DNA of 57,887 nt from Bacteroidota bacterium. Lineage in GTDB: Bacteria; Bacteroidota; Bacteroidia; NS11-12g; UBA9320. Shown here one piece after another: positions 1 through 57,887 of this stretch. A program made the translations under genes and the position numbers. The number at the start of each line of letters is the position of its first letter. Positions within the stretch are counted from its first letter, which is position 1. The stretch spans positions 1 through 57,887 of the forward strand of contig JABIUV010000048.1 in the NCBI GenBank assembly GCA_018700895.1, in the 5' to 3' direction. The notes under the pieces are model-generated. The model was not told where the DNA came from. It did not search any database and was given only the letters and a program-made list of their open reading frames with translations.

Positions 1-26
1 TATTTACTGACAGTATTTACTGACAG
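1..26. repeat. 13-bp tandem repeat at window edge
   Basis: The unit TATTTACTGACAG occurs twice head to tail. The array may continue to the left of the window. No function is visible. Confidence 0.7.
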
Positions 27-104
27 TTTATGTAAATTTGTTTCAAACAATATAGACGTCAGCCCCTGAAAACAGGCGAAACGTGAAATGCTAGACGATA
101 AAAC

Positions 105-134
105 AAAAAAAGCCCTTCACATAGTGAAAGGCTT
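105..134 (-). terminator. Rho-independent terminator after tRNA-fMet
   Basis: On the minus strand an 11-bp stem (AAGCCTTTCAC paired with GTGAAGGGCTT, one G-T pair, 3-nt loop) is followed directly by a run of T. It lies just 3' of the tRNA gene and is oriented to end its transcript. Confidence 0.75.
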
Positions 135-140
135 GGAAAG

Positions 141-212
<72 letters not shown>

Positions 213-289
213 ATAATTGACTGCAAAGATAGGTCTAATATTATTCTCAGCAAGTATTAAAACCACAAATAAGTCATTAAGTTTAGATA

Positions 290-323
290 AAAGAAAAGGG
301 GCAAAGTCATAAAACTTTGCCCC
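290..323 (-). terminator. Terminator after the T9SS repeat protein gene
   Basis: A perfect 10-bp stem GGGGCAAAGT/ACTTTGCCCC with a 6-nt loop is followed on the minus strand by TTTTCTTTT. It lies 26 nt past the stop codon of the gene starting at 3612. Confidence 0.8.
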
Positions 324-348
324 TCACTTAGCTTAATGCTAATTACTA

Positions 349-3300
349 TTATCTGTTGATTACAAATCGAGCTGCACCAGCATTTGTGTCTGATTTCAAC
401 TTCAATAAGTAAGTACCTTCAGTTAATGATTGTACAGAAAGTGTATTATTCACCATTTGTCCTTCAGCAACTTTAAGACCTAACACACTGTACACCTCGT
501 AAGAAGTCCAAGCTTCATTACTCTCCACAGTCAAGTTACCTTGAGTAGGGTTAGGGTATACTGTCACTTGGTTAAGAGCAATGTCATTAACACTTGCTTC
601 TGCCTCTTCACAAGTGATACACTTATTATAACATACTACAGGTATTTCTGTGTCAGCAGTTACTTCTATATATCTATTGGTGAATTCACCAGTAGTTTTA
701 GTACAAGACTCTCCTCCTGCGAACTCTTCTTGAGCGTTCCAACCATCAAGGGTGTATTTCCACTCAATTTCACCGTTAGGTACAGTTACAGTTACTTCGT
801 ATACATCGTCCATATCGTCATCAGTCATCACGATATCCGAACCATTCCAGTTATTAAACGTACCGTTAAGGTTTACTGTGCCCCAAGTAGCTCCACTTGC
901 TTTGTGTCTTTTCATATCTACGCTGAATTTAACTTCAGAAGTAGCCACCCACTCAGCTATGTCACCTAATCCTCTAGGGAATATTTGGTAACCTTCATCA
1001 TAAGGTGCAGAGAAATCAAACTGTCCACCGATACCAGTGATAGTCATTGTGTCAAAGGCAACTGGTTCACCTACTATACCTGGGATATCTCTATCTATTC
1101 TGATTTGGAATGTGTCAGCATTTTCGTTTGTAAGTTCTACATTGCCATTGTCTGGCCATATTGTAGTGGTATCGTTTGTTATCCAAACTTTTTCTAATAC
1201 TATGAAATCAGACTCAGTAGCTTCAGATGGAGCAGCTACAGCAGTTGGTGCTTTTAATGCATTTCCTTGGCTGTTTACTTTGATGCTGTCTGGAACTATT
1301 TCTAATAGACCTCTGTAAAAATCAATTTTACCTCTTACGGTAATTTCGTCTCCTTCTGTAACAACATAATCACTTACATCAGTAAAGTTAAATACGTTGA
1401 TACCCGCAGTAGCATCTATTATAGTGAAAGATAAACCAGCATTTCCATCTAAGTCTCCGCCGTAAACTACACCTGTAACTTCGTAAAGTGCATCTTCGTT
1501 TGTAGGAGCAAGGTCTGCATCAAGCATAATCACGTCTGCAATTGTAGAAACCGTATAGTTTAACACAGGGTCTCTAGAGAAGTAAACGTTATCAATATAA
1601 AGCGTAGTACCTGCAGTAGGTAGAGCTGAGAATATGATTTGAGAAATGTTTGACTTACCAGTCAATCCAGTAAAATCACTGAGGTTAATCGTATGATTTG
1701 TCCAAGTTTCTTGTGTTGGGTTTGCAAATGCTATTTCGTGCTCAGTATCGTCTCCACCACCAAAGGCGTTATCTGCACCAAAGTCTACCAACTTAACTCT
1801 GTAAGTTGTTGCATTTGGAGTCCAAGCATCAAAAGTGAAGTAATCCATTCCGCTTGCATCTATTGAATTAGCACCTACAGTTTCTATTCCAACAAAATCT
1901 AACGCAGAGTATTTCTTAACATCGTCACCAGCTACTTGAATATCTTCAAGTGTAGCATTTGACCATCCAGTTCTCCAAGTATCTACAGTTACATCTGTGT
2001 ACGTGTTACTAAACAATGATATAACATCTACAGCATCTGCAGTAGGAGCAGCAGCAGCTGTCATAGGAGCTGGCTCTGGAGTTTGATAGAAATATATATT
2101 ATCTACATATAGTGTAGCACCTGCAGTAGGCAATGCTGAGAATATGATTTGAGAAATGTTAGAAGTTGCACTTAAACCGGTCATGTCACTTAATGCTATT
2201 TGGTGCGTGTTCCAAGAACTAAGTCCAGGGCTGTTGATTACCACTTCGTGCTCCGAGTCATCTCCACCGCCAAAGGCGTTATCTGCACCAAAGTCTACCA
2301 ATTTAATTCTGTAAGTAGTTGCATTTGGAGTCCAAGCGTCAAATGAGATGTGATCCATACCGCTTGCGTCTATTGAGTTAGCACCTACGGCTTCAATACC
2401 TACAAAATCAAGACTAGTATATCTCTTAACATCGTCAGTTCCTAGTTGAATGTCAGTAAGTGTTGCGTTAGACCATCCAGTTCTCCACGTATCTACAGTT
2501 ACATCTGTATATGCGTTACTAAATAATGAGATAACATCTGCAGCGTTTGCTGTAGGAGTTGGAGCTCCAGCCATTGGTTCAGAAGAAAAGTCCATTGACC
2601 AAGAGTCAAATCTACACTCTTCACCTTCATTAGTAATCAGGATAGAAATTACATCTGTGCTTCCTGAAGTAAACACAACCGAGTCAAGTACATAATCATT
2701 TGCACTAGTTTGATCGTTTACTGTTTTGGTAGTGATTGTTGCAGCTGCAATATCAGCAGTGTCTCTTATGTCACCTTCCATTATAGTTACTGTAGCACTT
2801 CCAGTGTTGTTTGTATTGATAGTATACCAAAATCTTACTACGTATGTCGTAAGTGGCTTTACAGTTACCGCTTGATAAGCAATTCTATCTCCACTAGAAG
2901 GAAATTTAGCAGCTTTAGGTGCTGTATGTACGGGGCTAGATGTAATCTGTAATAAGTTAGTATTAGGTAATTGAGCTTCTAGGTCTAAGTTTCTCCAGAA
3001 ATCTCTGTAAGAATCATCTCCTTCTACATCATAACTTGCGTTTCTTATTCCTGAACAAATAGAAGCGTGACTTCCTGCATAATCCCAAGTGTTTTGAGGA
3101 TACACATTCCACTCTGTTGCTCCTACTGCCCAATCTGTTTGACCAGCAGTTACAGAAGACATTCTTACCAACGTGTGCTCTTTTGTAGAACCTGATCCTA
3201 CTGCCCACTCTGAACCTGGATCTGTACCTGGAACGCCTATAATGTCTATAGCTGTCATAGTAGCTACATTAACTAAAGTAAGTGCGTCATCTCCATTGTA

Positions 3301-3612
3301 AAAAGTTGCCGAACCAGTAGTGTCAGCCACAGCAAGTATCGTTGCGTCTGCTGAAGCATTTGCAATGGTATAAACCTCGTAAGCTCCAAGTGTACCATTC
3401 ATAACGAATGTGTCTGGTGATGTTGAACCACCATTCAATCGTACAACTGCATAGTCAGACATGTTAACTTCTGCACCACTCGCGTTGTAGATCTCTAAGT
3501 ACTTGTTGTTGCTAGACCCTTCAGCATACTCGCTAAAGTACAAGCCTGAGCATTGTGCAAATGCACCGCAGGTCAACAATAGACCCACAACTAAGATGTA
3601 AATTTTTTTCAT
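349..3612 (-). CDS. T9SS-secreted multidomain surface protein (lamin-tail, duplicated module, type A sorting domain)
   Basis: This is a large exported protein of about 1087 residues. The start is placed at MKKIYILVV (3612) because an upstream in-frame ATG at 3645 would bury the signal peptide (MKKIYILVVGLLLTCGAFA). Order of parts: signal peptide; lamin-tail-like domain near residues 20-140 (YLEIYNASGAEV); a carbohydrate-binding-like region near 190-345; two near-identical modules of about 170 residues (each with TDVTVDTWRTGW); an OB/DUF5689-like segment near 690-820; a starch-binding-like fold near 875-960 (LNGTFNNWNG); a Cys-containing linker; and a C-terminal T9SS type A signal (VYPNPTQGNLTVES). 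It should be exported by Sec, then T9SS, to the cell surface or outside. The substrate is unknown. It has its own -7 promoter element and terminator, so it is probably monocistronic. Confidence 0.85.
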   Translation of the reverse strand: MKKIYILVVGLLLTCGAFAQCSGLYFSEYAEGSSNNKYLEIYNASGAEVNMSDYAVVRLNGGSTSPDTFVMNGTLGAYEVYTIANASADATILAVADTTGSATFYNGDDALTLVNVATMTAIDIIGVPGTDPGSEWAVGSGSTKEHTLVRMSSVTAGQTDWAVGATEWNVYPQNTWDYAGSHASICSGIRNASYDVEGDDSYRDFWRNLDLEAQLPNTNLLQITSSPVHTAPKAAKFPSSGDRIAYQAVTVKPLTTYVVRFWYTINTNNTGSATVTIMEGDIRDTADIAAATITTKTVNDQTSANDYVLDSVVFTSGSTDVISILITNEGEECRFDSWSMDFSSEPMAGAPTPTANAADVISLFSNAYTDVTVDTWRTGWSNATLTDIQLGTDDVKRYTSLDFVGIEAVGANSIDASGMDHISFDAWTPNATTYRIKLVDFGADNAFGGGDDSEHEVVINSPGLSSWNTHQIALSDMTGLSATSNISQIIFSALPTAGATLYVDNIYFYQTPEPAPMTAAAAPTADAVDVISLFSNTYTDVTVDTWRTGWSNATLEDIQVAGDDVKKYSALDFVGIETVGANSIDASGMDYFTFDAWTPNATTYRVKLVDFGADNAFGGGDDTEHEIAFANPTQETWTNHTINLSDFTGLTGKSNISQIIFSALPTAGTTLYIDNVYFSRDPVLNYTVSTIADVIMLDADLAPTNEDALYEVTGVVYGGDLDGNAGLSFTIIDATAGINVFNFTDVSDYVVTEGDEITVRGKIDFYRGLLEIVPDSIKVNSQGNALKAPTAVAAPSEATESDFIVLEKVWITNDTTTIWPDNGNVELTNENADTFQIRIDRDIPGIVGEPVAFDTMTITGIGGQFDFSAPYDEGYQIFPRGLGDIAEWVATSEVKFSVDMKRHKASGATWGTVNLNGTFNNWNGSDIVMTDDDMDDVYEVTVTVPNGEIEWKYTLDGWNAQEEFAGGESCTKTTGEFTNRYIEVTADTEIPVVCYNKCITCEEAEASVNDIALNQVTVYPNPTQGNLTVESNEAWTSYEVYSVLGLKVAEGQMVNNTLSVQSLTEGTYLLKLKSDTNAGAARFVINR
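1570..2555 (-). repeat. Internal 510-bp tandem duplication in the T9SS gene
   Basis: Two copies, roughly 1570-2045 and 2080-2555, are offset by about 510 bp (170 codons). Long stretches are identical in DNA, for example the segments around 1780 and 2290. The near-identity suggests recent duplication or ongoing gene conversion. Confidence 0.8.
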
Positions 3613-3642
3613 TTTCTTTATTTTATTTAAAATTAAACTGCA

Positions 3643-3676
3643 CAAAAGTATAAATATTGGTTAAGGAAAAACAAAA
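3643..3676 (-). promoter_or_regulatory. Bacteroidota-type promoter for the T9SS repeat protein
   Basis: On the minus strand TACTTTTG (3643-3650) matches the -7 consensus TAnnTTTG. A TTTTGT element lies 21 nt further upstream (3671-3676), as expected for -33. The predicted leader before the ATG at 3612 is about 25 nt. Confidence 0.55.
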
Positions 3677-3717
3677 GACTTTGTAAAGATTATTATTGCA
3701 AGGCAAATTTTACTTGA

Positions 3718-5001
3718 ATGAAACGGCTCGTTTTAACATTTCATATAGCTATTGTAGCCTGTTTGGCAGGTTTTGTTATGTACCATATATGGTCGCCAGA
3801 AATTCTAATTAACGATTCTTTGGAATATAAATTAGCGGCTAATAATATGGTAGATTATAATACACTATATGGATGTGTTTTAAATGAGCCATTAGACTTT
3901 CGGTTGTATGGCAAACGAACACTTGGCTACCCTATTTTCATACTTTTTCAATTAGAGTCTGACTTCTTAATACTCTTAGTTTCTGTTTCTATCTATGCTC
4001 TTATTTTCTTTTTGGGCATCAACATTCTTGCTAAGTTTACTCAAACTCGCATGGCATTTATGCTATATTTGTTTCTTTTTGTTGCTAACATCACCTTAGC
4101 GTTGCACACCACTTTTGTAATGGCTGACTTACTACTTGCTGCAATCATAACAGCGGGTGTTAGTGTGTGCTTTGAATCTCGAATATCATTGGCAGCTAGG
4201 GTGAAAGGTCTCTCTTTGCTCTGGGCTATTGGCTTACTTTTGAAACCGGTATTACTTCCTAGTTTAATTTTAGCTCCTGTCTTATTGATATACTTTAAAA
4301 ATGTTCACCATAAATGGTATTTATACATGGTATTACCTTTTATTGTGTTCATAGTTGGCTCGTTTGTAAATATGCAAAACACTCAAGTGTTTGAGTACAG
4401 TTCTATCTCCACTATAAACTTAGGTCAATATAATTCTAAACTAATGGTGACTAGTGCCGAAGGAAAGGAGGAGGGAGACGCTTACGTAAATCAAAACACC
4501 TTTCAGATTCCACGAAACGCAGAAGAATATGCAAAATATAAAGAAGGAGTGACCAAACTTGCTTTTGACCAATTAAAAAGTAATCCTTTAGCTTATGCAA
4601 AGGTTCACCTTGCTGGTATGATAAAAATGATTTTGGACCCCGGGCGTTTCGAGCTTTATACTTTTTTTGGTGTAAACGATAAAGAACAAAGCTTAACCGA
4701 GCTCCTATATGCTCAAGAATGGCAAAAACTCAAAACGGCTCTTTATAGGAACAAAACAGTTTTTGTTCTTTTTGTGGTGTTATTCCTTTTGAGCATTATG
4801 AAATTATTCATTGCCTTGTTTTCTATCTCTAAGAATAGAAACACTTTGCTCCTTTGGCTCATAATTTTTTACTTCATCGCTATTACAGGACCTATTGGTG
4901 CCGCCCGATTTATGATGCCAGTTAGTATTCTATACAGTGTGCTTATCTGTCTAGGGGCAGAGCGTATTCTAAATTTTTTCAAGAAACGTACGAAAAGCTA
5001 A
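3718..5001 (+). CDS. Polytopic membrane protein, GT-C glycosyltransferase-like
   Basis: This 427-residue protein is almost entirely hydrophobic segments (about 9-11 predicted by eye), starting with an N-terminal one (IAIVACLAGFVMYHIW). The loop after the first helix contains an acidic motif (NDSLEYKLA) and is followed by GKRTLGYPIF, the arrangement seen in dolichyl-phosphate-mannose/ArnT-like GT-C enzymes. The C-terminal GAARFMMPV resembles the R-x-x-x-P turn of such proteins. A soluble loop lies near residues 225-330. A role in transferring sugar from a lipid carrier is an inference from topology; the exact family was not recognised. Its 3' end overlaps the convergent DUF4286 gene by 33 nt. 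Confidence 0.6.
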   Translation: MKRLVLTFHIAIVACLAGFVMYHIWSPEILINDSLEYKLAANNMVDYNTLYGCVLNEPLDFRLYGKRTLGYPIFILFQLESDFLILLVSVSIYALIFFLGINILAKFTQTRMAFMLYLFLFVANITLALHTTFVMADLLLAAIITAGVSVCFESRISLAARVKGLSLLWAIGLLLKPVLLPSLILAPVLLIYFKNVHHKWYLYMVLPFIVFIVGSFVNMQNTQVFEYSSISTINLGQYNSKLMVTSAEGKEEGDAYVNQNTFQIPRNAEEYAKYKEGVTKLAFDQLKSNPLAYAKVHLAGMIKMILDPGRFELYTFFGVNDKEQSLTELLYAQEWQKLKTALYRNKTVFVLFVVLFLLSIMKLFIALFSISKNRNTLLLWLIIFYFIAITGPIGAARFMMPVSILYSVLICLGAERILNFFKKRTKS

Positions 5002-5274
5002 TACGTTTTCCCCAAATTTATCTTGTGTTTTTTGTTTCAAGCCTTCTGAATATTCTAGGGTGTAGATTTCAAAATGTTTCCACGTTTCTAACTTATATTG
5101 AACAGCGTACGAATTTGATGTTCTACTGATATGGTCCTCCACGATTTTGTACATATCGTGACTTATAAATAATCCGGTTTCCATAACTTCTGGAATGTGT
5201 TCTTCTCTTAGCCATTGTAAAACTTCCGTTTCTATTGCAGGATTGATGCTTAATGTTACGTTGTATATGATCAT
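4969..5274 (-). CDS. DUF4286 family protein
   Basis: This small 101-residue soluble protein has the pattern of DUF4286 (MIIYNVTLSINPAIETEVLQ, then W-x-x-x-H-I-P-E-V-x-x-T-G-L-F). The fold is probably ferredoxin-like, an inference from family knowledge. Function is unknown. It lies 1 nt downstream of xerD and is probably co-transcribed with it. Its end overlaps the convergent membrane-protein gene. Confidence 0.8.
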   Translation of the reverse strand: MIIYNVTLSINPAIETEVLQWLREEHIPEVMETGLFISHDMYKIVEDHISRTSNSYAVQYKLETWKHFEIYTLEYSEGLKQKTQDKFGENVLAFRTFLEKI

Positions 5275-5275
5275 A

Positions 5276-6187
5276 TTATGAGCGAGGGTGATACTGTTCT
5301 ATTACTGTTTTTAGGTAAGCTTTATCCAGGTGGGTGTAGATTTCCGTGGTTGTAATGCTTTCGTGTCCTAGCATTTGTTGTACTGCTCTGAGGTCTGCAC
5401 CAGCTTCTATTAGAACCGTTGCAAATGAGTGTCTTAACGTATGAGGACTTACCGTCTTATTTATACCAGCATTCAACGCTAATGTTTTTATAGTTTTGAA
5501 TATCGAAACCCTACTTAGTAAATTGCCTCTAAGGTTCAATATCAGGTTATTAATCTTGCTGGAGGCAGCTACATGTAATCTATAATTTTTCACATACCTC
5601 CCGATTTGTTCTATTGTTTTTTGTCCGATGGGTACCAACCGCTCCTTGTCACCTTTACCTGTCACTCTGATAAATCCATCACTAAGATACAGGTTACTCA
5701 TTTTTAAATCTACCAACTCCGTTACTCGCAATCCACAGCCATACAACAACATAAGTATCGTCTTATCTCTTTCGCCTGCTGTTTTTGATAAATCTATACT
5801 GTCCAACATAAGGGATATTTCGTGATGTTCTAATACGTCGGGTAGTTTACGTGGCAACTTGGGTGATATGACTAGTTGCATAGGATTTACAGTGATAAGC
5901 CCGTCTTCTACTTGCTTTTTGTAGAATGATTTCAGACCCGAGATGACTCGTGAAACACTTCTAGCACTTAGGCCTACATCATATAACCCTTGGATAAAAT
6001 CTGAGACATTTTCCGCAGAAATTAATAAAAGATTTTTGTTTTCGGTATAAGAAACAAGTTTATGAATATCTCGCAAATAAGCAGCCACTGTATTGTTGCT
6101 CAACGACCTATCCACCGAAAGGCTGGTTTCGAATTCTATAAGTAGCTTGAGATTAGACTCGCTTATTTCAACTTCACTTCCGTACAC
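5276..6187 (-). CDS. xerD: Tyrosine recombinase XerD/XerC
   Basis: At 303 residues it has the normal length for Xer recombinases, with an N-terminal SAM-like core-binding domain (residues about 13-105) and a C-terminal catalytic domain. All catalytic residues are visible: R154 (GCGLRVTEL), K178 (GKGDKERLV), H249 and R252 (SPHTLRHSFAT), H275 (LGHESITTTEIY) and nucleophile Y284. It resolves chromosome dimers at dif in the family. There is no phage-like neighbourhood, so I read it as the housekeeping enzyme, whose activity at dif depends on FtsK. XerC versus XerD cannot be settled by eye. The start overlaps the end of the upstream lipoprotein gene by 25 nt. Confidence 0.9.
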   Translation of the reverse strand: MYGSEVEISESNLKLLIEFETSLSVDRSLSNNTVAAYLRDIHKLVSYTENKNLLLISAENVSDFIQGLYDVGLSARSVSRVISGLKSFYKKQVEDGLITVNPMQLVISPKLPRKLPDVLEHHEISLMLDSIDLSKTAGERDKTILMLLYGCGLRVTELVDLKMSNLYLSDGFIRVTGKGDKERLVPIGQKTIEQIGRYVKNYRLHVAASSKINNLILNLRGNLLSRVSIFKTIKTLALNAGINKTVSPHTLRHSFATVLIEAGADLRAVQQMLGHESITTTEIYTHLDKAYLKTVIEQYHPRS

Positions 6188-7056
6188 TGAATCACCTCAC
6201 GGTTCTCATCATCGTTGTAATTTATGAACACCGCCAAACTGGCTTCATCTATATTCACATCTGCTGGGATATCTATTTCCCATCCTTTTCTTACATAAAG
6301 ACCACGAGTAGCGGTTACGGTATTGTCGCTTAACAATTTGTTTCCATTGTATGGTGTGTAGCCAAATCTTACAACGTGTTGGTGAGAATACTCGTTATCC
6401 GTTCCTCCGCTGTAATATTGTGGATGTACAATATTGTTTTCTAATAAAAATATAGTGACAAAAGGCTCTGCTGCGGCATCATCTGTGAAGCTAAACTCAC
6501 CTTTAAGCTCAAAGGTTGAACTGCTAGTTTCTTTTACAGATAAATTCATATTCACGATTGACTTCTCGCCATCATAGCTATTGGCCCTATTTGCCCACGA
6601 GGCAAATTCTATGTTTCTGCTTGTTTCACCATCAAAAACAACTCTATTTATTCCACCTGCAGGAAGACTTGCAAAACCGTAAATATTAGACCCTATATCC
6701 TGAGCAATGTCTGTGGTGGGGTCTAGATAACCGGTGAACGGAAAAGTTAAAGATCTAAAACCTGTAGGATAAAGTCCTAAGATAACTACAGGATTGTTTG
6801 CACTATTATCCTTAATGGCCTTTGCTGCATCAGCTGCATTAGGACAAGCAATACACTTTACCCCGGTAAGATCTTCCACAAGTATACCTCTATAATCTGC
6901 TTCAGGTATTTCTGCTTCTGTTAAAAAATACGTAGTATCAGACAACACCTTGGTTCCACTTTCGCCAAAGGTGATGCTTGGCTTATTCTCTTTACACGCA
7001 GGAATTACCACAAGTGCCACGAGTATTAATGCAAATATTTTTTTCAAACGATTCAA
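6163..7056 (-). CDS. Omp28-related lipoprotein
   Basis: The only in-frame ATG (7122) lies inside the upstream pseudouridine synthase gene and gives an implausible N-terminus. I place the start at a TTG at 7056 (or 7047), 2 nt after that gene's stop, which gives a clean lipoprotein signal with lipobox VIPAC. The mature protein of about 275 residues has a CxxC in GVKCIACPNA, as in the thioredoxin-like part of Omp28-related Bacteroidota proteins, then a C-terminal beta-rich region. It is probably anchored in the outer membrane. Role unknown. It is transcriptionally linked to rluB upstream and xerD downstream. Confidence 0.75.
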   Translation of the reverse strand: MNRLKKIFALILVALVVIPACKENKPSITFGESGTKVLSDTTYFLTEAEIPEADYRGILVEDLTGVKCIACPNAADAAKAIKDNSANNPVVILGLYPTGFRSLTFPFTGYLDPTTDIAQDIGSNIYGFASLPAGGINRVVFDGETSRNIEFASWANRANSYDGEKSIVNMNLSVKETSSSTFELKGEFSFTDDAAAEPFVTIFLLENNIVHPQYYSGGTDNEYSHQHVVRFGYTPYNGNKLLSDNTVTATRGLYVRKGWEIDIPADVNIDEASLAVFINYNDDENREVIQCTEVKLK

Positions 7057-7058
7057 AT

Positions 7059-7826
7059 TTACTTTTTTGTTCTTAAATACACATCTAGGTTTTTCAACTC
7101 CTTGCCTGTGACCTCTCGCCATGTACCTATCTGTATTCCCCTTTTCTCAAAGGTATGGAACATGACTCTATCTAGCTTAATAACCTCATTGTTAATGGCT
7201 TCAAACATTCTACGGATTACCCTATTCTTGCCGGAATGTATTTCAATCCCATACCTAAACGAGTCGTCTTCCTTTAATTCAACAATTTTGTCAAATTTTG
7301 TAATGCCGTCTTCTAATTCCAAACCTGTAACCATTTTATCTAACTCTTGCTGAGTTAATTGGTTCGCTACCTTAGCTTTGTATATCTTCTTTATCTTTTT
7401 GGTGGGGTGGAGCAAGTTCTGCGTCAGTGTTCCGTCATTTGTCAGTAAAATAACACCTGTCGTATTTCTGTCTAACCTACCAACAGGGTACAAATGCTGA
7501 AATTTTGCGGGTAACAAATCCATTATGGACCTTCTACCCTTTTCATCACTTCGCGTACAAATCACATTTCTGGGTTTATTCATTAAGACATAAATCTTTT
7601 CGCCAGTCGATATTAAGTTGTTGTCTACCTTTACCTTATCCGTTAAGTTCACTTTTACCCCAAGGCTCTTTACAAGTTTGCCATTCACGGTAACCTTACC
7701 TTCCTCTATCAACTTATCCGCAGCTCTCCTACTACAAATCCCTGCGTTGCTTATGTACTTATTTAAACGTATGGGTTCATCAATACTTGAAATATCTTCT
7801 TTATTCGATTGTCTTGTTTCTTTCAT
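7059..7826 (-). CDS. rluB: 23S rRNA pseudouridine synthase of the RsuA/RluB/E/F family
   Basis: The 255-residue protein has an N-terminal S4 RNA-binding domain (RLNKYISNAGICSRRAADKL, residues 20-65) and a RsuA-type catalytic domain with D119 in GRLDRNTTG. Later family motifs include GKNRVIRRMFEA. It isomerises a uridine in ribosomal RNA. RluB is the most likely member from the overall pattern, but RluE/RluF cannot be excluded. It is the first gene of a minus-strand run with the Omp28-like protein, xerD and DUF4286. Confidence 0.85.
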   Translation of the reverse strand: MKETRQSNKEDISSIDEPIRLNKYISNAGICSRRAADKLIEEGKVTVNGKLVKSLGVKVNLTDKVKVDNNLISTGEKIYVLMNKPRNVICTRSDEKGRRSIMDLLPAKFQHLYPVGRLDRNTTGVILLTNDGTLTQNLLHPTKKIKKIYKAKVANQLTQQELDKMVTGLELEDGITKFDKIVELKEDDSFRYGIEIHSGKNRVIRRMFEAINNEVIKLDRVMFHTFEKRGIQIGTWREVTGKELKNLDVYLRTKK

Positions 7827-7888
7827 ACGTTAGCTTTTATCGTAATTTTTGCAAAATAATAACGTTACAAGCAATAAGCACCTAACCG

Positions 7889-9592
7889 TTGAGATATATA
7901 TTAGCAATATTCCTAAGTGTTTACCACCTACTCAGTTTTGGTGTTGACTCTTCACCTCAACTTTTGCGTGCTTGTATCAACTTCACAAACAATACCGTAA
8001 CCATAAGTTGGAAAACTCCAACCGATAATTGTGGCTCCTTCACAAAATATAACCTGTACGCCAAAACAGAAACAGGGACATTTACTCAACTAGCTGAAAT
8101 TAACAACATAGCCACAAACGAATATCTGCACTCTCTTACAGAACCCAATACTAAATGGCAGTATTATTTAGCTACCAAATTCGCTTGTGACAACAGCACC
8201 CTTTTGATTAGTGATACAATAGCTGTAGACATAACCTATCCAGAAAATATTCAGCTTGATTCTGTAAGTTACGACCTAAATACACAAGACATAATCGCGG
8301 GATGGCAACCAAACCCCAGTATTGATACTAAACGTTATGAGCTTTTTGATTTCCGTAGTGGGGACGGTGATTCTATTGGAACTACCATTGATACAAATTT
8401 CAATATATCTCAAGCTCGATCGGGCAGGTTTCCCATCGTACTCGCTACCATAGACAGTTGTTCCTTATCGTCGTTATTATCTACTCCACACAGCCCGTCA
8501 TACTTACAGGCTGGTATCGACACGTGTGAACGAGAAATCACTTTAAAATGGAACACTTACATCGGGTGGGGTGCTGTTGATAGTCAATCTGTTTATGTGT
8601 CTAAAGATAAAATTAACTATACCAAAGTATCAAACCTAGGCGGAAACATAAACAGCTATATCTTTACCGAATTTGTATTGGGTGACACTATCTCATTCTA
8701 CATAAGATCTTACACCAATAAGGGAACAATAACCTCCAGCTCTAATATAGTTACCATCTCGACAAGAAACCTTGTAGTACCAGATTATCTCTACTTAGCA
8801 AATGTCACTGTAAATGATGCAATAGGTAATAACCAAGCACCAATAGCTCTAGAATGGGAAACAACTAAAGTGCAGGATATTGAACTATTCCAGATTAACT
8901 ACGGTTTATCGCCCAACACGCTTATAATCAACCGTGAAGTTAATTCTACGAATTCGTCGGTATATAACCTTATTGACACTAAATCCGACGGCAAAACACA
9001 ATCCGTATATTATCAAATAGTAGCATATGACAAATGTGAAGATCCATTAATTATTTCTCAAATTAGTCAATCTATTCATCTCGACATTTCACCGCTAATT
9101 GTTCATAACGAATATATTAACTGGAAAAATAACGTCGACGAATATCAATTGCTCAAACATGATGGTTCCACGTGGAAACAAATTATATCACAAAACAACC
9201 CTTTTACTTTTACTGACTTTACCGACTCGTCTGGATGTTATAAAGTTGTAGCCATAGAGCAAGAAAATAGTCCAGAAAAAACGGCTACATCACACTCTAA
9301 TATCATCTGCTTTAGCAAACCCCTAGTATATGAAGTGCCATCAGGAGTTAATCCAAATAGTGATAACAATAGATTTATAGTTGTCGGTCAAGGTATAGAC
9401 CATAATAAGTCGCACTACGCTATCTACAATCGGTGGGGCCAGAGAATTGTAAACAACCCTACCAATAAACCTTGGTATTTAGACTACCAGGGTAAACATG
9501 TACAAAACGGAATATATTTATATACTCTCGAAATACACTCAGAAACTGGTATTAAAGAAATAACCAAAGGAACATTTAATGTCATTAGATAG
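7889..9592 (+). CDS. T9SS type B surface protein with FnIII-like domains (gliding-motility type C-terminus)
   Basis: The 567-residue protein starts at a TTG and has a signal peptide (RYILAIFLSVYHLLSFG). Several fibronectin-III-like beta domains follow (WKTPTDNC, WQPNPSIDT, WNTYIGWG blocks). It ends in a CHU_C/T9SS type B domain with the hallmark YNRWGQRI and GIYLYTLEI. It is exported through T9SS and fixed to or released from the surface; some relatives act in gliding or adhesion. On the coding strand C exceeds G, unlike most genes to its right, as expected if it is transcribed towards a replication origin at 13.5 kb. A parS-like palindrome lies inside it at 9164-9179. Its end overlaps ybeY by 14 nt. 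Confidence 0.8.
   Translation: MRYILAIFLSVYHLLSFGVDSSPQLLRACINFTNNTVTISWKTPTDNCGSFTKYNLYAKTETGTFTQLAEINNIATNEYLHSLTEPNTKWQYYLATKFACDNSTLLISDTIAVDITYPENIQLDSVSYDLNTQDIIAGWQPNPSIDTKRYELFDFRSGDGDSIGTTIDTNFNISQARSGRFPIVLATIDSCSLSSLLSTPHSPSYLQAGIDTCEREITLKWNTYIGWGAVDSQSVYVSKDKINYTKVSNLGGNINSYIFTEFVLGDTISFYIRSYTNKGTITSSSNIVTISTRNLVVPDYLYLANVTVNDAIGNNQAPIALEWETTKVQDIELFQINYGLSPNTLIINREVNSTNSSVYNLIDTKSDGKTQSVYYQIVAYDKCEDPLIISQISQSIHLDISPLIVHNEYINWKNNVDEYQLLKHDGSTWKQIISQNNPFTFTDFTDSSGCYKVVAIEQENSPEKTATSHSNIICFSKPLVYEVPSGVNPNSDNNRFIVVGQGIDHNKSHYAIYNRWGQRIVNNPTNKPWYLDYQGKHVQNGIYLYTLEIHSETGIKEITKGTFNVIR
9164..9179. promoter_or_regulatory. Weak parS-like palindrome
   Basis: GGTTCCACGTGGAAAC contains the perfect 12-bp palindrome TTCCACGTGGAA around the CACGTG core of ParB sites. 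It matches the B. subtilis-type parS less well than the two sites downstream, so it may be a secondary site or chance. Confidence 0.35.
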
Positions 9593-10001
9593 AATTTATT
9601 TAGAATCGGATATACAAGATATATCACAACTGTTCCACGTGAAACCCCTAAATCAAATTCACAAAGAATTAGAGATACAAAAACCCTGTATCTATTACAT
9701 TGTAACTGATGATGAACTCCTTCAATTAAATAAGCAAGTATTGAAACACGACTATTATACAGATATTATAACCTTCGATTACGAAGACGATGAAGATATA
9801 GATGAGAATGAAATAGTTATTAGTTGGGATAGGATACAAGACAATGCTCTAACATTAAAACAAGATATACAAAACGAATTTAATAGAGTGTGTATACACG
9901 GTTTATTACACTTGGCTGGATATAAGGATAAGACAAAAACAGAGCAACTAGAGATGACGAAAGCTGAAAACAAATATTTAAAAAAATACTGTTCCACGTG
10001 A
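9579..10001 (+). CDS. ybeY: Endoribonuclease YbeY (16S rRNA maturation)
   Basis: This 140-residue protein has the zinc site H107-x3-H111-x5-D117 in HGLLHLAGYKDKT; the third ligand is the Asp usual in this phylum instead of His. It functions in 3' maturation of 16S rRNA and in ribosome quality control. Start and stop overlap the neighbours tightly (14 nt with the surface-protein gene), which points to one transcript running into mnmG. One parS-like site lies within the gene and another covers its stop codon. Confidence 0.88.
   Translation: MSLDRIYLESDIQDISQLFHVKPLNQIHKELEIQKPCIYYIVTDDELLQLNKQVLKHDYYTDIITFDYEDDEDIDENEIVISWDRIQDNALTLKQDIQNEFNRVCIHGLLHLAGYKDKTKTEQLEMTKAENKYLKKYCST
9631..9646. 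promoter_or_regulatory. parS-like ParB site within ybeY
   Basis: TGTTCCACGTGAAACC matches 15 of 16 positions of the ParB consensus TGTTNCACGTGAAACA known from B. subtilis. It lies 3.9 kb from the putative origin. No parAB genes are present in the window. Confidence 0.6.
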
Positions 10002-10005
10002 AACA
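9990..10005. promoter_or_regulatory. parS site at the ybeY-mnmG junction
   Basis: TGTTCCACGTGAAACA matches the 16-bp ParB consensus TGTTNCACGTGAAACA completely. It covers the ybeY stop codon and its last base directly precedes the mnmG ATG at 10006. ParB bound here could both mark the origin region and impede transcription into mnmG; the second effect is speculation. Confidence 0.75.
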
Positions 10006-11859
10006 ATGAAATACAATTTAATAGTAGTAGGGGCTGGACACGCAGGATGCGAAGCAGCCAATATAGCCGCAAAACTTGGTTCTAAGGTTTTGCTAATTAC
10101 CATGAATATGGAAACTATAGCAAAGATGTCTTGTAATCCAGCGATGGGGGGCGTTGCTAAAGGCCAAATTGTGCGCGAAATTGACGCTCTTGGCGGTTTA
10201 TCTGGTATTGTGTCTGACTATAGTATGATGCAGTTTAGAATGTTAAATACTTCTAAAGGCCCGGCAATGTGGAGTCCCAGGACCCAAAATGATAGAACGT
10301 TGTTCTCGCTTAAGTGGCGAGAACTACTAGAAAATAATTTTAATATCGATTTCATACAAGACTCTGTTAATGAAATACTCATAGATAATAATAAGGCTAA
10401 TGGAGTTAAAACCACCTCAGGTAATACATATTACTCCAACGCAGTAATCGTAACCAGTGGCACTTTTATGAATGGAATAATTCATATCGGTCGCAAACAG
10501 ATTACAGGAGGTAGAATGGGAGATAAGGCTTCATATGGGATTACAGAGCAGTTAGTATCCCTAGGTTTTGAAGCAGGAAGAATGAAGACAGGCACACCAC
10601 CACGAGTGGATGGACGGACCATAAATTATGGAGTTATGGAAGAACAAGCAGGTGATTTAGATCCACAATGTTTTTCCTTTCGAAATCCTATTCAAATAAA
10701 AAAACAACATTCCTGTCATATCACGTATACCAACGAACAAGTACACGACACGTTACGAAGTGCTTTTGCTGATAGTCCATTATTTAATGGCGCTATACAA
10801 GGAGTGGGGCCCAGATACTGTCCTTCGGTTGAGGATAAAGTTAATCGATTTGCGGAGCGTACACGCCACCAAATATTTGTAGAACCAGAAGGCTGGAATA
10901 CGTATGAAACTTATATCAATGGTTTTAGTACTTCTCTTCCACAAGACATACAATTTAAAGCTTTAAGGCAAATTAAGGGATTCGAAAACGCTAAAATATT
11001 TAGACCGGGTTATGCCATAGAGTATGATTTCTTTTATCCAACCCAACTCAAACTTTCATTAGAAACTAAGGTAATAGATAACCTATATTTTGCCGGACAA
11101 ATAAATGGTACAACAGGATACGAGGAAGCTGCCTGCCAAGGACTAATGGCCGGTATAAATGCCCATAATAAAGTAAAAGAAAAAGATTCGTTTATACTAA
11201 AAAGAAGTGATGCATATATAGGTGTACTTATCGATGACCTAATAAACAAAGGAACTAAAGAACCCTATCGCATGTTTACCAGTAGAGCAGAATATAGAAT
11301 TCTACTAAGACAGGATAATGCTGATCTCAGACTTATGCCATTAGCTTATAAACAAGGTACTATTACTCAACAAGAATTTGATAGACTAGAATATAAACGA
11401 TCTAATGTAAATACAATAAATAAAATTATTAAAAAGAAAACTATAACTCCCGTAGAAACTAATCCAGTTCTAGAGAAATATAATACAGCACCAATTCCCC
11501 AAAATTATCATATCGAAAAAGTTCTATCACGTCCACAAATTAATTTTAAACATTTACTTGAGATAGACTCTATAAATAAATTAATGTCAGACTACAATGA
11601 AGATGAACTATTACAATCTGAAATACAACTAAAGTATAAAGGATATATCCAAACAGAAGAAGAAAACGTAGAGAAATTATTACGTCACGAGAACTTAAAA
11701 ATCGATTCTACCTTTGATTTTAATACTATCACTTCTTTATCCCTAGAAGCACGTGATAAGCTTAACCAAATTAAACCTGAAAATATTGGACAAGCATCAC
11801 GAATAAGTGGAGTAAGCCCAGCTGATGTATCTGTATTATTAGTACATTTCGGGCGTTAA
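10006..11859 (+). CDS. mnmG: tRNA uridine-34 5-carboxymethylaminomethyl modification enzyme MnmG (GidA)
   Basis: At 617 residues it has the family length. The FAD-binding GAGHAGCEAA is at residues 9-18, followed by CNPAMGGVAKGQ near 46-57 and GTFMNGIIH near 150. The glycine-rich C-terminal FAD contact is PTQLKLSLETK...FAGQINGTTGYEEAA, and a helical C-terminal domain binds MnmE. With MnmE it modifies the wobble uridine of several tRNAs. mnmG lies near oriC in many bacteria, which fits the origin-like sequence 1.5 kb downstream. Its stop shares one base with the next gene's ATG (TAATG). Confidence 0.96.
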   Translation: MKYNLIVVGAGHAGCEAANIAAKLGSKVLLITMNMETIAKMSCNPAMGGVAKGQIVREIDALGGLSGIVSDYSMMQFRMLNTSKGPAMWSPRTQNDRTLFSLKWRELLENNFNIDFIQDSVNEILIDNNKANGVKTTSGNTYYSNAVIVTSGTFMNGIIHIGRKQITGGRMGDKASYGITEQLVSLGFEAGRMKTGTPPRVDGRTINYGVMEEQAGDLDPQCFSFRNPIQIKKQHSCHITYTNEQVHDTLRSAFADSPLFNGAIQGVGPRYCPSVEDKVNRFAERTRHQIFVEPEGWNTYETYINGFSTSLPQDIQFKALRQIKGFENAKIFRPGYAIEYDFFYPTQLKLSLETKVIDNLYFAGQINGTTGYEEAACQGLMAGINAHNKVKEKDSFILKRSDAYIGVLIDDLINKGTKEPYRMFTSRAEYRILLRQDNADLRLMPLAYKQGTITQQEFDRLEYKRSNVNTINKIIKKKTITPVETNPVLEKYNTAPIPQNYHIEKVLSRPQINFKHLLEIDSINKLMSDYNEDELLQSEIQLKYKGYIQTEEENVEKLLRHENLKIDSTFDFNTITSLSLEARDKLNQIKPENIGQASRISGVSPADVSVLLVHFGR

Positions 11860-13376
11860 TGAAATACATAGTTTTACTAAGTTTACTGTTTTTTAGTTGT
11901 GCATCGGTACAACCTATATCTGGGGGTGAAAAAGACACTAATCCTCCAGAAGTGGTAAGTAGCACAATAGATAGTGCAGCCTTATTTGTAAATAAAAATA
12001 CCGTTACATTTACATTTGATGAATATATAAAAGCTAAAAATACTCAAGAGAACTTACTTATTTCTCCTAACCAAATTAAACCACCTACTATCACAGTTAA
12101 AAATAAAAAACTAACCATAACCTTAAACGATAGCCTTAAAGAAAACACTACGTACACCTATCAGTTTAACGAGACCATACTCGATAATAATGAAGGTAAT
12201 CCTATTACAGATTATAAATTTATATATTCCACTGGGAACTATATAGATTCAGCATTCTATGCAGGAAAAGTTAAGAACTATATAACTAAAGAACCGTGCG
12301 ACGGTTGTAAGATTCTTCTGTACACCAAGTATAGAGACTCTTCTGTTGTATTAGATAAACCTGCCTATATAAGCACAACCAATGAGAACGGTACATTTAA
12401 CTTTACTAACTTACCCAATGATACCTTTTATGCTATGGCCCTACAAGACGGCAATAAAAACTCCAAACTAAACACAGATGAATACGTATCCCTACCTAGA
12501 AAGATAAATACAGAAACCAGTCGAATTGATACCTTCAATATATTTCTAAACAAAAACAGTGATCCATTAAGAATCACCCAAGTAGCTAAAACTCCACCAG
12601 GTGTATTCAAATATAATAGTAACCAACCTTTACTATCTGACTCTATTAAGCTTATAATTAATAATAAACCAGTTTTATTTTCAATAAACCCCTCAAAAGA
12701 TACTATTACTACGATCTATAAGCAACTCGCTGATTCTTTAGATATACTAATCCTCGTGCACATGGATACATTCACTTTTGATCACACTGAAGACTTATCC
12801 TCCATAGAGTACACGATAAAACCCAAGATAACTACCTACCAAAACTACATTGAACTAACAAGTAAAACCCCAATAGAAAATATCGATTCCGCTAAGTTAA
12901 CACTACTTATAGACTCAGTATATCAATCTATTAAACTTTACCGTATAGATACCTTTTCATTTAAGATAAATTATAACTCCAGTTCACACCTAAAATTAAG
13001 TATCCTTAAAGGAGCATTAACAGATATAAATAATAAAGTTAATAAAACCGATACACTGTCTATAGCACCATATAAAGACTTAGAAACCAACCTTAAACTA
13101 ACTATAGTAGCAGACTCTAACACTTCTTATATTCTAACTTTACTCCAAGGAGATAAACCATATTATACCCAATACTTTACTGGCCTAAATGACTTAATAT
13201 TAAATAACATCAAGCCAGGTACATATAAGGTTCGCATAGAAACTGACAGTAACAACAATGATATATGGGATACAGGTGATATATATACTAATAAACCTCC
13301 GGAGCCCATCTTTTTGTCAGAGCCATTTGATATTCGTCAGAACTGGGATAAAGAACTGACTATCAATATAAAATAG
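11859..13376 (+). CDS. Lipoprotein with SbsA/Big_5-like Ig domain
   Basis: This 505-residue lipoprotein has the lipobox LLFFSC in its first 15 residues. An Ig-like domain of the SbsA/Big_5 type follows at about 25-120 (NPPEVVSSTIDSAA, VTFTFDEYIKA, LKENTTYTYQF). The middle region carries a CDGC motif and a carboxypeptidase-regulatory-like beta fold (NENGTFNFTNLPNDTFYAMAL); the C-terminus has a further repeat (IKPGTYKVRIETDSNNN). It is a widespread Bacteroidota envelope protein of unknown role. Base use is striking: on the coding strand one 60-nt line (12121) has 16 C and 7 G by hand count, the reverse of pheS next door. Translation is coupled to mnmG by the 1-nt overlap. Confidence 0.75.
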   Translation: MKYIVLLSLLFFSCASVQPISGGEKDTNPPEVVSSTIDSAALFVNKNTVTFTFDEYIKAKNTQENLLISPNQIKPPTITVKNKKLTITLNDSLKENTTYTYQFNETILDNNEGNPITDYKFIYSTGNYIDSAFYAGKVKNYITKEPCDGCKILLYTKYRDSSVVLDKPAYISTTNENGTFNFTNLPNDTFYAMALQDGNKNSKLNTDEYVSLPRKINTETSRIDTFNIFLNKNSDPLRITQVAKTPPGVFKYNSNQPLLSDSIKLIINNKPVLFSINPSKDTITTIYKQLADSLDILILVHMDTFTFDHTEDLSSIEYTIKPKITTYQNYIELTSKTPIENIDSAKLTLLIDSVYQSIKLYRIDTFSFKINYNSSSHLKLSILKGALTDINNKVNKTDTLSIAPYKDLETNLKLTIVADSNTSYILTLLQGDKPYYTQYFTGLNDLILNNIKPGTYKVRIETDSNNNDIWDTGDIYTNKPPEPIFLSEPFDIRQNWDKELTINIK

Positions 13377-13391
13377 GATTGTTAACATACT

Positions 13392-13412
13392 TAATAACAA
13401 CTAATGTTATTA
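13392..13412. repeat. Inverted repeat in the origin-like region
   Basis: TAATAACA and TGTTATTA form perfect 8-bp arms around ACTAA, 16 nt after the lipoprotein stop codon. No T-run follows on either side, so it is not a standard terminator. Confidence 0.5.
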
Positions 13413-13518
13413 GTGGAGTATAAGACACTTATTCGACGCTATACATAAACTATCCACCTTAGCTTATATTTAACCAACCTGGAGTTAACAATATGACCCG
13501 TATATATACACCATGCTG

Positions 13519-13527
13519 TTATCCACA
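13519..13527 (+). promoter_or_regulatory. Consensus DnaA box
   Basis: TTATCCACA matches the high-affinity DnaA box exactly. It lies in non-coding DNA about 160 nt before the strand-composition flip. Confidence 0.65.
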
Positions 13528-13793
13528 ATACTATGCTTATAACCTAGTTAACACAACCGCACGAATTTGTTAAGTAATAGATTACTAATAACTTAATACC
13601 AATTATACTGTTAAAAAATTGTTATCAACCGTAAATCAAAATTAACTTACGAACCAATTCACACACCTTTAGTTATATACTATTATAAGTTTAATTAATC
13701 TTTTTAAAAAAGTAATAAGAAAGTGGATTGAGGAATTTTGAAAGCTTTGATATGAAGTAAACGAAGAGATTGTTTTTCTTTGTACCAACGATA

Positions 13794-14804
13794 ATGAAAG
13801 AGCAGATAGATAACCTGGTTGACGAATTAAAGAATTTTAAAATTTCATCGAAAGATGAATTAGAAAAATTTAGATTAAAATTTTTGGTAAAAAAGGGTTT
13901 GGTGAATGATCTTTTTAATGAATTCAAAAGCCTGACTGGTGAAGAAAAGAAAAAGTGGGGTAAGGAATTAAATGTAGCTAAGCAAAAGGTTGAATCATTT
14001 TATAAATCGTCACTAGAGCAATTAGAAGAATCTGGAGTTGGAAATAGTGAGGTAGAATCTGAATTACCAGGATATTTTTCAGAACTGGGAGGACGTCATC
14101 CGATAAGTTATGTAGTTGAGGAGATGAATCAAATTTTTGAACGATTAGGGTTTTCTGTGTCGGTAGGTCCAGAAGTGGAGGATGACTGGCATAATTTCTC
14201 TGCATTAAACTTTCCACCTAATCATCCTGCACGAGACATGCAAGATACTTTTTTTGTAGAAGATGATATAGCATTGCGTACTCATACGTCGTCGGTACAG
14301 GTAAGACTCATGGAAGAGGGAAATTTACCTATAAGAAGCGTCATGCCAGGACGTGTTTATAGAAATGAGGCTATTTCAGCCCGTTCTAACTGTTTTTTTC
14401 ATCAGGTTGAGGGTTTATATATAAATAAAGGAGTTTCTTTCTTAGATCTTAAACAAACGCTATATAATTTTGTCCAAGAATTTTTTGGTGCTAATACTAA
14501 GGTTAGATTTAGAGCTTCTTATTTCCCGTTTACAGAACCTAGTGCAGAAATGGATATTTTCCTAGGTACGGAAACGGAGTCTGATTATAAATTAACCAAG
14601 GGAACAGGTTGGTTAGAAATTTTGGGATGTGGAATGGTAGATCCTAATGTTTTAGAAAACTGCAAAATAGATAGTAATGAATATAGTGGCTTTGCTTTTG
14701 GACTAGGAGTAGACCGAATTGCAATGCTCAAATATGGAGTCAAAGATTTACGAACGTTTTTTAACAACGATAAACGTTTCTTAGACCAGTTTGCTACTTT
14801 ATAA
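13794..14804 (+). CDS. pheS: Phenylalanine-tRNA ligase alpha subunit
   Basis: The start is set at MKEQIDNLVDEL (13794) because the in-frame codons from 13770 add a hydrophobic stretch not seen in the family. The 336-residue product has the N-terminal coiled coil that contacts tRNA (residues 1-80) and the class II aminoacyl-tRNA synthetase core: GRHPISYV, the motif 2 region VYRNEAISARSNCFFHQVEG and motif 3 GFAFGLGVDRIAMLKYG. It forms the alpha2-beta2 enzyme with PheT, which is not in this window. The coding strand is G-rich and C-poor (16 G against 5 C in line 13921). Confidence 0.95.
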   Translation: MKEQIDNLVDELKNFKISSKDELEKFRLKFLVKKGLVNDLFNEFKSLTGEEKKKWGKELNVAKQKVESFYKSSLEQLEESGVGNSEVESELPGYFSELGGRHPISYVVEEMNQIFERLGFSVSVGPEVEDDWHNFSALNFPPNHPARDMQDTFFVEDDIALRTHTSSVQVRLMEEGNLPIRSVMPGRVYRNEAISARSNCFFHQVEGLYINKGVSFLDLKQTLYNFVQEFFGANTKVRFRASYFPFTEPSAEMDIFLGTETESDYKLTKGTGWLEILGCGMVDPNVLENCKIDSNEYSGFAFGLGVDRIAMLKYGVKDLRTFFNNDKRFLDQFATL

Positions 14805-14820
14805 TTTTGAGTGAGGAAAA

Positions 14821-15033
14821 TTATTCCTTGGTAGTAGTTTCGTTTATTCCTTCGATTAATACTTTTTGCATAGAATCTAGACGTTGTTTGTCTTTCAAAA
14901 GCATCGCATCCACATTATCTACTTCTTCTCTTACATCTTCATCGGTCATTTCTGATTCGCTATAATCGGGATCTATACTACTCGGTGAGCAGGCATATAT
15001 TAATAATGTAGTTAAGATGTAAATACACTTCAT
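14821..15033 (-). CDS. Small acidic lipoprotein
   Basis: This 70-residue protein has a short lipoprotein signal (MKCIYILTTLLIYAC, lipobox LIYAC). The acidic tail is predicted helical and rich in Asp, Glu and Lys. No family was recognised. It lies downstream of the Ala-rich lipoprotein gene but beyond that gene's terminator. Confidence 0.55.
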   Translation of the reverse strand: MKCIYILTTLLIYACSPSSIDPDYSESEMTDEDVREEVDNVDAMLLKDKQRLDSMQKVLIEGINETTTKE

Positions 15034-15080
15034 AACAACAAATCAATATATTTTATAATTAAAAAACAATAAGGCATAAA

Positions 15081-15110
15081 AAAAGGTAGCTCGTAGAGCT
15101 ACCTTTTTTT
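15081..15110 (-). terminator. Bidirectional-looking terminator after the Ala-rich lipoprotein gene
   Basis: The perfect 8-bp stem GGTAGCTC/GAGCTACC with a GTA loop is flanked by A and T runs on both sides. It lies 19-48 nt past the stop codon of the minus-strand gene ending at 15129. Confidence 0.8.
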
Positions 15111-15128
15111 GTAAATAATAAGTTATGA

Positions 15129-15407
15129 TTACTTAATCATTTCTTCTGCAGCCTCAGCAGCACCTTCTACAGCGTCACCAGCAGCCTCAGCAGCACCTTC
15201 TACAGCGTCACCAGCAGCTTCAGCAGCAGCTTCTACAGTATCAGCAGCAGCTTCTACAGCGTCACCAGCAGCGTCTAACAAACTTTCAGCCTCAGCCTCA
15301 GCACCTTCTACAGTTTCAGTTGCAGCTTCTTCAGTTTCAGCAGCATTGTTACAAGCAGTAAATGCGAATACAGAAACGATAGCGAATAGAGCAATAATTT
15401 TTTTCAT
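15129..15407 (-). CDS. Small Ala/Glu-rich lipoprotein with 11-residue repeats
   Basis: The start is placed at MKKIIALFAIVSVFAF (15407), which gives a lipoprotein signal with lipobox FTAC; the upstream ATG at 15446 lies before the -7 element. The mature chain of about 73 residues is low-complexity Ala, Glu, Asp and Gly. It contains the unit AAGDAVEGAAE twice plus degenerate copies, an 11-residue periodicity typical of amphipathic surface-lying helices. Role is unknown; a membrane- or cell-wall-associated helix is an inference. A -7 element and a strong terminator make it a single-gene unit. Confidence 0.7.
   Translation of the reverse strand: MKKIIALFAIVSVFAFTACNNAAETEEAATETVEGAEAEAESLLDAAGDAVEAAADTVEAAAEAAGDAVEGAAEAAGDAVEGAAEAAEEMIK
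15148..15246 (-). repeat. 33-bp tandem repeats coding for 11-mers
   Basis: Two exact 33-bp copies (15148-15180 and 15181-15213) are followed by a degenerate third copy. They encode the AAGDAVEGAAE units and could expand or contract by slippage. Confidence 0.7.
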
Positions 15408-15443
15408 TTTACGTAAAATTTTAATTGTTAAATATTTAAGCCA

Positions 15444-15451
15444 CAAATATA
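15444..15451 (-). promoter_or_regulatory. -7 promoter element for the Ala-rich lipoprotein
   Basis: TATATTTG on the minus strand fits TAnnTTTG. It lies 37 nt upstream of the ATG at 15407, which also argues against the ATG at 15446. Confidence 0.45.
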
Positions 15452-15477
15452 AATAATTGTGACAATTTTCTTGCTAA

Positions 15478-16782
15478 CTATTTTTTTCTAAAATATATTC
15501 TAACCGGAATACCACTGAAGTCATAATTAGCCCTCAGTTTATTCTCTAAAAACCGCTTGTAACTATCCCCTATATACTGGGGTAAATTACAGAAGAAAGC
15601 GAAACTCGGACATTGCGTAGGTAATTGAGTAACATATTTAATTTTTATATACTTACCCTTGAGAGATGGTGGCGGTTGACGCTCAATAATGGGAAGAAAG
15701 AACTCATTTAGTTTACTAGTAGTTAATTTGGTCTTCATAGAAGCGTGAACTTTCATCAGCTCATCCAGTGCTTTAAGTACACGTTTTTTGGTAAGAGCCG
15801 AAACAAATAAGATAGGCACATCTGTAAAAGGGGCAATTTTCTGTTTTACTAATGCTTCATACTCTTTTGCTGTATGGGTATCTTTTTCTATCAAGTCCCA
15901 CTTGTTAATTATAATAACTACACCCTTTCCATTTTTTTGAGCAAGGCTAAAGAGGTTCATATCTTGAGCCTCCAATCCACGTGTTGCATCTACCACCAGT
16001 GCTACTACATCTACATTTTCGATAGCTCTAATGCTACGCATCACCGAGTAAAATTCTATATCCTCGCTTACCTTACTTTTTTTACGGACTCCTGCCGTGT
16101 CTACCAAGTAAAGGTCATTGTTAAATGCTTTATATCGTACAAATAAAGTGTCACGTGTAGTACCAGGAACATCAGTTACTATATTTCGCTCTTCACCTAG
16201 TAGGGTATTACAAAATGTTGATTTTCCAGCATTAGGTCTTCCTACGAAAGCTATTTTAGGAATATCATCATCCAGCTCTAAGTCACCTTCGGGCAATAGA
16301 CTTACGAGTTCATCTAGTAACTCACCTGTACCACTACCTGTAAGTGATGAGATAGGGTAAATCAAATCTACACCCATACTGTAATATGAGTTGGCCATAA
16401 ACATTCGCTCATCATTATCAGCCTTATTGGCTACTAGTAAGTATGGCTTATTACTTTCTCTTACAATCCTAAAAAACGCAATATCTAGATCATTTGGGTC
16501 TAAAACAGAGTCCACCATAAAGAGCAATACGTCTGCTTCATTTATAGCCAATTCTACTTGTTCGCGAATATGAGTTTCAAATATATCAGTACTATCTTTC
16601 ACATATCCACCAGTGTCTATTACAGTAAATTCTTTACCTATCCAATCGCTTTTACCGTAATGTCTATCGCGGGTTACACCACTTACGTTATCTACTATGG
16701 CTTTTCGCTCGCCTATAAGTCTGTTAAAAAGAGTTGATTTGCCTACGTTGGGTCTTCCAACTATCGCTACTATTCCTGCCAT
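15478..16782 (-). CDS. der: Ribosome biogenesis GTPase Der (EngA)
   Basis: The 434-residue protein has the tandem G domains unique to Der: GRPNVGKS at 9-16, DTGG at 56-59 and NKAD at 119-122 in the first; GRPNAGKS at 181-188, DTAG and NKWD in the second. A C-terminal KH-like domain follows (about 345-434). It assembles the 50S subunit. era lies directly upstream, so two ribosome-assembly GTPases sit side by side on the same strand. Confidence 0.97.
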   Translation of the reverse strand: MAGIVAIVGRPNVGKSTLFNRLIGERKAIVDNVSGVTRDRHYGKSDWIGKEFTVIDTGGYVKDSTDIFETHIREQVELAINEADVLLFMVDSVLDPNDLDIAFFRIVRESNKPYLLVANKADNDERMFMANSYYSMGVDLIYPISSLTGSGTGELLDELVSLLPEGDLELDDDIPKIAFVGRPNAGKSTFCNTLLGEERNIVTDVPGTTRDTLFVRYKAFNNDLYLVDTAGVRKKSKVSEDIEFYSVMRSIRAIENVDVVALVVDATRGLEAQDMNLFSLAQKNGKGVVIIINKWDLIEKDTHTAKEYEALVKQKIAPFTDVPILFVSALTKKRVLKALDELMKVHASMKTKLTTSKLNEFFLPIIERQPPPSLKGKYIKIKYVTQLPTQCPSFAFFCNLPQYIGDSYKRFLENKLRANYDFSGIPVRIYFRKK

Positions 16783-16906
16783 TGTGTATAATGTTGTCTA
16801 ATTGCTATGTTTCTGCTATCCGCAGCCTTTTTTGTATTTGTTAGAAGAACTCTTAAGAACCTAAGAGTATCGAGCCGTTTTACAATGCGGCAAAGGTAGT
16901 TGTTTA

Positions 16907-17788
16907 TTATTTCTTCAGATATCCAAAGCGTTTGAGCTGTTGCTCATCGCTTCGCCAGTCTTTTTTCACCTTAACAGTGAGAGATAAGAATATTTTTTTC
17001 TTGATAAATTCTTCTATTCGCTTGCGAGATGCAATACCTAGACTTTTGATAGCTGAGCCACCTCTACCCAAGAGTATACCTTTTTGCGAATCTCGCTCTA
17101 CATTTATAGTGGCGTAAATCTCGTCAAGTTTTTCTTTCTCATTGTACTCTGTCACGTTTACCTCTACGCTATAGGGTATTTCTTTTTTGAATTGGGTTAA
17201 GATTTGCTCACGAATCATTTCACTTACCAGAAATCTAACATTCTCGTCACTAATAGATTCGGTATCGTAAAACGGAGGATGATCTGGAGCTAACTCTACC
17301 AAGGTTTTTATTATGCCATCTATATTAAACGACTCCAAAGCACTGGCAGCATATACATGTTCGGTTTCCAAATATTCTTTTACCTTGGTAATATCTGCCT
17401 GCAGTTGGTCTTGGTCTGTTACCAGATCTGCCTTATTCATCACTACCACTAGTGGGCATGTGATACGATTTTTGTATGCTTCAAATTGCTCTACTTTAGG
17501 ATATTGTCCGTCTAAAATAAGTAATACAGCATCGGCATCTTCTAGCGATTCATTCACCGCACCCATCATAGCTTCTTGTAATCTGTATGCTGATTTTTCT
17601 ATAATACCGGGAGTATCGCTAAACACGAGTTGATACCCATCTCCGTTTAATATTCCTTTAATACGGTGGCGAGTAGTTTGAGCTTTTGGGTTGGTAATCA
17701 CTAGATCTTCACCCAAGGCCGCGTTTAGAAAAGTAGACTTTCCTGCATTGGGTAAACCGAGTATCGTTATAAATGCTGATTTAAACAT
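16907..17788 (-). CDS. era: GTPase Era (30S subunit assembly)
   Basis: The 293-residue protein has one G domain (GLPNAGKS at 11-18, DTPG, NKAD) and a C-terminal KH RNA-binding domain (GRGGSAIKSLG). Era binds the 3' end of 16S rRNA. It has its own -7 element only 5 nt before the ATG, so the mRNA may be leaderless. der follows after 124 nt. Confidence 0.97.
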   Translation of the reverse strand: MFKSAFITILGLPNAGKSTFLNAALGEDLVITNPKAQTTRHRIKGILNGDGYQLVFSDTPGIIEKSAYRLQEAMMGAVNESLEDADAVLLILDGQYPKVEQFEAYKNRITCPLVVVMNKADLVTDQDQLQADITKVKEYLETEHVYAASALESFNIDGIIKTLVELAPDHPPFYDTESISDENVRFLVSEMIREQILTQFKKEIPYSVEVNVTEYNEKEKLDEIYATINVERDSQKGILLGRGGSAIKSLGIASRKRIEEFIKKKIFLSLTVKVKKDWRSDEQQLKRFGYLKK

Positions 17789-17793
17789 TGGGG

Positions 17794-17801
17794 CAAAGGT
17801 A
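17794..17801 (-). promoter_or_regulatory. -7 element immediately before era
   Basis: TACCTTTGC on the minus strand is a full -7 consensus. Five bases separate it from the era ATG, leaving little or no 5' leader. Three TAAACTT units (from 17809, 17821 and 17839 on the opposite strand) lie just upstream. Confidence 0.55.
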
Positions 17802-17909
17802 GGTTCACAAGTTTAAATCTAAGTTTAGGTCTAAAATTAAGTTTAGGAGTAAAAAGTTCATCTGCTCACTAAGTAAAATTATAGAGTTTTGGAAGTGAAT
17901 AGTGGTAGA

Positions 17910-18311
17910 TTAGTTGCTTTTAAGCTCAGACTTTGAAAGTAGGATTGCATCTTCTAGTTGTTTCTTTTCACTGCTTAGTATGACAAGACCGTCTTTTACT
18001 AATGAGGATAGTGTATCCAGTATATTGATGTCTAAGTCTGATGGAACACCTTCTTTTTTACTATATAGTGCAGCTGTGGCATATATGAATTCTGACACTG
18101 TTTGTTGTCCGGTAGATTCTAAGTAAACTAATTGCGGCCAAGGGTCCATAGTTACAACTCTTGGGGCGTTTATGTTAAATATGTGAATCATCCCGTCTTG
18201 AAACCAATCCCAAGGCGATGTTCTATAAAAGTACTTGTCTTTATACTCTGATTGATTTAGATTTTCAAACACAGGCCTTTCTGGTTTTTTCTTTTTAAAC
18301 AGACCAAACAT
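17910..18311 (-). CDS. Conserved hypothetical protein, 133 aa
   Basis: The protein is soluble. It has a basic start (FGLFKKKKPERP), a Trp-rich middle (SPWDWFQDGMIHIF) and a helical C-terminal half (TVSEFIYATAALYSKKEG, DINILDTLSSLVKDGLV). The last part reads like a small winged-helix or PqqD-like segment, but this is only a resemblance and I do not assign a family. It stands alone between era and dnaE on the same strand. Confidence 0.6.
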   Translation of the reverse strand: MFGLFKKKKPERPVFENLNQSEYKDKYFYRTSPWDWFQDGMIHIFNINAPRVVTMDPWPQLVYLESTGQQTVSEFIYATAALYSKKEGVPSDLDINILDTLSSLVKDGLVILSSEKKQLEDAILLSKSELKSN

Positions 18312-18453
18312 GGTGGTTTCAATATAGAATACATTCTCTCCCTAACCCATTTCACGTAAGGCACCTTCACCACATTTCGATACATTCCGCTGGGGCGGAA
18401 CACTTCTTCCAAAGGCGGACAAGCGTTGTGACAAAGTGCTGTCGACTACTTTA

Positions 18454-21400
18454 TCAAGATTGAACAAGTTTCCCATACGGAACCTTTACCAGGTATTGAG
18501 CCTCTAGCGTGAGGTGACCAAAGTCAGAAGAAACCTTGCCGCGAATGAGGTAGATGCCTCGCCCTTTGAACTTGTATCGCCTAGCGATGAGCGGGAAGTG
18601 CACACTATCAAAAAACTGTCCATCCATATCCATAAATGTCCCAAAAAACATTTCCTGCTCCACGCGTCCCTTGGTTTTGGTACGTTTGGTATGCACAAGG
18701 TAGCCTAATAAGGTGATGGTTTTGCCCAAGTTGTTTTTAAAATCGGCACTTACGGTTTGGCTTTTTTTCTCATCTTCATCTATCAGTTCAAAAGGCGAAC
18801 ACATCGCAAAACCCAAGTACTCTATCTCGCCCATAGCATCTTCGTAGGGCACAGCATCTAGCTCTGGAATGGTTACTTTTTTAGTATCGGTATACTGAGC
18901 AAAGAGGCTGGGTAATGCCATACTTTTTTTTACGGCTGCTAGCAAAAAATGAGCTTTCCACAACAGCCAATGCTTGGTTTTTCCGGTAAGCCGAAAAGCA
19001 TTTACCCGAATGAGAATTACCGTTTGGTCTAGACTTATAGACACGCGTTGCGTGAAATCCTCTAAGTTATCAAATGGTCCATAGTCTCGTCTATTAATAA
19101 GCAGGGCATCTATCACCTTGCCTTCTAGTTCGGCTACGTGCTGAAAACCAAGGAAGATACGAGTGCCACGTATGGTGGTGTCAAAATTGCTACGGTTTAC
19201 ACACGGCAGTTCTATGTGTGCACCTTTTAGCCGTGCCTCTTGTATGTACTGCTCCGTACGGTAAAATCCTCCAAAATTATTGACCGTAGCCACCATATAT
19301 TCCAACGGGAAATAAGCTTTGAGAAAAAGACTCTGATAACTCTCCACCGCGTAGCTTGCAGAGTGCCCCTTGGCAAAGGCATAACTCGCAAAACTCTCTA
19401 TCTGTGTCCATACTTCTTTGGTAAGTTTGGGGTCGTAGCCCTTCTTTTTACAGTTGTCAAAAAAGAGTTTTTCTACCGTTTTGAACTCTGTACGTTCTCT
19501 ATATTTCCAACTCATCCCCCGCCTCAGTATGTCAGACTCTTCTAGCGTAAGCCCTGCAAAGTAGTGAGCCACCTTGAGTACATCCTCTTGGTACACCATC
19601 ACCCCATAGGTGTCGTGCAGTATTTTCGCAAGTACAGGATGCGTTTTTTTTCTAGCTTCGGGGTTGCGGTGGCGTTTTATATACTCGCCCATCATACCAC
19701 TATTACTCACACCAGGACGTATGATAGAACTGGCAGCCACTAGCCCACGGTAGTCGTCTACTTCTAGCTTTTTCATAAGGGCTCGCATAGCAGGACTCTC
19801 CACATAAAAACAGCCTATGGCATCACCTCTACGTAGCAGGTCTTTTATTTTCTCGTCTTTTTTAAAACGGTCTATATCGTCTATGTCAAAGTCGGGAGCA
19901 TCGGGCTGATTTTGCTTTATGATAGTGATGGCATCTTTTATCTTGCCCAGTCCACGTTGCCCTAAGATATCGTATTTATATATGCCTGCATCTTCGGCTA
20001 TGTGCATATCAAAATGTGCCGTGGGAAAACCCTTGGGCGGCATACTCGTCGCCCCGTAGTATTGGATGGGTCGCTCCGTGATGACTATACCACTGCTGTG
20101 TATGCTCAGGTGATTTGGAAAACCGTGAATATACCTACTGTAGAGCATGCACAGTTTGCCGAGTTGATCTAAGTCCTGCGGCTTATCGGTACGTTGTATG
20201 TTTTTTATTTCGTCGGCAGGCAGACCGAGCACCTTGCCTATCTCGCGTATTATCGACCGAGCTTGGAAGGTAACAAAACTGCCCATCAGAGCCGTGTTGG
20301 GAAAAGTATCAAAGATGTATCGCGTTACATCTTGGCGGTCTCGCCAGCTAAAATCGATGTCAAAATCGGGCGGAGATTTACGACTAGGGTTAATGAATCG
20401 CTCAAAGTAGAGGTCGAGTTCTATGGGGTCTACATTGGTAATGCGGAGCAGGTAAGCTACGAGACTATTGGCACCGCTTCCTCGCCCTACATAAAAGTAA
20501 CCTTGCTTGCGAGCGTAGGTCACGATATTGTGATTGATGAGGAAATAGGGCACAAAATTGCATTCTTTGATTACACCTAGTTCCTTGGCTACACGGTCCT
20601 TTACCTCTTGCGACACCTTGTTTCCGTATCGGTATTTCAGCCCTTCTTTAGTGAGTTGTTGTAGTAGGGCGTAATCTTGTTTTTTGGTTTGGGTAAATGT
20701 GCGTTTGTTGGCGAGTTTGGTCTTGTCGTTAAAGTCAAAATGTAGGTTGCATTGAGCCAACAGTTTCTCTGTATTTTCAAGTAAATATTCGTGTCCGGCA
20801 TATAGGTTTTGAAGCTCGTGTGGCGAATAAAATTTGTGATGCATTTCACCCTGTTCCTCTACGGGTAATTTGCTTAGCAGAGCATTTTTATCAATGGCAC
20901 GTAATAGGCGGTGGGCGTTGTAATCCCTTTTGTTGCGAAAAGTGACGGGGTTTAGGGCGAGGTATTTGTTTACGTGTAGGTTCGTGCCTCTGAGGCATGA
21001 ACCTACACGTAGATTAAATAATTCCGTATGATTCACCCCTATGTATTCATTGCTTCGCAAAGGTCTGTCGGGTACGTTTTTTAATGGATAAATGATAAAG
21101 GCGTTTTTTATTGTAGGAACACGCCTCCAAGGCGTGTTCCTACCTGAATCCAATAAAAATTCGGTTAGGTAGAAATTAATATTCTGAAACCCTTCATTGT
21201 CCTTGGCTATCGCAATGAACTGCTGCTCGTTTCCTTTTCTAAAATCTACACCCATTATCACAGGCCATCCACGCCTTTGGCATTCAAAGGCGTGATACAA
21301 ACATCCTGATGTACTGTTGATGTCTGTGAGGGCAATTTTTGTTTCCATAGGAATACGCTTCTGTAGGAATACGCCTTCAGGCGTGTTATTACATGTGGAA

Positions 21401-21477
21401 TCCGCCTCGCCCAACAGTTCCTTGGGCGACATCGTCCCGTATTTGAAAGAGTAATATGTGTGGCAGTTTAGGTACAT
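18454..21477 (-). CDS. dnaE: DNA polymerase III alpha subunit, DnaE2/ImuC-like translesion type
   Basis: The 1007-residue protein is shorter than the replicative DnaE (about 1160-1500). It has an N-terminal PHP domain (HTYYSFKYG), the C-family active site GRGSGA at 331-336 and PDFDIDF with D371 and D373, and a third catalytic region YDILGQRGLG. A helix-hairpin-helix region and a C-terminal OB fold (KTITLLGYLVHTKRT) follow. It lies 40 nt downstream of dinB, the usual pairing for error-prone repair synthesis. The PHP-to-palm region holds three palindromic DNA elements read in frame (residues about 29-39, 112-122 and 156-169), each between conserved blocks and giving odd insert-like peptides. 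No ImuA or RecA-like partner is next to it. Confidence 0.85.
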   Translation of the reverse strand: MYLNCHTYYSFKYGTMSPKELLGEADSTCNNTPEGVFLQKRIPMETKIALTDINSTSGCLYHAFECQRRGWPVIMGVDFRKGNEQQFIAIAKDNEGFQNINFYLTEFLLDSGRNTPWRRVPTIKNAFIIYPLKNVPDRPLRSNEYIGVNHTELFNLRVGSCLRGTNLHVNKYLALNPVTFRNKRDYNAHRLLRAIDKNALLSKLPVEEQGEMHHKFYSPHELQNLYAGHEYLLENTEKLLAQCNLHFDFNDKTKLANKRTFTQTKKQDYALLQQLTKEGLKYRYGNKVSQEVKDRVAKELGVIKECNFVPYFLINHNIVTYARKQGYFYVGRGSGANSLVAYLLRITNVDPIELDLYFERFINPSRKSPPDFDIDFSWRDRQDVTRYIFDTFPNTALMGSFVTFQARSIIREIGKVLGLPADEIKNIQRTDKPQDLDQLGKLCMLYSRYIHGFPNHLSIHSSGIVITERPIQYYGATSMPPKGFPTAHFDMHIAEDAGIYKYDILGQRGLGKIKDAITIIKQNQPDAPDFDIDDIDRFKKDEKIKDLLRRGDAIGCFYVESPAMRALMKKLEVDDYRGLVAASSIIRPGVSNSGMMGEYIKRHRNPEARKKTHPVLAKILHDTYGVMVYQEDVLKVAHYFAGLTLEESDILRRGMSWKYRERTEFKTVEKLFFDNCKKKGYDPKLTKEVWTQIESFASYAFAKGHSASYAVESYQSLFLKAYFPLEYMVATVNNFGGFYRTEQYIQEARLKGAHIELPCVNRSNFDTTIRGTRIFLGFQHVAELEGKVIDALLINRRDYGPFDNLEDFTQRVSISLDQTVILIRVNAFRLTGKTKHWLLWKAHFLLAAVKKSMALPSLFAQYTDTKKVTIPELDAVPYEDAMGEIEYLGFAMCSPFELIDEDEKKSQTVSADFKNNLGKTITLLGYLVHTKRTKTKGRVEQEMFFGTFMDMDGQFFDSVHFPLIARRYKFKGRGIYLIRGKVSSDFGHLTLEAQYLVKVPYGKLVQS
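20971..21011. repeat. In-frame palindromic element A in dnaE
   Basis: Two 20-bp arms (20971-20990 and 20992-21011) pair with one mismatch. The core is GTAGGTTCGTGCCTC. It encodes RVGSCLRGTNLHV between conserved DnaE blocks. Confidence 0.75.
21113..21143. repeat. In-frame palindromic element B in dnaE
   Basis: GTAGGAACACGCCT and AGGCGTGTTCCTAC form perfect 14-bp arms around a CCA loop. It encodes GRNTPWRRVPT and shares the GTAGG...CCTAC frame with elements A and C. Confidence 0.75.
21346..21392. repeat. In-frame palindromic element C in dnaE, partly duplicated
   Basis: GTAGGAATACGCC and GGCGTGTTATTAC (21363-21392) form an imperfect 13-bp palindrome with three mismatches. Just before it, TAGGAATACGCTTC is a partial second copy of one arm. 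Together they encode NNTPEGVFLQKRIP near the N-terminus. Confidence 0.65.
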
Positions 21478-21517
21478 TTTTAGCTAGCTGTTTTACAACG
21501 AGTGCTTTTATAACCAC

Positions 21518-22726
21518 CTACGCATTCCGATGTGCCGGCACCACATTGGGTTCGCCGTTAAAGGGGTTGCCGCGGCCCAGGCCTTTTACTTCTACCGCCA
21601 CACCACGCCTTACGGCATTGGCACCGTAGCGGTCTTTCATCGCATCCATAGCTTGGTATAGGTTTATGATTCTATCGTCGTCATTAAAAAGGTCTATCTG
21701 GTGACCACCACCTGCCAAGTCGCCTAGCCGCACGCCCACCAGCCGTATGCGTACGCGGCGGCTGTATAGCGAGTCAAAGAGTTCTTTGGCGTGTTGTATG
21801 AGCGTATGGTCAGCCGCAGTGTAAGGTATGCGTTTCTGCTTGCTGACCGTCTGAAAATCGGAGTACCGCAGCTTGATACTAACATTAGAACATACCCGCT
21901 TACCGTGCCGCAGCTCGTAGGCCAGTTGCTCCACCATGGCTGCTACCATATCTTTGAGTTTGCGGATATCTATGGTGTCTTTCATAAATGTACGTTCGGT
22001 GCTTATGCTCTTTTTTTCGTGGTAGGGTATGAGTGGACTGTGGTCTATTCCGTTGGCTTTTTGCCACATCATTTTTCCGTTTTTGCCAAAGGCTTTTTCA
22101 AGTAATTCTATGGGCATTTCTTGTAGCGTATGTATTTTTTGTACGCCCATACGATTGAGCATAAAGGCCGTTTTTTTACCAATCATCGGTATTTTTTTGA
22201 CGGATAGTGGAGCTAAAAAAGGCTTTTCGTCTCCAAAATCTATTTTCAACTGATTGTCTGGCTTAGCCTCGCCCGTGGCTACCTTGCTTACGGTTTTGTT
22301 CACAGACATACCAAAAGAGATAGGCAGTCCCGTCTCTTTGGTGATGCGGGTGCGTAACTCGCTGGCCAGTTTGTAGCAGCCAAAAAACTTGTCCATACCT
22401 GTGAGGTCCAGATAAAACTCATCAATGCTACTTTTTTCTACCACGGGAGCTGTTTCGCGTATGATTTCGGTTACGGTTTTGGAGTATTTGGAGTAGGTGC
22501 CTGAGTTGCCTTTTATCACGATGCCTTGTGGGCAAAGTTGGCGGGCCATTTTCATACTCATACCACTATGTACCCCAAAGGTACGTGCCTCGTAACTGCA
22601 ACTGGCCACCACGCCCCTGTCACCCACCCCACCTAGCAATACAGGCTTACCCACTAGGCGTGAGTCTATGAGCCGCTCTACCGATACGTAGAAGGTGTCC
22701 AAATCCATATGCACTATATTTTTAGT
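21518..22726 (-). CDS. dinB: DNA polymerase IV (Y family)
   Basis: The catalytic acidic motifs are MDLDTFYVSVE near the start and SSIDEFYLDLTGMD near residue 100. The little-finger domain follows, then a beta-clamp binding motif QIDLF near the C-terminus. I choose the TTG at 22726 because it gives MTKNIVHMDLDTF, the usual spacing; a TTG at 22765 or the ATG at 22708 are alternatives. It copies past damaged bases and probably shares a transcript with the dnaE gene 40 nt downstream. An isolated consensus DnaA box lies upstream at 22790. Confidence 0.92.
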   Translation of the reverse strand, partial: TKNIVHMDLDTFYVSVERLIDSRLVGKPVLLGGVGDRGVVASCSYEARTFGVHSGMSMKMARQLCPQGIVIKGNSGTYSKYSKTVTEIIRETAPVVEKSSIDEFYLDLTGMDKFFGCYKLASELRTRITKETGLPISFGMSVNKTVSKVATGEAKPDNQLKIDFGDEKPFLAPLSVKKIPMIGKKTAFMLNRMGVQKIHTLQEMPIELLEKAFGKNGKMMWQKANGIDHSPLIPYHEKKSISTERTFMKDTIDIRKLKDMVAAMVEQLAYELRHGKRVCSNVSIKLRYSDFQTVSKQKRIPYTAADHTLIQHAKELFDSLYSRRVRIRLVGVRLGDLAGGGHQIDLFNDDDRIINLYQAMDAMKDRYGANAVRRGVAVEVKGLGRGNPFNGEPNVVPAHRNA

Positions 22727-22789
22727 CAATATTATTATCTTTTTTGTTGAGCATAATTTAATCAAAAAGAAAACTGTAAAGCAAGAAAA

Positions 22790-22798
22790 TGTGGATAA
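22790..22798 (-). promoter_or_regulatory. Isolated consensus DnaA box upstream of dinB
   Basis: TGTGGATAA is the exact complement of TTATCCACA. It lies in the divergent dinB/22832 intergenic region. One such hit in 58 kb can occur by chance. Confidence 0.3.
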
Positions 22799-22819
22799 GA
22801 GTCCAAAATTTGTTTTGCC

Positions 22820-22827
22820 TATTTTTG
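22820..22827 (+). promoter_or_regulatory. -7 element immediately before the DUF6268-like gene
   Basis: TATTTTTG fits TAnnTTTG. Only four bases separate it from the ATG at 22832, so a leaderless transcript is likely if it is used. Confidence 0.45.
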
Positions 22828-22831
22828 AATT

Positions 22832-23737
22832 ATGAAAAGACTATCAACTATTCTCGTGCTCTTACCGTTTATGATTGCCAATGCCCAAAACTACGTAGAC
22901 ATACTTCACTCGGAGTATACTGCTACACCTCAAAACACCTTTGATAGCAGTAGTCAAACCACGGGTTTAGAGAAAGTAAATGTCAACCTCACCACTCCCA
23001 TAAAACTTAAAAACGGAAACGCCTTGCTGACGGGCGTCGTGTATGATAGAGTATCCACACGATTAGACACCACGGAAAGCGTAAATACACAGATGTCATC
23101 CGTAATCTTAAAAATGGGAATGAACATAAAACATTCGAAAAAATGGAGTACCACAGTCCTATTACTTCCCAAGATAGCAACAGACTACATGGGTGACTTA
23201 AGCAAGAGAGACTTTCAAGTGGGCGGTATTGTATTGACCAAAATGAAGAAAACAGAACACTTGAGTTACAAATGCGGTGCATACCTTAATGGAGATCGTT
23301 TTGGTCCATTCCTGGTACCGCTGTTTGGGTTTTATTACCAAAAAAATAAACTAGAAATGGACGTGATAGTTCCGTCGTATGCCAAAATAAACTACAGTAT
23401 TATCCCTAAGGTGATGGCGGGTATCAACTGGCGAGCTACGGTAAAATCATACAATTTGCACAAGGGTAGTGGGTTGAGGTTGTTTAATGACAACTACATG
23501 CACCACTTGTCTAACGAAGTAGCAGCCAACGTAGGTTATGAACCGATAAAAGGAGTGATCATAAGAGGAGTGGCGGGTGTGTCACTTGGCCGTTCGTTTA
23601 AGGTGTATGAAAATGATGATAAAATTGATTTTGGATTGAGCCTATTTCGCTTTGGCGATGATAGAGTTCCTCTTAATATTACCTTCCAAAACGGAATGTT
23701 TTATAGAGCTGAGGTGGCGTATAGAGTGTATCTATAA
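22832..23737 (+). CDS. Outer-membrane beta-barrel protein, DUF6268-like
   Basis: The 301-residue protein starts with a signal peptide (KRLSTILVLLPFMIANAQ). Alternating beta strands follow (VNVNLTTPIKLKNGNALLTGVVYD, STTVLLLPKIATDYM, YKCGAYLNGDRFGPFLVPLFGFYY), and it ends in an aromatic/hydrophobic strand (FYRAEVAYRVYL) as beta-barrels do. The pattern resembles DUF6268 proteins. Cargo unknown. It is divergent from dinB, and a hairpin overlaps its stop codon. Confidence 0.65.
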   Translation: MKRLSTILVLLPFMIANAQNYVDILHSEYTATPQNTFDSSSQTTGLEKVNVNLTTPIKLKNGNALLTGVVYDRVSTRLDTTESVNTQMSSVILKMGMNIKHSKKWSTTVLLLPKIATDYMGDLSKRDFQVGGIVLTKMKKTEHLSYKCGAYLNGDRFGPFLVPLFGFYYQKNKLEMDVIVPSYAKINYSIIPKVMAGINWRATVKSYNLHKGSGLRLFNDNYMHHLSNEVAANVGYEPIKGVIIRGVAGVSLGRSFKVYENDDKIDFGLSLFRFGDDRVPLNITFQNGMFYRAEVAYRVYL

Positions 23738-23748
23738 GCACACTCTAT
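23721..23748. repeat. Inverted repeat between convergent genes
   Basis: ATAGAGTGT and ACACTCTAT form perfect 9-bp arms around TCTATAAGC... and lie across the stop codon of the plus-strand gene. It has no T-run, so it is at best a weak bidirectional terminator. Confidence 0.4.
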
Positions 23749-23757
23749 GCTCCGATA

Positions 23758-25596
23758 TTAATTTTGTAAGGTGTTAAATGAGGTTCCGTCAACATCTTCT
23801 CCGTCTTTTAGTGCAAAATACATCTTACGAGCATCTACTGCAAAAAGGCTGGAGTTATACTCTAGTATCAGTTTTTCATAAAGAGACTGAGCTTTTTCCC
23901 GGTCCTGAAGAATGAATAGCGTGATATTGGCTGAGCGGTACAGAGCATTATCCGCAAGGATATCTTCTCCGTGCTTCTCGTATATGCTGGTGTACAAGGT
24001 GTTTGCCGCTTCATGGTTGCCTATTTTTTCTTGCACCTTCGCTTTTAGGTAGTATATCTCATCATTCAAGGTGTGATTCGGATATTTGAACGGGAGCATG
24101 TTCAGAATCTCGGTACATTTAGCTACATCATTTTTATATAAGTAAAACTCAGCCGCAGCGTATTCTTTCATAGCGTCTTCTGTACTATCCAGCCCAGTAT
24201 TGTCTTGTATGAGTAGGGCTAGCTCTATGGCATTGTTACTGATGAGTTGCGTGGTGGCCGTTTTGAGTATGTCTAATTGGCCCTTGGCCCACTCAAACTC
24301 GCCCCTGTAGTAACTTAGTTTTGCGTTTTTAAATTTAGCCTCTTGTCCCAGTGCATCTTCTTTAAACTGCTTATCTACCTGCCCGTACATTAACTTAGCA
24401 TCCCATATATTGTTGAGTATAAGATAAGCATCACCTAGTAGCAGTTTGCTTTTTGCCATAAAACTTGCTCTTAGTCGGGGAGTACGTATGATTTCCTCCA
24501 GTATGCCTACGCCAGCTGGCACATTGTTATTATAAAATATATGCAATTCCGCTAGCCTATATTGGCTACTCGCCGTTTCTTGTGATATGCCTTTGTCGCC
24601 TACATAGTCCTGTATTTTTGTTATGAGTGACGTGATTTCTTGTTGGTGCGGATTAATAGCCTGAGTGGTTTTGAGGTACAATGCATCTACCAGACCATTT
24701 TGAGCGTTATGGTAATTTCGCTCGTATTTGCCTAGCTCTACTACGTATGAGTAAGCATCTATCGCTACGTCATAGGCTTGATTGTTCACACATAGTCGAG
24801 CGAGTTGCATTACTCGTGACCCTTTGGTTTTGTTTCGCTTATCAAGAGAGATTACCTGTCTTAGGGCTGATTTGTATTTTTTTTGTTGCAAAAAGACTTC
24901 TACGAGTAACTCGTCAAAAACCTGATTGCTTGGGTTTTTCTGAGCATAGGTTAATGCTTGGCTTTGCAAATAGTTGGCATCTTCTTGCTTATCAAAAGCT
25001 ATGTCTATAATGCTCGTTGCGTAATCAAAAACTTGAGCATCTGCCAACAGAGCCTTCATCGTGATGTCTATTAGGTTTTTAGTTTGACCTGCAGCCTTGT
25101 ATGCTTGACTTAGGTCTTCGTATAAGGCAATGATTCCTCTTTTTTTTACACCCCGCTCCAGGGCAAGTATTCCGAATGAGCGTAAGCCCCGCCTATCAAA
25201 ACATTGAGCTAAGAATTTGAGTGTTTCGGGATAGTCAGAGTAGGTACGGGTTAACTTATCGAAGTGTTTTTCTGCTTTATCTTTTTTGTCAAACTGCAGT
25301 AGTACATAGCCTTCGTCTACCTGATAGTTTACCTGCGAGGGGTATCGTTTTACTTGCTTTTGCACCATTCGTGTGGCCTCTTTTTCGTACTTTAAGGCAA
25401 TGAGGGTGTTGAGATAATTCTCATAGATGTATACTGAAGACGGGTGTTTTTTGAATAGCTTTTTATAAATACTTTCCGCTTTGATGTATTCTTGATTGTC
25501 ATAAAATTGAGCAGCAAGTCGCTCATCGGTACTTTGAGCCTTGGCTATGGTGCACATAAACAGTGTGGTGTATAACACGATTGATTTTAATGACAT
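23758..25596 (-). CDS. Periplasmic/exported TPR-repeat protein
   Basis: The start is set at MSLKSIVLYTTLFMCTIAKAQ (25596), a good signal peptide; the ORF extends upstream without sense. The mature protein of about 590 residues is tetratricopeptide-like throughout: AAQFYDNQEYIKAESIYKKL at the start and GNHEAANTLYTSIYEKHGED and REKAQSLYEKLILEY near the end. Such proteins in this phylum act as scaffolds in the periplasm, but no specific partner can be read here. A -7 element precedes the start by 7 nt. Confidence 0.8.
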   Translation of the reverse strand: MSLKSIVLYTTLFMCTIAKAQSTDERLAAQFYDNQEYIKAESIYKKLFKKHPSSVYIYENYLNTLIALKYEKEATRMVQKQVKRYPSQVNYQVDEGYVLLQFDKKDKAEKHFDKLTRTYSDYPETLKFLAQCFDRRGLRSFGILALERGVKKRGIIALYEDLSQAYKAAGQTKNLIDITMKALLADAQVFDYATSIIDIAFDKQEDANYLQSQALTYAQKNPSNQVFDELLVEVFLQQKKYKSALRQVISLDKRNKTKGSRVMQLARLCVNNQAYDVAIDAYSYVVELGKYERNYHNAQNGLVDALYLKTTQAINPHQQEITSLITKIQDYVGDKGISQETASSQYRLAELHIFYNNNVPAGVGILEEIIRTPRLRASFMAKSKLLLGDAYLILNNIWDAKLMYGQVDKQFKEDALGQEAKFKNAKLSYYRGEFEWAKGQLDILKTATTQLISNNAIELALLIQDNTGLDSTEDAMKEYAAAEFYLYKNDVAKCTEILNMLPFKYPNHTLNDEIYYLKAKVQEKIGNHEAANTLYTSIYEKHGEDILADNALYRSANITLFILQDREKAQSLYEKLILEYNSSLFAVDARKMYFALKDGEDVDGTSFNTLQN

Positions 25597-25603
25597 GTAG
25601 ACA

Positions 25604-25611
25604 CAAAGATA
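25604..25611 (-). promoter_or_regulatory. -7 element before the TPR gene
   Basis: TATCTTTG on the minus strand fits the consensus. Seven bases separate it from the ATG at 25596, predicting a leader of only a few nucleotides. Confidence 0.5.
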
Positions 25612-25719
25612 ACGAACAAAAACGGGTTGTATTTTAAAAGCAGAATTTGCGGTTTTTGAAGTTTTCAAAAAAAAGCAACACAATTATAAATAAATTAGGT
25701 GTGAACACGCCTTTAGCAG

Positions 25720-25727
25720 TACCTTTG
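25720..25727 (+). promoter_or_regulatory. -7 element before guaB
   Basis: TACCTTTG fits the consensus. It gives a leader of about 25 nt to the ATG at 25759. Confidence 0.5.
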
Positions 25728-25758
25728 TTCGGCAAATAACAAATCTAATTATTTGCAC

Positions 25759-27231
25759 ATGTCTCAGTCACACGTTTCTAAAATTGCATATCAGGGTTTA
25801 ACCTTTGACGATGTTCTTGTTTTGCCCCAGTATTCTGAAGTTTTGCCACGTGATACTTCTACCAAAACGAGACTAACCAAGAAGCTCAGCATCAACATCC
25901 CAATCATTAGTGCCGCGATGGACACCGTTACCGAAGCTAACTTGGCAATCGCCATAGCTCGAGAAGGTGGAATAGGTATCGTACACAAAAACATGACCAT
26001 AGAGCAACAAGCCGCCGAAATAAAAAAGGTGAAACGCTCAGAAAGTGGCATGATAAAAGATCCTATCACGTTGACCCAAGACCATACGCTAAGTGATGCT
26101 CTTGTGGTGATGAAAGAAAATCGCATAGGTGGTATTCCCATAACAGACGATGCAAATGTGCTAATTGGTATCATCACCAATAGAGATTTACGGTTTCAGG
26201 TAGATTTGAAAACCAAGATAAGTGATGTAATGACTACAGAGAATTTAGTAACAGCTGCTCAAGGTACTGACCTAAAAGAAGCAGAGCACATCTTGCAGAA
26301 CTATAAGATAGAGAAGTTGCCCGTGGTAGATAGTGATAACAAGCTGCTGGGACTTATCACTTTTAAAGATATACAAAAAGTAAAAAACCATCCGCAAGCA
26401 TGTAAGGACAGCTATGGTAGATTGATGGTAGGTGCTGCAGTAGGTGTAACAGCGGATACTTTGGAACGGGTAACAGCCCTAGTAGAGCAAGACGTAGACG
26501 TGGTAGCGATAGACACCGCTCACGGCCATTCCAAAGGTGTGGTAGATGAGTTGAAAAAAGTAAAGGCAAAGTTTCCAGACTTACAAGTCATTGTAGGCAA
26601 TGTGGCTACTGGAGCGGCAGCAAAGTATTTGGCGGATAACGGTGCTGATGCGGTGAAAGTAGGTGTAGGACCAGGCTCTATATGTACCACTCGTATTATC
26701 GCCGGTATAGGTGTACCGCAACTTGGTGCCGTGGTGGAGTGTGCCAAAGCTCTAGAAGGAACAGGCGTCCCTGTTATAGCAGATGGAGGAATACGTTACA
26801 GTGGCGACTTGGTAAAAGCAATAGTTGCAGGAGCCGACACCATTATGGCAGGAAGTCTCTTTGCAGGTACAGAGGAAGCTCCTGGGGAGGTCTCTTTCTA
26901 TGAGGGAAGAAAAGTGAAAAGCTACCGAGGCATGGGTAGTATAGAAGCGATGAAAAAGGGATCAACTGACCGCTATTTTCAAGATGCAGAGGCAGAGATA
27001 GGAAAACTAGTACCTGAGGGTATTGTAGGTACCGTTGCTTATAAAGGCAGTCTGTCGGAAGTAGTTTATCAATACATTGGAGGACTAAGAGCTGGAATGG
27101 GTTATACCGGTTCTGCTACTATTGATGATTTGAAAAACGCACAGTTCACACACATTACGGGATCTGGTATACGTGAAAGTCATCCGCATGATGTTACTAT
27201 CACCAAAGAAGCTCCAAACTATAGTAGATAG
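25759..27231 (+). CDS. guaB: IMP dehydrogenase
   Basis: The 490-residue enzyme has the family's usual length and order: N-terminal barrel strand (GLTFDDVLVLPQYSEV), two CBS domains (about 95-215), the catalytic loop GPGSICTTR with the active Cys, and the mobile flap with RGMGS near residue 395. It oxidises IMP to XMP, the committed step to GMP. The ATG at 25759 is preferred over an in-frame TTG two codons earlier. It converges on the thiamine pyrophosphokinase gene with no space between. Confidence 0.96.
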   Translation: MSQSHVSKIAYQGLTFDDVLVLPQYSEVLPRDTSTKTRLTKKLSINIPIISAAMDTVTEANLAIAIAREGGIGIVHKNMTIEQQAAEIKKVKRSESGMIKDPITLTQDHTLSDALVVMKENRIGGIPITDDANVLIGIITNRDLRFQVDLKTKISDVMTTENLVTAAQGTDLKEAEHILQNYKIEKLPVVDSDNKLLGLITFKDIQKVKNHPQACKDSYGRLMVGAAVGVTADTLERVTALVEQDVDVVAIDTAHGHSKGVVDELKKVKAKFPDLQVIVGNVATGAAAKYLADNGADAVKVGVGPGSICTTRIIAGIGVPQLGAVVECAKALEGTGVPVIADGGIRYSGDLVKAIVAGADTIMAGSLFAGTEEAPGEVSFYEGRKVKSYRGMGSIEAMKKGSTDRYFQDAEAEIGKLVPEGIVGTVAYKGSLSEVVYQYIGGLRAGMGYTGSATIDDLKNAQFTHITGSGIRESHPHDVTITKEAPNYSR

Positions 27232-27879
27232 TTAGTCATTACTCTCTATCAAAGCGAGTAGACCGTCTGTGTAAGATATCTGTACCAAATCAGAACCTGT
27301 AGCTTCGTTGCTTGTGCCGCTCCGTGCACCTATACTTAGCTCCTCGTTATGTAGGTTATACTTTAAGTTCTGAGTCGTAATTCCTTTACACGTATGCAAC
27401 GGTACGAGTGACAACTGTTGCCCTTTCTCGTATCTTTTTTTATAGGTTTTGGGTAAAACAAAGGTGCGGGTATAATCGTCTATAATCACTATTCGTATGT
27501 CGGGATATTTAGCCAAAGTGGCCACATTGTTTAAGGTGTGGTCCAAGCGTTTACCGGCAGCCCATACAACATTGATGTCGGTATAACCTTTTTGCACCAA
27601 GTGGTTTAGGGCTTTTTCGAGGTCGGTAGTTTCTTGGTCGTTTAGCTCAATAAATTCTGTATGTAAATCGCGTTCTACCTCTCCCAAACTGTCAAAATCA
27701 CCAATCACTACATTGGGCACTATTTGTAAGTTTTGGACATGCTTATACGCTCCATCACACACTACAATATAAGGACACCATTCCATGAGCGAGGTCAATA
27801 TTTGGTAGGAGCACATGGCCCCATTGGCTATAACCAAAGCCGGTTCTTGACCATCTTTTACGTAGTGATGCGAGGACAT
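27232..27879 (-). CDS. Thiamine pyrophosphokinase
   Basis: The 215-residue protein shows the family blocks: CDGAYKH, VIGDFDSLGE, the Asp-rich DQETTDLEKAL, and GKRLDHTLNN. The C-terminal domain has a conserved SNE (GTSNEATG) typical of the TPK thiamine-binding fold. It transfers pyrophosphate from ATP to thiamine to give thiamine diphosphate. The ATG follows a -7 element by about 20 nt, and the gene is divergent from the lipoprotein at 27941. Confidence 0.9.
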   Translation of the reverse strand: MSSHHYVKDGQEPALVIANGAMCSYQILTSLMEWCPYIVVCDGAYKHVQNLQIVPNVVIGDFDSLGEVERDLHTEFIELNDQETTDLEKALNHLVQKGYTDINVVWAAGKRLDHTLNNVATLAKYPDIRIVIIDDYTRTFVLPKTYKKRYEKGQQLSLVPLHTCKGITTQNLKYNLHNEELSIGARSGTSNEATGSDLVQISYTDGLLALIESND

Positions 27880-27898
27880 ATTATTGCAATTTGTGAGA

Positions 27899-27906
27899 CA
27901 AACTTA
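27899..27906 (-). promoter_or_regulatory. -7 element before thiamine pyrophosphokinase gene
   Basis: TAAGTTTG on the minus strand fits TAnnTTTG and predicts a leader of about 15 nt. Confidence 0.5.
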
Positions 27907-27929
27907 GCGAAATCAACGCTTTCATGACT

Positions 27930-27936
27930 TAATTTG
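27930..27936 (+). promoter_or_regulatory. Near-consensus -7 element before the 27941 lipoprotein
   Basis: TAATTTG is one T short of the consensus. It ends 4 nt before the ATG, the same tight spacing seen at era and other genes here. Confidence 0.35.
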
Positions 27937-27940
27937 CTGC

Positions 27941-29980
27941 ATGCAACAATTCTATTACCTATCGTTCGTAGGCATATTGCTACTTTCTGCTTGCCGCAAG
28001 GAGAATTTTAGTTCGGAAAGCAACTGGGTGGCACCACTACTCGAAACATCACTTACACTAGGTGATTTATTGCCAGATAGTATCACATCACAAAGTCCAA
28101 ATGGAGAATTAGATGTAGTATTTGAGAGTAGATATGGCGTAAGTAACTTGGACGACATACTGAATATACCAGATAGGGTTGAAAACATTGAAGTAACCTT
28201 GGAAAGTTTGATATTAGATGACCGCTCGTTTACGGACACACTTACACTGTTAGAGCTTTATCCGCCGAGTGCATTCTTAAATGGCCAAACCACCGAGTTG
28301 CCAGCACAAAACATTACGGCAAATGAAGGTACGGTGCTAGATGTAACAGAGCAATTTTTTACCACAGCCACCTTCATTGAGGGTTTTATTGACATTTCAA
28401 TAAGCAATGATTTGCCAGTGGAAGCAGAGGTGTTAGAATTTGAATTACGCAATGACGACGATAAGAGTATCATAGTTAGTGGTCAAATAACAGATTTGGC
28501 ACCTAATACTACGGCAGAAGAAACATATAGCCTAGCCGATAAAACGGTAGACGGAGTGATGGAACTAGTAGTAAAACGTGTTCAGACCAAGGCAAGCAAC
28601 GGAGATGTATTGGTAGAGGTAGAAAAAGGCATACGAACTACAATATCTGTAAGTGGTCTTAAACCCAAAATTGCTACGGCTGTTTTCCCCGCCCAAAACC
28701 TAGTAGACCAAACCAACGAAAATGAATATGATTTTGGCGGAGCAGAGTTAGTAGAAGTTCACATAAAATCAGGCAGTATGCTGGTAAAGGTGGAGTCCAC
28801 TATAGAGGAGTCCATTATCATAGAACATCGCATACCTAATAGCTATAAGAGTGGACAACCCGGCAGCATAGAGCAGTACTTCAATATACCTCCAGCTCCC
28901 AAAGGTGAGACGGTAATGTACGAAGAGCAATACCCGATAGATGATTTTGTAATCCTCCTATATGGAGAGTCAAGAGATGTTGCTCCTATTTATAATAGAA
29001 TTTTCAGTGAGCTTATTGCACGTATAGATTACTCAGGAGTAGAACGTACCCTATCACTAGATGATAAGGTGAAAATCGAGTTTGGATTAGTAGATTTAAA
29101 ACCATTTTTGGTAATTGGTGACCCAGGAGAGCACCAACTCATGGTACAAGATACTGTAGACATCAAGGTGCTCGAAAACTTAGACGGAAGAATAAGTTTA
29201 GACGAAGCCACAATGGAGTTAGATTTTTACAACAGTTTTGGCATAGAGACTCAAATAAATAGCGTAAAACTCACTGGAAAAAACAACAGAGAGAACACCA
29301 GTGTTACGCTCACCCCACAAAGTAGCTTGAGCAATCTATTGCTAGAGCGTGCAACCAACCCGCCGCTTACCCCTTTTAGAAAAGGGGTTATCTTAGACAA
29401 AAACAACTCTAATGTTAAGCTCTTTTTACAAAACTTGCCAGACCAAATAGCCGCAAACATAGATGCGACCGTAAGACCAAACGGAACTCCGTATAGAACA
29501 GATTTTGCCTTTGGTGAGAGTGAGTTGGCAGTGGACATGAAACTCAGTGTCCCACTTATCGTAGGGTTCGCAAATTTCGGATTCTCGACCAACGCAGATT
29601 TGGATTTAGAAGACATTGCTCAAGCACAAAACATACGAGAGGTTACACTAAAAGCCGAAATAACCAACGACTTCCCTGTTTCCGGAAAGTTAGCCTTAGT
29701 GTTTAAAGACAAGGATGGCGACTTCTTATTTGCCCAAAGCAGTACCGATAATATGGCCGCTGCACAAGCCTCTAGTACCAGCTCACATACTGACACACCA
29801 GCCCAAAGCACCTTAGAATTGCCATTGAGCCGTGCAGAAACCGAATTGCTCAAACAAGCCAAAGAAGTAGAAATTACAGCAACATTTGACACTGAAGACG
29901 CTAAGCGTTATCAAATGTTTAGCGATTACACCATCGACCTAAAACTCATCACCGATTTCATATATGAGAACAATCTTTAA
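27941..29980 (+). CDS. Large lipoprotein of unknown function, partner of DUF5723 protein
   Basis: The 679-residue protein has a lipoprotein signal with lipobox LLLSAC at about residue 18. The mature chain is beta-rich with recurring blocks (LPDSITSQSPNGELDVVF, NGTPYRTDFAFGESELAVDM, LSVPLIVGFANFGFSTNADLDL). No catalytic motif is visible and no family was recognised. Its last 17 nt overlap the following outer-membrane protein gene, so both are translated from one mRNA and probably work together at the outer membrane. Confidence 0.65.
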   Translation: MQQFYYLSFVGILLLSACRKENFSSESNWVAPLLETSLTLGDLLPDSITSQSPNGELDVVFESRYGVSNLDDILNIPDRVENIEVTLESLILDDRSFTDTLTLLELYPPSAFLNGQTTELPAQNITANEGTVLDVTEQFFTTATFIEGFIDISISNDLPVEAEVLEFELRNDDDKSIIVSGQITDLAPNTTAEETYSLADKTVDGVMELVVKRVQTKASNGDVLVEVEKGIRTTISVSGLKPKIATAVFPAQNLVDQTNENEYDFGGAELVEVHIKSGSMLVKVESTIEESIIIEHRIPNSYKSGQPGSIEQYFNIPPAPKGETVMYEEQYPIDDFVILLYGESRDVAPIYNRIFSELIARIDYSGVERTLSLDDKVKIEFGLVDLKPFLVIGDPGEHQLMVQDTVDIKVLENLDGRISLDEATMELDFYNSFGIETQINSVKLTGKNNRENTSVTLTPQSSLSNLLLERATNPPLTPFRKGVILDKNNSNVKLFLQNLPDQIAANIDATVRPNGTPYRTDFAFGESELAVDMKLSVPLIVGFANFGFSTNADLDLEDIAQAQNIREVTLKAEITNDFPVSGKLALVFKDKDGDFLFAQSSTDNMAAAQASSTSSHTDTPAQSTLELPLSRAETELLKQAKEVEITATFDTEDAKRYQMFSDYTIDLKLITDFIYENNL

Positions 29981-31169
29981 AATAGCGGTATGCGTACTTA
30001 CTATCTCCGCTTACGGACAGCAGGCAGATAGTTTCAGTTTTGTAGGAAATGCGTTTGACCAGCAGTGGAGTCCCAAAACCATCAAAGTAGAAGGTCAAGG
30101 TGTCGGTATGTCCAATGCTATAAATGCGGGGATGTTTAACGACTTTGTTTTTCGAACAGGATTTACTCCAGCATATAAAGACCATTTTGTAAATGGTACG
30201 CAAAATAAGGTGAACATCTATTCACTTAACAATGCTGATGCAGAGTACAAGCTAGATAGCAACTGGGGCCTCTATCTCAACTCACAAACCTCAAGTGCCT
30301 ACACAGGAAACAAGGAAATTAGCGATTTACTGTTTTTTGGTAATGCCCCATTCTTAGATCAATCGGTAAGTACAGAAAACCTCAAATTTATACGATACAG
30401 TGGAGTAAGTATAGGTGCTACGCACAAAATAAATGTTTCGGAAAAAGCAGGTGCAAAAGTGCTAATTGGCCTGCGTACGCTGTTTGATTATAGAGCAGTA
30501 TCTATTGCCGATTTGTCTCTATACACATCGCCAACGGGTGCGTACGTAGATGCAGAAACAAGTGAGCTGCATGCCACCGAAGAATCCATTACCATCCTCA
30601 AAGGCATTGGTTTAGACTTAGGGTTTGATGTAAACTATGTACTCGATGCCAAAAACAGCTTGGCAATAAATGTAAGAGACGTGAATCTTACTCGATTACT
30701 AAACTACACGAGTCTCCAGTTTGACACGTCACTGCGTTTTACAGGCATAGGTTATGACATTATCGCCGACACCAACTCCTTAGAGAACTTTGTAGATTCG
30801 GTATACGTACCCATAGTGCAAAATGCCCGTAAAGAGTCAAAATGGACTTCGCTACCCAGTAGAATTAACCTCAAATGGAACCATAGACTAAGTGAAGACA
30901 ATGTACTCTCTGTAGGAGTGCAGACGGTAAACTTTGGAAGCTTAGGAGTAATGGGCACCGTAGGGCTTGATCACACGTTTAGCGACCGATTTAGATTGCG
31001 ATCTACTCTTGGTTATGGTAATTTTAGCGGAGTATTATGGACGGAGGCTGCAGAGTACAGACTCGGAAACTACAATGTATTTGCGGGCATTACAGGTTTA
31101 CACCTTGCATTAGCTCCCAAAATGGCAGGAAGCTATGGTGTCTCTATTGGAGCGGCTAAACAGTTCTGA
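29964..31169 (+). CDS. DUF5723-like outer-membrane beta-barrel protein
   Basis: The 401-residue protein has a signal peptide (RTIFKIAVCVLTISAYGQ). The early motif GQGVGMSNAINAGMFNDF is like the opening of DUF5723 and PorV-type barrels, and alternating strands run to the C-terminus (YNVFAGITGLHLAL, GSYGVSIGAAKQF). It is translationally coupled to the lipoprotein upstream. The last 37 nt overlap the convergent SulP gene. Function is unknown. Confidence 0.7.
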   Translation: MRTIFKIAVCVLTISAYGQQADSFSFVGNAFDQQWSPKTIKVEGQGVGMSNAINAGMFNDFVFRTGFTPAYKDHFVNGTQNKVNIYSLNNADAEYKLDSNWGLYLNSQTSSAYTGNKEISDLLFFGNAPFLDQSVSTENLKFIRYSGVSIGATHKINVSEKAGAKVLIGLRTLFDYRAVSIADLSLYTSPTGAYVDAETSELHATEESITILKGIGLDLGFDVNYVLDAKNSLAINVRDVNLTRLLNYTSLQFDTSLRFTGIGYDIIADTNSLENFVDSVYVPIVQNARKESKWTSLPSRINLKWNHRLSEDNVLSVGVQTVNFGSLGVMGTVGLDHTFSDRFRLRSTLGYGNFSGVLWTEAAEYRLGNYNVFAGITGLHLALAPKMAGSYGVSIGAAKQF

Positions 31170-33310
31170 AACTGAAGACTTAACTGTTCGCCAAAGGCCA
31201 ATAATTCTTCTATTTCTGATACACTCATCACGCGGAAGTATCGGAATACGAGCACAGTGTTGTTAGTACTTTCTACGTGATACTTGTCGTTGTTTTTAAT
31301 GAATTGACGAAGATCTTTGGTAAAGAATTGTTTTATAGCCGTCTTGTCTTTTCCTTTTACAGAAAACTTGGTGTCAAACTCTTTGTCTAGATCAATGTCT
31401 TCTTTTATGGCAAAGTCTAGTAAGCGATTAAACAACTGTTCCTTATCCAACTCAAAGTCTGGGATATCTCCATCAAATTGAATAAGAAGCATACTCATGT
31501 TATGCACCTCGGCAGCCATGAGTGCCCCTTCATCAAAGGTGATATCTACCAATTCCCAATTTGCTTTGCAAGGCAACACACCCGAAAGTCTGTTTTTGAG
31601 GTATTCGATAGGTCGTGTCTCAAAAAAGGTGTTGGTGGTAAGATAGTCGGTGTTCCAATCGAGTTTAGGATCAAATCCCCATCCGTTTTTGAAGGCAAAC
31701 TCTTTGAGTTCTTGTTGTCGTTTGGAGAGAGGCTTACTCACTGTTTGGGGAAGTGCGTGTATGCCAAATGGGTGTTCGCTCGTGGTAAGGTGCTCATCTA
31801 GCCCAATGATATCGTATCGGCCACCGCGATCGGTCTTATAATCCTTACCCCAGTTATTGACAAACTCTAGCATACTAAAGTCTACTAATCGGGTTCTAGC
31901 AAAGTCAAATACTACCTTCTCATTATCCGGAAGCTGGGCAAGAACCTTACGTAGTTTTAGGATACTCACAAAGTTGGCGACACCTTTTATTTTGAGGTGA
32001 AAGTGGTCCTCTATTTTAGCGAGATTAAAGTATGGTTTTGCGAGGTATTTGAAAAAAAGAGTAGCAGGCAAATGCGAACGTACTAGGTGAATGACTACTG
32101 TAAAGAGTATACCTATGAGAATGCCCTTATTAAGGTCGGTAAGCAAGGTAGAGACCAAGGTGACGGTCAGTATCAGAAATTGCTCATAACCCTTCAGAGA
32201 GGCGTCTTTAAACACCTTGGGCGAAGCCAACTTATAACCTGTGAAGACTAAGATAGCCATAAGAGCGGCTTTGGGTACCATTTTGATATAGTCGGAAAGC
32301 AAGAACACAAAAAGCAATATCAGCACCCCGTGTACGAAGTTGGAAAACTTCGTTTTGGCTCCGTGGTTTATGTTTACTGAGCTGCGAGCTATAACGGCTA
32401 TTACAGGCAACCCCCCTATAAATCCTGATAGAATGGTGCTAATGCCCATTGCGGTTACATCTCTATTGAGGTTTGTCTTTCGTTTAAGAGGATCTATCTT
32501 GTCTATCGCTTTGGCCGAACCGAGGGTTTCGATAGTAGAAACCAAAAACACAGAGAGTACTACAAGCCAAAAACTTACCGTAGACACCTTGCCAAAGTTG
32601 GGGAATACAAGTAGGTCATTCACAATATCGTGTGGCAACTCAAAGTTGATTAAATCTTTAGTAGGGTTAAGGCTATGGTTACCGCCAAAAAGCGTAATGT
32701 GACCATCTAACGAATATTGGAACAACACATAAAGCGGGATAGCAAAAAGCAACAGCCAGATAGGAGCTGGCACATATTTTATAAATCGATTGGTAACCTG
32801 AGGATGCACAGCGAGTATAATCAGACTGTTAAAAAAAATAATAGCAATGAGCGGATTCATATTGGCCAAACTAGATGGTATAGCTAGTAATTTTTCAAAA
32901 TCATTCATCTTGCCTATTTCTACACCCAGACCCGGATGAATTTGACCAGCGAGAATAATAACACCTATTGCAGCCATCATACCTTGCACTACGCTGCTAG
33001 GTATAAAGTCAGCAAGACCACCGAGCTTGAAAACGCCAAATAGTGCCTGCAGAATACCGGCACACACAAAAGCAGCCAGCATATATTCCCAGCTACCAAG
33101 TGTAGACATTCCAGCAATCACAATGCCGATAAGTGCCGGAGAAGGCCCATTGATAGACACATTGCCACTGCGTATGAACGAGGTAAAAACACCACCTACG
33201 ATAGCCGCAAAAATCCCTGCGAGCAGAGCTTGGGGAGGTAAGTTCATGGCTAGAGCCACGCCAATAGAAAGCGGCAGAGCTACTAGAGAAACACTGAAAC
33301 CCGCGAGCAC
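31133..33310 (-). CDS. SulP-family anion transporter with STAS domain
   Basis: The protein has 725 residues from GTG 33310. The opening LAGFSVSLVALPLSIGVALA is the first membrane helix of SulP transporters. About 10-14 segments follow, then a cytosolic STAS domain (VVFDFARTRLVDFSMLEFVNN) and a long extra C-terminal region (about 560-725) of unknown role. It probably moves sulfate, bicarbonate or another small anion. The frame upstream of the GTG encodes KTTTQYIKQYWRND, a sequence expected just before the first helix, but it holds no ATG, GTG or TTG before a stop. The true start may be non-canonical (ATT near 33351). Confidence 0.85.
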   Translation of the reverse strand: MLAGFSVSLVALPLSIGVALAMNLPPQALLAGIFAAIVGGVFTSFIRSGNVSINGPSPALIGIVIAGMSTLGSWEYMLAAFVCAGILQALFGVFKLGGLADFIPSSVVQGMMAAIGVIILAGQIHPGLGVEIGKMNDFEKLLAIPSSLANMNPLIAIIFFNSLIILAVHPQVTNRFIKYVPAPIWLLLFAIPLYVLFQYSLDGHITLFGGNHSLNPTKDLINFELPHDIVNDLLVFPNFGKVSTVSFWLVVLSVFLVSTIETLGSAKAIDKIDPLKRKTNLNRDVTAMGISTILSGFIGGLPVIAVIARSSVNINHGAKTKFSNFVHGVLILLFVFLLSDYIKMVPKAALMAILVFTGYKLASPKVFKDASLKGYEQFLILTVTLVSTLLTDLNKGILIGILFTVVIHLVRSHLPATLFFKYLAKPYFNLAKIEDHFHLKIKGVANFVSILKLRKVLAQLPDNEKVVFDFARTRLVDFSMLEFVNNWGKDYKTDRGGRYDIIGLDEHLTTSEHPFGIHALPQTVSKPLSKRQQELKEFAFKNGWGFDPKLDWNTDYLTTNTFFETRPIEYLKNRLSGVLPCKANWELVDITFDEGALMAAEVHNMSMLLIQFDGDIPDFELDKEQLFNRLLDFAIKEDIDLDKEFDTKFSVKGKDKTAIKQFFTKDLRQFIKNNDKYHVESTNNTVLVFRYFRVMSVSEIEELLAFGEQLSLQFQNCLAAPIETP

Positions 33311-33549
33311 ATCGTTTCGCCAGTACTGTTTGATATATTGAGTTGTTGTTTTAATAGAAGTAATATTTTTAGGTTAAAGCGTGCCAATATAGGTGGATTT
33401 TTGAGATAGGGGTTTAGGTGATGGTTAGACTTTATAATAATTACATAGTTAAAAACTTAGTGTCTAACTCTAGTAGGAAACGGTTTCGTCTATATCGTTA
33501 AGTAAAAAGCGTTCAAGATCAGAAAATAGAACTATGGAAAAAAGAGTAA

Positions 33550-34821
33550 CTACCCGTACAACGGATAATTCTTCATCAGGCTGTTTACCTCACTTTTTAC
33601 GGCAGCTAAGTTAGCCTCATCTTCGGGATTCATGAGTACGCGGTCTATCAACTCGGCAATGGTTTCCATCTGTGGCTCTTTCAACCCTCGTGTGGTAACG
33701 GCAGGTGTGCCTATGCGTATGCCCGATGTTACAAAGGGAGATCGAGTCTCAAAAGGTACTGCATTTTTGTTGATAGTGATATCGGCTTTTACCAAGGCAT
33801 TTTCAGCTACCTTGCCCGTTAGATTGTCGTCTTTTGGACGCAGGTCTATGAGCATCAAGTGATTGTCGGTACCGCCAGATATTATCTTGTATCCACGAGC
33901 TACCATAGCTTGGGCCAGTGCTTGAGCATTTTTCATAACTTGTTGGCAGTAAGACTTATAACTAGGGTCTAATGCCTCACCATAAGCAACAGCTTTAGCA
34001 GCAATAACGTGTTCCAGTGGTCCTCCTTGTGTTCCAGGGAATACCGCACCATCTAGTATGGCCGACATTTTTTTGATGTTTCCTTTCGGTGTTTTGAGTC
34101 CCCACGGATTATCAAAATTCTTACCCATCATAATCATACCGCCACGTGGTCCTCTTAGGGTTTTGTGGGTGGTAGTAGTTACAATATGGCAATGTGGAAG
34201 CGGGTCGTTAAGCAATCCCGCGGCTATCAATCCACTAGGGTGAGATATATCGGCAAGTAGTAGTGCACCTACGCTATCTGCTATGGCTCTAAAACGAGCA
34301 TAATCCCAATCGCGTGAATACGAAGAAGCTCCACAAATAATCAGTTTAGGTTTTACTTCTAGAGCCTTAGCCTCTACCTTGTCCATATCGATAAGGCCTG
34401 TTTCTTCTTCTACTCCATAAAAAGCTGGTTTGTATAATTTGCCAGAGAAGTTTACCGTACTACCGTGCGTGAGATGACCACCGTGAGAAAGGTCAAAACC
34501 CAATATTTGGTCACCAGCATTGAGCACACCGAGCATAACAGCAGCATTGGCTTGAGCACCACTATGTGGTTGTACGTTTACCCATTCAGCACCAAAGAGT
34601 TCTTTGGCTCTATCTATCGCCAGTTGTTCTACTTGGTCTACTACCTCGCAGCCACCGTAGTAGCGTTTGCCCGGTAATCCTTCAGCATACTTGTTGGTAA
34701 ACACACTTCCCATAGCCTTCATTACATTTTCTGATGTAAAGTTTTCTGAGGCTATCAGCTCTATGCCTTCGTTCTGACGTTTAAATTCGAGGTCTAGTAA
34801 ATCAAATATTTTATCTCGCAT
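33550..34821 (-). CDS. glyA: Serine hydroxymethyltransferase
   Basis: The 423-residue protein shows [15 protein letters not shown] near the start, [15 protein letters not shown], the PLP-binding lysine in [14 protein letters not shown] and the C-terminal [15 protein letters not shown]. It interconverts serine and glycine with tetrahydrofolate and supplies one-carbon units. It lies 53 nt upstream of nothing co-directional except the SulP gene 239 nt away; pssA is upstream on the same strand. Confidence 0.97.
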
Positions 34822-34874
34822 TGCACTTTTTTATTAACGCAAAGAAAAGCGGAATTTGGAGATTATTACGGCAA

Positions 34875-35621
34875 TTAGTCTATGATTTTTTGAGCTAGGA
34901 GCGAAAAGCCGATATAGACCCACAAACAGAGAAACGCTCCGAAAAAATGAAGTGAGATAACAAGGGCAGTACATACCACTACCAATAGTATTCTGAGCTT
35001 ATTGAGCGGCTTGTTTTTAGATCCTATTTTGAGCGAAAAAAACTTAACATTAATAACGAGCAATATACCACCAATGATGCTAAAAAGAAGAATAAACACA
35101 GGGTGTGTAAGTACGATATTGGCCCACTCAAATTGCTCTGCTGCTCTGGGCAATGCAAAACACGCTAAGGCTAAGGCGGGAGTCGGTAAGCCGGAGAAGT
35201 AATCATTGGATTGTTCGGAGATATTAAACTTGGCCAACCTATAGCCAGCAAAGGCCGCAATGAGTAATGGAAATAAAACGATGAAGTCGTTCAAATACAC
35301 TGCATCAAAAAACGACCCATAGCTTGCTCCGTCAAAATATTCGTTGTTCCAATAGTTATAAAGAACTATTGCAGGTGCTACGCCAAAGCTTACCATATCT
35401 GCAAAGCTGTCTAGCTCTTTGCCCATAGGAGAGCTCACGCCAAGAAGCCTGGCGGCGGTACCGTCCAAAAAATCAAAGAGAAGTGCCGCGGCCGCCAACC
35501 ACAACACGTGGTCAAACTCTAGTCGAAAGGCACTAATAATGATGAGCGTACCACACAGCAGGTTGGATAGTGTGAGTAGGTTAGGTATTTGGTTTTTTAT
35601 GCTTTGCATTGTTTTTTTCAC
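34875..35621 (-). CDS. pssA: CDP-diacylglycerol-serine O-phosphatidyltransferase
   Basis: The 248-residue membrane protein has the CDP-alcohol phosphatidyltransferase signature D-G-x2-A-R-x8-G-x3-D-x3-D in FLDGTAARLLGVSSPMGKEL followed by DSFAD. About eight hydrophobic segments are visible. It makes phosphatidylserine, the precursor of phosphatidylethanolamine. The start may be MKKTMQS (35621) or the second Met four codons later. glyA follows after 53 nt. Confidence 0.93.
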   Translation of the reverse strand: MKKTMQSIKNQIPNLLTLSNLLCGTLIIISAFRLEFDHVLWLAAAALLFDFLDGTAARLLGVSSPMGKELDSFADMVSFGVAPAIVLYNYWNNEYFDGASYGSFFDAVYLNDFIVLFPLLIAAFAGYRLAKFNISEQSNDYFSGLPTPALALACFALPRAAEQFEWANIVLTHPVFILLFSIIGGILLVINVKFFSLKIGSKNKPLNKLRILLVVVCTALVISLHFFGAFLCLWVYIGFSLLAQKIID

Positions 35622-35710
35622 TTTAATATTAGTTGGTTGGCGGCTCCTTGTCAGTTCGATTGCTCTTCGATAGCTGGATGTATCGAAAAGTGAACAAGGA
35701 GTAAATCATT

Positions 35711-35852
35711 ACTTTCCTTAATTTCTTAATGGTTCAAATTGGACTGGTTGTTTTTCTGTTTTTATCATTATGGTATTAAGTTTTTAAGCTATTCATCGAC
35801 AGACTCTGCTTCCGCAGTTCTTACTTTTCTTACTTCCTTAATGGTTAAATTC
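35711..35852. repeat. Pair of 30-bp imperfect direct repeats in the pssA/35888 intergenic region
   Basis: ACTTTCCTTAATTTCTTAAT plus GGTTCAAATT (35711-35740) recurs with small changes at 35823-35852. The 80 bases between them and the preceding hairpin-like CTCCTTGT/ACAAGGAG (35643-35701) have no coding signal. They may be control sites or remains of a duplication. Confidence 0.4.
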
Positions 35853-35875
35853 TAAGCAAATATGCCGCAAAAAAT

Positions 35876-35883
35876 TACTTTCG
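35876..35883 (+). promoter_or_regulatory. Near-consensus -7 element before the DinB-like gene
   Basis: TACTTTCG differs from TAnnTTTG at one base and ends 4 nt before the ATG at 35888. Confidence 0.35.
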
Positions 35884-35887
35884 TACT

Positions 35888-36394
35888 ATGACTAAGGAGT
35901 GGTTAGAGAATGTACCTGCATTTTTCGACGGGTATCTAAGGTTGGCAACAGAAGACCATGTTTTGGAAGGACTACAAAATTCGAAAGCTGAATTTTTGAA
36001 TTGGGCAAAAGAAGTGCCTGAGGAAAAAGGTTTATATGCTTATGACGAGGACAAATGGACGGTAAATGATATGCTGCAACACATCATAGACAGTGAGCGT
36101 ATTTTTCAGTATAGAGCACTGTGTATATCCAGAGGTGAAATGAACGAAATGCCCGGTTTTGATCATAACTCGTATGTGAAAAATGCTAAGGCAAATAATC
36201 GTACGCTTATCGACCTTGTTTCGGAATTTGGGAGATTACGAGACTCCACTATCGATATGTTTGCGAGCATCCACGAATCTAATGTAAAGTATAAGGGAAT
36301 GGCCAATGGGCTCGTAGTGCAGCCCTTGTTATACGGTTATGTATTAAGCGGTCACCTGAGGCATCACTTACAGGTACTGCAGGAGCGTTATTAG
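35888..36394 (+). CDS. DinB-superfamily (DUF1569/DinB_2-like) protein
   Basis: The 168-residue protein has the four-helix pattern of the DinB/YfiT metal-binding superfamily. Candidate metal-binding histidines lie in MLQHIIDSERIFQYRAL (helix 2) and SGHLRHHLQVLQERY (helix 4). Some relatives are thiol transferases; the substrate here cannot be read. This family is unrelated to DNA polymerase IV despite the name. It is a single gene between divergent or convergent neighbours. Confidence 0.75.
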   Translation: MTKEWLENVPAFFDGYLRLATEDHVLEGLQNSKAEFLNWAKEVPEEKGLYAYDEDKWTVNDMLQHIIDSERIFQYRALCISRGEMNEMPGFDHNSYVKNAKANNRTLIDLVSEFGRLRDSTIDMFASIHESNVKYKGMANGLVVQPLLYGYVLSGHLRHHLQVLQERY

Positions 36395-36423
36395 TAACTA
36401 AAGTTGTCTTTTGATGGCCGGTA

Positions 36424-37197
36424 TTATTTTACGACACCGCCCATTTGTTCATATACACGTTCGCGTACTTGCCGTCGGGTCATGTCTTTTTCTTCTGCTA
36501 TACGTTCTTGGTTATTTTTACCGTGTACTACAATTACCTCACCATTTTTCATTTGCTCATAGCCATAAGCAGCCACCTCTTTACTTGTAGGAAAAGGACT
36601 ATCCTCAGCCAGTGGGCCAAATCCCGCCATTTCTCCAAACTCACTTTGTGTAGCACCTGGGCAAAGTATACTTATCACTACGCCATAGGGCTTGAGTTCT
36701 TCGGCTATAGCTTCAGAAAAAGCCAACACATAATGTTTCGTAGCAAAGTACACACTCATCATAGGCCCAGGTCTGAAGGCTGCATCAGATGCCACATTCA
36801 GAATGGTACCACTGCCTTTTTCCTTCATTACCGCACCAAATAGGCGAGTAAGCTTCGTAAGAGTGAGTACGTTTAGGTTTATCATAGCATGTTGTTTATC
36901 CATATCACTATGTACAAACTCACCTACATCACCAAAACCAGCATTATTTACCAGATAATGGATATCTATCTTTTTGTCTTGTACGGTCTGAAAAAGCACC
37001 TCTGCTGCCGATGGCTCACTTAGGTCTTGTAGTATTACGGTTACGGAGATACCGTGTGATGTTTCCAGTTCTTGAGCCAGTTTCGTCAGTCTCTCTTCTC
37101 TACGGGCTACGAGTACGAGGTCTATCTTGTCTTGTGCAAATTCTCTTGCGAGTTCTAATCCTATTCCGGCAGATGCCCCTGTGATAAGTGCTGTCAT
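36424..37197 (-). CDS. Short-chain dehydrogenase/reductase
   Basis: The 257-residue protein has the NAD(P)-binding TGASAGIG at residues 6-13, NNAGFG near 87 and the catalytic Tyr-x3-Lys in VYFATKHYV preceded by LNVASDAA (Ser). The DltE/YqjQ-like length and pattern suggest a cytosolic oxidoreductase with a small carbonyl or alcohol substrate. Arg-rich positions after the first strand (VARREERL) favour NADPH. It is followed by two unrelated small genes on the same strand. Confidence 0.88.
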   Translation of the reverse strand: MTALITGASAGIGLELAREFAQDKIDLVLVARREERLTKLAQELETSHGISVTVILQDLSEPSAAEVLFQTVQDKKIDIHYLVNNAGFGDVGEFVHSDMDKQHAMINLNVLTLTKLTRLFGAVMKEKGSGTILNVASDAAFRPGPMMSVYFATKHYVLAFSEAIAEELKPYGVVISILCPGATQSEFGEMAGFGPLAEDSPFPTSKEVAAYGYEQMKNGEVIVVHGKNNQERIAEEKDMTRRQVRERVYEQMGGVVK

Positions 37198-37259
37198 TAT
37201 GGTAGTTTGTTTAGTTGGTAAGTTGTGTGTTGGGATAAGGAGTCACTAATCTAGAATCA

Positions 37260-37571
37260 TCAAGGTGCCCAAAATTTACGTATGTCATCTATACCCAGTT
37301 GTTTTCTGCGGTCTTGGTATTCTTGAAAAGTATCTTTAAAACATTGATTCACCACGTCATCTTCTAACAAGTGGCTAATTATGACGATTCGCTCTTGGAG
37401 AATAGTGTCCATGTTTTCTGCAAAGTATTCTTGCCAATGCGAGTAGGCTAATTCTTCTATCTCTTGAGCAGGAGTTCCGGTGAGGTTGAGCTTAGATATA
37501 GCCTCTTCTCTATTAGCATCTGATATCTCTGGTGACTCGATGTATGCGATTAGCTTTTTTATGGCTTCCAT
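37260..37571 (-). CDS. Small hypothetical protein, 103 aa
   Basis: The protein is all-helical and acidic (IKKLIAYIESPEISDANREE, HWQEYFAENMDTILQERI, FKDTFQEYQDRRKQLG). No signal peptide or known motif is visible. The long frame, its coding-like composition and the tidy fit between neighbours support a real gene; the function is not recognised. Confidence 0.6.
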   Translation of the reverse strand: MEAIKKLIAYIESPEISDANREEAISKLNLTGTPAQEIEELAYSHWQEYFAENMDTILQERIVIISHLLEDDVVNQCFKDTFQEYQDRRKQLGIDDIRKFWAP

Positions 37572-37647
37572 ATAGTAAGTTGTATTTGACGAGAGACGAA
37601 TATACGGTTTTATGTTGTGAAGGAAGGGTGTGCGTTAAGCTGCTACC

Positions 37648-38745
37648 TTATTTTAGTGACATCAAATCAAGTATTGTTTTTTCGACCTCGGAATAAGGCA
37701 AATTTTCGGAATGTACCCACCGGTATCTCGACCTCGTAAATAGTCCGAATACATATTGATAAGAATCTTTTATTCGCTTATATTCTTTTACAATTTTATG
37801 GCTCTTTTTATTGTTTTGTTGAACAACAGCACTTTCAAAATCAGAATAGCCAATATCGGATATGGTTTCCATATCTAAAAAGTCAGTATTTGAATTTGCT
37901 TTAAACTTTACGGTACACAAATTATGGGTAATAGTGTCGTGTTGGACAAGTTCATAGTTGCAGTTTGTACGTGTAAAAATTCTTTTGCCGATGCTTGCTA
38001 TTTGCACCTTGCTTACTATGGTACCGTCGCTTGCATAGCGGCTGCTTTCCCAATTGTTTTTATATGCTTTAAGTATGCCGTTTTCATAGTAGTCCTTAGT
38101 GCACAAACCGGCTAGTTTTGTGATATAGCTTTCGGTCATTATATAACCTGACGAATAATTACGTTTTTCAGAACGTCCTTGTGAGCCATTGAAGGACCAT
38201 TTTAATGACCCATTCTCATAAAATTCTTGTGCTAAGTTTTGATTATTCACACCATACGACCAGGAGTGTATACTTCCAGTATAAAAGTATGTAAATACGG
38301 TGTCTACGGGCTGACCATCTATAAATACACCGCTCATTCGAGGTCGTTTGTCGCAATAATAATCTGTAATTTCACCGTGTGCTTTTTCTTCGCACATAGC
38401 ATACCAGCTCATTGGCGGATTAGAGATGAGGCGTTGTAACGTAAGCTGAGGTAAGAAGAGGGTATCGCGTATGGTGTCATTCACGGTTTTTTTTGTGAAT
38501 GGCAATTGACTAAGGTGGTCGTAATAGTATAAAGGAGCTTGTTCAGGCTGAATTAATAAACATATCATATTGTCTTGGAATATATGGAGACTAGAGTCAG
38601 ATTTGACCAAAGCTAAATTTGTATAAATGGTGTCATTGCATTGGTCTACGATTGTAGATTGCAAGATAATTTGACTTACTGATGAGTGCGAAAAACCCAG
38701 ACTGAACCACAGTAATAATAACGTGTAACGATAGTGAACTTTCAT
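37648..38745 (-). CDS. Exported protein with YwqK/MORN-like repeats
   Basis: The 365-residue protein has a signal peptide (KVHYRYTLLLLWFSLGFSHSS). Its central part repeats a Y-x-N-G-x-L/I-K motif (FYENGSLKWSF, YYENGILKAYK, FYTGSIHSWSY), the MORN-like toxin-antitoxin YwqK pattern. Such proteins may bind partner proteins or lipids; none is suggested by the neighbours. A consensus -7 element lies 5 nt before the ATG. Confidence 0.65.
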   Translation of the reverse strand: MKVHYRYTLLLLWFSLGFSHSSVSQIILQSTIVDQCNDTIYTNLALVKSDSSLHIFQDNMICLLIQPEQAPLYYYDHLSQLPFTKKTVNDTIRDTLFLPQLTLQRLISNPPMSWYAMCEEKAHGEITDYYCDKRPRMSGVFIDGQPVDTVFTYFYTGSIHSWSYGVNNQNLAQEFYENGSLKWSFNGSQGRSEKRNYSSGYIMTESYITKLAGLCTKDYYENGILKAYKNNWESSRYASDGTIVSKVQIASIGKRIFTRTNCNYELVQHDTITHNLCTVKFKANSNTDFLDMETISDIGYSDFESAVVQQNNKKSHKIVKEYKRIKDSYQYVFGLFTRSRYRWVHSENLPYSEVEKTILDLMSLK

Positions 38746-38750
38746 TTACA

Positions 38751-38758
38751 CAAATATA
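38751..38758 (-). promoter_or_regulatory. -7 element immediately before the YwqK-like gene
   Basis: TATATTTG on the minus strand fits the consensus and is followed by TGTAA and the ATG at 38745, so hardly any leader remains. Confidence 0.5.
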
Positions 38759-38968
38759 AATGTGATAATCGGAGCATAGTGATGCTGTTTTATTTGTGTG
38801 TTGTATTGATTTACAAAAAAGTACGGCCCGTTATTTTTTCTATTCGAGGATTTATGTTGAAACACTTTGTAACACTTAGGGGGTAAATCGGGATATGTGA
38901 GTCAGTATCATAAGTGTTTTAGCTGTGAAAATTCGCCCGTTTTTCTCCAAATGGTAGGATGAAGTTCC

Positions 38969-39343
38969 TTACCTCTTGGCGTAAAGCCGATTAAAAATCC
39001 GCACCCTATTTCTATCATAACCCAATAGTGAGCCATATATAAGAAATGGTATGGTCAAAATACCGTACCATACTACCGTAACGCCTTCAGTGAACAACAT
39101 CCACAGTAATGCACCAACAGCTATTAACAAAGTTACCAAGAAGCTTATGAGTGCAAACATTTTGATGAAACTTGACTCTCGTGCTTTGAAATCGTCAATA
39201 TGAGTCGTGTTTTGGGTATTACACGAGAAACATTTTAGGGTAATGGTTTCCCCTTTTCGCATGGCGTGTTCCCCGCGGGTATCGCAAGTTGTCTTAGCCT
39301 GTAACTCCTCGCTACAGGTTTGGCATGGGCTGTATATGTTCAT
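38969..39343 (-). CDS. Two-helix membrane protein with zinc-ribbon-like N-terminus
   Basis: The 124-residue protein has an N-terminal Cys pattern (CQTC, then CDTRGEH, then CFSCN) that could bind zinc. Two hydrophobic helices follow (MFALISFLVTLLIAVGALLW and VVWYGILTIPFLIYGSLLG) and then a basic tail (RNRVRIFNRLYAKR). Its ATG overlaps the stop of the lipoprotein gene upstream (4 nt), so they share an mRNA. No family was recognised. Confidence 0.65.
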   Translation of the reverse strand: MNIYSPCQTCSEELQAKTTCDTRGEHAMRKGETITLKCFSCNTQNTTHIDDFKARESSFIKMFALISFLVTLLIAVGALLWMLFTEGVTVVWYGILTIPFLIYGSLLGYDRNRVRIFNRLYAKR

Positions 39344-39741
39344 TTTGAATTTCTAAGGAGCGAATTTTTGATACGTAAGCTTCTTGCCGAAAGAGGCACC
39401 TCACTCTCGATGAATAATGGATCTTTTTTTAGATACTCCACTTGTCTTACATCCAGAATATTATAGGTAGCATTACCGAAATTGTCTTCATCCTCCTCTA
39501 CTTCTAGGCTATCCTGAAGGCTAATGTACCTGATGTTTTCTACAGTAAACAAGCGATTTGTAGCTCTCTTATTTTTAAATGCCTCAACAGTTTTAGAATC
39601 AATTTGGCCGTATACAAACTCGTCGGTTACTTTCTTATTGTCGATAGCAAGTTCTATATACACCCAAGTTTTGACAGAATCAGAAGGCATGCAAGCAGCC
39701 AAGCAAAACACACCAATGAATAAATAAATTATCCCTCTCAT
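39340..39741 (-). CDS. Small lipoprotein, about 133 aa
   Basis: The start is placed at the second Met (MRGIIYLFIGVFCLAAC, lipobox CLAAC) instead of the ATG three codons earlier; a near-consensus TAGTCTTG lies just upstream. The mature chain is hydrophilic (KTWVYIELAIDNKKVTDEF, DVRQVEYLKKDPLF). No family was recognised. It is coupled to the membrane protein downstream by a 4-nt overlap. Confidence 0.65.
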   Translation of the reverse strand: MRGIIYLFIGVFCLAACMPSDSVKTWVYIELAIDNKKVTDEFVYGQIDSKTVEAFKNKRATNRLFTVENIRYISLQDSLEVEEDEDNFGNATYNILDVRQVEYLKKDPLFIESEVPLSARSLRIKNSLLRNSK

Positions 39742-39752
39742 ATCATACAAGA

Positions 39753-40280
39753 CTACACAAACCGACTATCCGTCTCCATTACCGTACCACATGCATCGCA
39801 CGTACGCAGCTCCTCACTGGCATAAAATTCTCTGAAGCGGGGAATAAAATCTTTTTCGATATCGGTAAGTGGGAATTTGTACTCGTGTAGCTTATGGTTG
39901 CAGTTATCACAAAACCACATTAAACCATCCTGCTCACCGTGGGTGCGTTTGCACTCTATCACCAGACCTATACTACCCTCGCTACGCATAGGCGAGTGCG
40001 GAACATTGGCAGGCAACAAGAACATTTCGCCAGCAGATATGGGAATATCTACCGCCTTACCGTCTTCTTGTATGCGTACATTTATATCACCCTCTAGCTG
40101 GTAAAAAAGCTCCTCGGTTTCGTTGTAGTGATAGTCCTTGCGAGCATTGGGGCCGGCTACTATCATTACGATGTAGTCACCTGCATCTTTGTAGAGGTTT
40201 CGGTTGCCTACGGGTGGTTTGAGCTCATCGCGATGCTCGTCTATCCATTTTTGAAGGTTAAAAGGTCGTCTTACTGCCAT
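39753..40280 (-). CDS. nbaC: 3-hydroxyanthranilate 3,4-dioxygenase
   Basis: The 175-residue cupin has the iron ligands H51, E57 (YHYNETEELFY) and H95 (ANVPHSPMR), the exact spacing of bacterial HAO enzymes. The C-terminal rubredoxin-like zinc site CxxC is also present (CDNCNHKL and CDACGTVM). It opens the ring of 3-hydroxyanthranilate in the kynurenine route of tryptophan breakdown or to quinolinate for NAD. No other kynurenine-pathway gene lies in the window, so it stands apart here. Confidence 0.93.
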   Translation of the reverse strand: MAVRRPFNLQKWIDEHRDELKPPVGNRNLYKDAGDYIVMIVAGPNARKDYHYNETEELFYQLEGDINVRIQEDGKAVDIPISAGEMFLLPANVPHSPMRSEGSIGLVIECKRTHGEQDGLMWFCDNCNHKLHEYKFPLTDIEKDFIPRFREFYASEELRTCDACGTVMETDSRFV

Positions 40281-40345
40281 AATAGTATTGATAAAGGACG
40301 AAGTTAATCATTCCAAACCACATCTTTATATCCAAAGATTTGTAG

Positions 40346-40353
40346 TACGTTTG
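40346..40353 (+). promoter_or_regulatory. -7 element for the tatA-gatA operon
   Basis: TACGTTTGC is a full consensus and gives a leader of about 23 nt to the tatA ATG at 40382. Confidence 0.55.
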
Positions 40354-40381
40354 CAAAAGCACTTTTTAATAAAAAAAAACT

Positions 40382-40591
40382 ATGTTATTGTTTTTAAATA
40401 TGGGCGGAATGGAATGGGTTATCATTGTGTTTGCCATACTATTACTTTTTGGAGGCCGCAAAATTCCTGAGTTGATGAAAGGACTTGGTTCGGGTATTCG
40501 TGAGTTTAACAAAGCTAAAAACGAAGTAAGCGAGCAACTCAAAGAAGGTATGAACGAAACTCCGAAAAAGGAGAAGGTGGAAGAGAAGTAA
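40382..40591 (+). CDS. tatA: Sec-independent translocase subunit TatA/E
   Basis: The 69-residue protein has one membrane helix ([20 protein letters not shown]) and the TatA hinge and amphipathic helix ([20 protein letters not shown]), then a charged tail. TatA lines the pore for folded proteins. The leading MLLFLN fits other members of the phylum, so the start at 40382 is kept over the internal Met. No tatC lies in the window. It is 5 nt upstream of gatA in one operon. Confidence 0.9.
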
Positions 40592-40596
40592 CGTGA

Positions 40597-42027
40597 ATGA
40601 ACACCAAAAAATACACGTCTTTACAAAACATTCAGTCTGATATACGCGAGGGCAAAACATCCTGCGTACTCCTAGCAGACTATTACATATCTCAAAACAA
40701 AAAACACGCTCATCTAAATGCAATGCTTGAGGTGTTTGAGGAGGAGGTGCGTGCCAAAGCCGCAGAAGTAGATGATAAAATAAAGGCAGGAACTGCTGGT
40801 CGTCTTGCGGGAATGTTTCTCGCTATTAAGGATAACATTTGCTACAAAGGACACACGGCTTCTGGGGCTTCCAAAATTTTAGAAAATTATGAAGCGGTTT
40901 ATACCGCTACGGCATTGCAACGCTTGCTCAATGAAGACGTAATCATTATAGGGCGTTGTAATTGCGATGAGTTTGCGATGGGAGCGAGTAACGAAAACTC
41001 GGCTTACGGAGCGGTAAAAAACGCTGCCGACAACACCAAAGTATCGGGAGGTAGCTCGGGTGGTAGTGCCGTTGCCGTACAGGCAGACTTGTGCTTAGCC
41101 TCATTGGGTTCAGATACGGGAGGCTCTATACGCCAACCAGCTAGTTTCACAGGCACTCTCGGACTAAAACCAACATACGGCAGAATATCACGCAGCGGAT
41201 TGTTTTCGTATGCGTCTAGTTTTGACCAAATAGGGCCCATTACTTCGAGCGACACCGATGCAGGATTACTCCTAGAAATTATGGCGGGAGTAGATGACCA
41301 GGATGCGACTTCATCAAGTGCAGAGGTGACTACCTACACGCCCAATGCAAGCAAAAAATACAAAATAGCCTATAGCAAAGAGGCAATGGAAAGCGAAGGA
41401 CTAGAGCCGGCAGTGAAAGCCGCTTACCAAGATATAATTGCCAAACTAAAAACAGACGGACATACTGTAGAGGAGTATAGTTATCCTTACTTGGATTATA
41501 TGGTACCATGTTACTACGTACTTACCACTGCTGAGGCAAGTAGTAACCTGTCTCGCTATAGTGGAATGCTATATGGTCGACGTAGTGAGCAGGCTCACGA
41601 CATCAATTCTACCTTCAAAAAATCGCGAAGTGAAGGTTTCGGTACGGAGGTGAAGCGTAGAATTATGACGGGTACTTTTGTACTAAGTGCAGATGAGTAC
41701 GATGCCTATTATGCCAAAGCACAAAAAGTAAGACGCATCATTAAAGAGGAGAGCGAAAAAATACTCGAATCCTATGATTTATTCCTTTGTCCTACTGCTC
41801 CATCTACCGCTTTTGATATCGGTGGTAAACAATCACAAGATCCTATTCAAATGTACTTAGCAGACATATTCACGGTACAAGCTCCACTATCTGGTTTACC
41901 TGCTATTTCGGTACCTACGCTAGAGTCTAACGGAATGAGCATAGGAATGCAGTTTATGACAAAAGCATTTGCTGAAAATGAGTTGCTTAACATATCAAAC
42001 AGGGTAACTACTTATTACACAGGCTAA
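40597..42027 (+). CDS. gatA: Asp-tRNA(Asn)/Glu-tRNA(Gln) amidotransferase subunit A
   Basis: The 476-residue amidase-signature enzyme has the Ser-cisSer-Lys triad: K78 (AIKDNI), S153 region (GGSSGGSA) and nucleophile S177 (GSDTGGSIR). It frees ammonia from glutamine for transamidation of mischarged tRNA, working with GatB and GatC, which are not here. It lies between tatA and an SGNH hydrolase gene on one transcript. Confidence 0.95.
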   Translation: MNTKKYTSLQNIQSDIREGKTSCVLLADYYISQNKKHAHLNAMLEVFEEEVRAKAAEVDDKIKAGTAGRLAGMFLAIKDNICYKGHTASGASKILENYEAVYTATALQRLLNEDVIIIGRCNCDEFAMGASNENSAYGAVKNAADNTKVSGGSSGGSAVAVQADLCLASLGSDTGGSIRQPASFTGTLGLKPTYGRISRSGLFSYASSFDQIGPITSSDTDAGLLLEIMAGVDDQDATSSSAEVTTYTPNASKKYKIAYSKEAMESEGLEPAVKAAYQDIIAKLKTDGHTVEEYSYPYLDYMVPCYYVLTTAEASSNLSRYSGMLYGRRSEQAHDINSTFKKSRSEGFGTEVKRRIMTGTFVLSADEYDAYYAKAQKVRRIIKEESEKILESYDLFLCPTAPSTAFDIGGKQSQDPIQMYLADIFTVQAPLSGLPAISVPTLESNGMSIGMQFMTKAFAENELLNISNRVTTYYTG

Positions 42028-42069
42028 TACAAGATGCTACGATTAATAGAAACAACATAATTAGCCAGG

Positions 42070-43650
42070 GTGAAACTGGATCGCAATAAATACCTTGAAA
42101 GCAGAAGCGTAAAACCATGGAGGGTGCTTATGGCTCTCGTTGTTGTAAATGTATTGCTCGGTATTATCGTTCTTTTCTTTCCCCAAGGAGAGATTGCTCT
42201 TTTTAATGAGAAGCAAATCAAATTTGTGTCTTACGATGAGCTTATGGGTCATAAAGACTCCGTCACATTAGTAAATATAGACAGTGTGTTACAAAATGTA
42301 GTCCTTACCACAGACGATGATACAGCTGTTCAAATAACTCAATCACCAATCAAGGATACTGCAGTAACCAAAGTAGACAACACTCAAAAAACAGATACCA
42401 CACAGCAAAAGTTGGTGTCAGACTCCACACAAAAGCCAACGCCGTTTGTCGCTTCAGGAACAGCTCTTATTTTACCCCCCAACAATCCAGATGCTCTAAA
42501 ATCACTAAAAAATGGGCTGCTTAACGAAAGTAAGAACAAAGTGGTACGCATTCTTCATTACGGTGATTCACAGCTAGAAGGCGACAGAGTGACCAACTAC
42601 CTTCGTAACAAGATGCAACTGGCATACGGTGGTTATGGTCCAGGTATTTTATTATTAAAAGAACCTGCCGCAACTGCACGAGGTAATTATTTGGTTTCTC
42701 AAAGCTCAAACATCATCAAAAAGGCCATTTATGTAAGAAAGAGTCCTATGGAAGATAAGCGATACGGCTTGGCTGGTGCCGCATTTACTATGACAGGAAC
42801 TACGAGTGAGTTTGCCGGATGGGAATTGAGTAATGATTCTTTAGCCACACGTGTAGCTAAGTTTAGCGAAGGAGCTCATACTCCGGCATTCATTTGTATC
42901 GCCAAAAGAAATGGTGGGTATTATCGCACCAAGATTTACAATAAAGCAACCCTGTTATATAGTGCTCAAAGCCCTTTTGAATTAACCGTGGATAGAGATA
43001 CAGCTACAGACCAATATGTAGTGCCGGCCAGTACATTTTCTTCTAAACACACATGGAACGTAAGTGGTCAAAAGAAACTCAAACTGAATTTCAGTAATGG
43101 CAATTATCCTGTAATATATGGCGTAGCCTTAGATGGATACAAAGGAGTAGCCGTAGACAATTTTGCTATGCGAGGAAGTTCGGGTGGCGGATTCAGCTCT
43201 ATGGATAGAGCACGCTACAAGCAACAACTCAATGAGATGAATGTGTGTGCAGTTATCTTACAATACGGTATAAATGTGGTCCCCAATGTGAGGGCAGATT
43301 ACGGTTATTACAAAAATTTACTCGCTAACCAGCTCAGAAGTATAAAAGCCGCCAAACCAGGAATATCTATCATCGTAATAGGGCCAAGTGATATGAGTAA
43401 AAACCAAGCAGGAGAAATGGTAACGTATGAAAATTTACCTTTGATACGTGATGCCATGAAAGAGGCTGCCATGGAAACAGGATGCTGCTTTTGGGACTTG
43501 TACCAAGCCATGGGTGGCAAAAACAGTATGCCAGCCTGGGTAAATAAAGGATTGGGGCAGAAGGACTATACACACTTTACCTATAAAGGAGCTCGCTACG
43601 TAGGCGAACTCTTGTATAACGCCATACAAGAGCAAGTAGCAACAAACTAA
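42070..43650 (+). CDS. Membrane-anchored SGNH/GDSL-type hydrolase
   Basis: The 526-residue protein starts at a GTG. One N-terminal membrane helix (VLMALVVVNVLLGIIVLFF) is followed by a Thr/Asp-rich linker (about 60-145). The hydrolase core has block I HYGDSQLEGDRVTNYLR (Ser nucleophile), block III LQYGINVV and the late His in YTHFTYKGARY. Relatives remove or move acyl groups on cell-surface polysaccharides. The active site should face the periplasm. Its stop overlaps the tadA ATG by one base (TAATG). Confidence 0.82.
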   Translation: MKLDRNKYLESRSVKPWRVLMALVVVNVLLGIIVLFFPQGEIALFNEKQIKFVSYDELMGHKDSVTLVNIDSVLQNVVLTTDDDTAVQITQSPIKDTAVTKVDNTQKTDTTQQKLVSDSTQKPTPFVASGTALILPPNNPDALKSLKNGLLNESKNKVVRILHYGDSQLEGDRVTNYLRNKMQLAYGGYGPGILLLKEPAATARGNYLVSQSSNIIKKAIYVRKSPMEDKRYGLAGAAFTMTGTTSEFAGWELSNDSLATRVAKFSEGAHTPAFICIAKRNGGYYRTKIYNKATLLYSAQSPFELTVDRDTATDQYVVPASTFSSKHTWNVSGQKKLKLNFSNGNYPVIYGVALDGYKGVAVDNFAMRGSSGGGFSSMDRARYKQQLNEMNVCAVILQYGINVVPNVRADYGYYKNLLANQLRSIKAAKPGISIIVIGPSDMSKNQAGEMVTYENLPLIRDAMKEAAMETGCCFWDLYQAMGGKNSMPAWVNKGLGQKDYTHFTYKGARYVGELLYNAIQEQVATN

Positions 43651-44084
43651 TGGAACTTACACCAGACTATTATATGAAACAAGCTCTGCGACAAGCAGAG
43701 AATTCCTTTGCAGAAGACGAAGTACCCATAGGAGCAATCGTAGTGGCTAATAACCAAATCATAGGCAAGGGATACAACCAGGTAGAACGCCTAAATGACC
43801 CTACAGCTCATGCGGAGATGCTTGCCATTACTGCTGCTAGCGGAGCATTAGATTCTAAATTTCTGAATGAATGTGAATTATACGTTACTGTAGAACCATG
43901 TGTGATGTGCTATGGGGCGATAAAAAATGCACGTATTAAGAAAATACACATAGGCTGTATGGAGCCCAAACATGGGTTTACCAACTTTGTGCAAGACAGG
44001 ACTAAAATAGTGGTGAATAAAGGCGTGCTGCAAGAGGACTGTGCCTTGCTTATGACTACTTTCTTTGAGGGTAAGCGAAGCTAA
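43650..44084 (+). CDS. tadA: tRNA-specific adenosine deaminase
   Basis: The 144-residue protein has the cytidine-deaminase-type zinc site: H54 and E56 (TAHAEML) and C84, C87 (EPCVMCYGAI). It makes inosine at the wobble position of tRNA-Arg(ACG). A guanine deaminase is possible by fold, but the overall pattern fits TadA. It is the last gene of the tatA operon. Confidence 0.92.
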   Translation: MELTPDYYMKQALRQAENSFAEDEVPIGAIVVANNQIIGKGYNQVERLNDPTAHAEMLAITAASGALDSKFLNECELYVTVEPCVMCYGAIKNARIKKIHIGCMEPKHGFTNFVQDRTKIVVNKGVLQEDCALLMTTFFEGKRS

Positions 44085-44116
44085 AGATTTTAGCGAAAAC
44101 TGCCTTCCAAAACCCT

Positions 44117-44884
44117 TTAAAACAAAAATGCTACCACTGCCTCATAAAACTCAGTGGGTTTTTCGGCATGTACCCAGTGGCCGGCGTCTTCTATTCCTAC
44201 GAATTCGGCATCAGTAAAGGTCTCTTCTATGTCTACCATATCTTTCTCGGTGATGTAGCCTGATTTTTTACCATATAGAAATAACGTTGTGGTACTTATA
44301 ATCCACTGAAAATGAAGCACATCTATCATATCGGGATAAAAGGCTTCAATGGCGGACACATTGATTTTAAGCTGATATCCTTGATCTGCTTTCTCTAGGT
44401 TTTTGAGCAGAAACTGACGCACGCCGATATTACTTTCTATCTGGGCCAATGCCGTGTCTGCATCTTTGCGTGATTCACACGCTGCAAAGTCTACGGTTTT
44501 AAATGCCTCAAAATACGCTGTATGTCCGGGTTGATATTTTTTGGGTGCGATATCTACGACTATGAGTTTTTGCAATCTATCGGGATGTAAGTCGGCAAAT
44601 TTCATCACCGTTTTACCTCCCATGGAGTGTCCTATTATACTTGCTTTTTCTATCTTCAGCTCGTCCATTAGGAGGGCTAAGTCGTTAGCCATAAGCTCAA
44701 AACTCATTTCAGAAGAATGAGGACTTTGACCGTGGTTACGCTGGTCTACGGTCACTACATTAATATGTGCCGATAGTTTTCTGGCCATATTGTGCCAATT
44801 GTCGAGCATACCAAATAGCCCGTGTAGAATGAACAAATAGTCGTTAGAGGCCTCGTTGGGATATACCTTGTGAAAAAGTGTCAT
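44117..44884 (-). CDS. Alpha/beta hydrolase, YbfF-like esterase
   Basis: The 255-residue protein has the oxyanion motif LHGLFGMLDNW, DQRNHGQS, the nucleophile elbow GHSMGG and the C-terminal catalytic His in GIEDAGHWVHAEKP. This is the pattern of YbfF acyl-CoA/palmitoyl esterases. It has no signal peptide, so it is cytosolic. It converges on tadA and lies beyond the ald terminator. Confidence 0.87.
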   Translation of the reverse strand: MTLFHKVYPNEASNDYLFILHGLFGMLDNWHNMARKLSAHINVVTVDQRNHGQSPHSSEMSFELMANDLALLMDELKIEKASIIGHSMGGKTVMKFADLHPDRLQKLIVVDIAPKKYQPGHTAYFEAFKTVDFAACESRKDADTALAQIESNIGVRQFLLKNLEKADQGYQLKINVSAIEAFYPDMIDVLHFQWIISTTTLFLYGKKSGYITEKDMVDIEETFTDAEFVGIEDAGHWVHAEKPTEFYEAVVAFLF

Positions 44885-44918
44885 AATGTAACTGCGAAGT
44901 TCCTTTTTTTAGGGGCAT

Positions 44919-44955
44919 AAAAAAAACCATTCTACCGTGGCAGAATGGTTTTTAT
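44919..44955 (-). terminator. Terminator after alanine dehydrogenase
   Basis: AAAACCATTCT and AGAATGGTTTT form the outer stem around a short inner stem. The minus strand continues into TTTTTTTAT. It lies about 20-55 nt past the ald stop. Confidence 0.8.
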
Positions 44956-44973
44956 AAATTGTTTAGCTAAGAT

Positions 44974-46089
44974 TTAACCCAATATATCTTCTACCGGAGT
45001 ATAGTCTAAGTCAAATGCTTCGGATACTCCTTTGTAGCATACTTTTCCGTTTGCCACATTCAGTCCTAGTTTTAACTCACGGCTCTCGTTGCAGGCTTGT
45101 CTCCAGCCTTTGTTGGCTAGTTGTATAGCATACGGAAGAGTGGCATTGGTAAGAGCTACTGTAGATGTATACGGTACGGCACCCGGCATATTGGCTACGC
45201 AGTAGTGTACAATGTCGTCTATGATATAGGTTGGATCCTCGTGTGTAGTCGGTTTACAGGTTTCTATACATCCACCTTGGTCTACGGCCACATCTACCAC
45301 TACAGTACCTGGCGACATATCTTTGAGCATATCTCGCGTTATCAAGTTAGGAGCCTTAGCACCTGGTATGAGCACCGCACCTACTATGAGGTCCATATGA
45401 GGTATCAGGTCACGTATATTCATTTCACTGCTAAAACGCGTCACCACGTTAGCAGGCATCACATCATTAAGATAGCGTAAGCGAGCAAGACTTACATCTA
45501 GTATGGTCACCTGAGCACCCAGTCCTGCGGCCATTTTAGCGGCTTGTGTACCTACTACACCGCCACCTATTACCAGCACCTTACCTGGAGGCACACCCGG
45601 CACACCACCTAGCAATACTCCTTTTCCTTTTATAGGTTTTTCTAGGTACTTGGCACCTTGCTGTATGGCCATTCTACCTGCTACCTCACTCATAGGTATA
45701 AGTAATGGTAAACTTCGGTCTGCTGATTCTACCGTTTCGTAGGCGAGACATACCGCACCACTTTCTATCATAGCATCGGTAAGCGGCCTATGGCTCGCAA
45801 AGTGAAAGTAGGTAAACACCAATTGGTCTTTTTTGATAAGTTTATACTCCGACTCAATAGGCTCTTTCACCTTCATTATCATTTCGGCTGTGGCATATAC
45901 TTCTTCTATGGTGTCCAGTATCTGTGCACCAGCGTCTATGTACATCTGGTCATTAAAACCACTGCCTACACCACCGTTTTTTTGAACGTATACGGTATGT
46001 CCACGTTTGGTAAGCTCTAGAGCTCCACCTGGTGTAAGAGCAATTCTGTTTTCGTTATTCTTAATTTCTGAAGGTACACCTATTATCAT
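44974..46089 (-). CDS. ald: Alanine dehydrogenase
   Basis: The 371-residue enzyme has the family opening IGVPSEIKNNENRIALTPGG, the pyruvate-binding region (VFTYFHFASHRPLT), the NAD fold VLVIGGGVVGTQAAKMA and the C-terminal LTNATLPYAIQLANKGW. It interconverts alanine and pyruvate plus ammonia with NAD. It has its own promoter element and terminator. Confidence 0.96.
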   Translation of the reverse strand: MIIGVPSEIKNNENRIALTPGGALELTKRGHTVYVQKNGGVGSGFNDQMYIDAGAQILDTIEEVYATAEMIMKVKEPIESEYKLIKKDQLVFTYFHFASHRPLTDAMIESGAVCLAYETVESADRSLPLLIPMSEVAGRMAIQQGAKYLEKPIKGKGVLLGGVPGVPPGKVLVIGGGVVGTQAAKMAAGLGAQVTILDVSLARLRYLNDVMPANVVTRFSSEMNIRDLIPHMDLIVGAVLIPGAKAPNLITRDMLKDMSPGTVVVDVAVDQGGCIETCKPTTHEDPTYIIDDIVHYCVANMPGAVPYTSTVALTNATLPYAIQLANKGWRQACNESRELKLGLNVANGKVCYKGVSEAFDLDYTPVEDILG

Positions 46090-46114
46090 GACAAGGATTA
46101 TTTATAATGTAAGG

Positions 46115-46122
46115 CAAAAGTA
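46115..46122 (-). promoter_or_regulatory. -7 element for ald
   Basis: TACTTTTGC on the minus strand fits the consensus and gives a leader of about 20 nt to the ATG at 46089. Confidence 0.5.
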
Positions 46123-46270
46123 GGTTTTTTAGTAAACGGAACAGCCACTTTGTAGGAGGTGGAAAGTTTCTAAATATGGAGAGTAAGTACTTAGGCTATC
46201 TGTTGAATTAAAATAATAATGGGAAGACATAGTTGTGCGACCCTCTTCATTGATTTTAGATTTCTGATCC

Positions 46271-46887
46271 TCACCTCACACTCACCACCTCAGCTCGGTA
46301 TACTCCAAGGTCGGTGCGTATTACAATCCAGTAGACACCATTAGTCGCATTCCATTGTAAAGAGGCTCAGGATCAATGGTAAATCGAGGGTTTGAATTGT
46401 GTACGACGGTGTCCAAATTGAGTTCTAATTTGGCTTCATGTAGAGCAATAGGTGTATTGGAGGTTATCATCTGGCCAATTAAGGTTTGGACCGTAATTGT
46501 GCCACAGCTTTTTAGGGACGCGAATGGTGCATTATCAAAATTAACGTTATAATAGTACACTGATTTTAAGAAACCTTGGGTTGTGCCGCCATTGCATTTT
46601 GTTTGTACCGAAGGGCAAAAAACATTTAGTTCTGTGTGCACAGTGGAGTCCACCGTGGTAACAGATATTACACCTCCATTGCATGCTAATTCTAACGCCG
46701 ATGGACCTGAAGCAGATAATCTGCAATCTCTATATCGCGTCAATGTAATTTGATAGCTATTATCTTGCACGTGGCGATATGCTAATTCGTATCCAACATC
46801 GTGCGTGGCGTAAGACTGTACATTTAGCAGGAGAAAAATAACAACAATAGTTTTTCTAACGTATGCATTTGATATAAGTGTTCCCAT
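46271..46887 (-). pseudogene. Collapsed remnant of a large PKD/gliding-type surface protein
   Basis: The N-terminal 190 residues (signal peptide VRKTIVVIFLLLNVQS, then ATHDVGYELAYRHV, SYQITLTRYRDC) match the opening domain of very long Bacteroidota surface proteins, which usually have PKD domains and a sorting tail. Here the frame stops at 46321. In another frame the DNA continues with SLQWNATNGVYWIVIRTDLG and VYRAEVVSVR before a stop at 46271, which reads like the end of a separate C-terminal module. The middle of the gene seems deleted with a frameshift at the join. The start is placed at 46887. Confidence 0.6.
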
Positions 46888-46944
46888 TTCTAAAGACAGA
46901 CCAGCCAGATGTGATAAACGTTGCAGCATTGTTCTAGTAAAATA

Positions 46945-47928
46945 TCACTTCACCACATCCCTCGCTACCTCCTCTGGTAATTTACCAGCGGAGAGTCCTT
47001 GAGCAATAGCATCTTCATAATGTTCTAGCTTGGCGAGGAGCAGATCCTGTACACTTTTGCGGGCCCAATAGTGCATTTGCCCCTTACGGTGTGCAGTTTT
47101 CCATTGGTTTTGGGTTATGCATTTCTCATAGTCAAAGGCCTTCTCCCAAAACACGTCTATTCCCTTATTTTCAGTAGCCGATGCGGTAATCACCTTGGTT
47201 ATCCATCCACTATTTGAGTCTGAGCTGAATACTTCCACTCCGCTCAGCACAGGCTTAGTAGATGTAGGCAATAGGTGAAGGGCCATACTGTATTCCTTTG
47301 CAGTGAGTTTGGCTTGTCGTTCCGCATCTCCATCTGCCTTATTTACCACGATGATGTCTGCCATTTCCATAATCCCACGTTTTATGCCTTGCAGCTCATC
47401 ACCGCCGCCAGGATTGAGTATGAGGGTAAAGAGGTCGGTAAGTTGAGCTACTTCGGTTTCACCTTGGCCTACGCCTACACTCTCTATGAGTATGGTATTA
47501 TAACCAGCAGCCTCGCACAGGAGCATAGCTAGTCGTGTGTTTTTGGCTAAGCCACCCAGTTGAGTGCCGCTAGATGAAGGACGTATGTACGCTCGTGGAT
47601 GAGCACTGAGTTGGTTCATCCGTGTTTTGTCACCGAGGATACTTCCGTGTGTTTTGCCACTGCTAGGGTCTATGCTAAGCACGGCTATTTTTCGGTCAGG
47701 GTCTTGTAGTAAGTGCGTGCCTATGGCTTCTATAAAAGTACTTTTTCCGGCACCGGGTGTTCCAGTTATGCCTATGCGATAGGTGTTGTCCTGTGGTCCA
47801 AAGTGTGATATGACCTCAAGTGCTAGATTGCGTTTGTCGGCTAAGGTGCTCTCTGCCAAAGTGATAGCCTTGCTCAGTGTGCGTGAGTCTCCTGCTTGTA
47901 TTCCTGCTATGAGTTGATCTTTGGTCAT
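46945..47928 (-). CDS. meaB: Methylmalonyl-CoA mutase-associated GTPase MeaB
   Basis: The 327-residue protein has the P-loop GTPGAGKST at residues 56-64, the switch-like DPSSGKTHGSILGDKTRM, ESVGVGQGE and VNKADGDAE. MeaB protects and reloads methylmalonyl-CoA mutase with cobalamin; the mutase is not in the window. Its ATG overlaps the stop of a ParE-type toxin gene by 4 nt (ATGA), an unusual arrangement. Confidence 0.93.
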   Translation of the reverse strand: MTKDQLIAGIQAGDSRTLSKAITLAESTLADKRNLALEVISHFGPQDNTYRIGITGTPGAGKSTFIEAIGTHLLQDPDRKIAVLSIDPSSGKTHGSILGDKTRMNQLSAHPRAYIRPSSSGTQLGGLAKNTRLAMLLCEAAGYNTILIESVGVGQGETEVAQLTDLFTLILNPGGGDELQGIKRGIMEMADIIVVNKADGDAERQAKLTAKEYSMALHLLPTSTKPVLSGVEVFSSDSNSGWITKVITASATENKGIDVFWEKAFDYEKCITQNQWKTAHRKGQMHYWARKSVQDLLLAKLEHYEDAIAQGLSAGKLPEEVARDVVK

Positions 47929-48215
47929 TCGTTTTTCCAGTTTTTGGGACGGGAAGCGGCATGTATTACGGCGTGAACATTCACTAATCCATTTTCAAAG
48001 GTGTAATGTACGATACAAGGAAATGTTTTTAAATAGCTAGTACGAACATCTTCGTATCGTTGTAGAAAGGATTTAGGAGATTGTCTTAAAAAACTAAGTC
48101 CTTGTTCTAATTTATTTATAAAGTAAAGACCGAGTCCGTTTTGTTGACTTTCGTACCAAAAGGTGGCTTCACGAATTTGTTTTTCGGCCAAAGGTTGAAC
48201 TTTTATGGGGAACAC
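47925..48215 (-). CDS. ParE/RelE-superfamily toxin
   Basis: The 96-residue protein has the ParE pattern: basic first strand (IKVQPLAEKQIREATFWYE), helical hairpin (GLGLYFINKLEQGLSFL), then RTSYLKTFPCIVHYTFE and the end VNVHAVIHAASRPKNW. ParE members poison gyrase and RelE members cut mRNA; the YESQQNGLG motif favours the ParE side. Its start codon touches the antitoxin stop and its stop overlaps meaB. Confidence 0.85.
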   Translation of the reverse strand: MFPIKVQPLAEKQIREATFWYESQQNGLGLYFINKLEQGLSFLRQSPKSFLQRYEDVRTSYLKTFPCIVHYTFENGLVNVHAVIHAASRPKNWKNE

Positions 48216-48499
48216 TACAAATCTTTTCTAATCTCCTGAAGAACTTGTGCAAGTGACTTACCGCTATCTGGATTCTCCCCATAATCAGCAATACTTTTAC
48301 GCACTATCTCTTTATGCCATTCGGGTATTTCGTAATCTTGGTTTGTAGTATTATTATACGCAGTGATTGGTTCATTTGCAGCTGTTTCAAAAGCTTTGGA
48401 ACCATTATAACCTTCCTCCACGGTCACAAAATCAAGTGTTTTTAAGTATGCAACCAGCTCAGCCGCCTGCGGGTGGTCTATATCTATTTTCATTCGCAT
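48215..48499 (-). CDS. Antitoxin of the ParE-type module
   Basis: A small acidic protein of about 94 residues (MRMKIDIDHPQAAELVAYL, ending QVLQEIRKDL) is encoded directly before the toxin. The length, the order and the helical C-terminus fit a type II antitoxin. The start is set at 48499 (or 48493), because the TTG at 48508 lies inside a consensus -7 element. No DNA-binding fold is obvious, but the N-terminal strand could form one. Confidence 0.75.
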   Translation of the reverse strand: MRMKIDIDHPQAAELVAYLKTLDFVTVEEGYNGSKAFETAANEPITAYNNTTNQDYEIPEWHKEIVRKSIADYGENPDSGKSLAQVLQEIRKDL

Positions 48500-48505
48500 A
48501 CGATA

Positions 48506-48513
48506 CAAATTTA
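48506..48513 (-). promoter_or_regulatory. -7 element for the toxin-antitoxin-meaB operon
   Basis: TAAATTTG on the minus strand is a full consensus lying 6 nt before the ATG at 48499. No other promoter is evident for meaB. Confidence 0.5.
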
Positions 48514-48543
48514 GTTGAAGTTAGCTTACGAGTCAAGCCACTA

Positions 48544-50943
48544 CTATTCTTGGTAGTACATACGGTTTACGCGTTCGCTTACGTTGGTCAGTATCTCATA
48601 AGGGATAGTGTCCAGTTGACGGGCAAGTTCAGATACGTGAGGATTTGTACCAAATATAATGACCTCGTCTCCTTCCGCACAGGGTATATCCGTGACATCG
48701 CACATGGTCATATCCATACATACATTGCCTACTACGGAAGCAAATTTTTCGTTAATCAAAAAAGCACCTTTACCTTGACTAAACCTACGCGAATAACCGT
48801 CGGCATATCCCACAGCTATTACCGCTATTTTTCGCTCCTTGGTGGATTTGCTCCATTGTCCGTAGCCGACACCAGCACCTGCGGGCACACTTTTTATCTG
48901 TGAGATGTATGACTTAAATGTACTTACAGGGAGTAGAGGAGTATCTTGATGTACAGATGATATTCCATACAATCCAATGCCCATTCGTACCATATCAAAC
49001 CGGGCGTGTGGCAATCGCTCTATGGCGGCAGTATTGGCGATATGTTTAATCACGCTTATGCCTAATTGCCTTTCAATATTATTGCTAATATGTTCAAAAT
49101 CAGACAATTGTTTTTCTGTAAAATCATCCTGTTGCGGATCATCTGCCACTGCGAGGTGACTGAAGATTGAGGCAATTTGCAAGGACTTATCTGTTTTTAG
49201 TTTGTCAATTAATAGAGACACATCATTGCGTTGGAAACCCAGTCTTCGCATTCCCGTATCTATCTCTAGATGTATTTTTATGGGACGTCGGGCTACTTTA
49301 GCTAAACTGGTAAAGGAATAAATAACCGGTTGTATGTCTTGCTCTACGTAAGGTGTAAGATCTGTAAGATCGGGATTTAGCACCATTATAGGTGTGTTTA
49401 TTCCCGCAGCTCTCAGTTGAGTGGCCTCATCTGTATAGGCCACACCTAGGTAGTCTATGTTGTTCTTTTCTAGAAGTTTAGCAATCTGGTAATCGCCACT
49501 ACCGTATGCGAGAGCTTTTACCATTGCCATCACTTTGGTTTGCGTACCTACACGCGCTTTAATGGCATTAAGGTTGTGCTGCATGTTACTTAGATTAATT
49601 TCTAAGCAGGTTTGATGCGTGCGTTTTCTGAGGCGTTCTCCTATTTGTTCAAATTGGAATATACGAGCTCCTTTTAGCAATATGCATTCATTTTTTAATT
49701 CGTAAATGGCGTGCCGTTTTAAGAATGCGGCTGTGTCAGGGTAAAAATGTGCGTGAAGGTCGAACACTTGGTGTGCATGAGATATTTTGGGACCTATGCC
49801 AATCAGCTTATGCACGCCGTGTTTGTGAAGGGCTTTATTTACCTTCTTATATAATGACTCCGTGTCCAGATTACTTTCCAGTATATCGGAGAGTATCACT
49901 GTTATATTCTCGTGTGTATTCTGTTGTTTCAAAAAATCAAAAGCGATATCTAACGATTGAAAGTCTGAATTGTAAAAATCGAAAATGAGCGTGTTGCCTT
50001 GTATGCCTTCTATTTGTTGCAGACGCATATCGATAGATGGAAGGTTGTTAATTTTGGTTAGTAAGACTTCTATATCGCCACCCAATACCAATGCTGCGGA
50101 AAGTGATGTAAATGCATTTTCAACGCTTGCTTTATCGCTATTAGCCAACCGAATATTATAGCTATTCCCCTGATAAGTAACAATATATTCGCCTGACAGG
50201 TCGGAAATCACGTGCACATTACAGCTTACATCGCTTCCCCAAGTGAACATAGGTTTGTTTAATTGTTTTATGGCGTCATACACATTTCTTTGGTGGGTAG
50301 AACATACGATGGCTTCACAAGAGCTGAACAATTTGAGCTTTTCATCAAGCTTTTGTTCGATGCTCTCAAAATTAGCAGCGTGTGAATCTCCGAGGTGGGT
50401 AAAAACACCTATCGTAGGTTGTATCATCTCACGCAAGTGGTCCATTTCGGATGGTTGAGAGATACCTGCTTCAAAAATGCCTATGGTGTGACTGCTGTTT
50501 AATTGCCATAAGGAAAGTGGAACGCCTATTTGTGAGTTGTAACTCTTCGGGCTTTTGCATACGATCTCAGTATCATTGAGCAGTGTGCTAAGCCATTCCT
50601 TTACAATGGTTTTGCCGTTACTTCCTGTTATGGCTACTACGGGAATAGTGTGCTGAGTACGATGGTATTGTGCTAAGTATTGCAATGCCTTGAGCGTATC
50701 ATCTACCAAAATGTAATCACATTCAACCTTGGGCACTTCAGACACTAAAACAGCAGAAGCTCCTTGATGTATGGCAGTTCCTACAAAGGAATTACCATTG
50801 GTTTTTGATGTTTTTAGAGCTATAAATAAGGCTGCTTGTTTTAAGCTCTTACGGGTATCAGCATACATATTGGTAATCTCCAATGATGCATTGCCTTGTA
50901 GTTTTCCGTTTACGATATCTGCTATTTGTGCTAAGGTGTACAA
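48544..50943 (-). CDS. murF-alr: Bifunctional MurF ligase / alanine racemase
   Basis: This fusion (about 799 residues) is typical of the phylum. The N-terminal part is UDP-MurNAc-tripeptide D-Ala-D-Ala ligase with the ATP loop GSNGKT (about 107-112). The C-terminal part, from about residue 450, is alanine racemase with the PLP lysine in MVKALAYGSGDY and later SVPAGAGVGYGQWS. It makes D-Ala and adds D-Ala-D-Ala to the peptidoglycan precursor. The ORF runs up to an ATG at 50979, but a -7 element at 50952-50959 lies inside that extension. A TTG at 50943 gives MYTLAQIADIVNG, which fits the family. Confidence 0.93.
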   Translation of the reverse strand: MYTLAQIADIVNGKLQGNASLEITNMYADTRKSLKQAALFIALKTSKTNGNSFVGTAIHQGASAVLVSEVPKVECDYILVDDTLKALQYLAQYHRTQHTIPVVAITGSNGKTIVKEWLSTLLNDTEIVCKSPKSYNSQIGVPLSLWQLNSSHTIGIFEAGISQPSEMDHLREMIQPTIGVFTHLGDSHAANFESIEQKLDEKLKLFSSCEAIVCSTHQRNVYDAIKQLNKPMFTWGSDVSCNVHVISDLSGEYIVTYQGNSYNIRLANSDKASVENAFTSLSAALVLGGDIEVLLTKINNLPSIDMRLQQIEGIQGNTLIFDFYNSDFQSLDIAFDFLKQQNTHENITVILSDILESNLDTESLYKKVNKALHKHGVHKLIGIGPKISHAHQVFDLHAHFYPDTAAFLKRHAIYELKNECILLKGARIFQFEQIGERLRKRTHQTCLEINLSNMQHNLNAIKARVGTQTKVMAMVKALAYGSGDYQIAKLLEKNNIDYLGVAYTDEATQLRAAGINTPIMVLNPDLTDLTPYVEQDIQPVIYSFTSLAKVARRPIKIHLEIDTGMRRLGFQRNDVSLLIDKLKTDKSLQIASIFSHLAVADDPQQDDFTEKQLSDFEHISNNIERQLGISVIKHIANTAAIERLPHARFDMVRMGIGLYGISSVHQDTPLLPVSTFKSYISQIKSVPAGAGVGYGQWSKSTKERKIAVIAVGYADGYSRRFSQGKGAFLINEKFASVVGNVCMDMTMCDVTDIPCAEGDEVIIFGTNPHVSELARQLDTIPYEILTNVSERVNRMYYQE

Positions 50944-50951
50944 GCTAAATA

Positions 50952-50959
50952 CAAAAGTA
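50952..50959 (-). promoter_or_regulatory. -7 element for murF-alr
   Basis: TACTTTTG on the minus strand is a full consensus. It ends 8 nt before the TTG at 50943 and lies within the longer ORF, arguing for the shorter protein. Confidence 0.5.
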
Positions 50960-50980
50960 GGGTAAATTAGCAGCCTCATT

Positions 50981-51466
50981 GTGTTTGAACCTACTAAAAA
51001 GAACTATACACCTAAAGAGGCAAAACAGAAAATAGCCAAATACTGTGCCTATCAGGAGCGTTGTCACCAGGAGGTGAGAGACAAGCTGTACTCTTTTGGA
51101 CTAGCTAAGGTGGACGTAGAGGAAATTATTTATGAGCTCATTAAGCAAGATTTTTTGAATGAGCAGCGGTTTGCATTGGCTTTTGTAAGAGGAAAGTTTA
51201 GGTACAAGAAGTGGGGAAGAAACAAAATAGTACAAGAGCTAAAACGACGAAAAATTTCTGACTACTGCATTAAAAAAGGCTTGCAAGAGATACAGGAAGA
51301 GCAGTATATGGACGTACTTACAGAGCTGCTTCGTAAAAAAATAGCTTCGCTTAAGGCCATAAAAGGCTACCAAAAAAATTACAAAGCTGTACAATTTGTC
51401 ATGACCAAAGGGTATGAGTCAGACCTAGCGTGGTCCATTATTAAAGAGCATTTTACGGCAACATAG
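50981..51466 (+). CDS. recX: Regulatory protein RecX
   Basis: The 161-residue protein starts with GTG. It has the three helical repeats of RecX (CAYQERCHQEVRDKLYSFG; LIKQDFLNEQRFALAFVRGK; KYKAVQFVMTKGYESDLAW). RecX inhibits RecA filaments; recA is not in the window. The gene is divergent from murF-alr and leads, 3 nt away, into the ACC-deaminase-like gene. Confidence 0.9.
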   Translation: MFEPTKKNYTPKEAKQKIAKYCAYQERCHQEVRDKLYSFGLAKVDVEEIIYELIKQDFLNEQRFALAFVRGKFRYKKWGRNKIVQELKRRKISDYCIKKGLQEIQEEQYMDVLTELLRKKIASLKAIKGYQKNYKAVQFVMTKGYESDLAWSIIKEHFTAT

Positions 51467-51469
51467 ACT

Positions 51470-52363
51470 ATGAGCATAGAGCAACAGTTAAACATACCGA
51501 GTCCTATTCACACTGTGAGCACCTCTTGGACCGACGTCTATGGCATCACCTTAAGCATAAAACGGGATGACCTTATTCACCCCATTATTTCAGGAAATAA
51601 ATGGCGTAAGTTGTCGGGCATATTCCGTGAGTTCGCAGAAGAAAGCTATAGCGAAGTAGTGACTTATGGTGGTGCATTTAGCAATCACTTAGTAGCCACA
51701 GCCGCAAGTTGTGCTATTCTAGGTAAAAAATCTACTGGAATTATCCGTGGCGAAGAGCCTAAGGTTCAAAATGCCGTATTGAAACTCTGCAAACTATACG
51801 GGATGCATCTCCAGTTTGTAACGAGAACGGAATACAAAGAGGTAAACAGAACCTATGGTATCAAGGATAAGAAATTGTATGTGCCAGAAGGTGGTGCCTG
51901 TCAAGCAGGAACGGTGGGATGTAAAAACATAATCACTGAGTTAGTTACCGCCAAGTATGATAAAATAATGGTGGCTTGTGGAACAGGAACTACACTAGCC
52001 GGAATGGCGGAACACTTGCAGGCATTGCATCAACTCTCTAAGCTTGTAGGCGTACAAGTGCTGAAAGGTAAGGATTATATAAAACACGAGGTGGAGAACA
52101 CCTACGGAATTCAAGGCGTTAATGTGTTAGATGATTTTCATTGTGGAGGTTATGCCAAAATGAATACTGAATTAGTTCACTTTATAAAAGATTTTAACCG
52201 AGAAACAGGAGTATTACTTGATCCGATTTATACAGGCAAGCTGCTGCTAACTATCCAAAAGTGTTGTGAAAATGGAACGATTGCTCGAGGAGAACGCGTC
52301 CTAGCTATACATACAGGCGGATTAACAGGGTGGTTTGGGAAATGGGAGGAGCTAGACCTATAG
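51470..52363 (+). CDS. PLP enzyme of the ACC deaminase / D-cysteine desulfhydrase family
   Basis: The 297-residue protein has KRDDLIHPIISGNKWRKL, with the PLP lysine in GNKWRKL, then YGGAFSNHLVATAA and the phosphate-binding loop VACGTGTTLAGM. The bacterial family covers ACC deaminase and D-cysteine desulfhydrase; the choice cannot be made by eye. It may be translated with recX. Its stop is overlapped by the end of the decayed DUF1573 gene on the other strand. Confidence 0.85.
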   Translation: MSIEQQLNIPSPIHTVSTSWTDVYGITLSIKRDDLIHPIISGNKWRKLSGIFREFAEESYSEVVTYGGAFSNHLVATAASCAILGKKSTGIIRGEEPKVQNAVLKLCKLYGMHLQFVTRTEYKEVNRTYGIKDKKLYVPEGGACQAGTVGCKNIITELVTAKYDKIMVACGTGTTLAGMAEHLQALHQLSKLVGVQVLKGKDYIKHEVENTYGIQGVNVLDDFHCGGYAKMNTELVHFIKDFNRETGVLLDPIYTGKLLLTIQKCCENGTIARGERVLAIHTGGLTGWFGKWEELDL

Positions 52364-52880
52364 TTTAGGTGCTACGAAACCTTGAATCTCCACAAAGCCA
52401 TAGCCCTCACCAGCATTGTGTAGTACAGTTAAGGTTTTCATAAATTTACCCATATCTTCCTTAGAATCGTAAGTTGCGATAAAATATCTTGATTATCAGG
52501 GTTTTATGGGCTACAATGTCCATTCTGGACTAGTACAACTACAGTCGGGCACTACACTAATTATCTCTAGATCTGCGTTTCCTGTATTTCTAAAAGTGAA
52601 TCGCTGCTTTACAATATCGCCCTGTGAGATACTTCCCAATTGGTACACCGCCGTGTCAAAAGCGATAATGGGTTCAGCCGGCGTGCTATCAGGCATTGCA
52701 GTTATGGTGTCAGTGGTCAAGACTATAATTTCCATAGAATCTGGTATTACGTTCAGTGACTGTGTTGCCGATGCTTTAAAATTTTGCAACGCATCGGATA
52801 AAGAGACAGAATCTGTTTGTGCACAAGCTAATCCAGCTATGAGTAGCAAAAACGAGAGAAGTATATTTTTTCTGTAAACT
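52358..52880 (-). pseudogene. Decayed DUF1573 paralogue
   Basis: An N-terminal signal sequence (NILLSFLLLIAGLACAQ) and the first half of a DUF1573 domain (FTFRNTGNADLEIISVV, CSCTSPEW) are followed by a TAG at 52511 and more stops (TGA, TAA) within the next 30 nt. Thereafter the same frame resumes as FIATYDSKEDMGKFMKTLTV and ends FVAPKL at 52358. Alignment with the intact gene 53391-52933 suggests one nonsense change and loss of a few G bases. The expected start codon before RKNILL reads TAC, so initiation also seems lost. Confidence 0.75.
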
Positions 52881-52908
52881 AAAAACCCCTTGCGTTGCAA
52901 AGGGTTTT
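52881..52908 (-). terminator. Terminator after the intact DUF1573 gene
   Basis: AAAACCC(T)TTGC and GCAA(G)GGGTTTT form a stem with an AAC loop, followed by T on the minus strand. It separates the intact gene from the decayed copy downstream. Confidence 0.65.
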
Positions 52909-52932
52909 GAAATTATTTTAGTTAATACGTGC

Positions 52933-53391
52933 TTATTGCTCTGGAGAGACCACAGTAGGTTGAACTACTGGAGCAGCTCTATTTACCACACCTCTTATAG
53001 TAAGGAATTCAGTACCACCTTCGCCATTGTGCTTTACAGTAATGGTTTTGGTAAAGTTACCTGGTCTTCCTTTTGAATTATATATTGCAGTAATCACACC
53101 TTCCTCTCCTGGTGCTATTGGCTCTTTTGTCCATTTAGGAGTAGTACATCCGCAAGAAGCTTTCACACTGTTAAGTACTAATGGAGCGTTTCCTGTGTTT
53201 TTGAATGTAAAGGTAATGGTTGCTTGTACACCTTCCTCTATCGTGCCAAAATCGTGTGATTTTTTTTCTAAGGTAAGTTTAGCTTGAGCCTCAGAAGATA
53301 GTGTTACGTTAGCTTTAGCATCTTCAGTTTGAGCAAAGCTTATGGCAGAAAATCCAAATACGAAAGCAGTTAGTAAGATTAAATTTTTCAT
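52933..53391 (-). CDS. Exported DUF1573 protein
   Basis: The start is placed at MKNLILLTAFVFGFSAISFA (53391), a signal peptide; the ORF runs further up without sense. The 152-residue product carries one DUF1573 beta-sandwich (HDFGTIEEGVQATITFTFKN, SVKASCGCTTPKW, PGEEGVITAIYNSKGRPG). The Cys pair CGC is conserved in the family. Role is unknown; it is found in the envelope of many Bacteroidota. The gene next door is a decayed sister copy. Confidence 0.85.
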   Translation of the reverse strand: MKNLILLTAFVFGFSAISFAQTEDAKANVTLSSEAQAKLTLEKKSHDFGTIEEGVQATITFTFKNTGNAPLVLNSVKASCGCTTPKWTKEPIAPGEEGVITAIYNSKGRPGNFTKTITVKHNGEGGTEFLTIRGVVNRAAPVVQPTVVSPEQ

Positions 53392-53483
53392 TTTTCTATT
53401 GTTTAATAATTGTTTCAAAATTAGTGTTCGCTTCATAAAGAACAAATAGAATGCCAAAATAAAAGGCACCCCACAATGTCATA

Positions 53484-54251
53484 TTATGTATAGTCGGGCT
53501 TACGTTTCTCTAGGAACGCTGTTGTGCCTTCCTTAAAATCGGCGGTTTGGAAGCTTCTAGCAAAACTGTCTATTTCGTATTGTAGACCGTTTATATTTTC
53601 GTACAACTCATTGGTGCATTTTATCACCTCGGCTATGGCCAGTGGCGATTTGCCCACCAGTTTCTCTATGTATTTGATACAGGTTGGCAGCAATTCTTCT
53701 TGTGATACGACTTGTGTTACTAGTCCGTAATTGAGGGCCGTCTCCGCATTAATAGACTTGGCCGTAATGAGCATATCGAGTGCTCGTCCTCTGCCTATTA
53801 TCTGTGCTAATCGTTGCGTACCGCCATATCCTGGAGGCACTCCCAGGTTTACTTCTGGCTGACCAAAGAGAGCATTATCGCTCGCTATACGCACGTGACA
53901 GGCCATTGTGAGTTCACATCCGCCACCTAGGGCGTATCCGTTTACTGCTGCTATTATAGGTATCTCACTTTCTTCCAAGCTTGTAAATACTTTTCCGCCT
54001 TTGGCACTCATTTCTTTTGCTTCGGCTTCGCCAAAATTGGCAAACTCTGATATATCAGCTCCCGCAGCAAAGGCTTTTTGGCCTTTCCCGGTAAGGATGA
54101 TACCGCGTACAGTCATCTCCTTATTCAGACGAGCTACTTCTTGACCTATTTCTTGTATGAGTTCTACGTTGAGTGCGTTTAGCTTCTCTTCACGGTTTAT
54201 TGTGATGATTTGCACTACGCCTTGGTTTTCTGAGATAATGTTGTTGTACAT
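53484..54251 (-). CDS. Enoyl-CoA hydratase/isomerase (crotonase) family protein
   Basis: The 255-residue protein has the CoA-binding AAGADISEFANF, the oxyanion-hole loop AAVNGYALGGGCELTMACHV with catalytic Glu, and the second Glu region QPEVNLGVPPGYGGTQR. This is the pattern of short-chain enoyl-CoA hydratase in fatty-acid or butanoyl-CoA turnover. No other beta-oxidation gene is nearby. A -7 element lies 7 nt before the ATG. Confidence 0.92.
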   Translation of the reverse strand: MYNNIISENQGVVQIITINREEKLNALNVELIQEIGQEVARLNKEMTVRGIILTGKGQKAFAAGADISEFANFGEAEAKEMSAKGGKVFTSLEESEIPIIAAVNGYALGGGCELTMACHVRIASDNALFGQPEVNLGVPPGYGGTQRLAQIIGRGRALDMLITAKSINAETALNYGLVTQVVSQEELLPTCIKYIEKLVGKSPLAIAEVIKCTNELYENINGLQYEIDSFARSFQTADFKEGTTAFLEKRKPDYT

Positions 54252-54258
54252 TGCAGAG

Positions 54259-54266
54259 CAAATTTA
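54259..54266 (-). promoter_or_regulatory. -7 element before the crotonase gene
   Basis: TAAATTTGC on the minus strand is a full consensus and leaves a leader of only a few nucleotides to the ATG at 54251. Confidence 0.5.
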
Positions 54267-54369
54267 GTCTTTAATGATTAAAGTTAAGTAAGATAGAACT
54301 ATAGGTTCAGTAGGGTTGATTTGCACATATATGGTTTATATTTAATCTTCATAACCTACTTCCAAAACT

Positions 54370-54441
54370 GGCCACGTAGTTCAATGGACAGATTAGAAGT
54401 TTCCTAAACTTTAGATGCAAGTTCGATTCTTATGGACTCTA
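54370..54441 (+). pseudogene. Degenerate tRNA-Arg(CCT)-like sequence
   Basis: The sequence aligns with bacterial tRNA-Arg(CCU) across the D arm (TAGTTCAATGGACA), a 5-bp anticodon stem (GAAGT/ACTTT) with loop TTCCTAA (anticodon CCT) and the T arm (GCAAGTTCGATTC). The acceptor halves GGCCACG and GGACTCT do not pair, and the D and T stems have mismatches. A working tRNA is unlikely. It may be a fragment left by integration or decay. Confidence 0.4.
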
Positions 54442-54668
54442 GTTAAAAGACCTAGATCGGGATTTTCATACATAGGACTTCAAACGAATTCTACTTTTAC
54501 AGATACGTACGCTTGGCTTGACGTTGTAGCTCTATCTGAGGTAAATTACTACTACCGATTAAAAAGACTCTGGTACGTAAGTAGTTTTATTATAAAGCTC
54601 ACTAAAATAGGGAATAATAAATGTGTATTATTTATTGATTTAATCATATCATTTGGTTTAGATCAGAA

Positions 54669-55298
54669 TTAAAAGAATTTACCAAATCCTTTTTTGTTTT
54701 TTTCCTCGAAAAGAGAAACTTGATGTTTGTAATTCTCCTGAAGAGATTTATACTTTGACATCAAATGTTCATCTGTTTTCGCTCTCAATTCTAATATGAT
54801 TAAATATTTATCCGTTATATCTCTAATCTCTTTGTTATCCAGCTTTTGTGGGCCACCTACTCCAGTCATTTTAATAACTCCTTTAACAATACCACCTACT
54901 CCAGGTATCATGCCAGCAACGTTTCCAACTACTCCTACAACATTTAATTTTCCCATTACATCTGAACCAGCGTCTAAATACTTCTGAAATCCAGGGGTGT
55001 CCTGATTTATTCGAGGAAATCGTTCAACATCAACCTTAATTTTCTTTTCAGATATTCTACTAACCCACTTAGTTGTTCTAAGTAGTAGTTCTTCATTTGA
55101 AATTTGAAAACCATCCGTTGTTTCTTCCGCAGCATCCAATTCAGCCTTAGTCTCTGACAATTTACCTTCAATAATCATTTCTGCTTCAATCTTATCAATG
55201 CCAACAGCTTTTGCCTTCTTCATTAAAAGCTCTCTTTCTTTGTCAGTTATTACTCCATCAGCAAGAGCTAATTTTAATAGTTTTTCAAATTCTTCCAT
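54669..55298 (-). CDS. TerB-like protein with glycine-zipper segment
   Basis: The 209-residue protein opens with a TerB/DUF533-like helical bundle (LLKLALADGVITDKERELLM, then KAVGIDKIEAEMIIEG). A central Gly-rich hydrophobic stretch follows at about 110-150 (GKLNVVGVVGNVAGMIPGVG, with G-x3-G spacing), then a charged coiled-coil-like tail (LRAKTDEHLMSKYKSLQENY). The middle could insert in a membrane or oligomerise. TerB-like domains occur in stress and defence proteins, but no partner is visible here. It is flanked by long non-coding stretches, as in accessory DNA. Confidence 0.7.
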   Translation of the reverse strand: MEEFEKLLKLALADGVITDKERELLMKKAKAVGIDKIEAEMIIEGKLSETKAELDAAEETTDGFQISNEELLLRTTKWVSRISEKKIKVDVERFPRINQDTPGFQKYLDAGSDVMGKLNVVGVVGNVAGMIPGVGGIVKGVIKMTGVGGPQKLDNKEIRDITDKYLIILELRAKTDEHLMSKYKSLQENYKHQVSLFEEKNKKGFGKFF

Positions 55299-55495
55299 GT
55301 TGTTTTATTAAAGATTTTGAACGCAATGTAAGAAGAAAGTAAGAATTTTCTTAAATTAAATTAAGATTTGCCGCTGGGTATGTACTTTTTGAAAATCGGA
55401 AACGGAATAAATCAAGCATATAGATTCATTAAGAATTGATAAGTTTTAGTTCTTAGTCTAAAGATTCGATAAGAGTCTTATAGCCTCTACTCATT

Positions 55496-55540
55496 AAAAC
55501 CTGTAATTGATTGTTTAATAGTCGATTACAGGTTTTTTTA
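55496..55540 (+). terminator. Terminator-like hairpin in the 55.3-55.8 kb gap
   Basis: AAAACCTGTAAT and ATTACAGGTTTT form perfect 12-bp arms with a 17-nt loop and a run of T on the plus strand. No gene reading into it is evident, so it may be left over from lost DNA. Confidence 0.55.
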
Positions 55541-55768
55541 TGCATTAGGGTATCGATTTAGGTATCGTTTCGCAAGGATTTGACCACATTACTAGCATAA
55601 CGACTCAGCTACTTTTAAAGTAGTCATCGCTTTCGGGTACAAATGATTAGCGTAGATAAAACGCCAAAAAATCCGAACTATTTTCCTTAATTCAACACCC
55701 CGTACCCTTTTTAAAATACCGGTTTCCTTTTTGCAGCCTTTGCTCAGAATGGGTACAGAACCCGATTG

Positions 55769-55801
55769 TTTTGGATAAATAAGAATAGAATAATATTTTT
55801 G
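55769..55801 (+). promoter_or_regulatory. Promoter immediately before the DUF5683 gene
   Basis: TTTTG (-33, 55769-55773) and TATTTTTG (-7, 55794-55801) are 20 nt apart. The ATG follows after four bases, so the transcript may start at the codon itself. Confidence 0.55.
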
Positions 55802-55805
55802 TTTT

Positions 55806-57560
55806 ATGAATTTTAGAAGTTTTGTTGTGTTGATTTGTATCAGTTTATCCTATTTAACTTTTGCTCAGAAAGTTGCTATCCAATCGACCAAATCGCAAGT
55901 TAGTTATGATAATGCACTTGATTTGGCAAAATCAAGAGCAGAAATAATTGGTTATGAAGTTACCCATACAAAGATTGGCAATCTTGGAAAAACTGATAAA
56001 AGACTTTATTGGTTTATGGCGGTTGGCTATAATGGCGGGGTATGTGTTATGTCAATTCCTGAAACATCATTAAAGGTTGATTATTCTAAATGTGTTGTAA
56101 ATTTATATGAGGTTGGAGCTCTTGCCGAGAGTTTTTGGGCTATACCTGAGTATTTTAATGCTGAAGAATATCGAAAGCAGATGGCCGAACAGGAAAGAGT
56201 GGCAGAAGAACAACGAAAAATAAAAGAAAAGAATCTGTCAATCATTGACAATTTACTTGAAGAAAAGAATATCGATTCAGCTGATGTTATGTTTAATAAG
56301 TTTTTTTTAGAAAATCAGCAAAGTGATGTTCTCGAAAGGAAATCAACAATATTAAGTGCTTTTAAAACAATGGCCTCCGACAAAGAGAAGAGAGGTGATG
56401 ATGCATTAAGCAAAGATAATTTTGACGAAGCAATAAAGTTGTATCAAGAGTCTATGGATATTGGGATACACTTTAGCGACGAGACTTTGAACAATAGATT
56501 AGATAAAAAAATATTAAGTGCCAAAGTGAACCCACTAGTTACAGCTGCAGACCTAGCCTTTAATACTAAGGAATTTTCAAAATCATTAAAAATTTATGAA
56601 AAAATTTATTTGATCGATAAGACAAACTTGCATACTAGTAAAATGATTACAGAATTAAAGGATATTCTATTTTACCTAAAATCGAGGGACTCCAAAATAT
56701 TCCCGTATAATGAAACTAATAATAAAGATTATGATGCTTTTATCAAGGATATCAACAATGATTTGAATAATAGAATAGATCTCCTAGATAAGGGTGAGTT
56801 AGACGGGTATTTCAGCATAAAGTATGATACTTTAGGAGAAAATAAAAGCATTGTTAAACTATTAAAAAATACAATTGTGGACTATGATAGTTACTTATCT
56901 TCAATGCTAAATAACCCTAGTTTAATTAAGCCTCCTGTTAGAGGTGGGTTTTATATTGCTGCAGAGTGTAAAACAGCATTGAATGTGACTTGGTATAGTT
57001 ACCAAACTAAAGTCAAGGTAAATCATGATGGGGTATATGATAGCCCTAAAGTCGAGTATTTTCTAAGAAATCAACCAATCAAATTAGGTAAATACGAATT
57101 TGAATTCAAGAAAAAAAATGTTGGAAATAAGAACTACGAAGATGTCTATTTGGTGAACTACAAATGTGCGGGACCTGCGTCATTTTTGTATTCAACTGTT
57201 ATGCCTGGTCTTGGAAAGTATAAAGTAACCTATGGTGAAAAGGGAAAGGGAACTATGATCTGGTTTTTGACATCTGCGGCAACATATTTTGGTGCTAAGT
57301 ATATCTCGAATAATCAGTACACAAAATACCGAAATGCAACAAGCCAGGAAGAGATTGATTTATACTATAAAAAAGCAAATAGAAACAATCAAATTTCACT
57401 TACTGCTGCGGGAATTTCTGCCACATTATATGTATATGATCTGGCATGGGTTTTTAAAAGAGGATTAAAAAATAAAAGCGATAGTAAAGGGTATAGAGAA
57501 TCTATTAAAAATCAACCTATAAAAGTGAGAAGTCAACCAATAATTTTTAAAACACAATAA
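55806..57560 (+). CDS. Exported coiled-coil protein with DUF5683 C-terminus
   Basis: The 584-residue protein has a signal peptide (NFRSFVVLICISLSYLTFA). An N-terminal domain with VMSIPETSLKVDYSKCVV follows, then a coiled coil (YRKQMAEQERVAEEQRKIKE, about 115-140), TPR-like helices (about 175-280) and a C-terminal region with MPGLGKYKVTYGEKGKG and two hydrophobic segments (WFLTSAATYFGAKYI; ISLTAAGISATLYVYDLAWV) like DUF5683. It is probably bound to the membrane. Role unknown. The next gene begins 20 nt later on the same strand. Confidence 0.7.
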   Translation: MNFRSFVVLICISLSYLTFAQKVAIQSTKSQVSYDNALDLAKSRAEIIGYEVTHTKIGNLGKTDKRLYWFMAVGYNGGVCVMSIPETSLKVDYSKCVVNLYEVGALAESFWAIPEYFNAEEYRKQMAEQERVAEEQRKIKEKNLSIIDNLLEEKNIDSADVMFNKFFLENQQSDVLERKSTILSAFKTMASDKEKRGDDALSKDNFDEAIKLYQESMDIGIHFSDETLNNRLDKKILSAKVNPLVTAADLAFNTKEFSKSLKIYEKIYLIDKTNLHTSKMITELKDILFYLKSRDSKIFPYNETNNKDYDAFIKDINNDLNNRIDLLDKGELDGYFSIKYDTLGENKSIVKLLKNTIVDYDSYLSSMLNNPSLIKPPVRGGFYIAAECKTALNVTWYSYQTKVKVNHDGVYDSPKVEYFLRNQPIKLGKYEFEFKKKNVGNKNYEDVYLVNYKCAGPASFLYSTVMPGLGKYKVTYGEKGKGTMIWFLTSAATYFGAKYISNNQYTKYRNATSQEEIDLYYKKANRNNQISLTAAGISATLYVYDLAWVFKRGLKNKSDSKGYRESIKNQPIKVRSQPIIFKTQ

Positions 57561-57580
57561 ACTACTAACAAAATAATATT

Positions 57581-57887
57581 ATGAGATTAAAACATATATG
57601 GATTTTTACGCTGATTTTATTAGGGTGTGAAAAGATTGATTTAAAATGGGAATTAGAAAAGTTGCCCACTTTAGTATCGTTAGATGCTACTAAAATAACA
57701 TCGGTAAATGCTGAAAGTGGAGGGAACATTAGTTCTGATGGAGGTGTTCCAATTACTCAACGTGGTGTATGTTGGAGTATTGATGAAAATCCGACTACAA
57801 CAAATAACAAGACAAGTGATGGTTCGGGTACTGGGAATTATATCAGTATACTAGATAATCTGCAACCAAATACCACATATTATTTAA
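57581..57887 (+). CDS. Lipoprotein with FnIII-like repeats (cut by window end)
   Basis: The first 102 codons are visible: a lipoprotein signal with lipobox LILLGC, then a repeat opening TSVNAESGGNISSDGGVPI, TQRGVCWSIDENPTTTNNKT and SDGSGTGNYIS. The G-V-C-W-S and P-T-x-x-x-x-K-T-x-D-G-x-G blocks are typical of surface lipoproteins with serial FnIII-like units in this phylum. The rest lies beyond the window. It is probably co-transcribed with the DUF5683 gene. Confidence 0.75.
   Translation, partial: MRLKHIWIFTLILLGCEKIDLKWELEKLPTLVSLDATKITSVNAESGGNISSDGGVPITQRGVCWSIDENPTTTNNKTSDGSGTGNYISILDNLQPNTTYYL

Follow-up and report, generated by a model that had tools for sequence, protein, structure and literature searches.

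The non-coding gap that separates a lipoprotein gene with a Big_5 Ig-like domain from pheS in the window analysed here (the whole stretch of 57,887 nucleotides, from a Bacteroidota bacterium) is very probably the chromosomal replication origin, oriC (Table 1). The original prediction had proposed this gap as the origin, and the proposal is now backed by a switch of the GC skew, the conservation of the gap among relatives, the clustering of parS sites in its vicinity, its box and trio sequences and a low duplex stability. As anticipated, the gap constitutes a gene-free and AT-rich stretch of ~400 nt: its G+C content is 28%, no ORF longer than 39 aa lies wholly inside it, the comparison with Rfam yielded no match at E≤1, and RNA folding disclosed nothing unusual and no stable fold (z −0.47). 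Also in agreement with the prediction, mnmG ends 1.5 kb upstream of the gap.

Since the source genome is a draft of 59 contigs, GC skew was examined in the window and in relatives, mainly in the near-complete congener G009, which consists of one contig of 2,408,626 bp. Cumulative skew had been proposed as the check on the origin claim, and its outcome favoured the gap: in 400 contiguous kb around mnmG, the G009 minimum appeared at position 2,107,904, and the orthologous gap, which spans 2,107,578–2,107,974, contains this position. Samples of 20 kb taken every 120 kb along this contig showed a positive skew rightward from the gap to ~0.85 Mb and a negative one from there back to the gap, apart from a single sample close to zero at 1.80 Mb. 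A single origin-type switch (from − to +) was located at the gap and a terminus-type switch (from + to −) at ~0.85–0.95 Mb, ~1.2 Mb from the gap, which is half a chromosome; no comparable second origin-type switch was present in the samples along the rest of the contig. A model of third-position skew that allowed for gene strand and for a single change placed that change at the gap in the window, where none of the 44 alternatives fitted better, and equally in G009 (0/319) and in G053, a member of another family (0/188) in which the raw minimum lies 42 kb away. In G024, from another genus, the raw minimum (86,903) falls inside its own gap and the corrected fit ~40 kb to the right. Agreement was approximate in G011, whose raw minimum falls 29 kb rightward of the gap and whose corrected fit falls 18–39 kb leftward. 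G037, in which the junction is broken and pheS is not adjacent, has a skew that gives no indication for mnmG.

The gene order CHU_C protein–ybeY–mnmG–Big_5 lipoprotein–gap–pheS is kept in relatives of the genus and the family, and the length of the orthologous gap remains steady at about 390–440 nt while the identity of the lipoprotein drops to 27–47%. Two most conserved blocks stand out within the gap, one comprising the 5′ box and the inverted repeat (~13380) and the other one, at ~13647–13675, corresponding to the box-trio element described below; the last ~90 nt before pheS are poorly conserved. Draft contigs of four relatives (L002, L004, L005 and L008) terminate in or just before the lipoprotein–pheS gap. 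A dinB–dnaE–era–der block of G009 (contig C1, 2224030–2230762) is separated from the proposed origin by ~115 kb and has the opposite orientation to that in the window, the lipoprotein–gap–pheS junction being unchanged. Further along the window, a small lipoprotein-like protein with a repetitive Ala/Glu-rich tail and without Pfam match is encoded at 15129–15446, relatives matching its N-terminal part only. At 18454–22765, a DNA polymerase III alpha-like protein of 1007 aa, with no PHP-domain match, adjoins a DinB/ImuB-family Y polymerase, a pair that resembles an ImuB/DnaE2-like mutasome cassette near the proposed origin.

The perfect DnaA box TTATCCACA, the three GTTAAC sites and the inverted repeat that had been originally reported in the gap were all recovered. 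Genome-wide, TTATCCACA is present in 8 copies in 2.42 Mb versus 57 of the reversed control pattern, and its expectation in shuffles of the gap is 0.01. The corresponding position is occupied by TTATCCACA, TTATTAACA or TTATAAACA in six relatives and, likewise, TTATTAACA, TTATCAACA or TTATACACA appears at or beside the position of the leftmost box in the alignment of seven relatives. The GTTAAC words, at 13381, 13484 and 13547, represent three of the six copies in the window, over the whole of which 20 are expected. According to the alignment, at least some of these words, as well as the inverted repeat, correspond to degenerate positions of TTATNMACA-type DnaA boxes and not to a separate motif. 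Exact TTATNMACA matches amounted to 19 in 11 orthologous gaps versus 2.6 expected, a figure matched in 0 of 200 shuffles. The gap of the window contains few boxes, with 1 exact TTATNMACA, the presence of DnaA boxes in this non-coding region being strong across orthologues and modest in the window alone. The case for the gap rests on position, conservation, parS and skew, not on the count of boxes. In the complete genome of Emticicia sp. 21SJ11W-3, an intergenic region located 4 kb downstream of mnmG (L019, 14686–15249) contains six TTATNMACA boxes, three of them perfect, and is a candidate oriC of that genome.

The published layout of the basal unwinding system (BUS) comprises a DnaA box with at most two mismatches, a spacer of up to 16 nt and at least three trios (PMC8287927), an arrangement that three relatives (L002, L003 and L006) display with spacers within 0–16 nt. 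Four consecutive trios follow the box at 10–13 nt in these genomes and in L007, whose box has three mismatches, and the box-then-trio run was equalled in 0 of 300 shuffles in each of the four. In L002 it reads GAATCCACA-GACACTTATA-CTACTACTATTA, that is, a DnaA box followed by 10 nt of spacer and then by four trio complements (of 3′-GAT-5′/3′-AAT-5′). The element of the window is degenerate, with three mismatches in its box and two strict trios (3′-GAT-AAT-5′ on the − strand); 126 of 300 shuffles were at least as good, so it is not significant alone, and its position and homology weakly suggest a BUS-like role. Its orientation, assigned from E. coli and the BUS model, is presumably that of a box reading toward the unwinding side with the trios on the complementary strand. 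The 40 bp with the lowest thermodynamic stability in the whole window overlap the right end of this element, beside the trios, and probably act as the DNA unwinding element.

The parS-like sites that had been placed 3.5–4.4 kb from the origin are indeed present, at a measured distance of 3.4–4.2 kb from the gap. These three sites (9990, 9631 and 9164) account for almost the entire parS-like complement of the genome, with one more near-match, bearing an intact CACGTG core, on contig C12. The counterpart of the 9164 site is intact in many relatives, about 830–850 bp upstream of the first parS. In relatives, too, almost all parS sites are found at the 5′ end of mnmG, usually at the ybeY–mnmG junction. 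All 35 relatives for which both an intact site was listed and mnmG was located have such a site less than 1 kb from the mnmG match, a count that includes one genome (G012) represented by a C-terminal mnmG fragment only. In loci of Chryseobacterium, Mucilaginibacter, Emticicia and Cytophagales parS flanks mnmG too. The genome encodes one ParB and one DnaA, the latter with a canonical-looking domain IV signature (GRDHSTV). The dnaA gene does not adjoin the gap but is located on another contig, C8; in G009 it is found 0.85 Mb from the skew minimum, nearer the terminus switch, and in G053 its distance from mnmG is 1.09 Mb.

Table 1. Features of the proposed origin region (positions in the window)
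Feature	Position	Strand	Basis or remarks
parS-like site, 3 mismatches, probably decayed second site	9164–9179		palindrome match
ybeY	9579–10001	+	PF02130
parS-like site, 1 mismatch, inside ybeY	9631–9646		palindrome match
parS TGTTCCACGTGAAACA, exact, ybeY–mnmG junction	9990–10005		palindrome match
mnmG/gidA	10006–11859	+	PF01134
Lipoprotein gene, Big_5 Ig-like domain	11859–13376	+	PF13205
Non-coding gap, Big_5 lipoprotein gene to pheS; very probable oriC	13377–13793		skew, comparison of relatives, box content
DnaA-box-like site TTGTTAACA	13379–13387	+	alignment; within the 5′ one of the two best-conserved blocks
Inverted repeat TAATAACA-N5-TGTTATTA, arms box-like	13392–13412		sequence and alignment
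Perfect DnaA box TTATCCACA	13519–13527	+	sequence and alignment
DnaA-box-like site TTATCAACC	13622–13630	+	TTATTAACC in L002 and L003
Putative BUS-like element (CAATTCACA box, spacer of 16 nt, CTA-TTA trios)	13655–13685	+	alignment; layout of PMC8287927
Probable DNA unwinding element	13674–13713		40 bp of lowest duplex stability in the window
pheS (ATG at 13794)	13794–14804	+	PF01409, PF02912

We infer that DnaA binding, unwinding and initiation take place at the gap, and ParB binding at parS. DnaA produced from its distant gene might bind the box-like sites across 13379–13663, and the rightmost box (~13655–13663) would seed a DnaA filament rightward onto the 3′-GAT-5′-type trios at ~13680. 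The filament could then melt the AT-rich stretch at 13674–13713 before pheS, where the helicase would be loaded, and forks would proceed both ways, to the left through mnmG and the parS cluster and to the right through pheS. Binding of ParB to the parS cluster would allow segregation of the newly copied origin. As a tentative idea, which we consider possible and not probable, mnmG with the parS at its 5′ end, the Big_5 lipoprotein gene and oriC could form one module kept across much of Bacteroidota, in which selection holds the centromere and the unwinding site a few kb apart while dnaA moves freely.

It is very improbable that the gap merely serves pheS as a promoter or leader region, with an AT content that is high by default and box matches that are incidental. 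pheS requires a promoter, the poor conservation of the pheS-proximal end is that of ordinary promoters, and boxes are few in the gap of the window; however, the most conserved blocks are the end far from pheS and the box-trio element, and the skew switches exactly at the gap in several genomes. An RNA leader before pheS was rejected on the grounds of the Rfam and folding results. No more credible is an origin placed close by but elsewhere, at the parS cluster (9–10 kb), the dinB promoter or a gap at ~15 kb. The raw cumulative skew of the window does reach its minimum at 19,868, and a second perfect TTATCCACA is found at 22790, before dinB. The former was discarded as a coding-strand effect, since the strand-corrected change point favours 13.4 kb in the window and, in two further genomes, the equivalent gap. 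The latter was likewise rejected as the origin; in G009 the der–era–dnaE–dinB block is distant and inverted, yet the skew switch stays at the lipoprotein–pheS junction.

In other phyla, and in many model bacteria, dnaA often adjoins oriC, and an origin at or near dnaA could be expected on these grounds. The position of dnaA on a separate contig here, and its distances from the skew minimum of G009 and from mnmG in G053, make this the least credible of the alternatives. Besides, oriC distal to dnaA has been stated as common in Bacteroidetes, including Prevotella intermedia (PMC4755523), and in gut species, Bacteroidetes among them, origins do not track dnaA as judged by parS, GC skew and read coverage (PMC10197239).

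The gap between the lipoprotein gene and pheS appears therefore as a well-supported new example and not as a new kind of origin, since dnaA-distal, mnmG-adjacent origins of Bacteroidota have already been published. The original prediction had regarded a gene setting without dnaA as undescribed, a view that does not hold in the light of the dnaA-distal oriC reported earlier (PMC4755523) and of the mnmG-adjacent oriC predicted with Ori-Finder 2022 in the Flavobacteriaceae Mariniflexile litorale (PMC11278836) and Algorimicrobium bowmanii (PMC12843772). No account of precisely this setting was found in the open-access literature on oriC with pheS or on parS in Bacteroidetes. The present analysis adds a position resolved to the base, bounded by the Big_5 lipoprotein gene and pheS, an anatomy of boxes, trios and an AT-rich stretch, and a close linkage of parS to mnmG across the order. 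For a Bacteroidota lineage represented here by draft genomes only, these data provide a sequence-level origin together with its proposed unwinding element and centromere, and they point to mnmG–parS synteny, not dnaA, as the marker for locating origins in draft genomes of the group, with uses in growth-rate estimates from read depth and in rotating assemblies.

As in M. litorale and A. bowmanii, the proposed origin of this member of the Bacteroidota lies beside mnmG and was placed by GC skew, and in Mariniflexile the position of dnaA did not fit the skew either (PMC11278836). Unlike those predictions, the gap is pinned here across genera, from the Big_5 lipoprotein gene to pheS, and its description includes parS and a box-trio element. 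The oriC of P. intermedia is also far from dnaA and was found by skew and DnaA boxes, but this species belongs to another order, and the oriC passage of PMC4755523 names no mnmG neighbour. The succession of a DnaA box, a spacer of 10–16 nt, a run of 3′-GAT-5′ trios and an easily melted stretch resembles the BUS of B. subtilis (PMC6669920, PMC8287927), from which it differs in its degenerate box (GAATCCACA or CAATTCACA) and, in the window, in having only two strict trios. Finally, the mnmG neighbourhood is shared with the E. coli-type mioC–oriC–mnmG origin (Y. pestis setting, PMC10225481); whereas in that type oriC is located between gidA (mnmG) and mioC, here it lies downstream of mnmG, with the lipoprotein gene in between and pheS on the other side.
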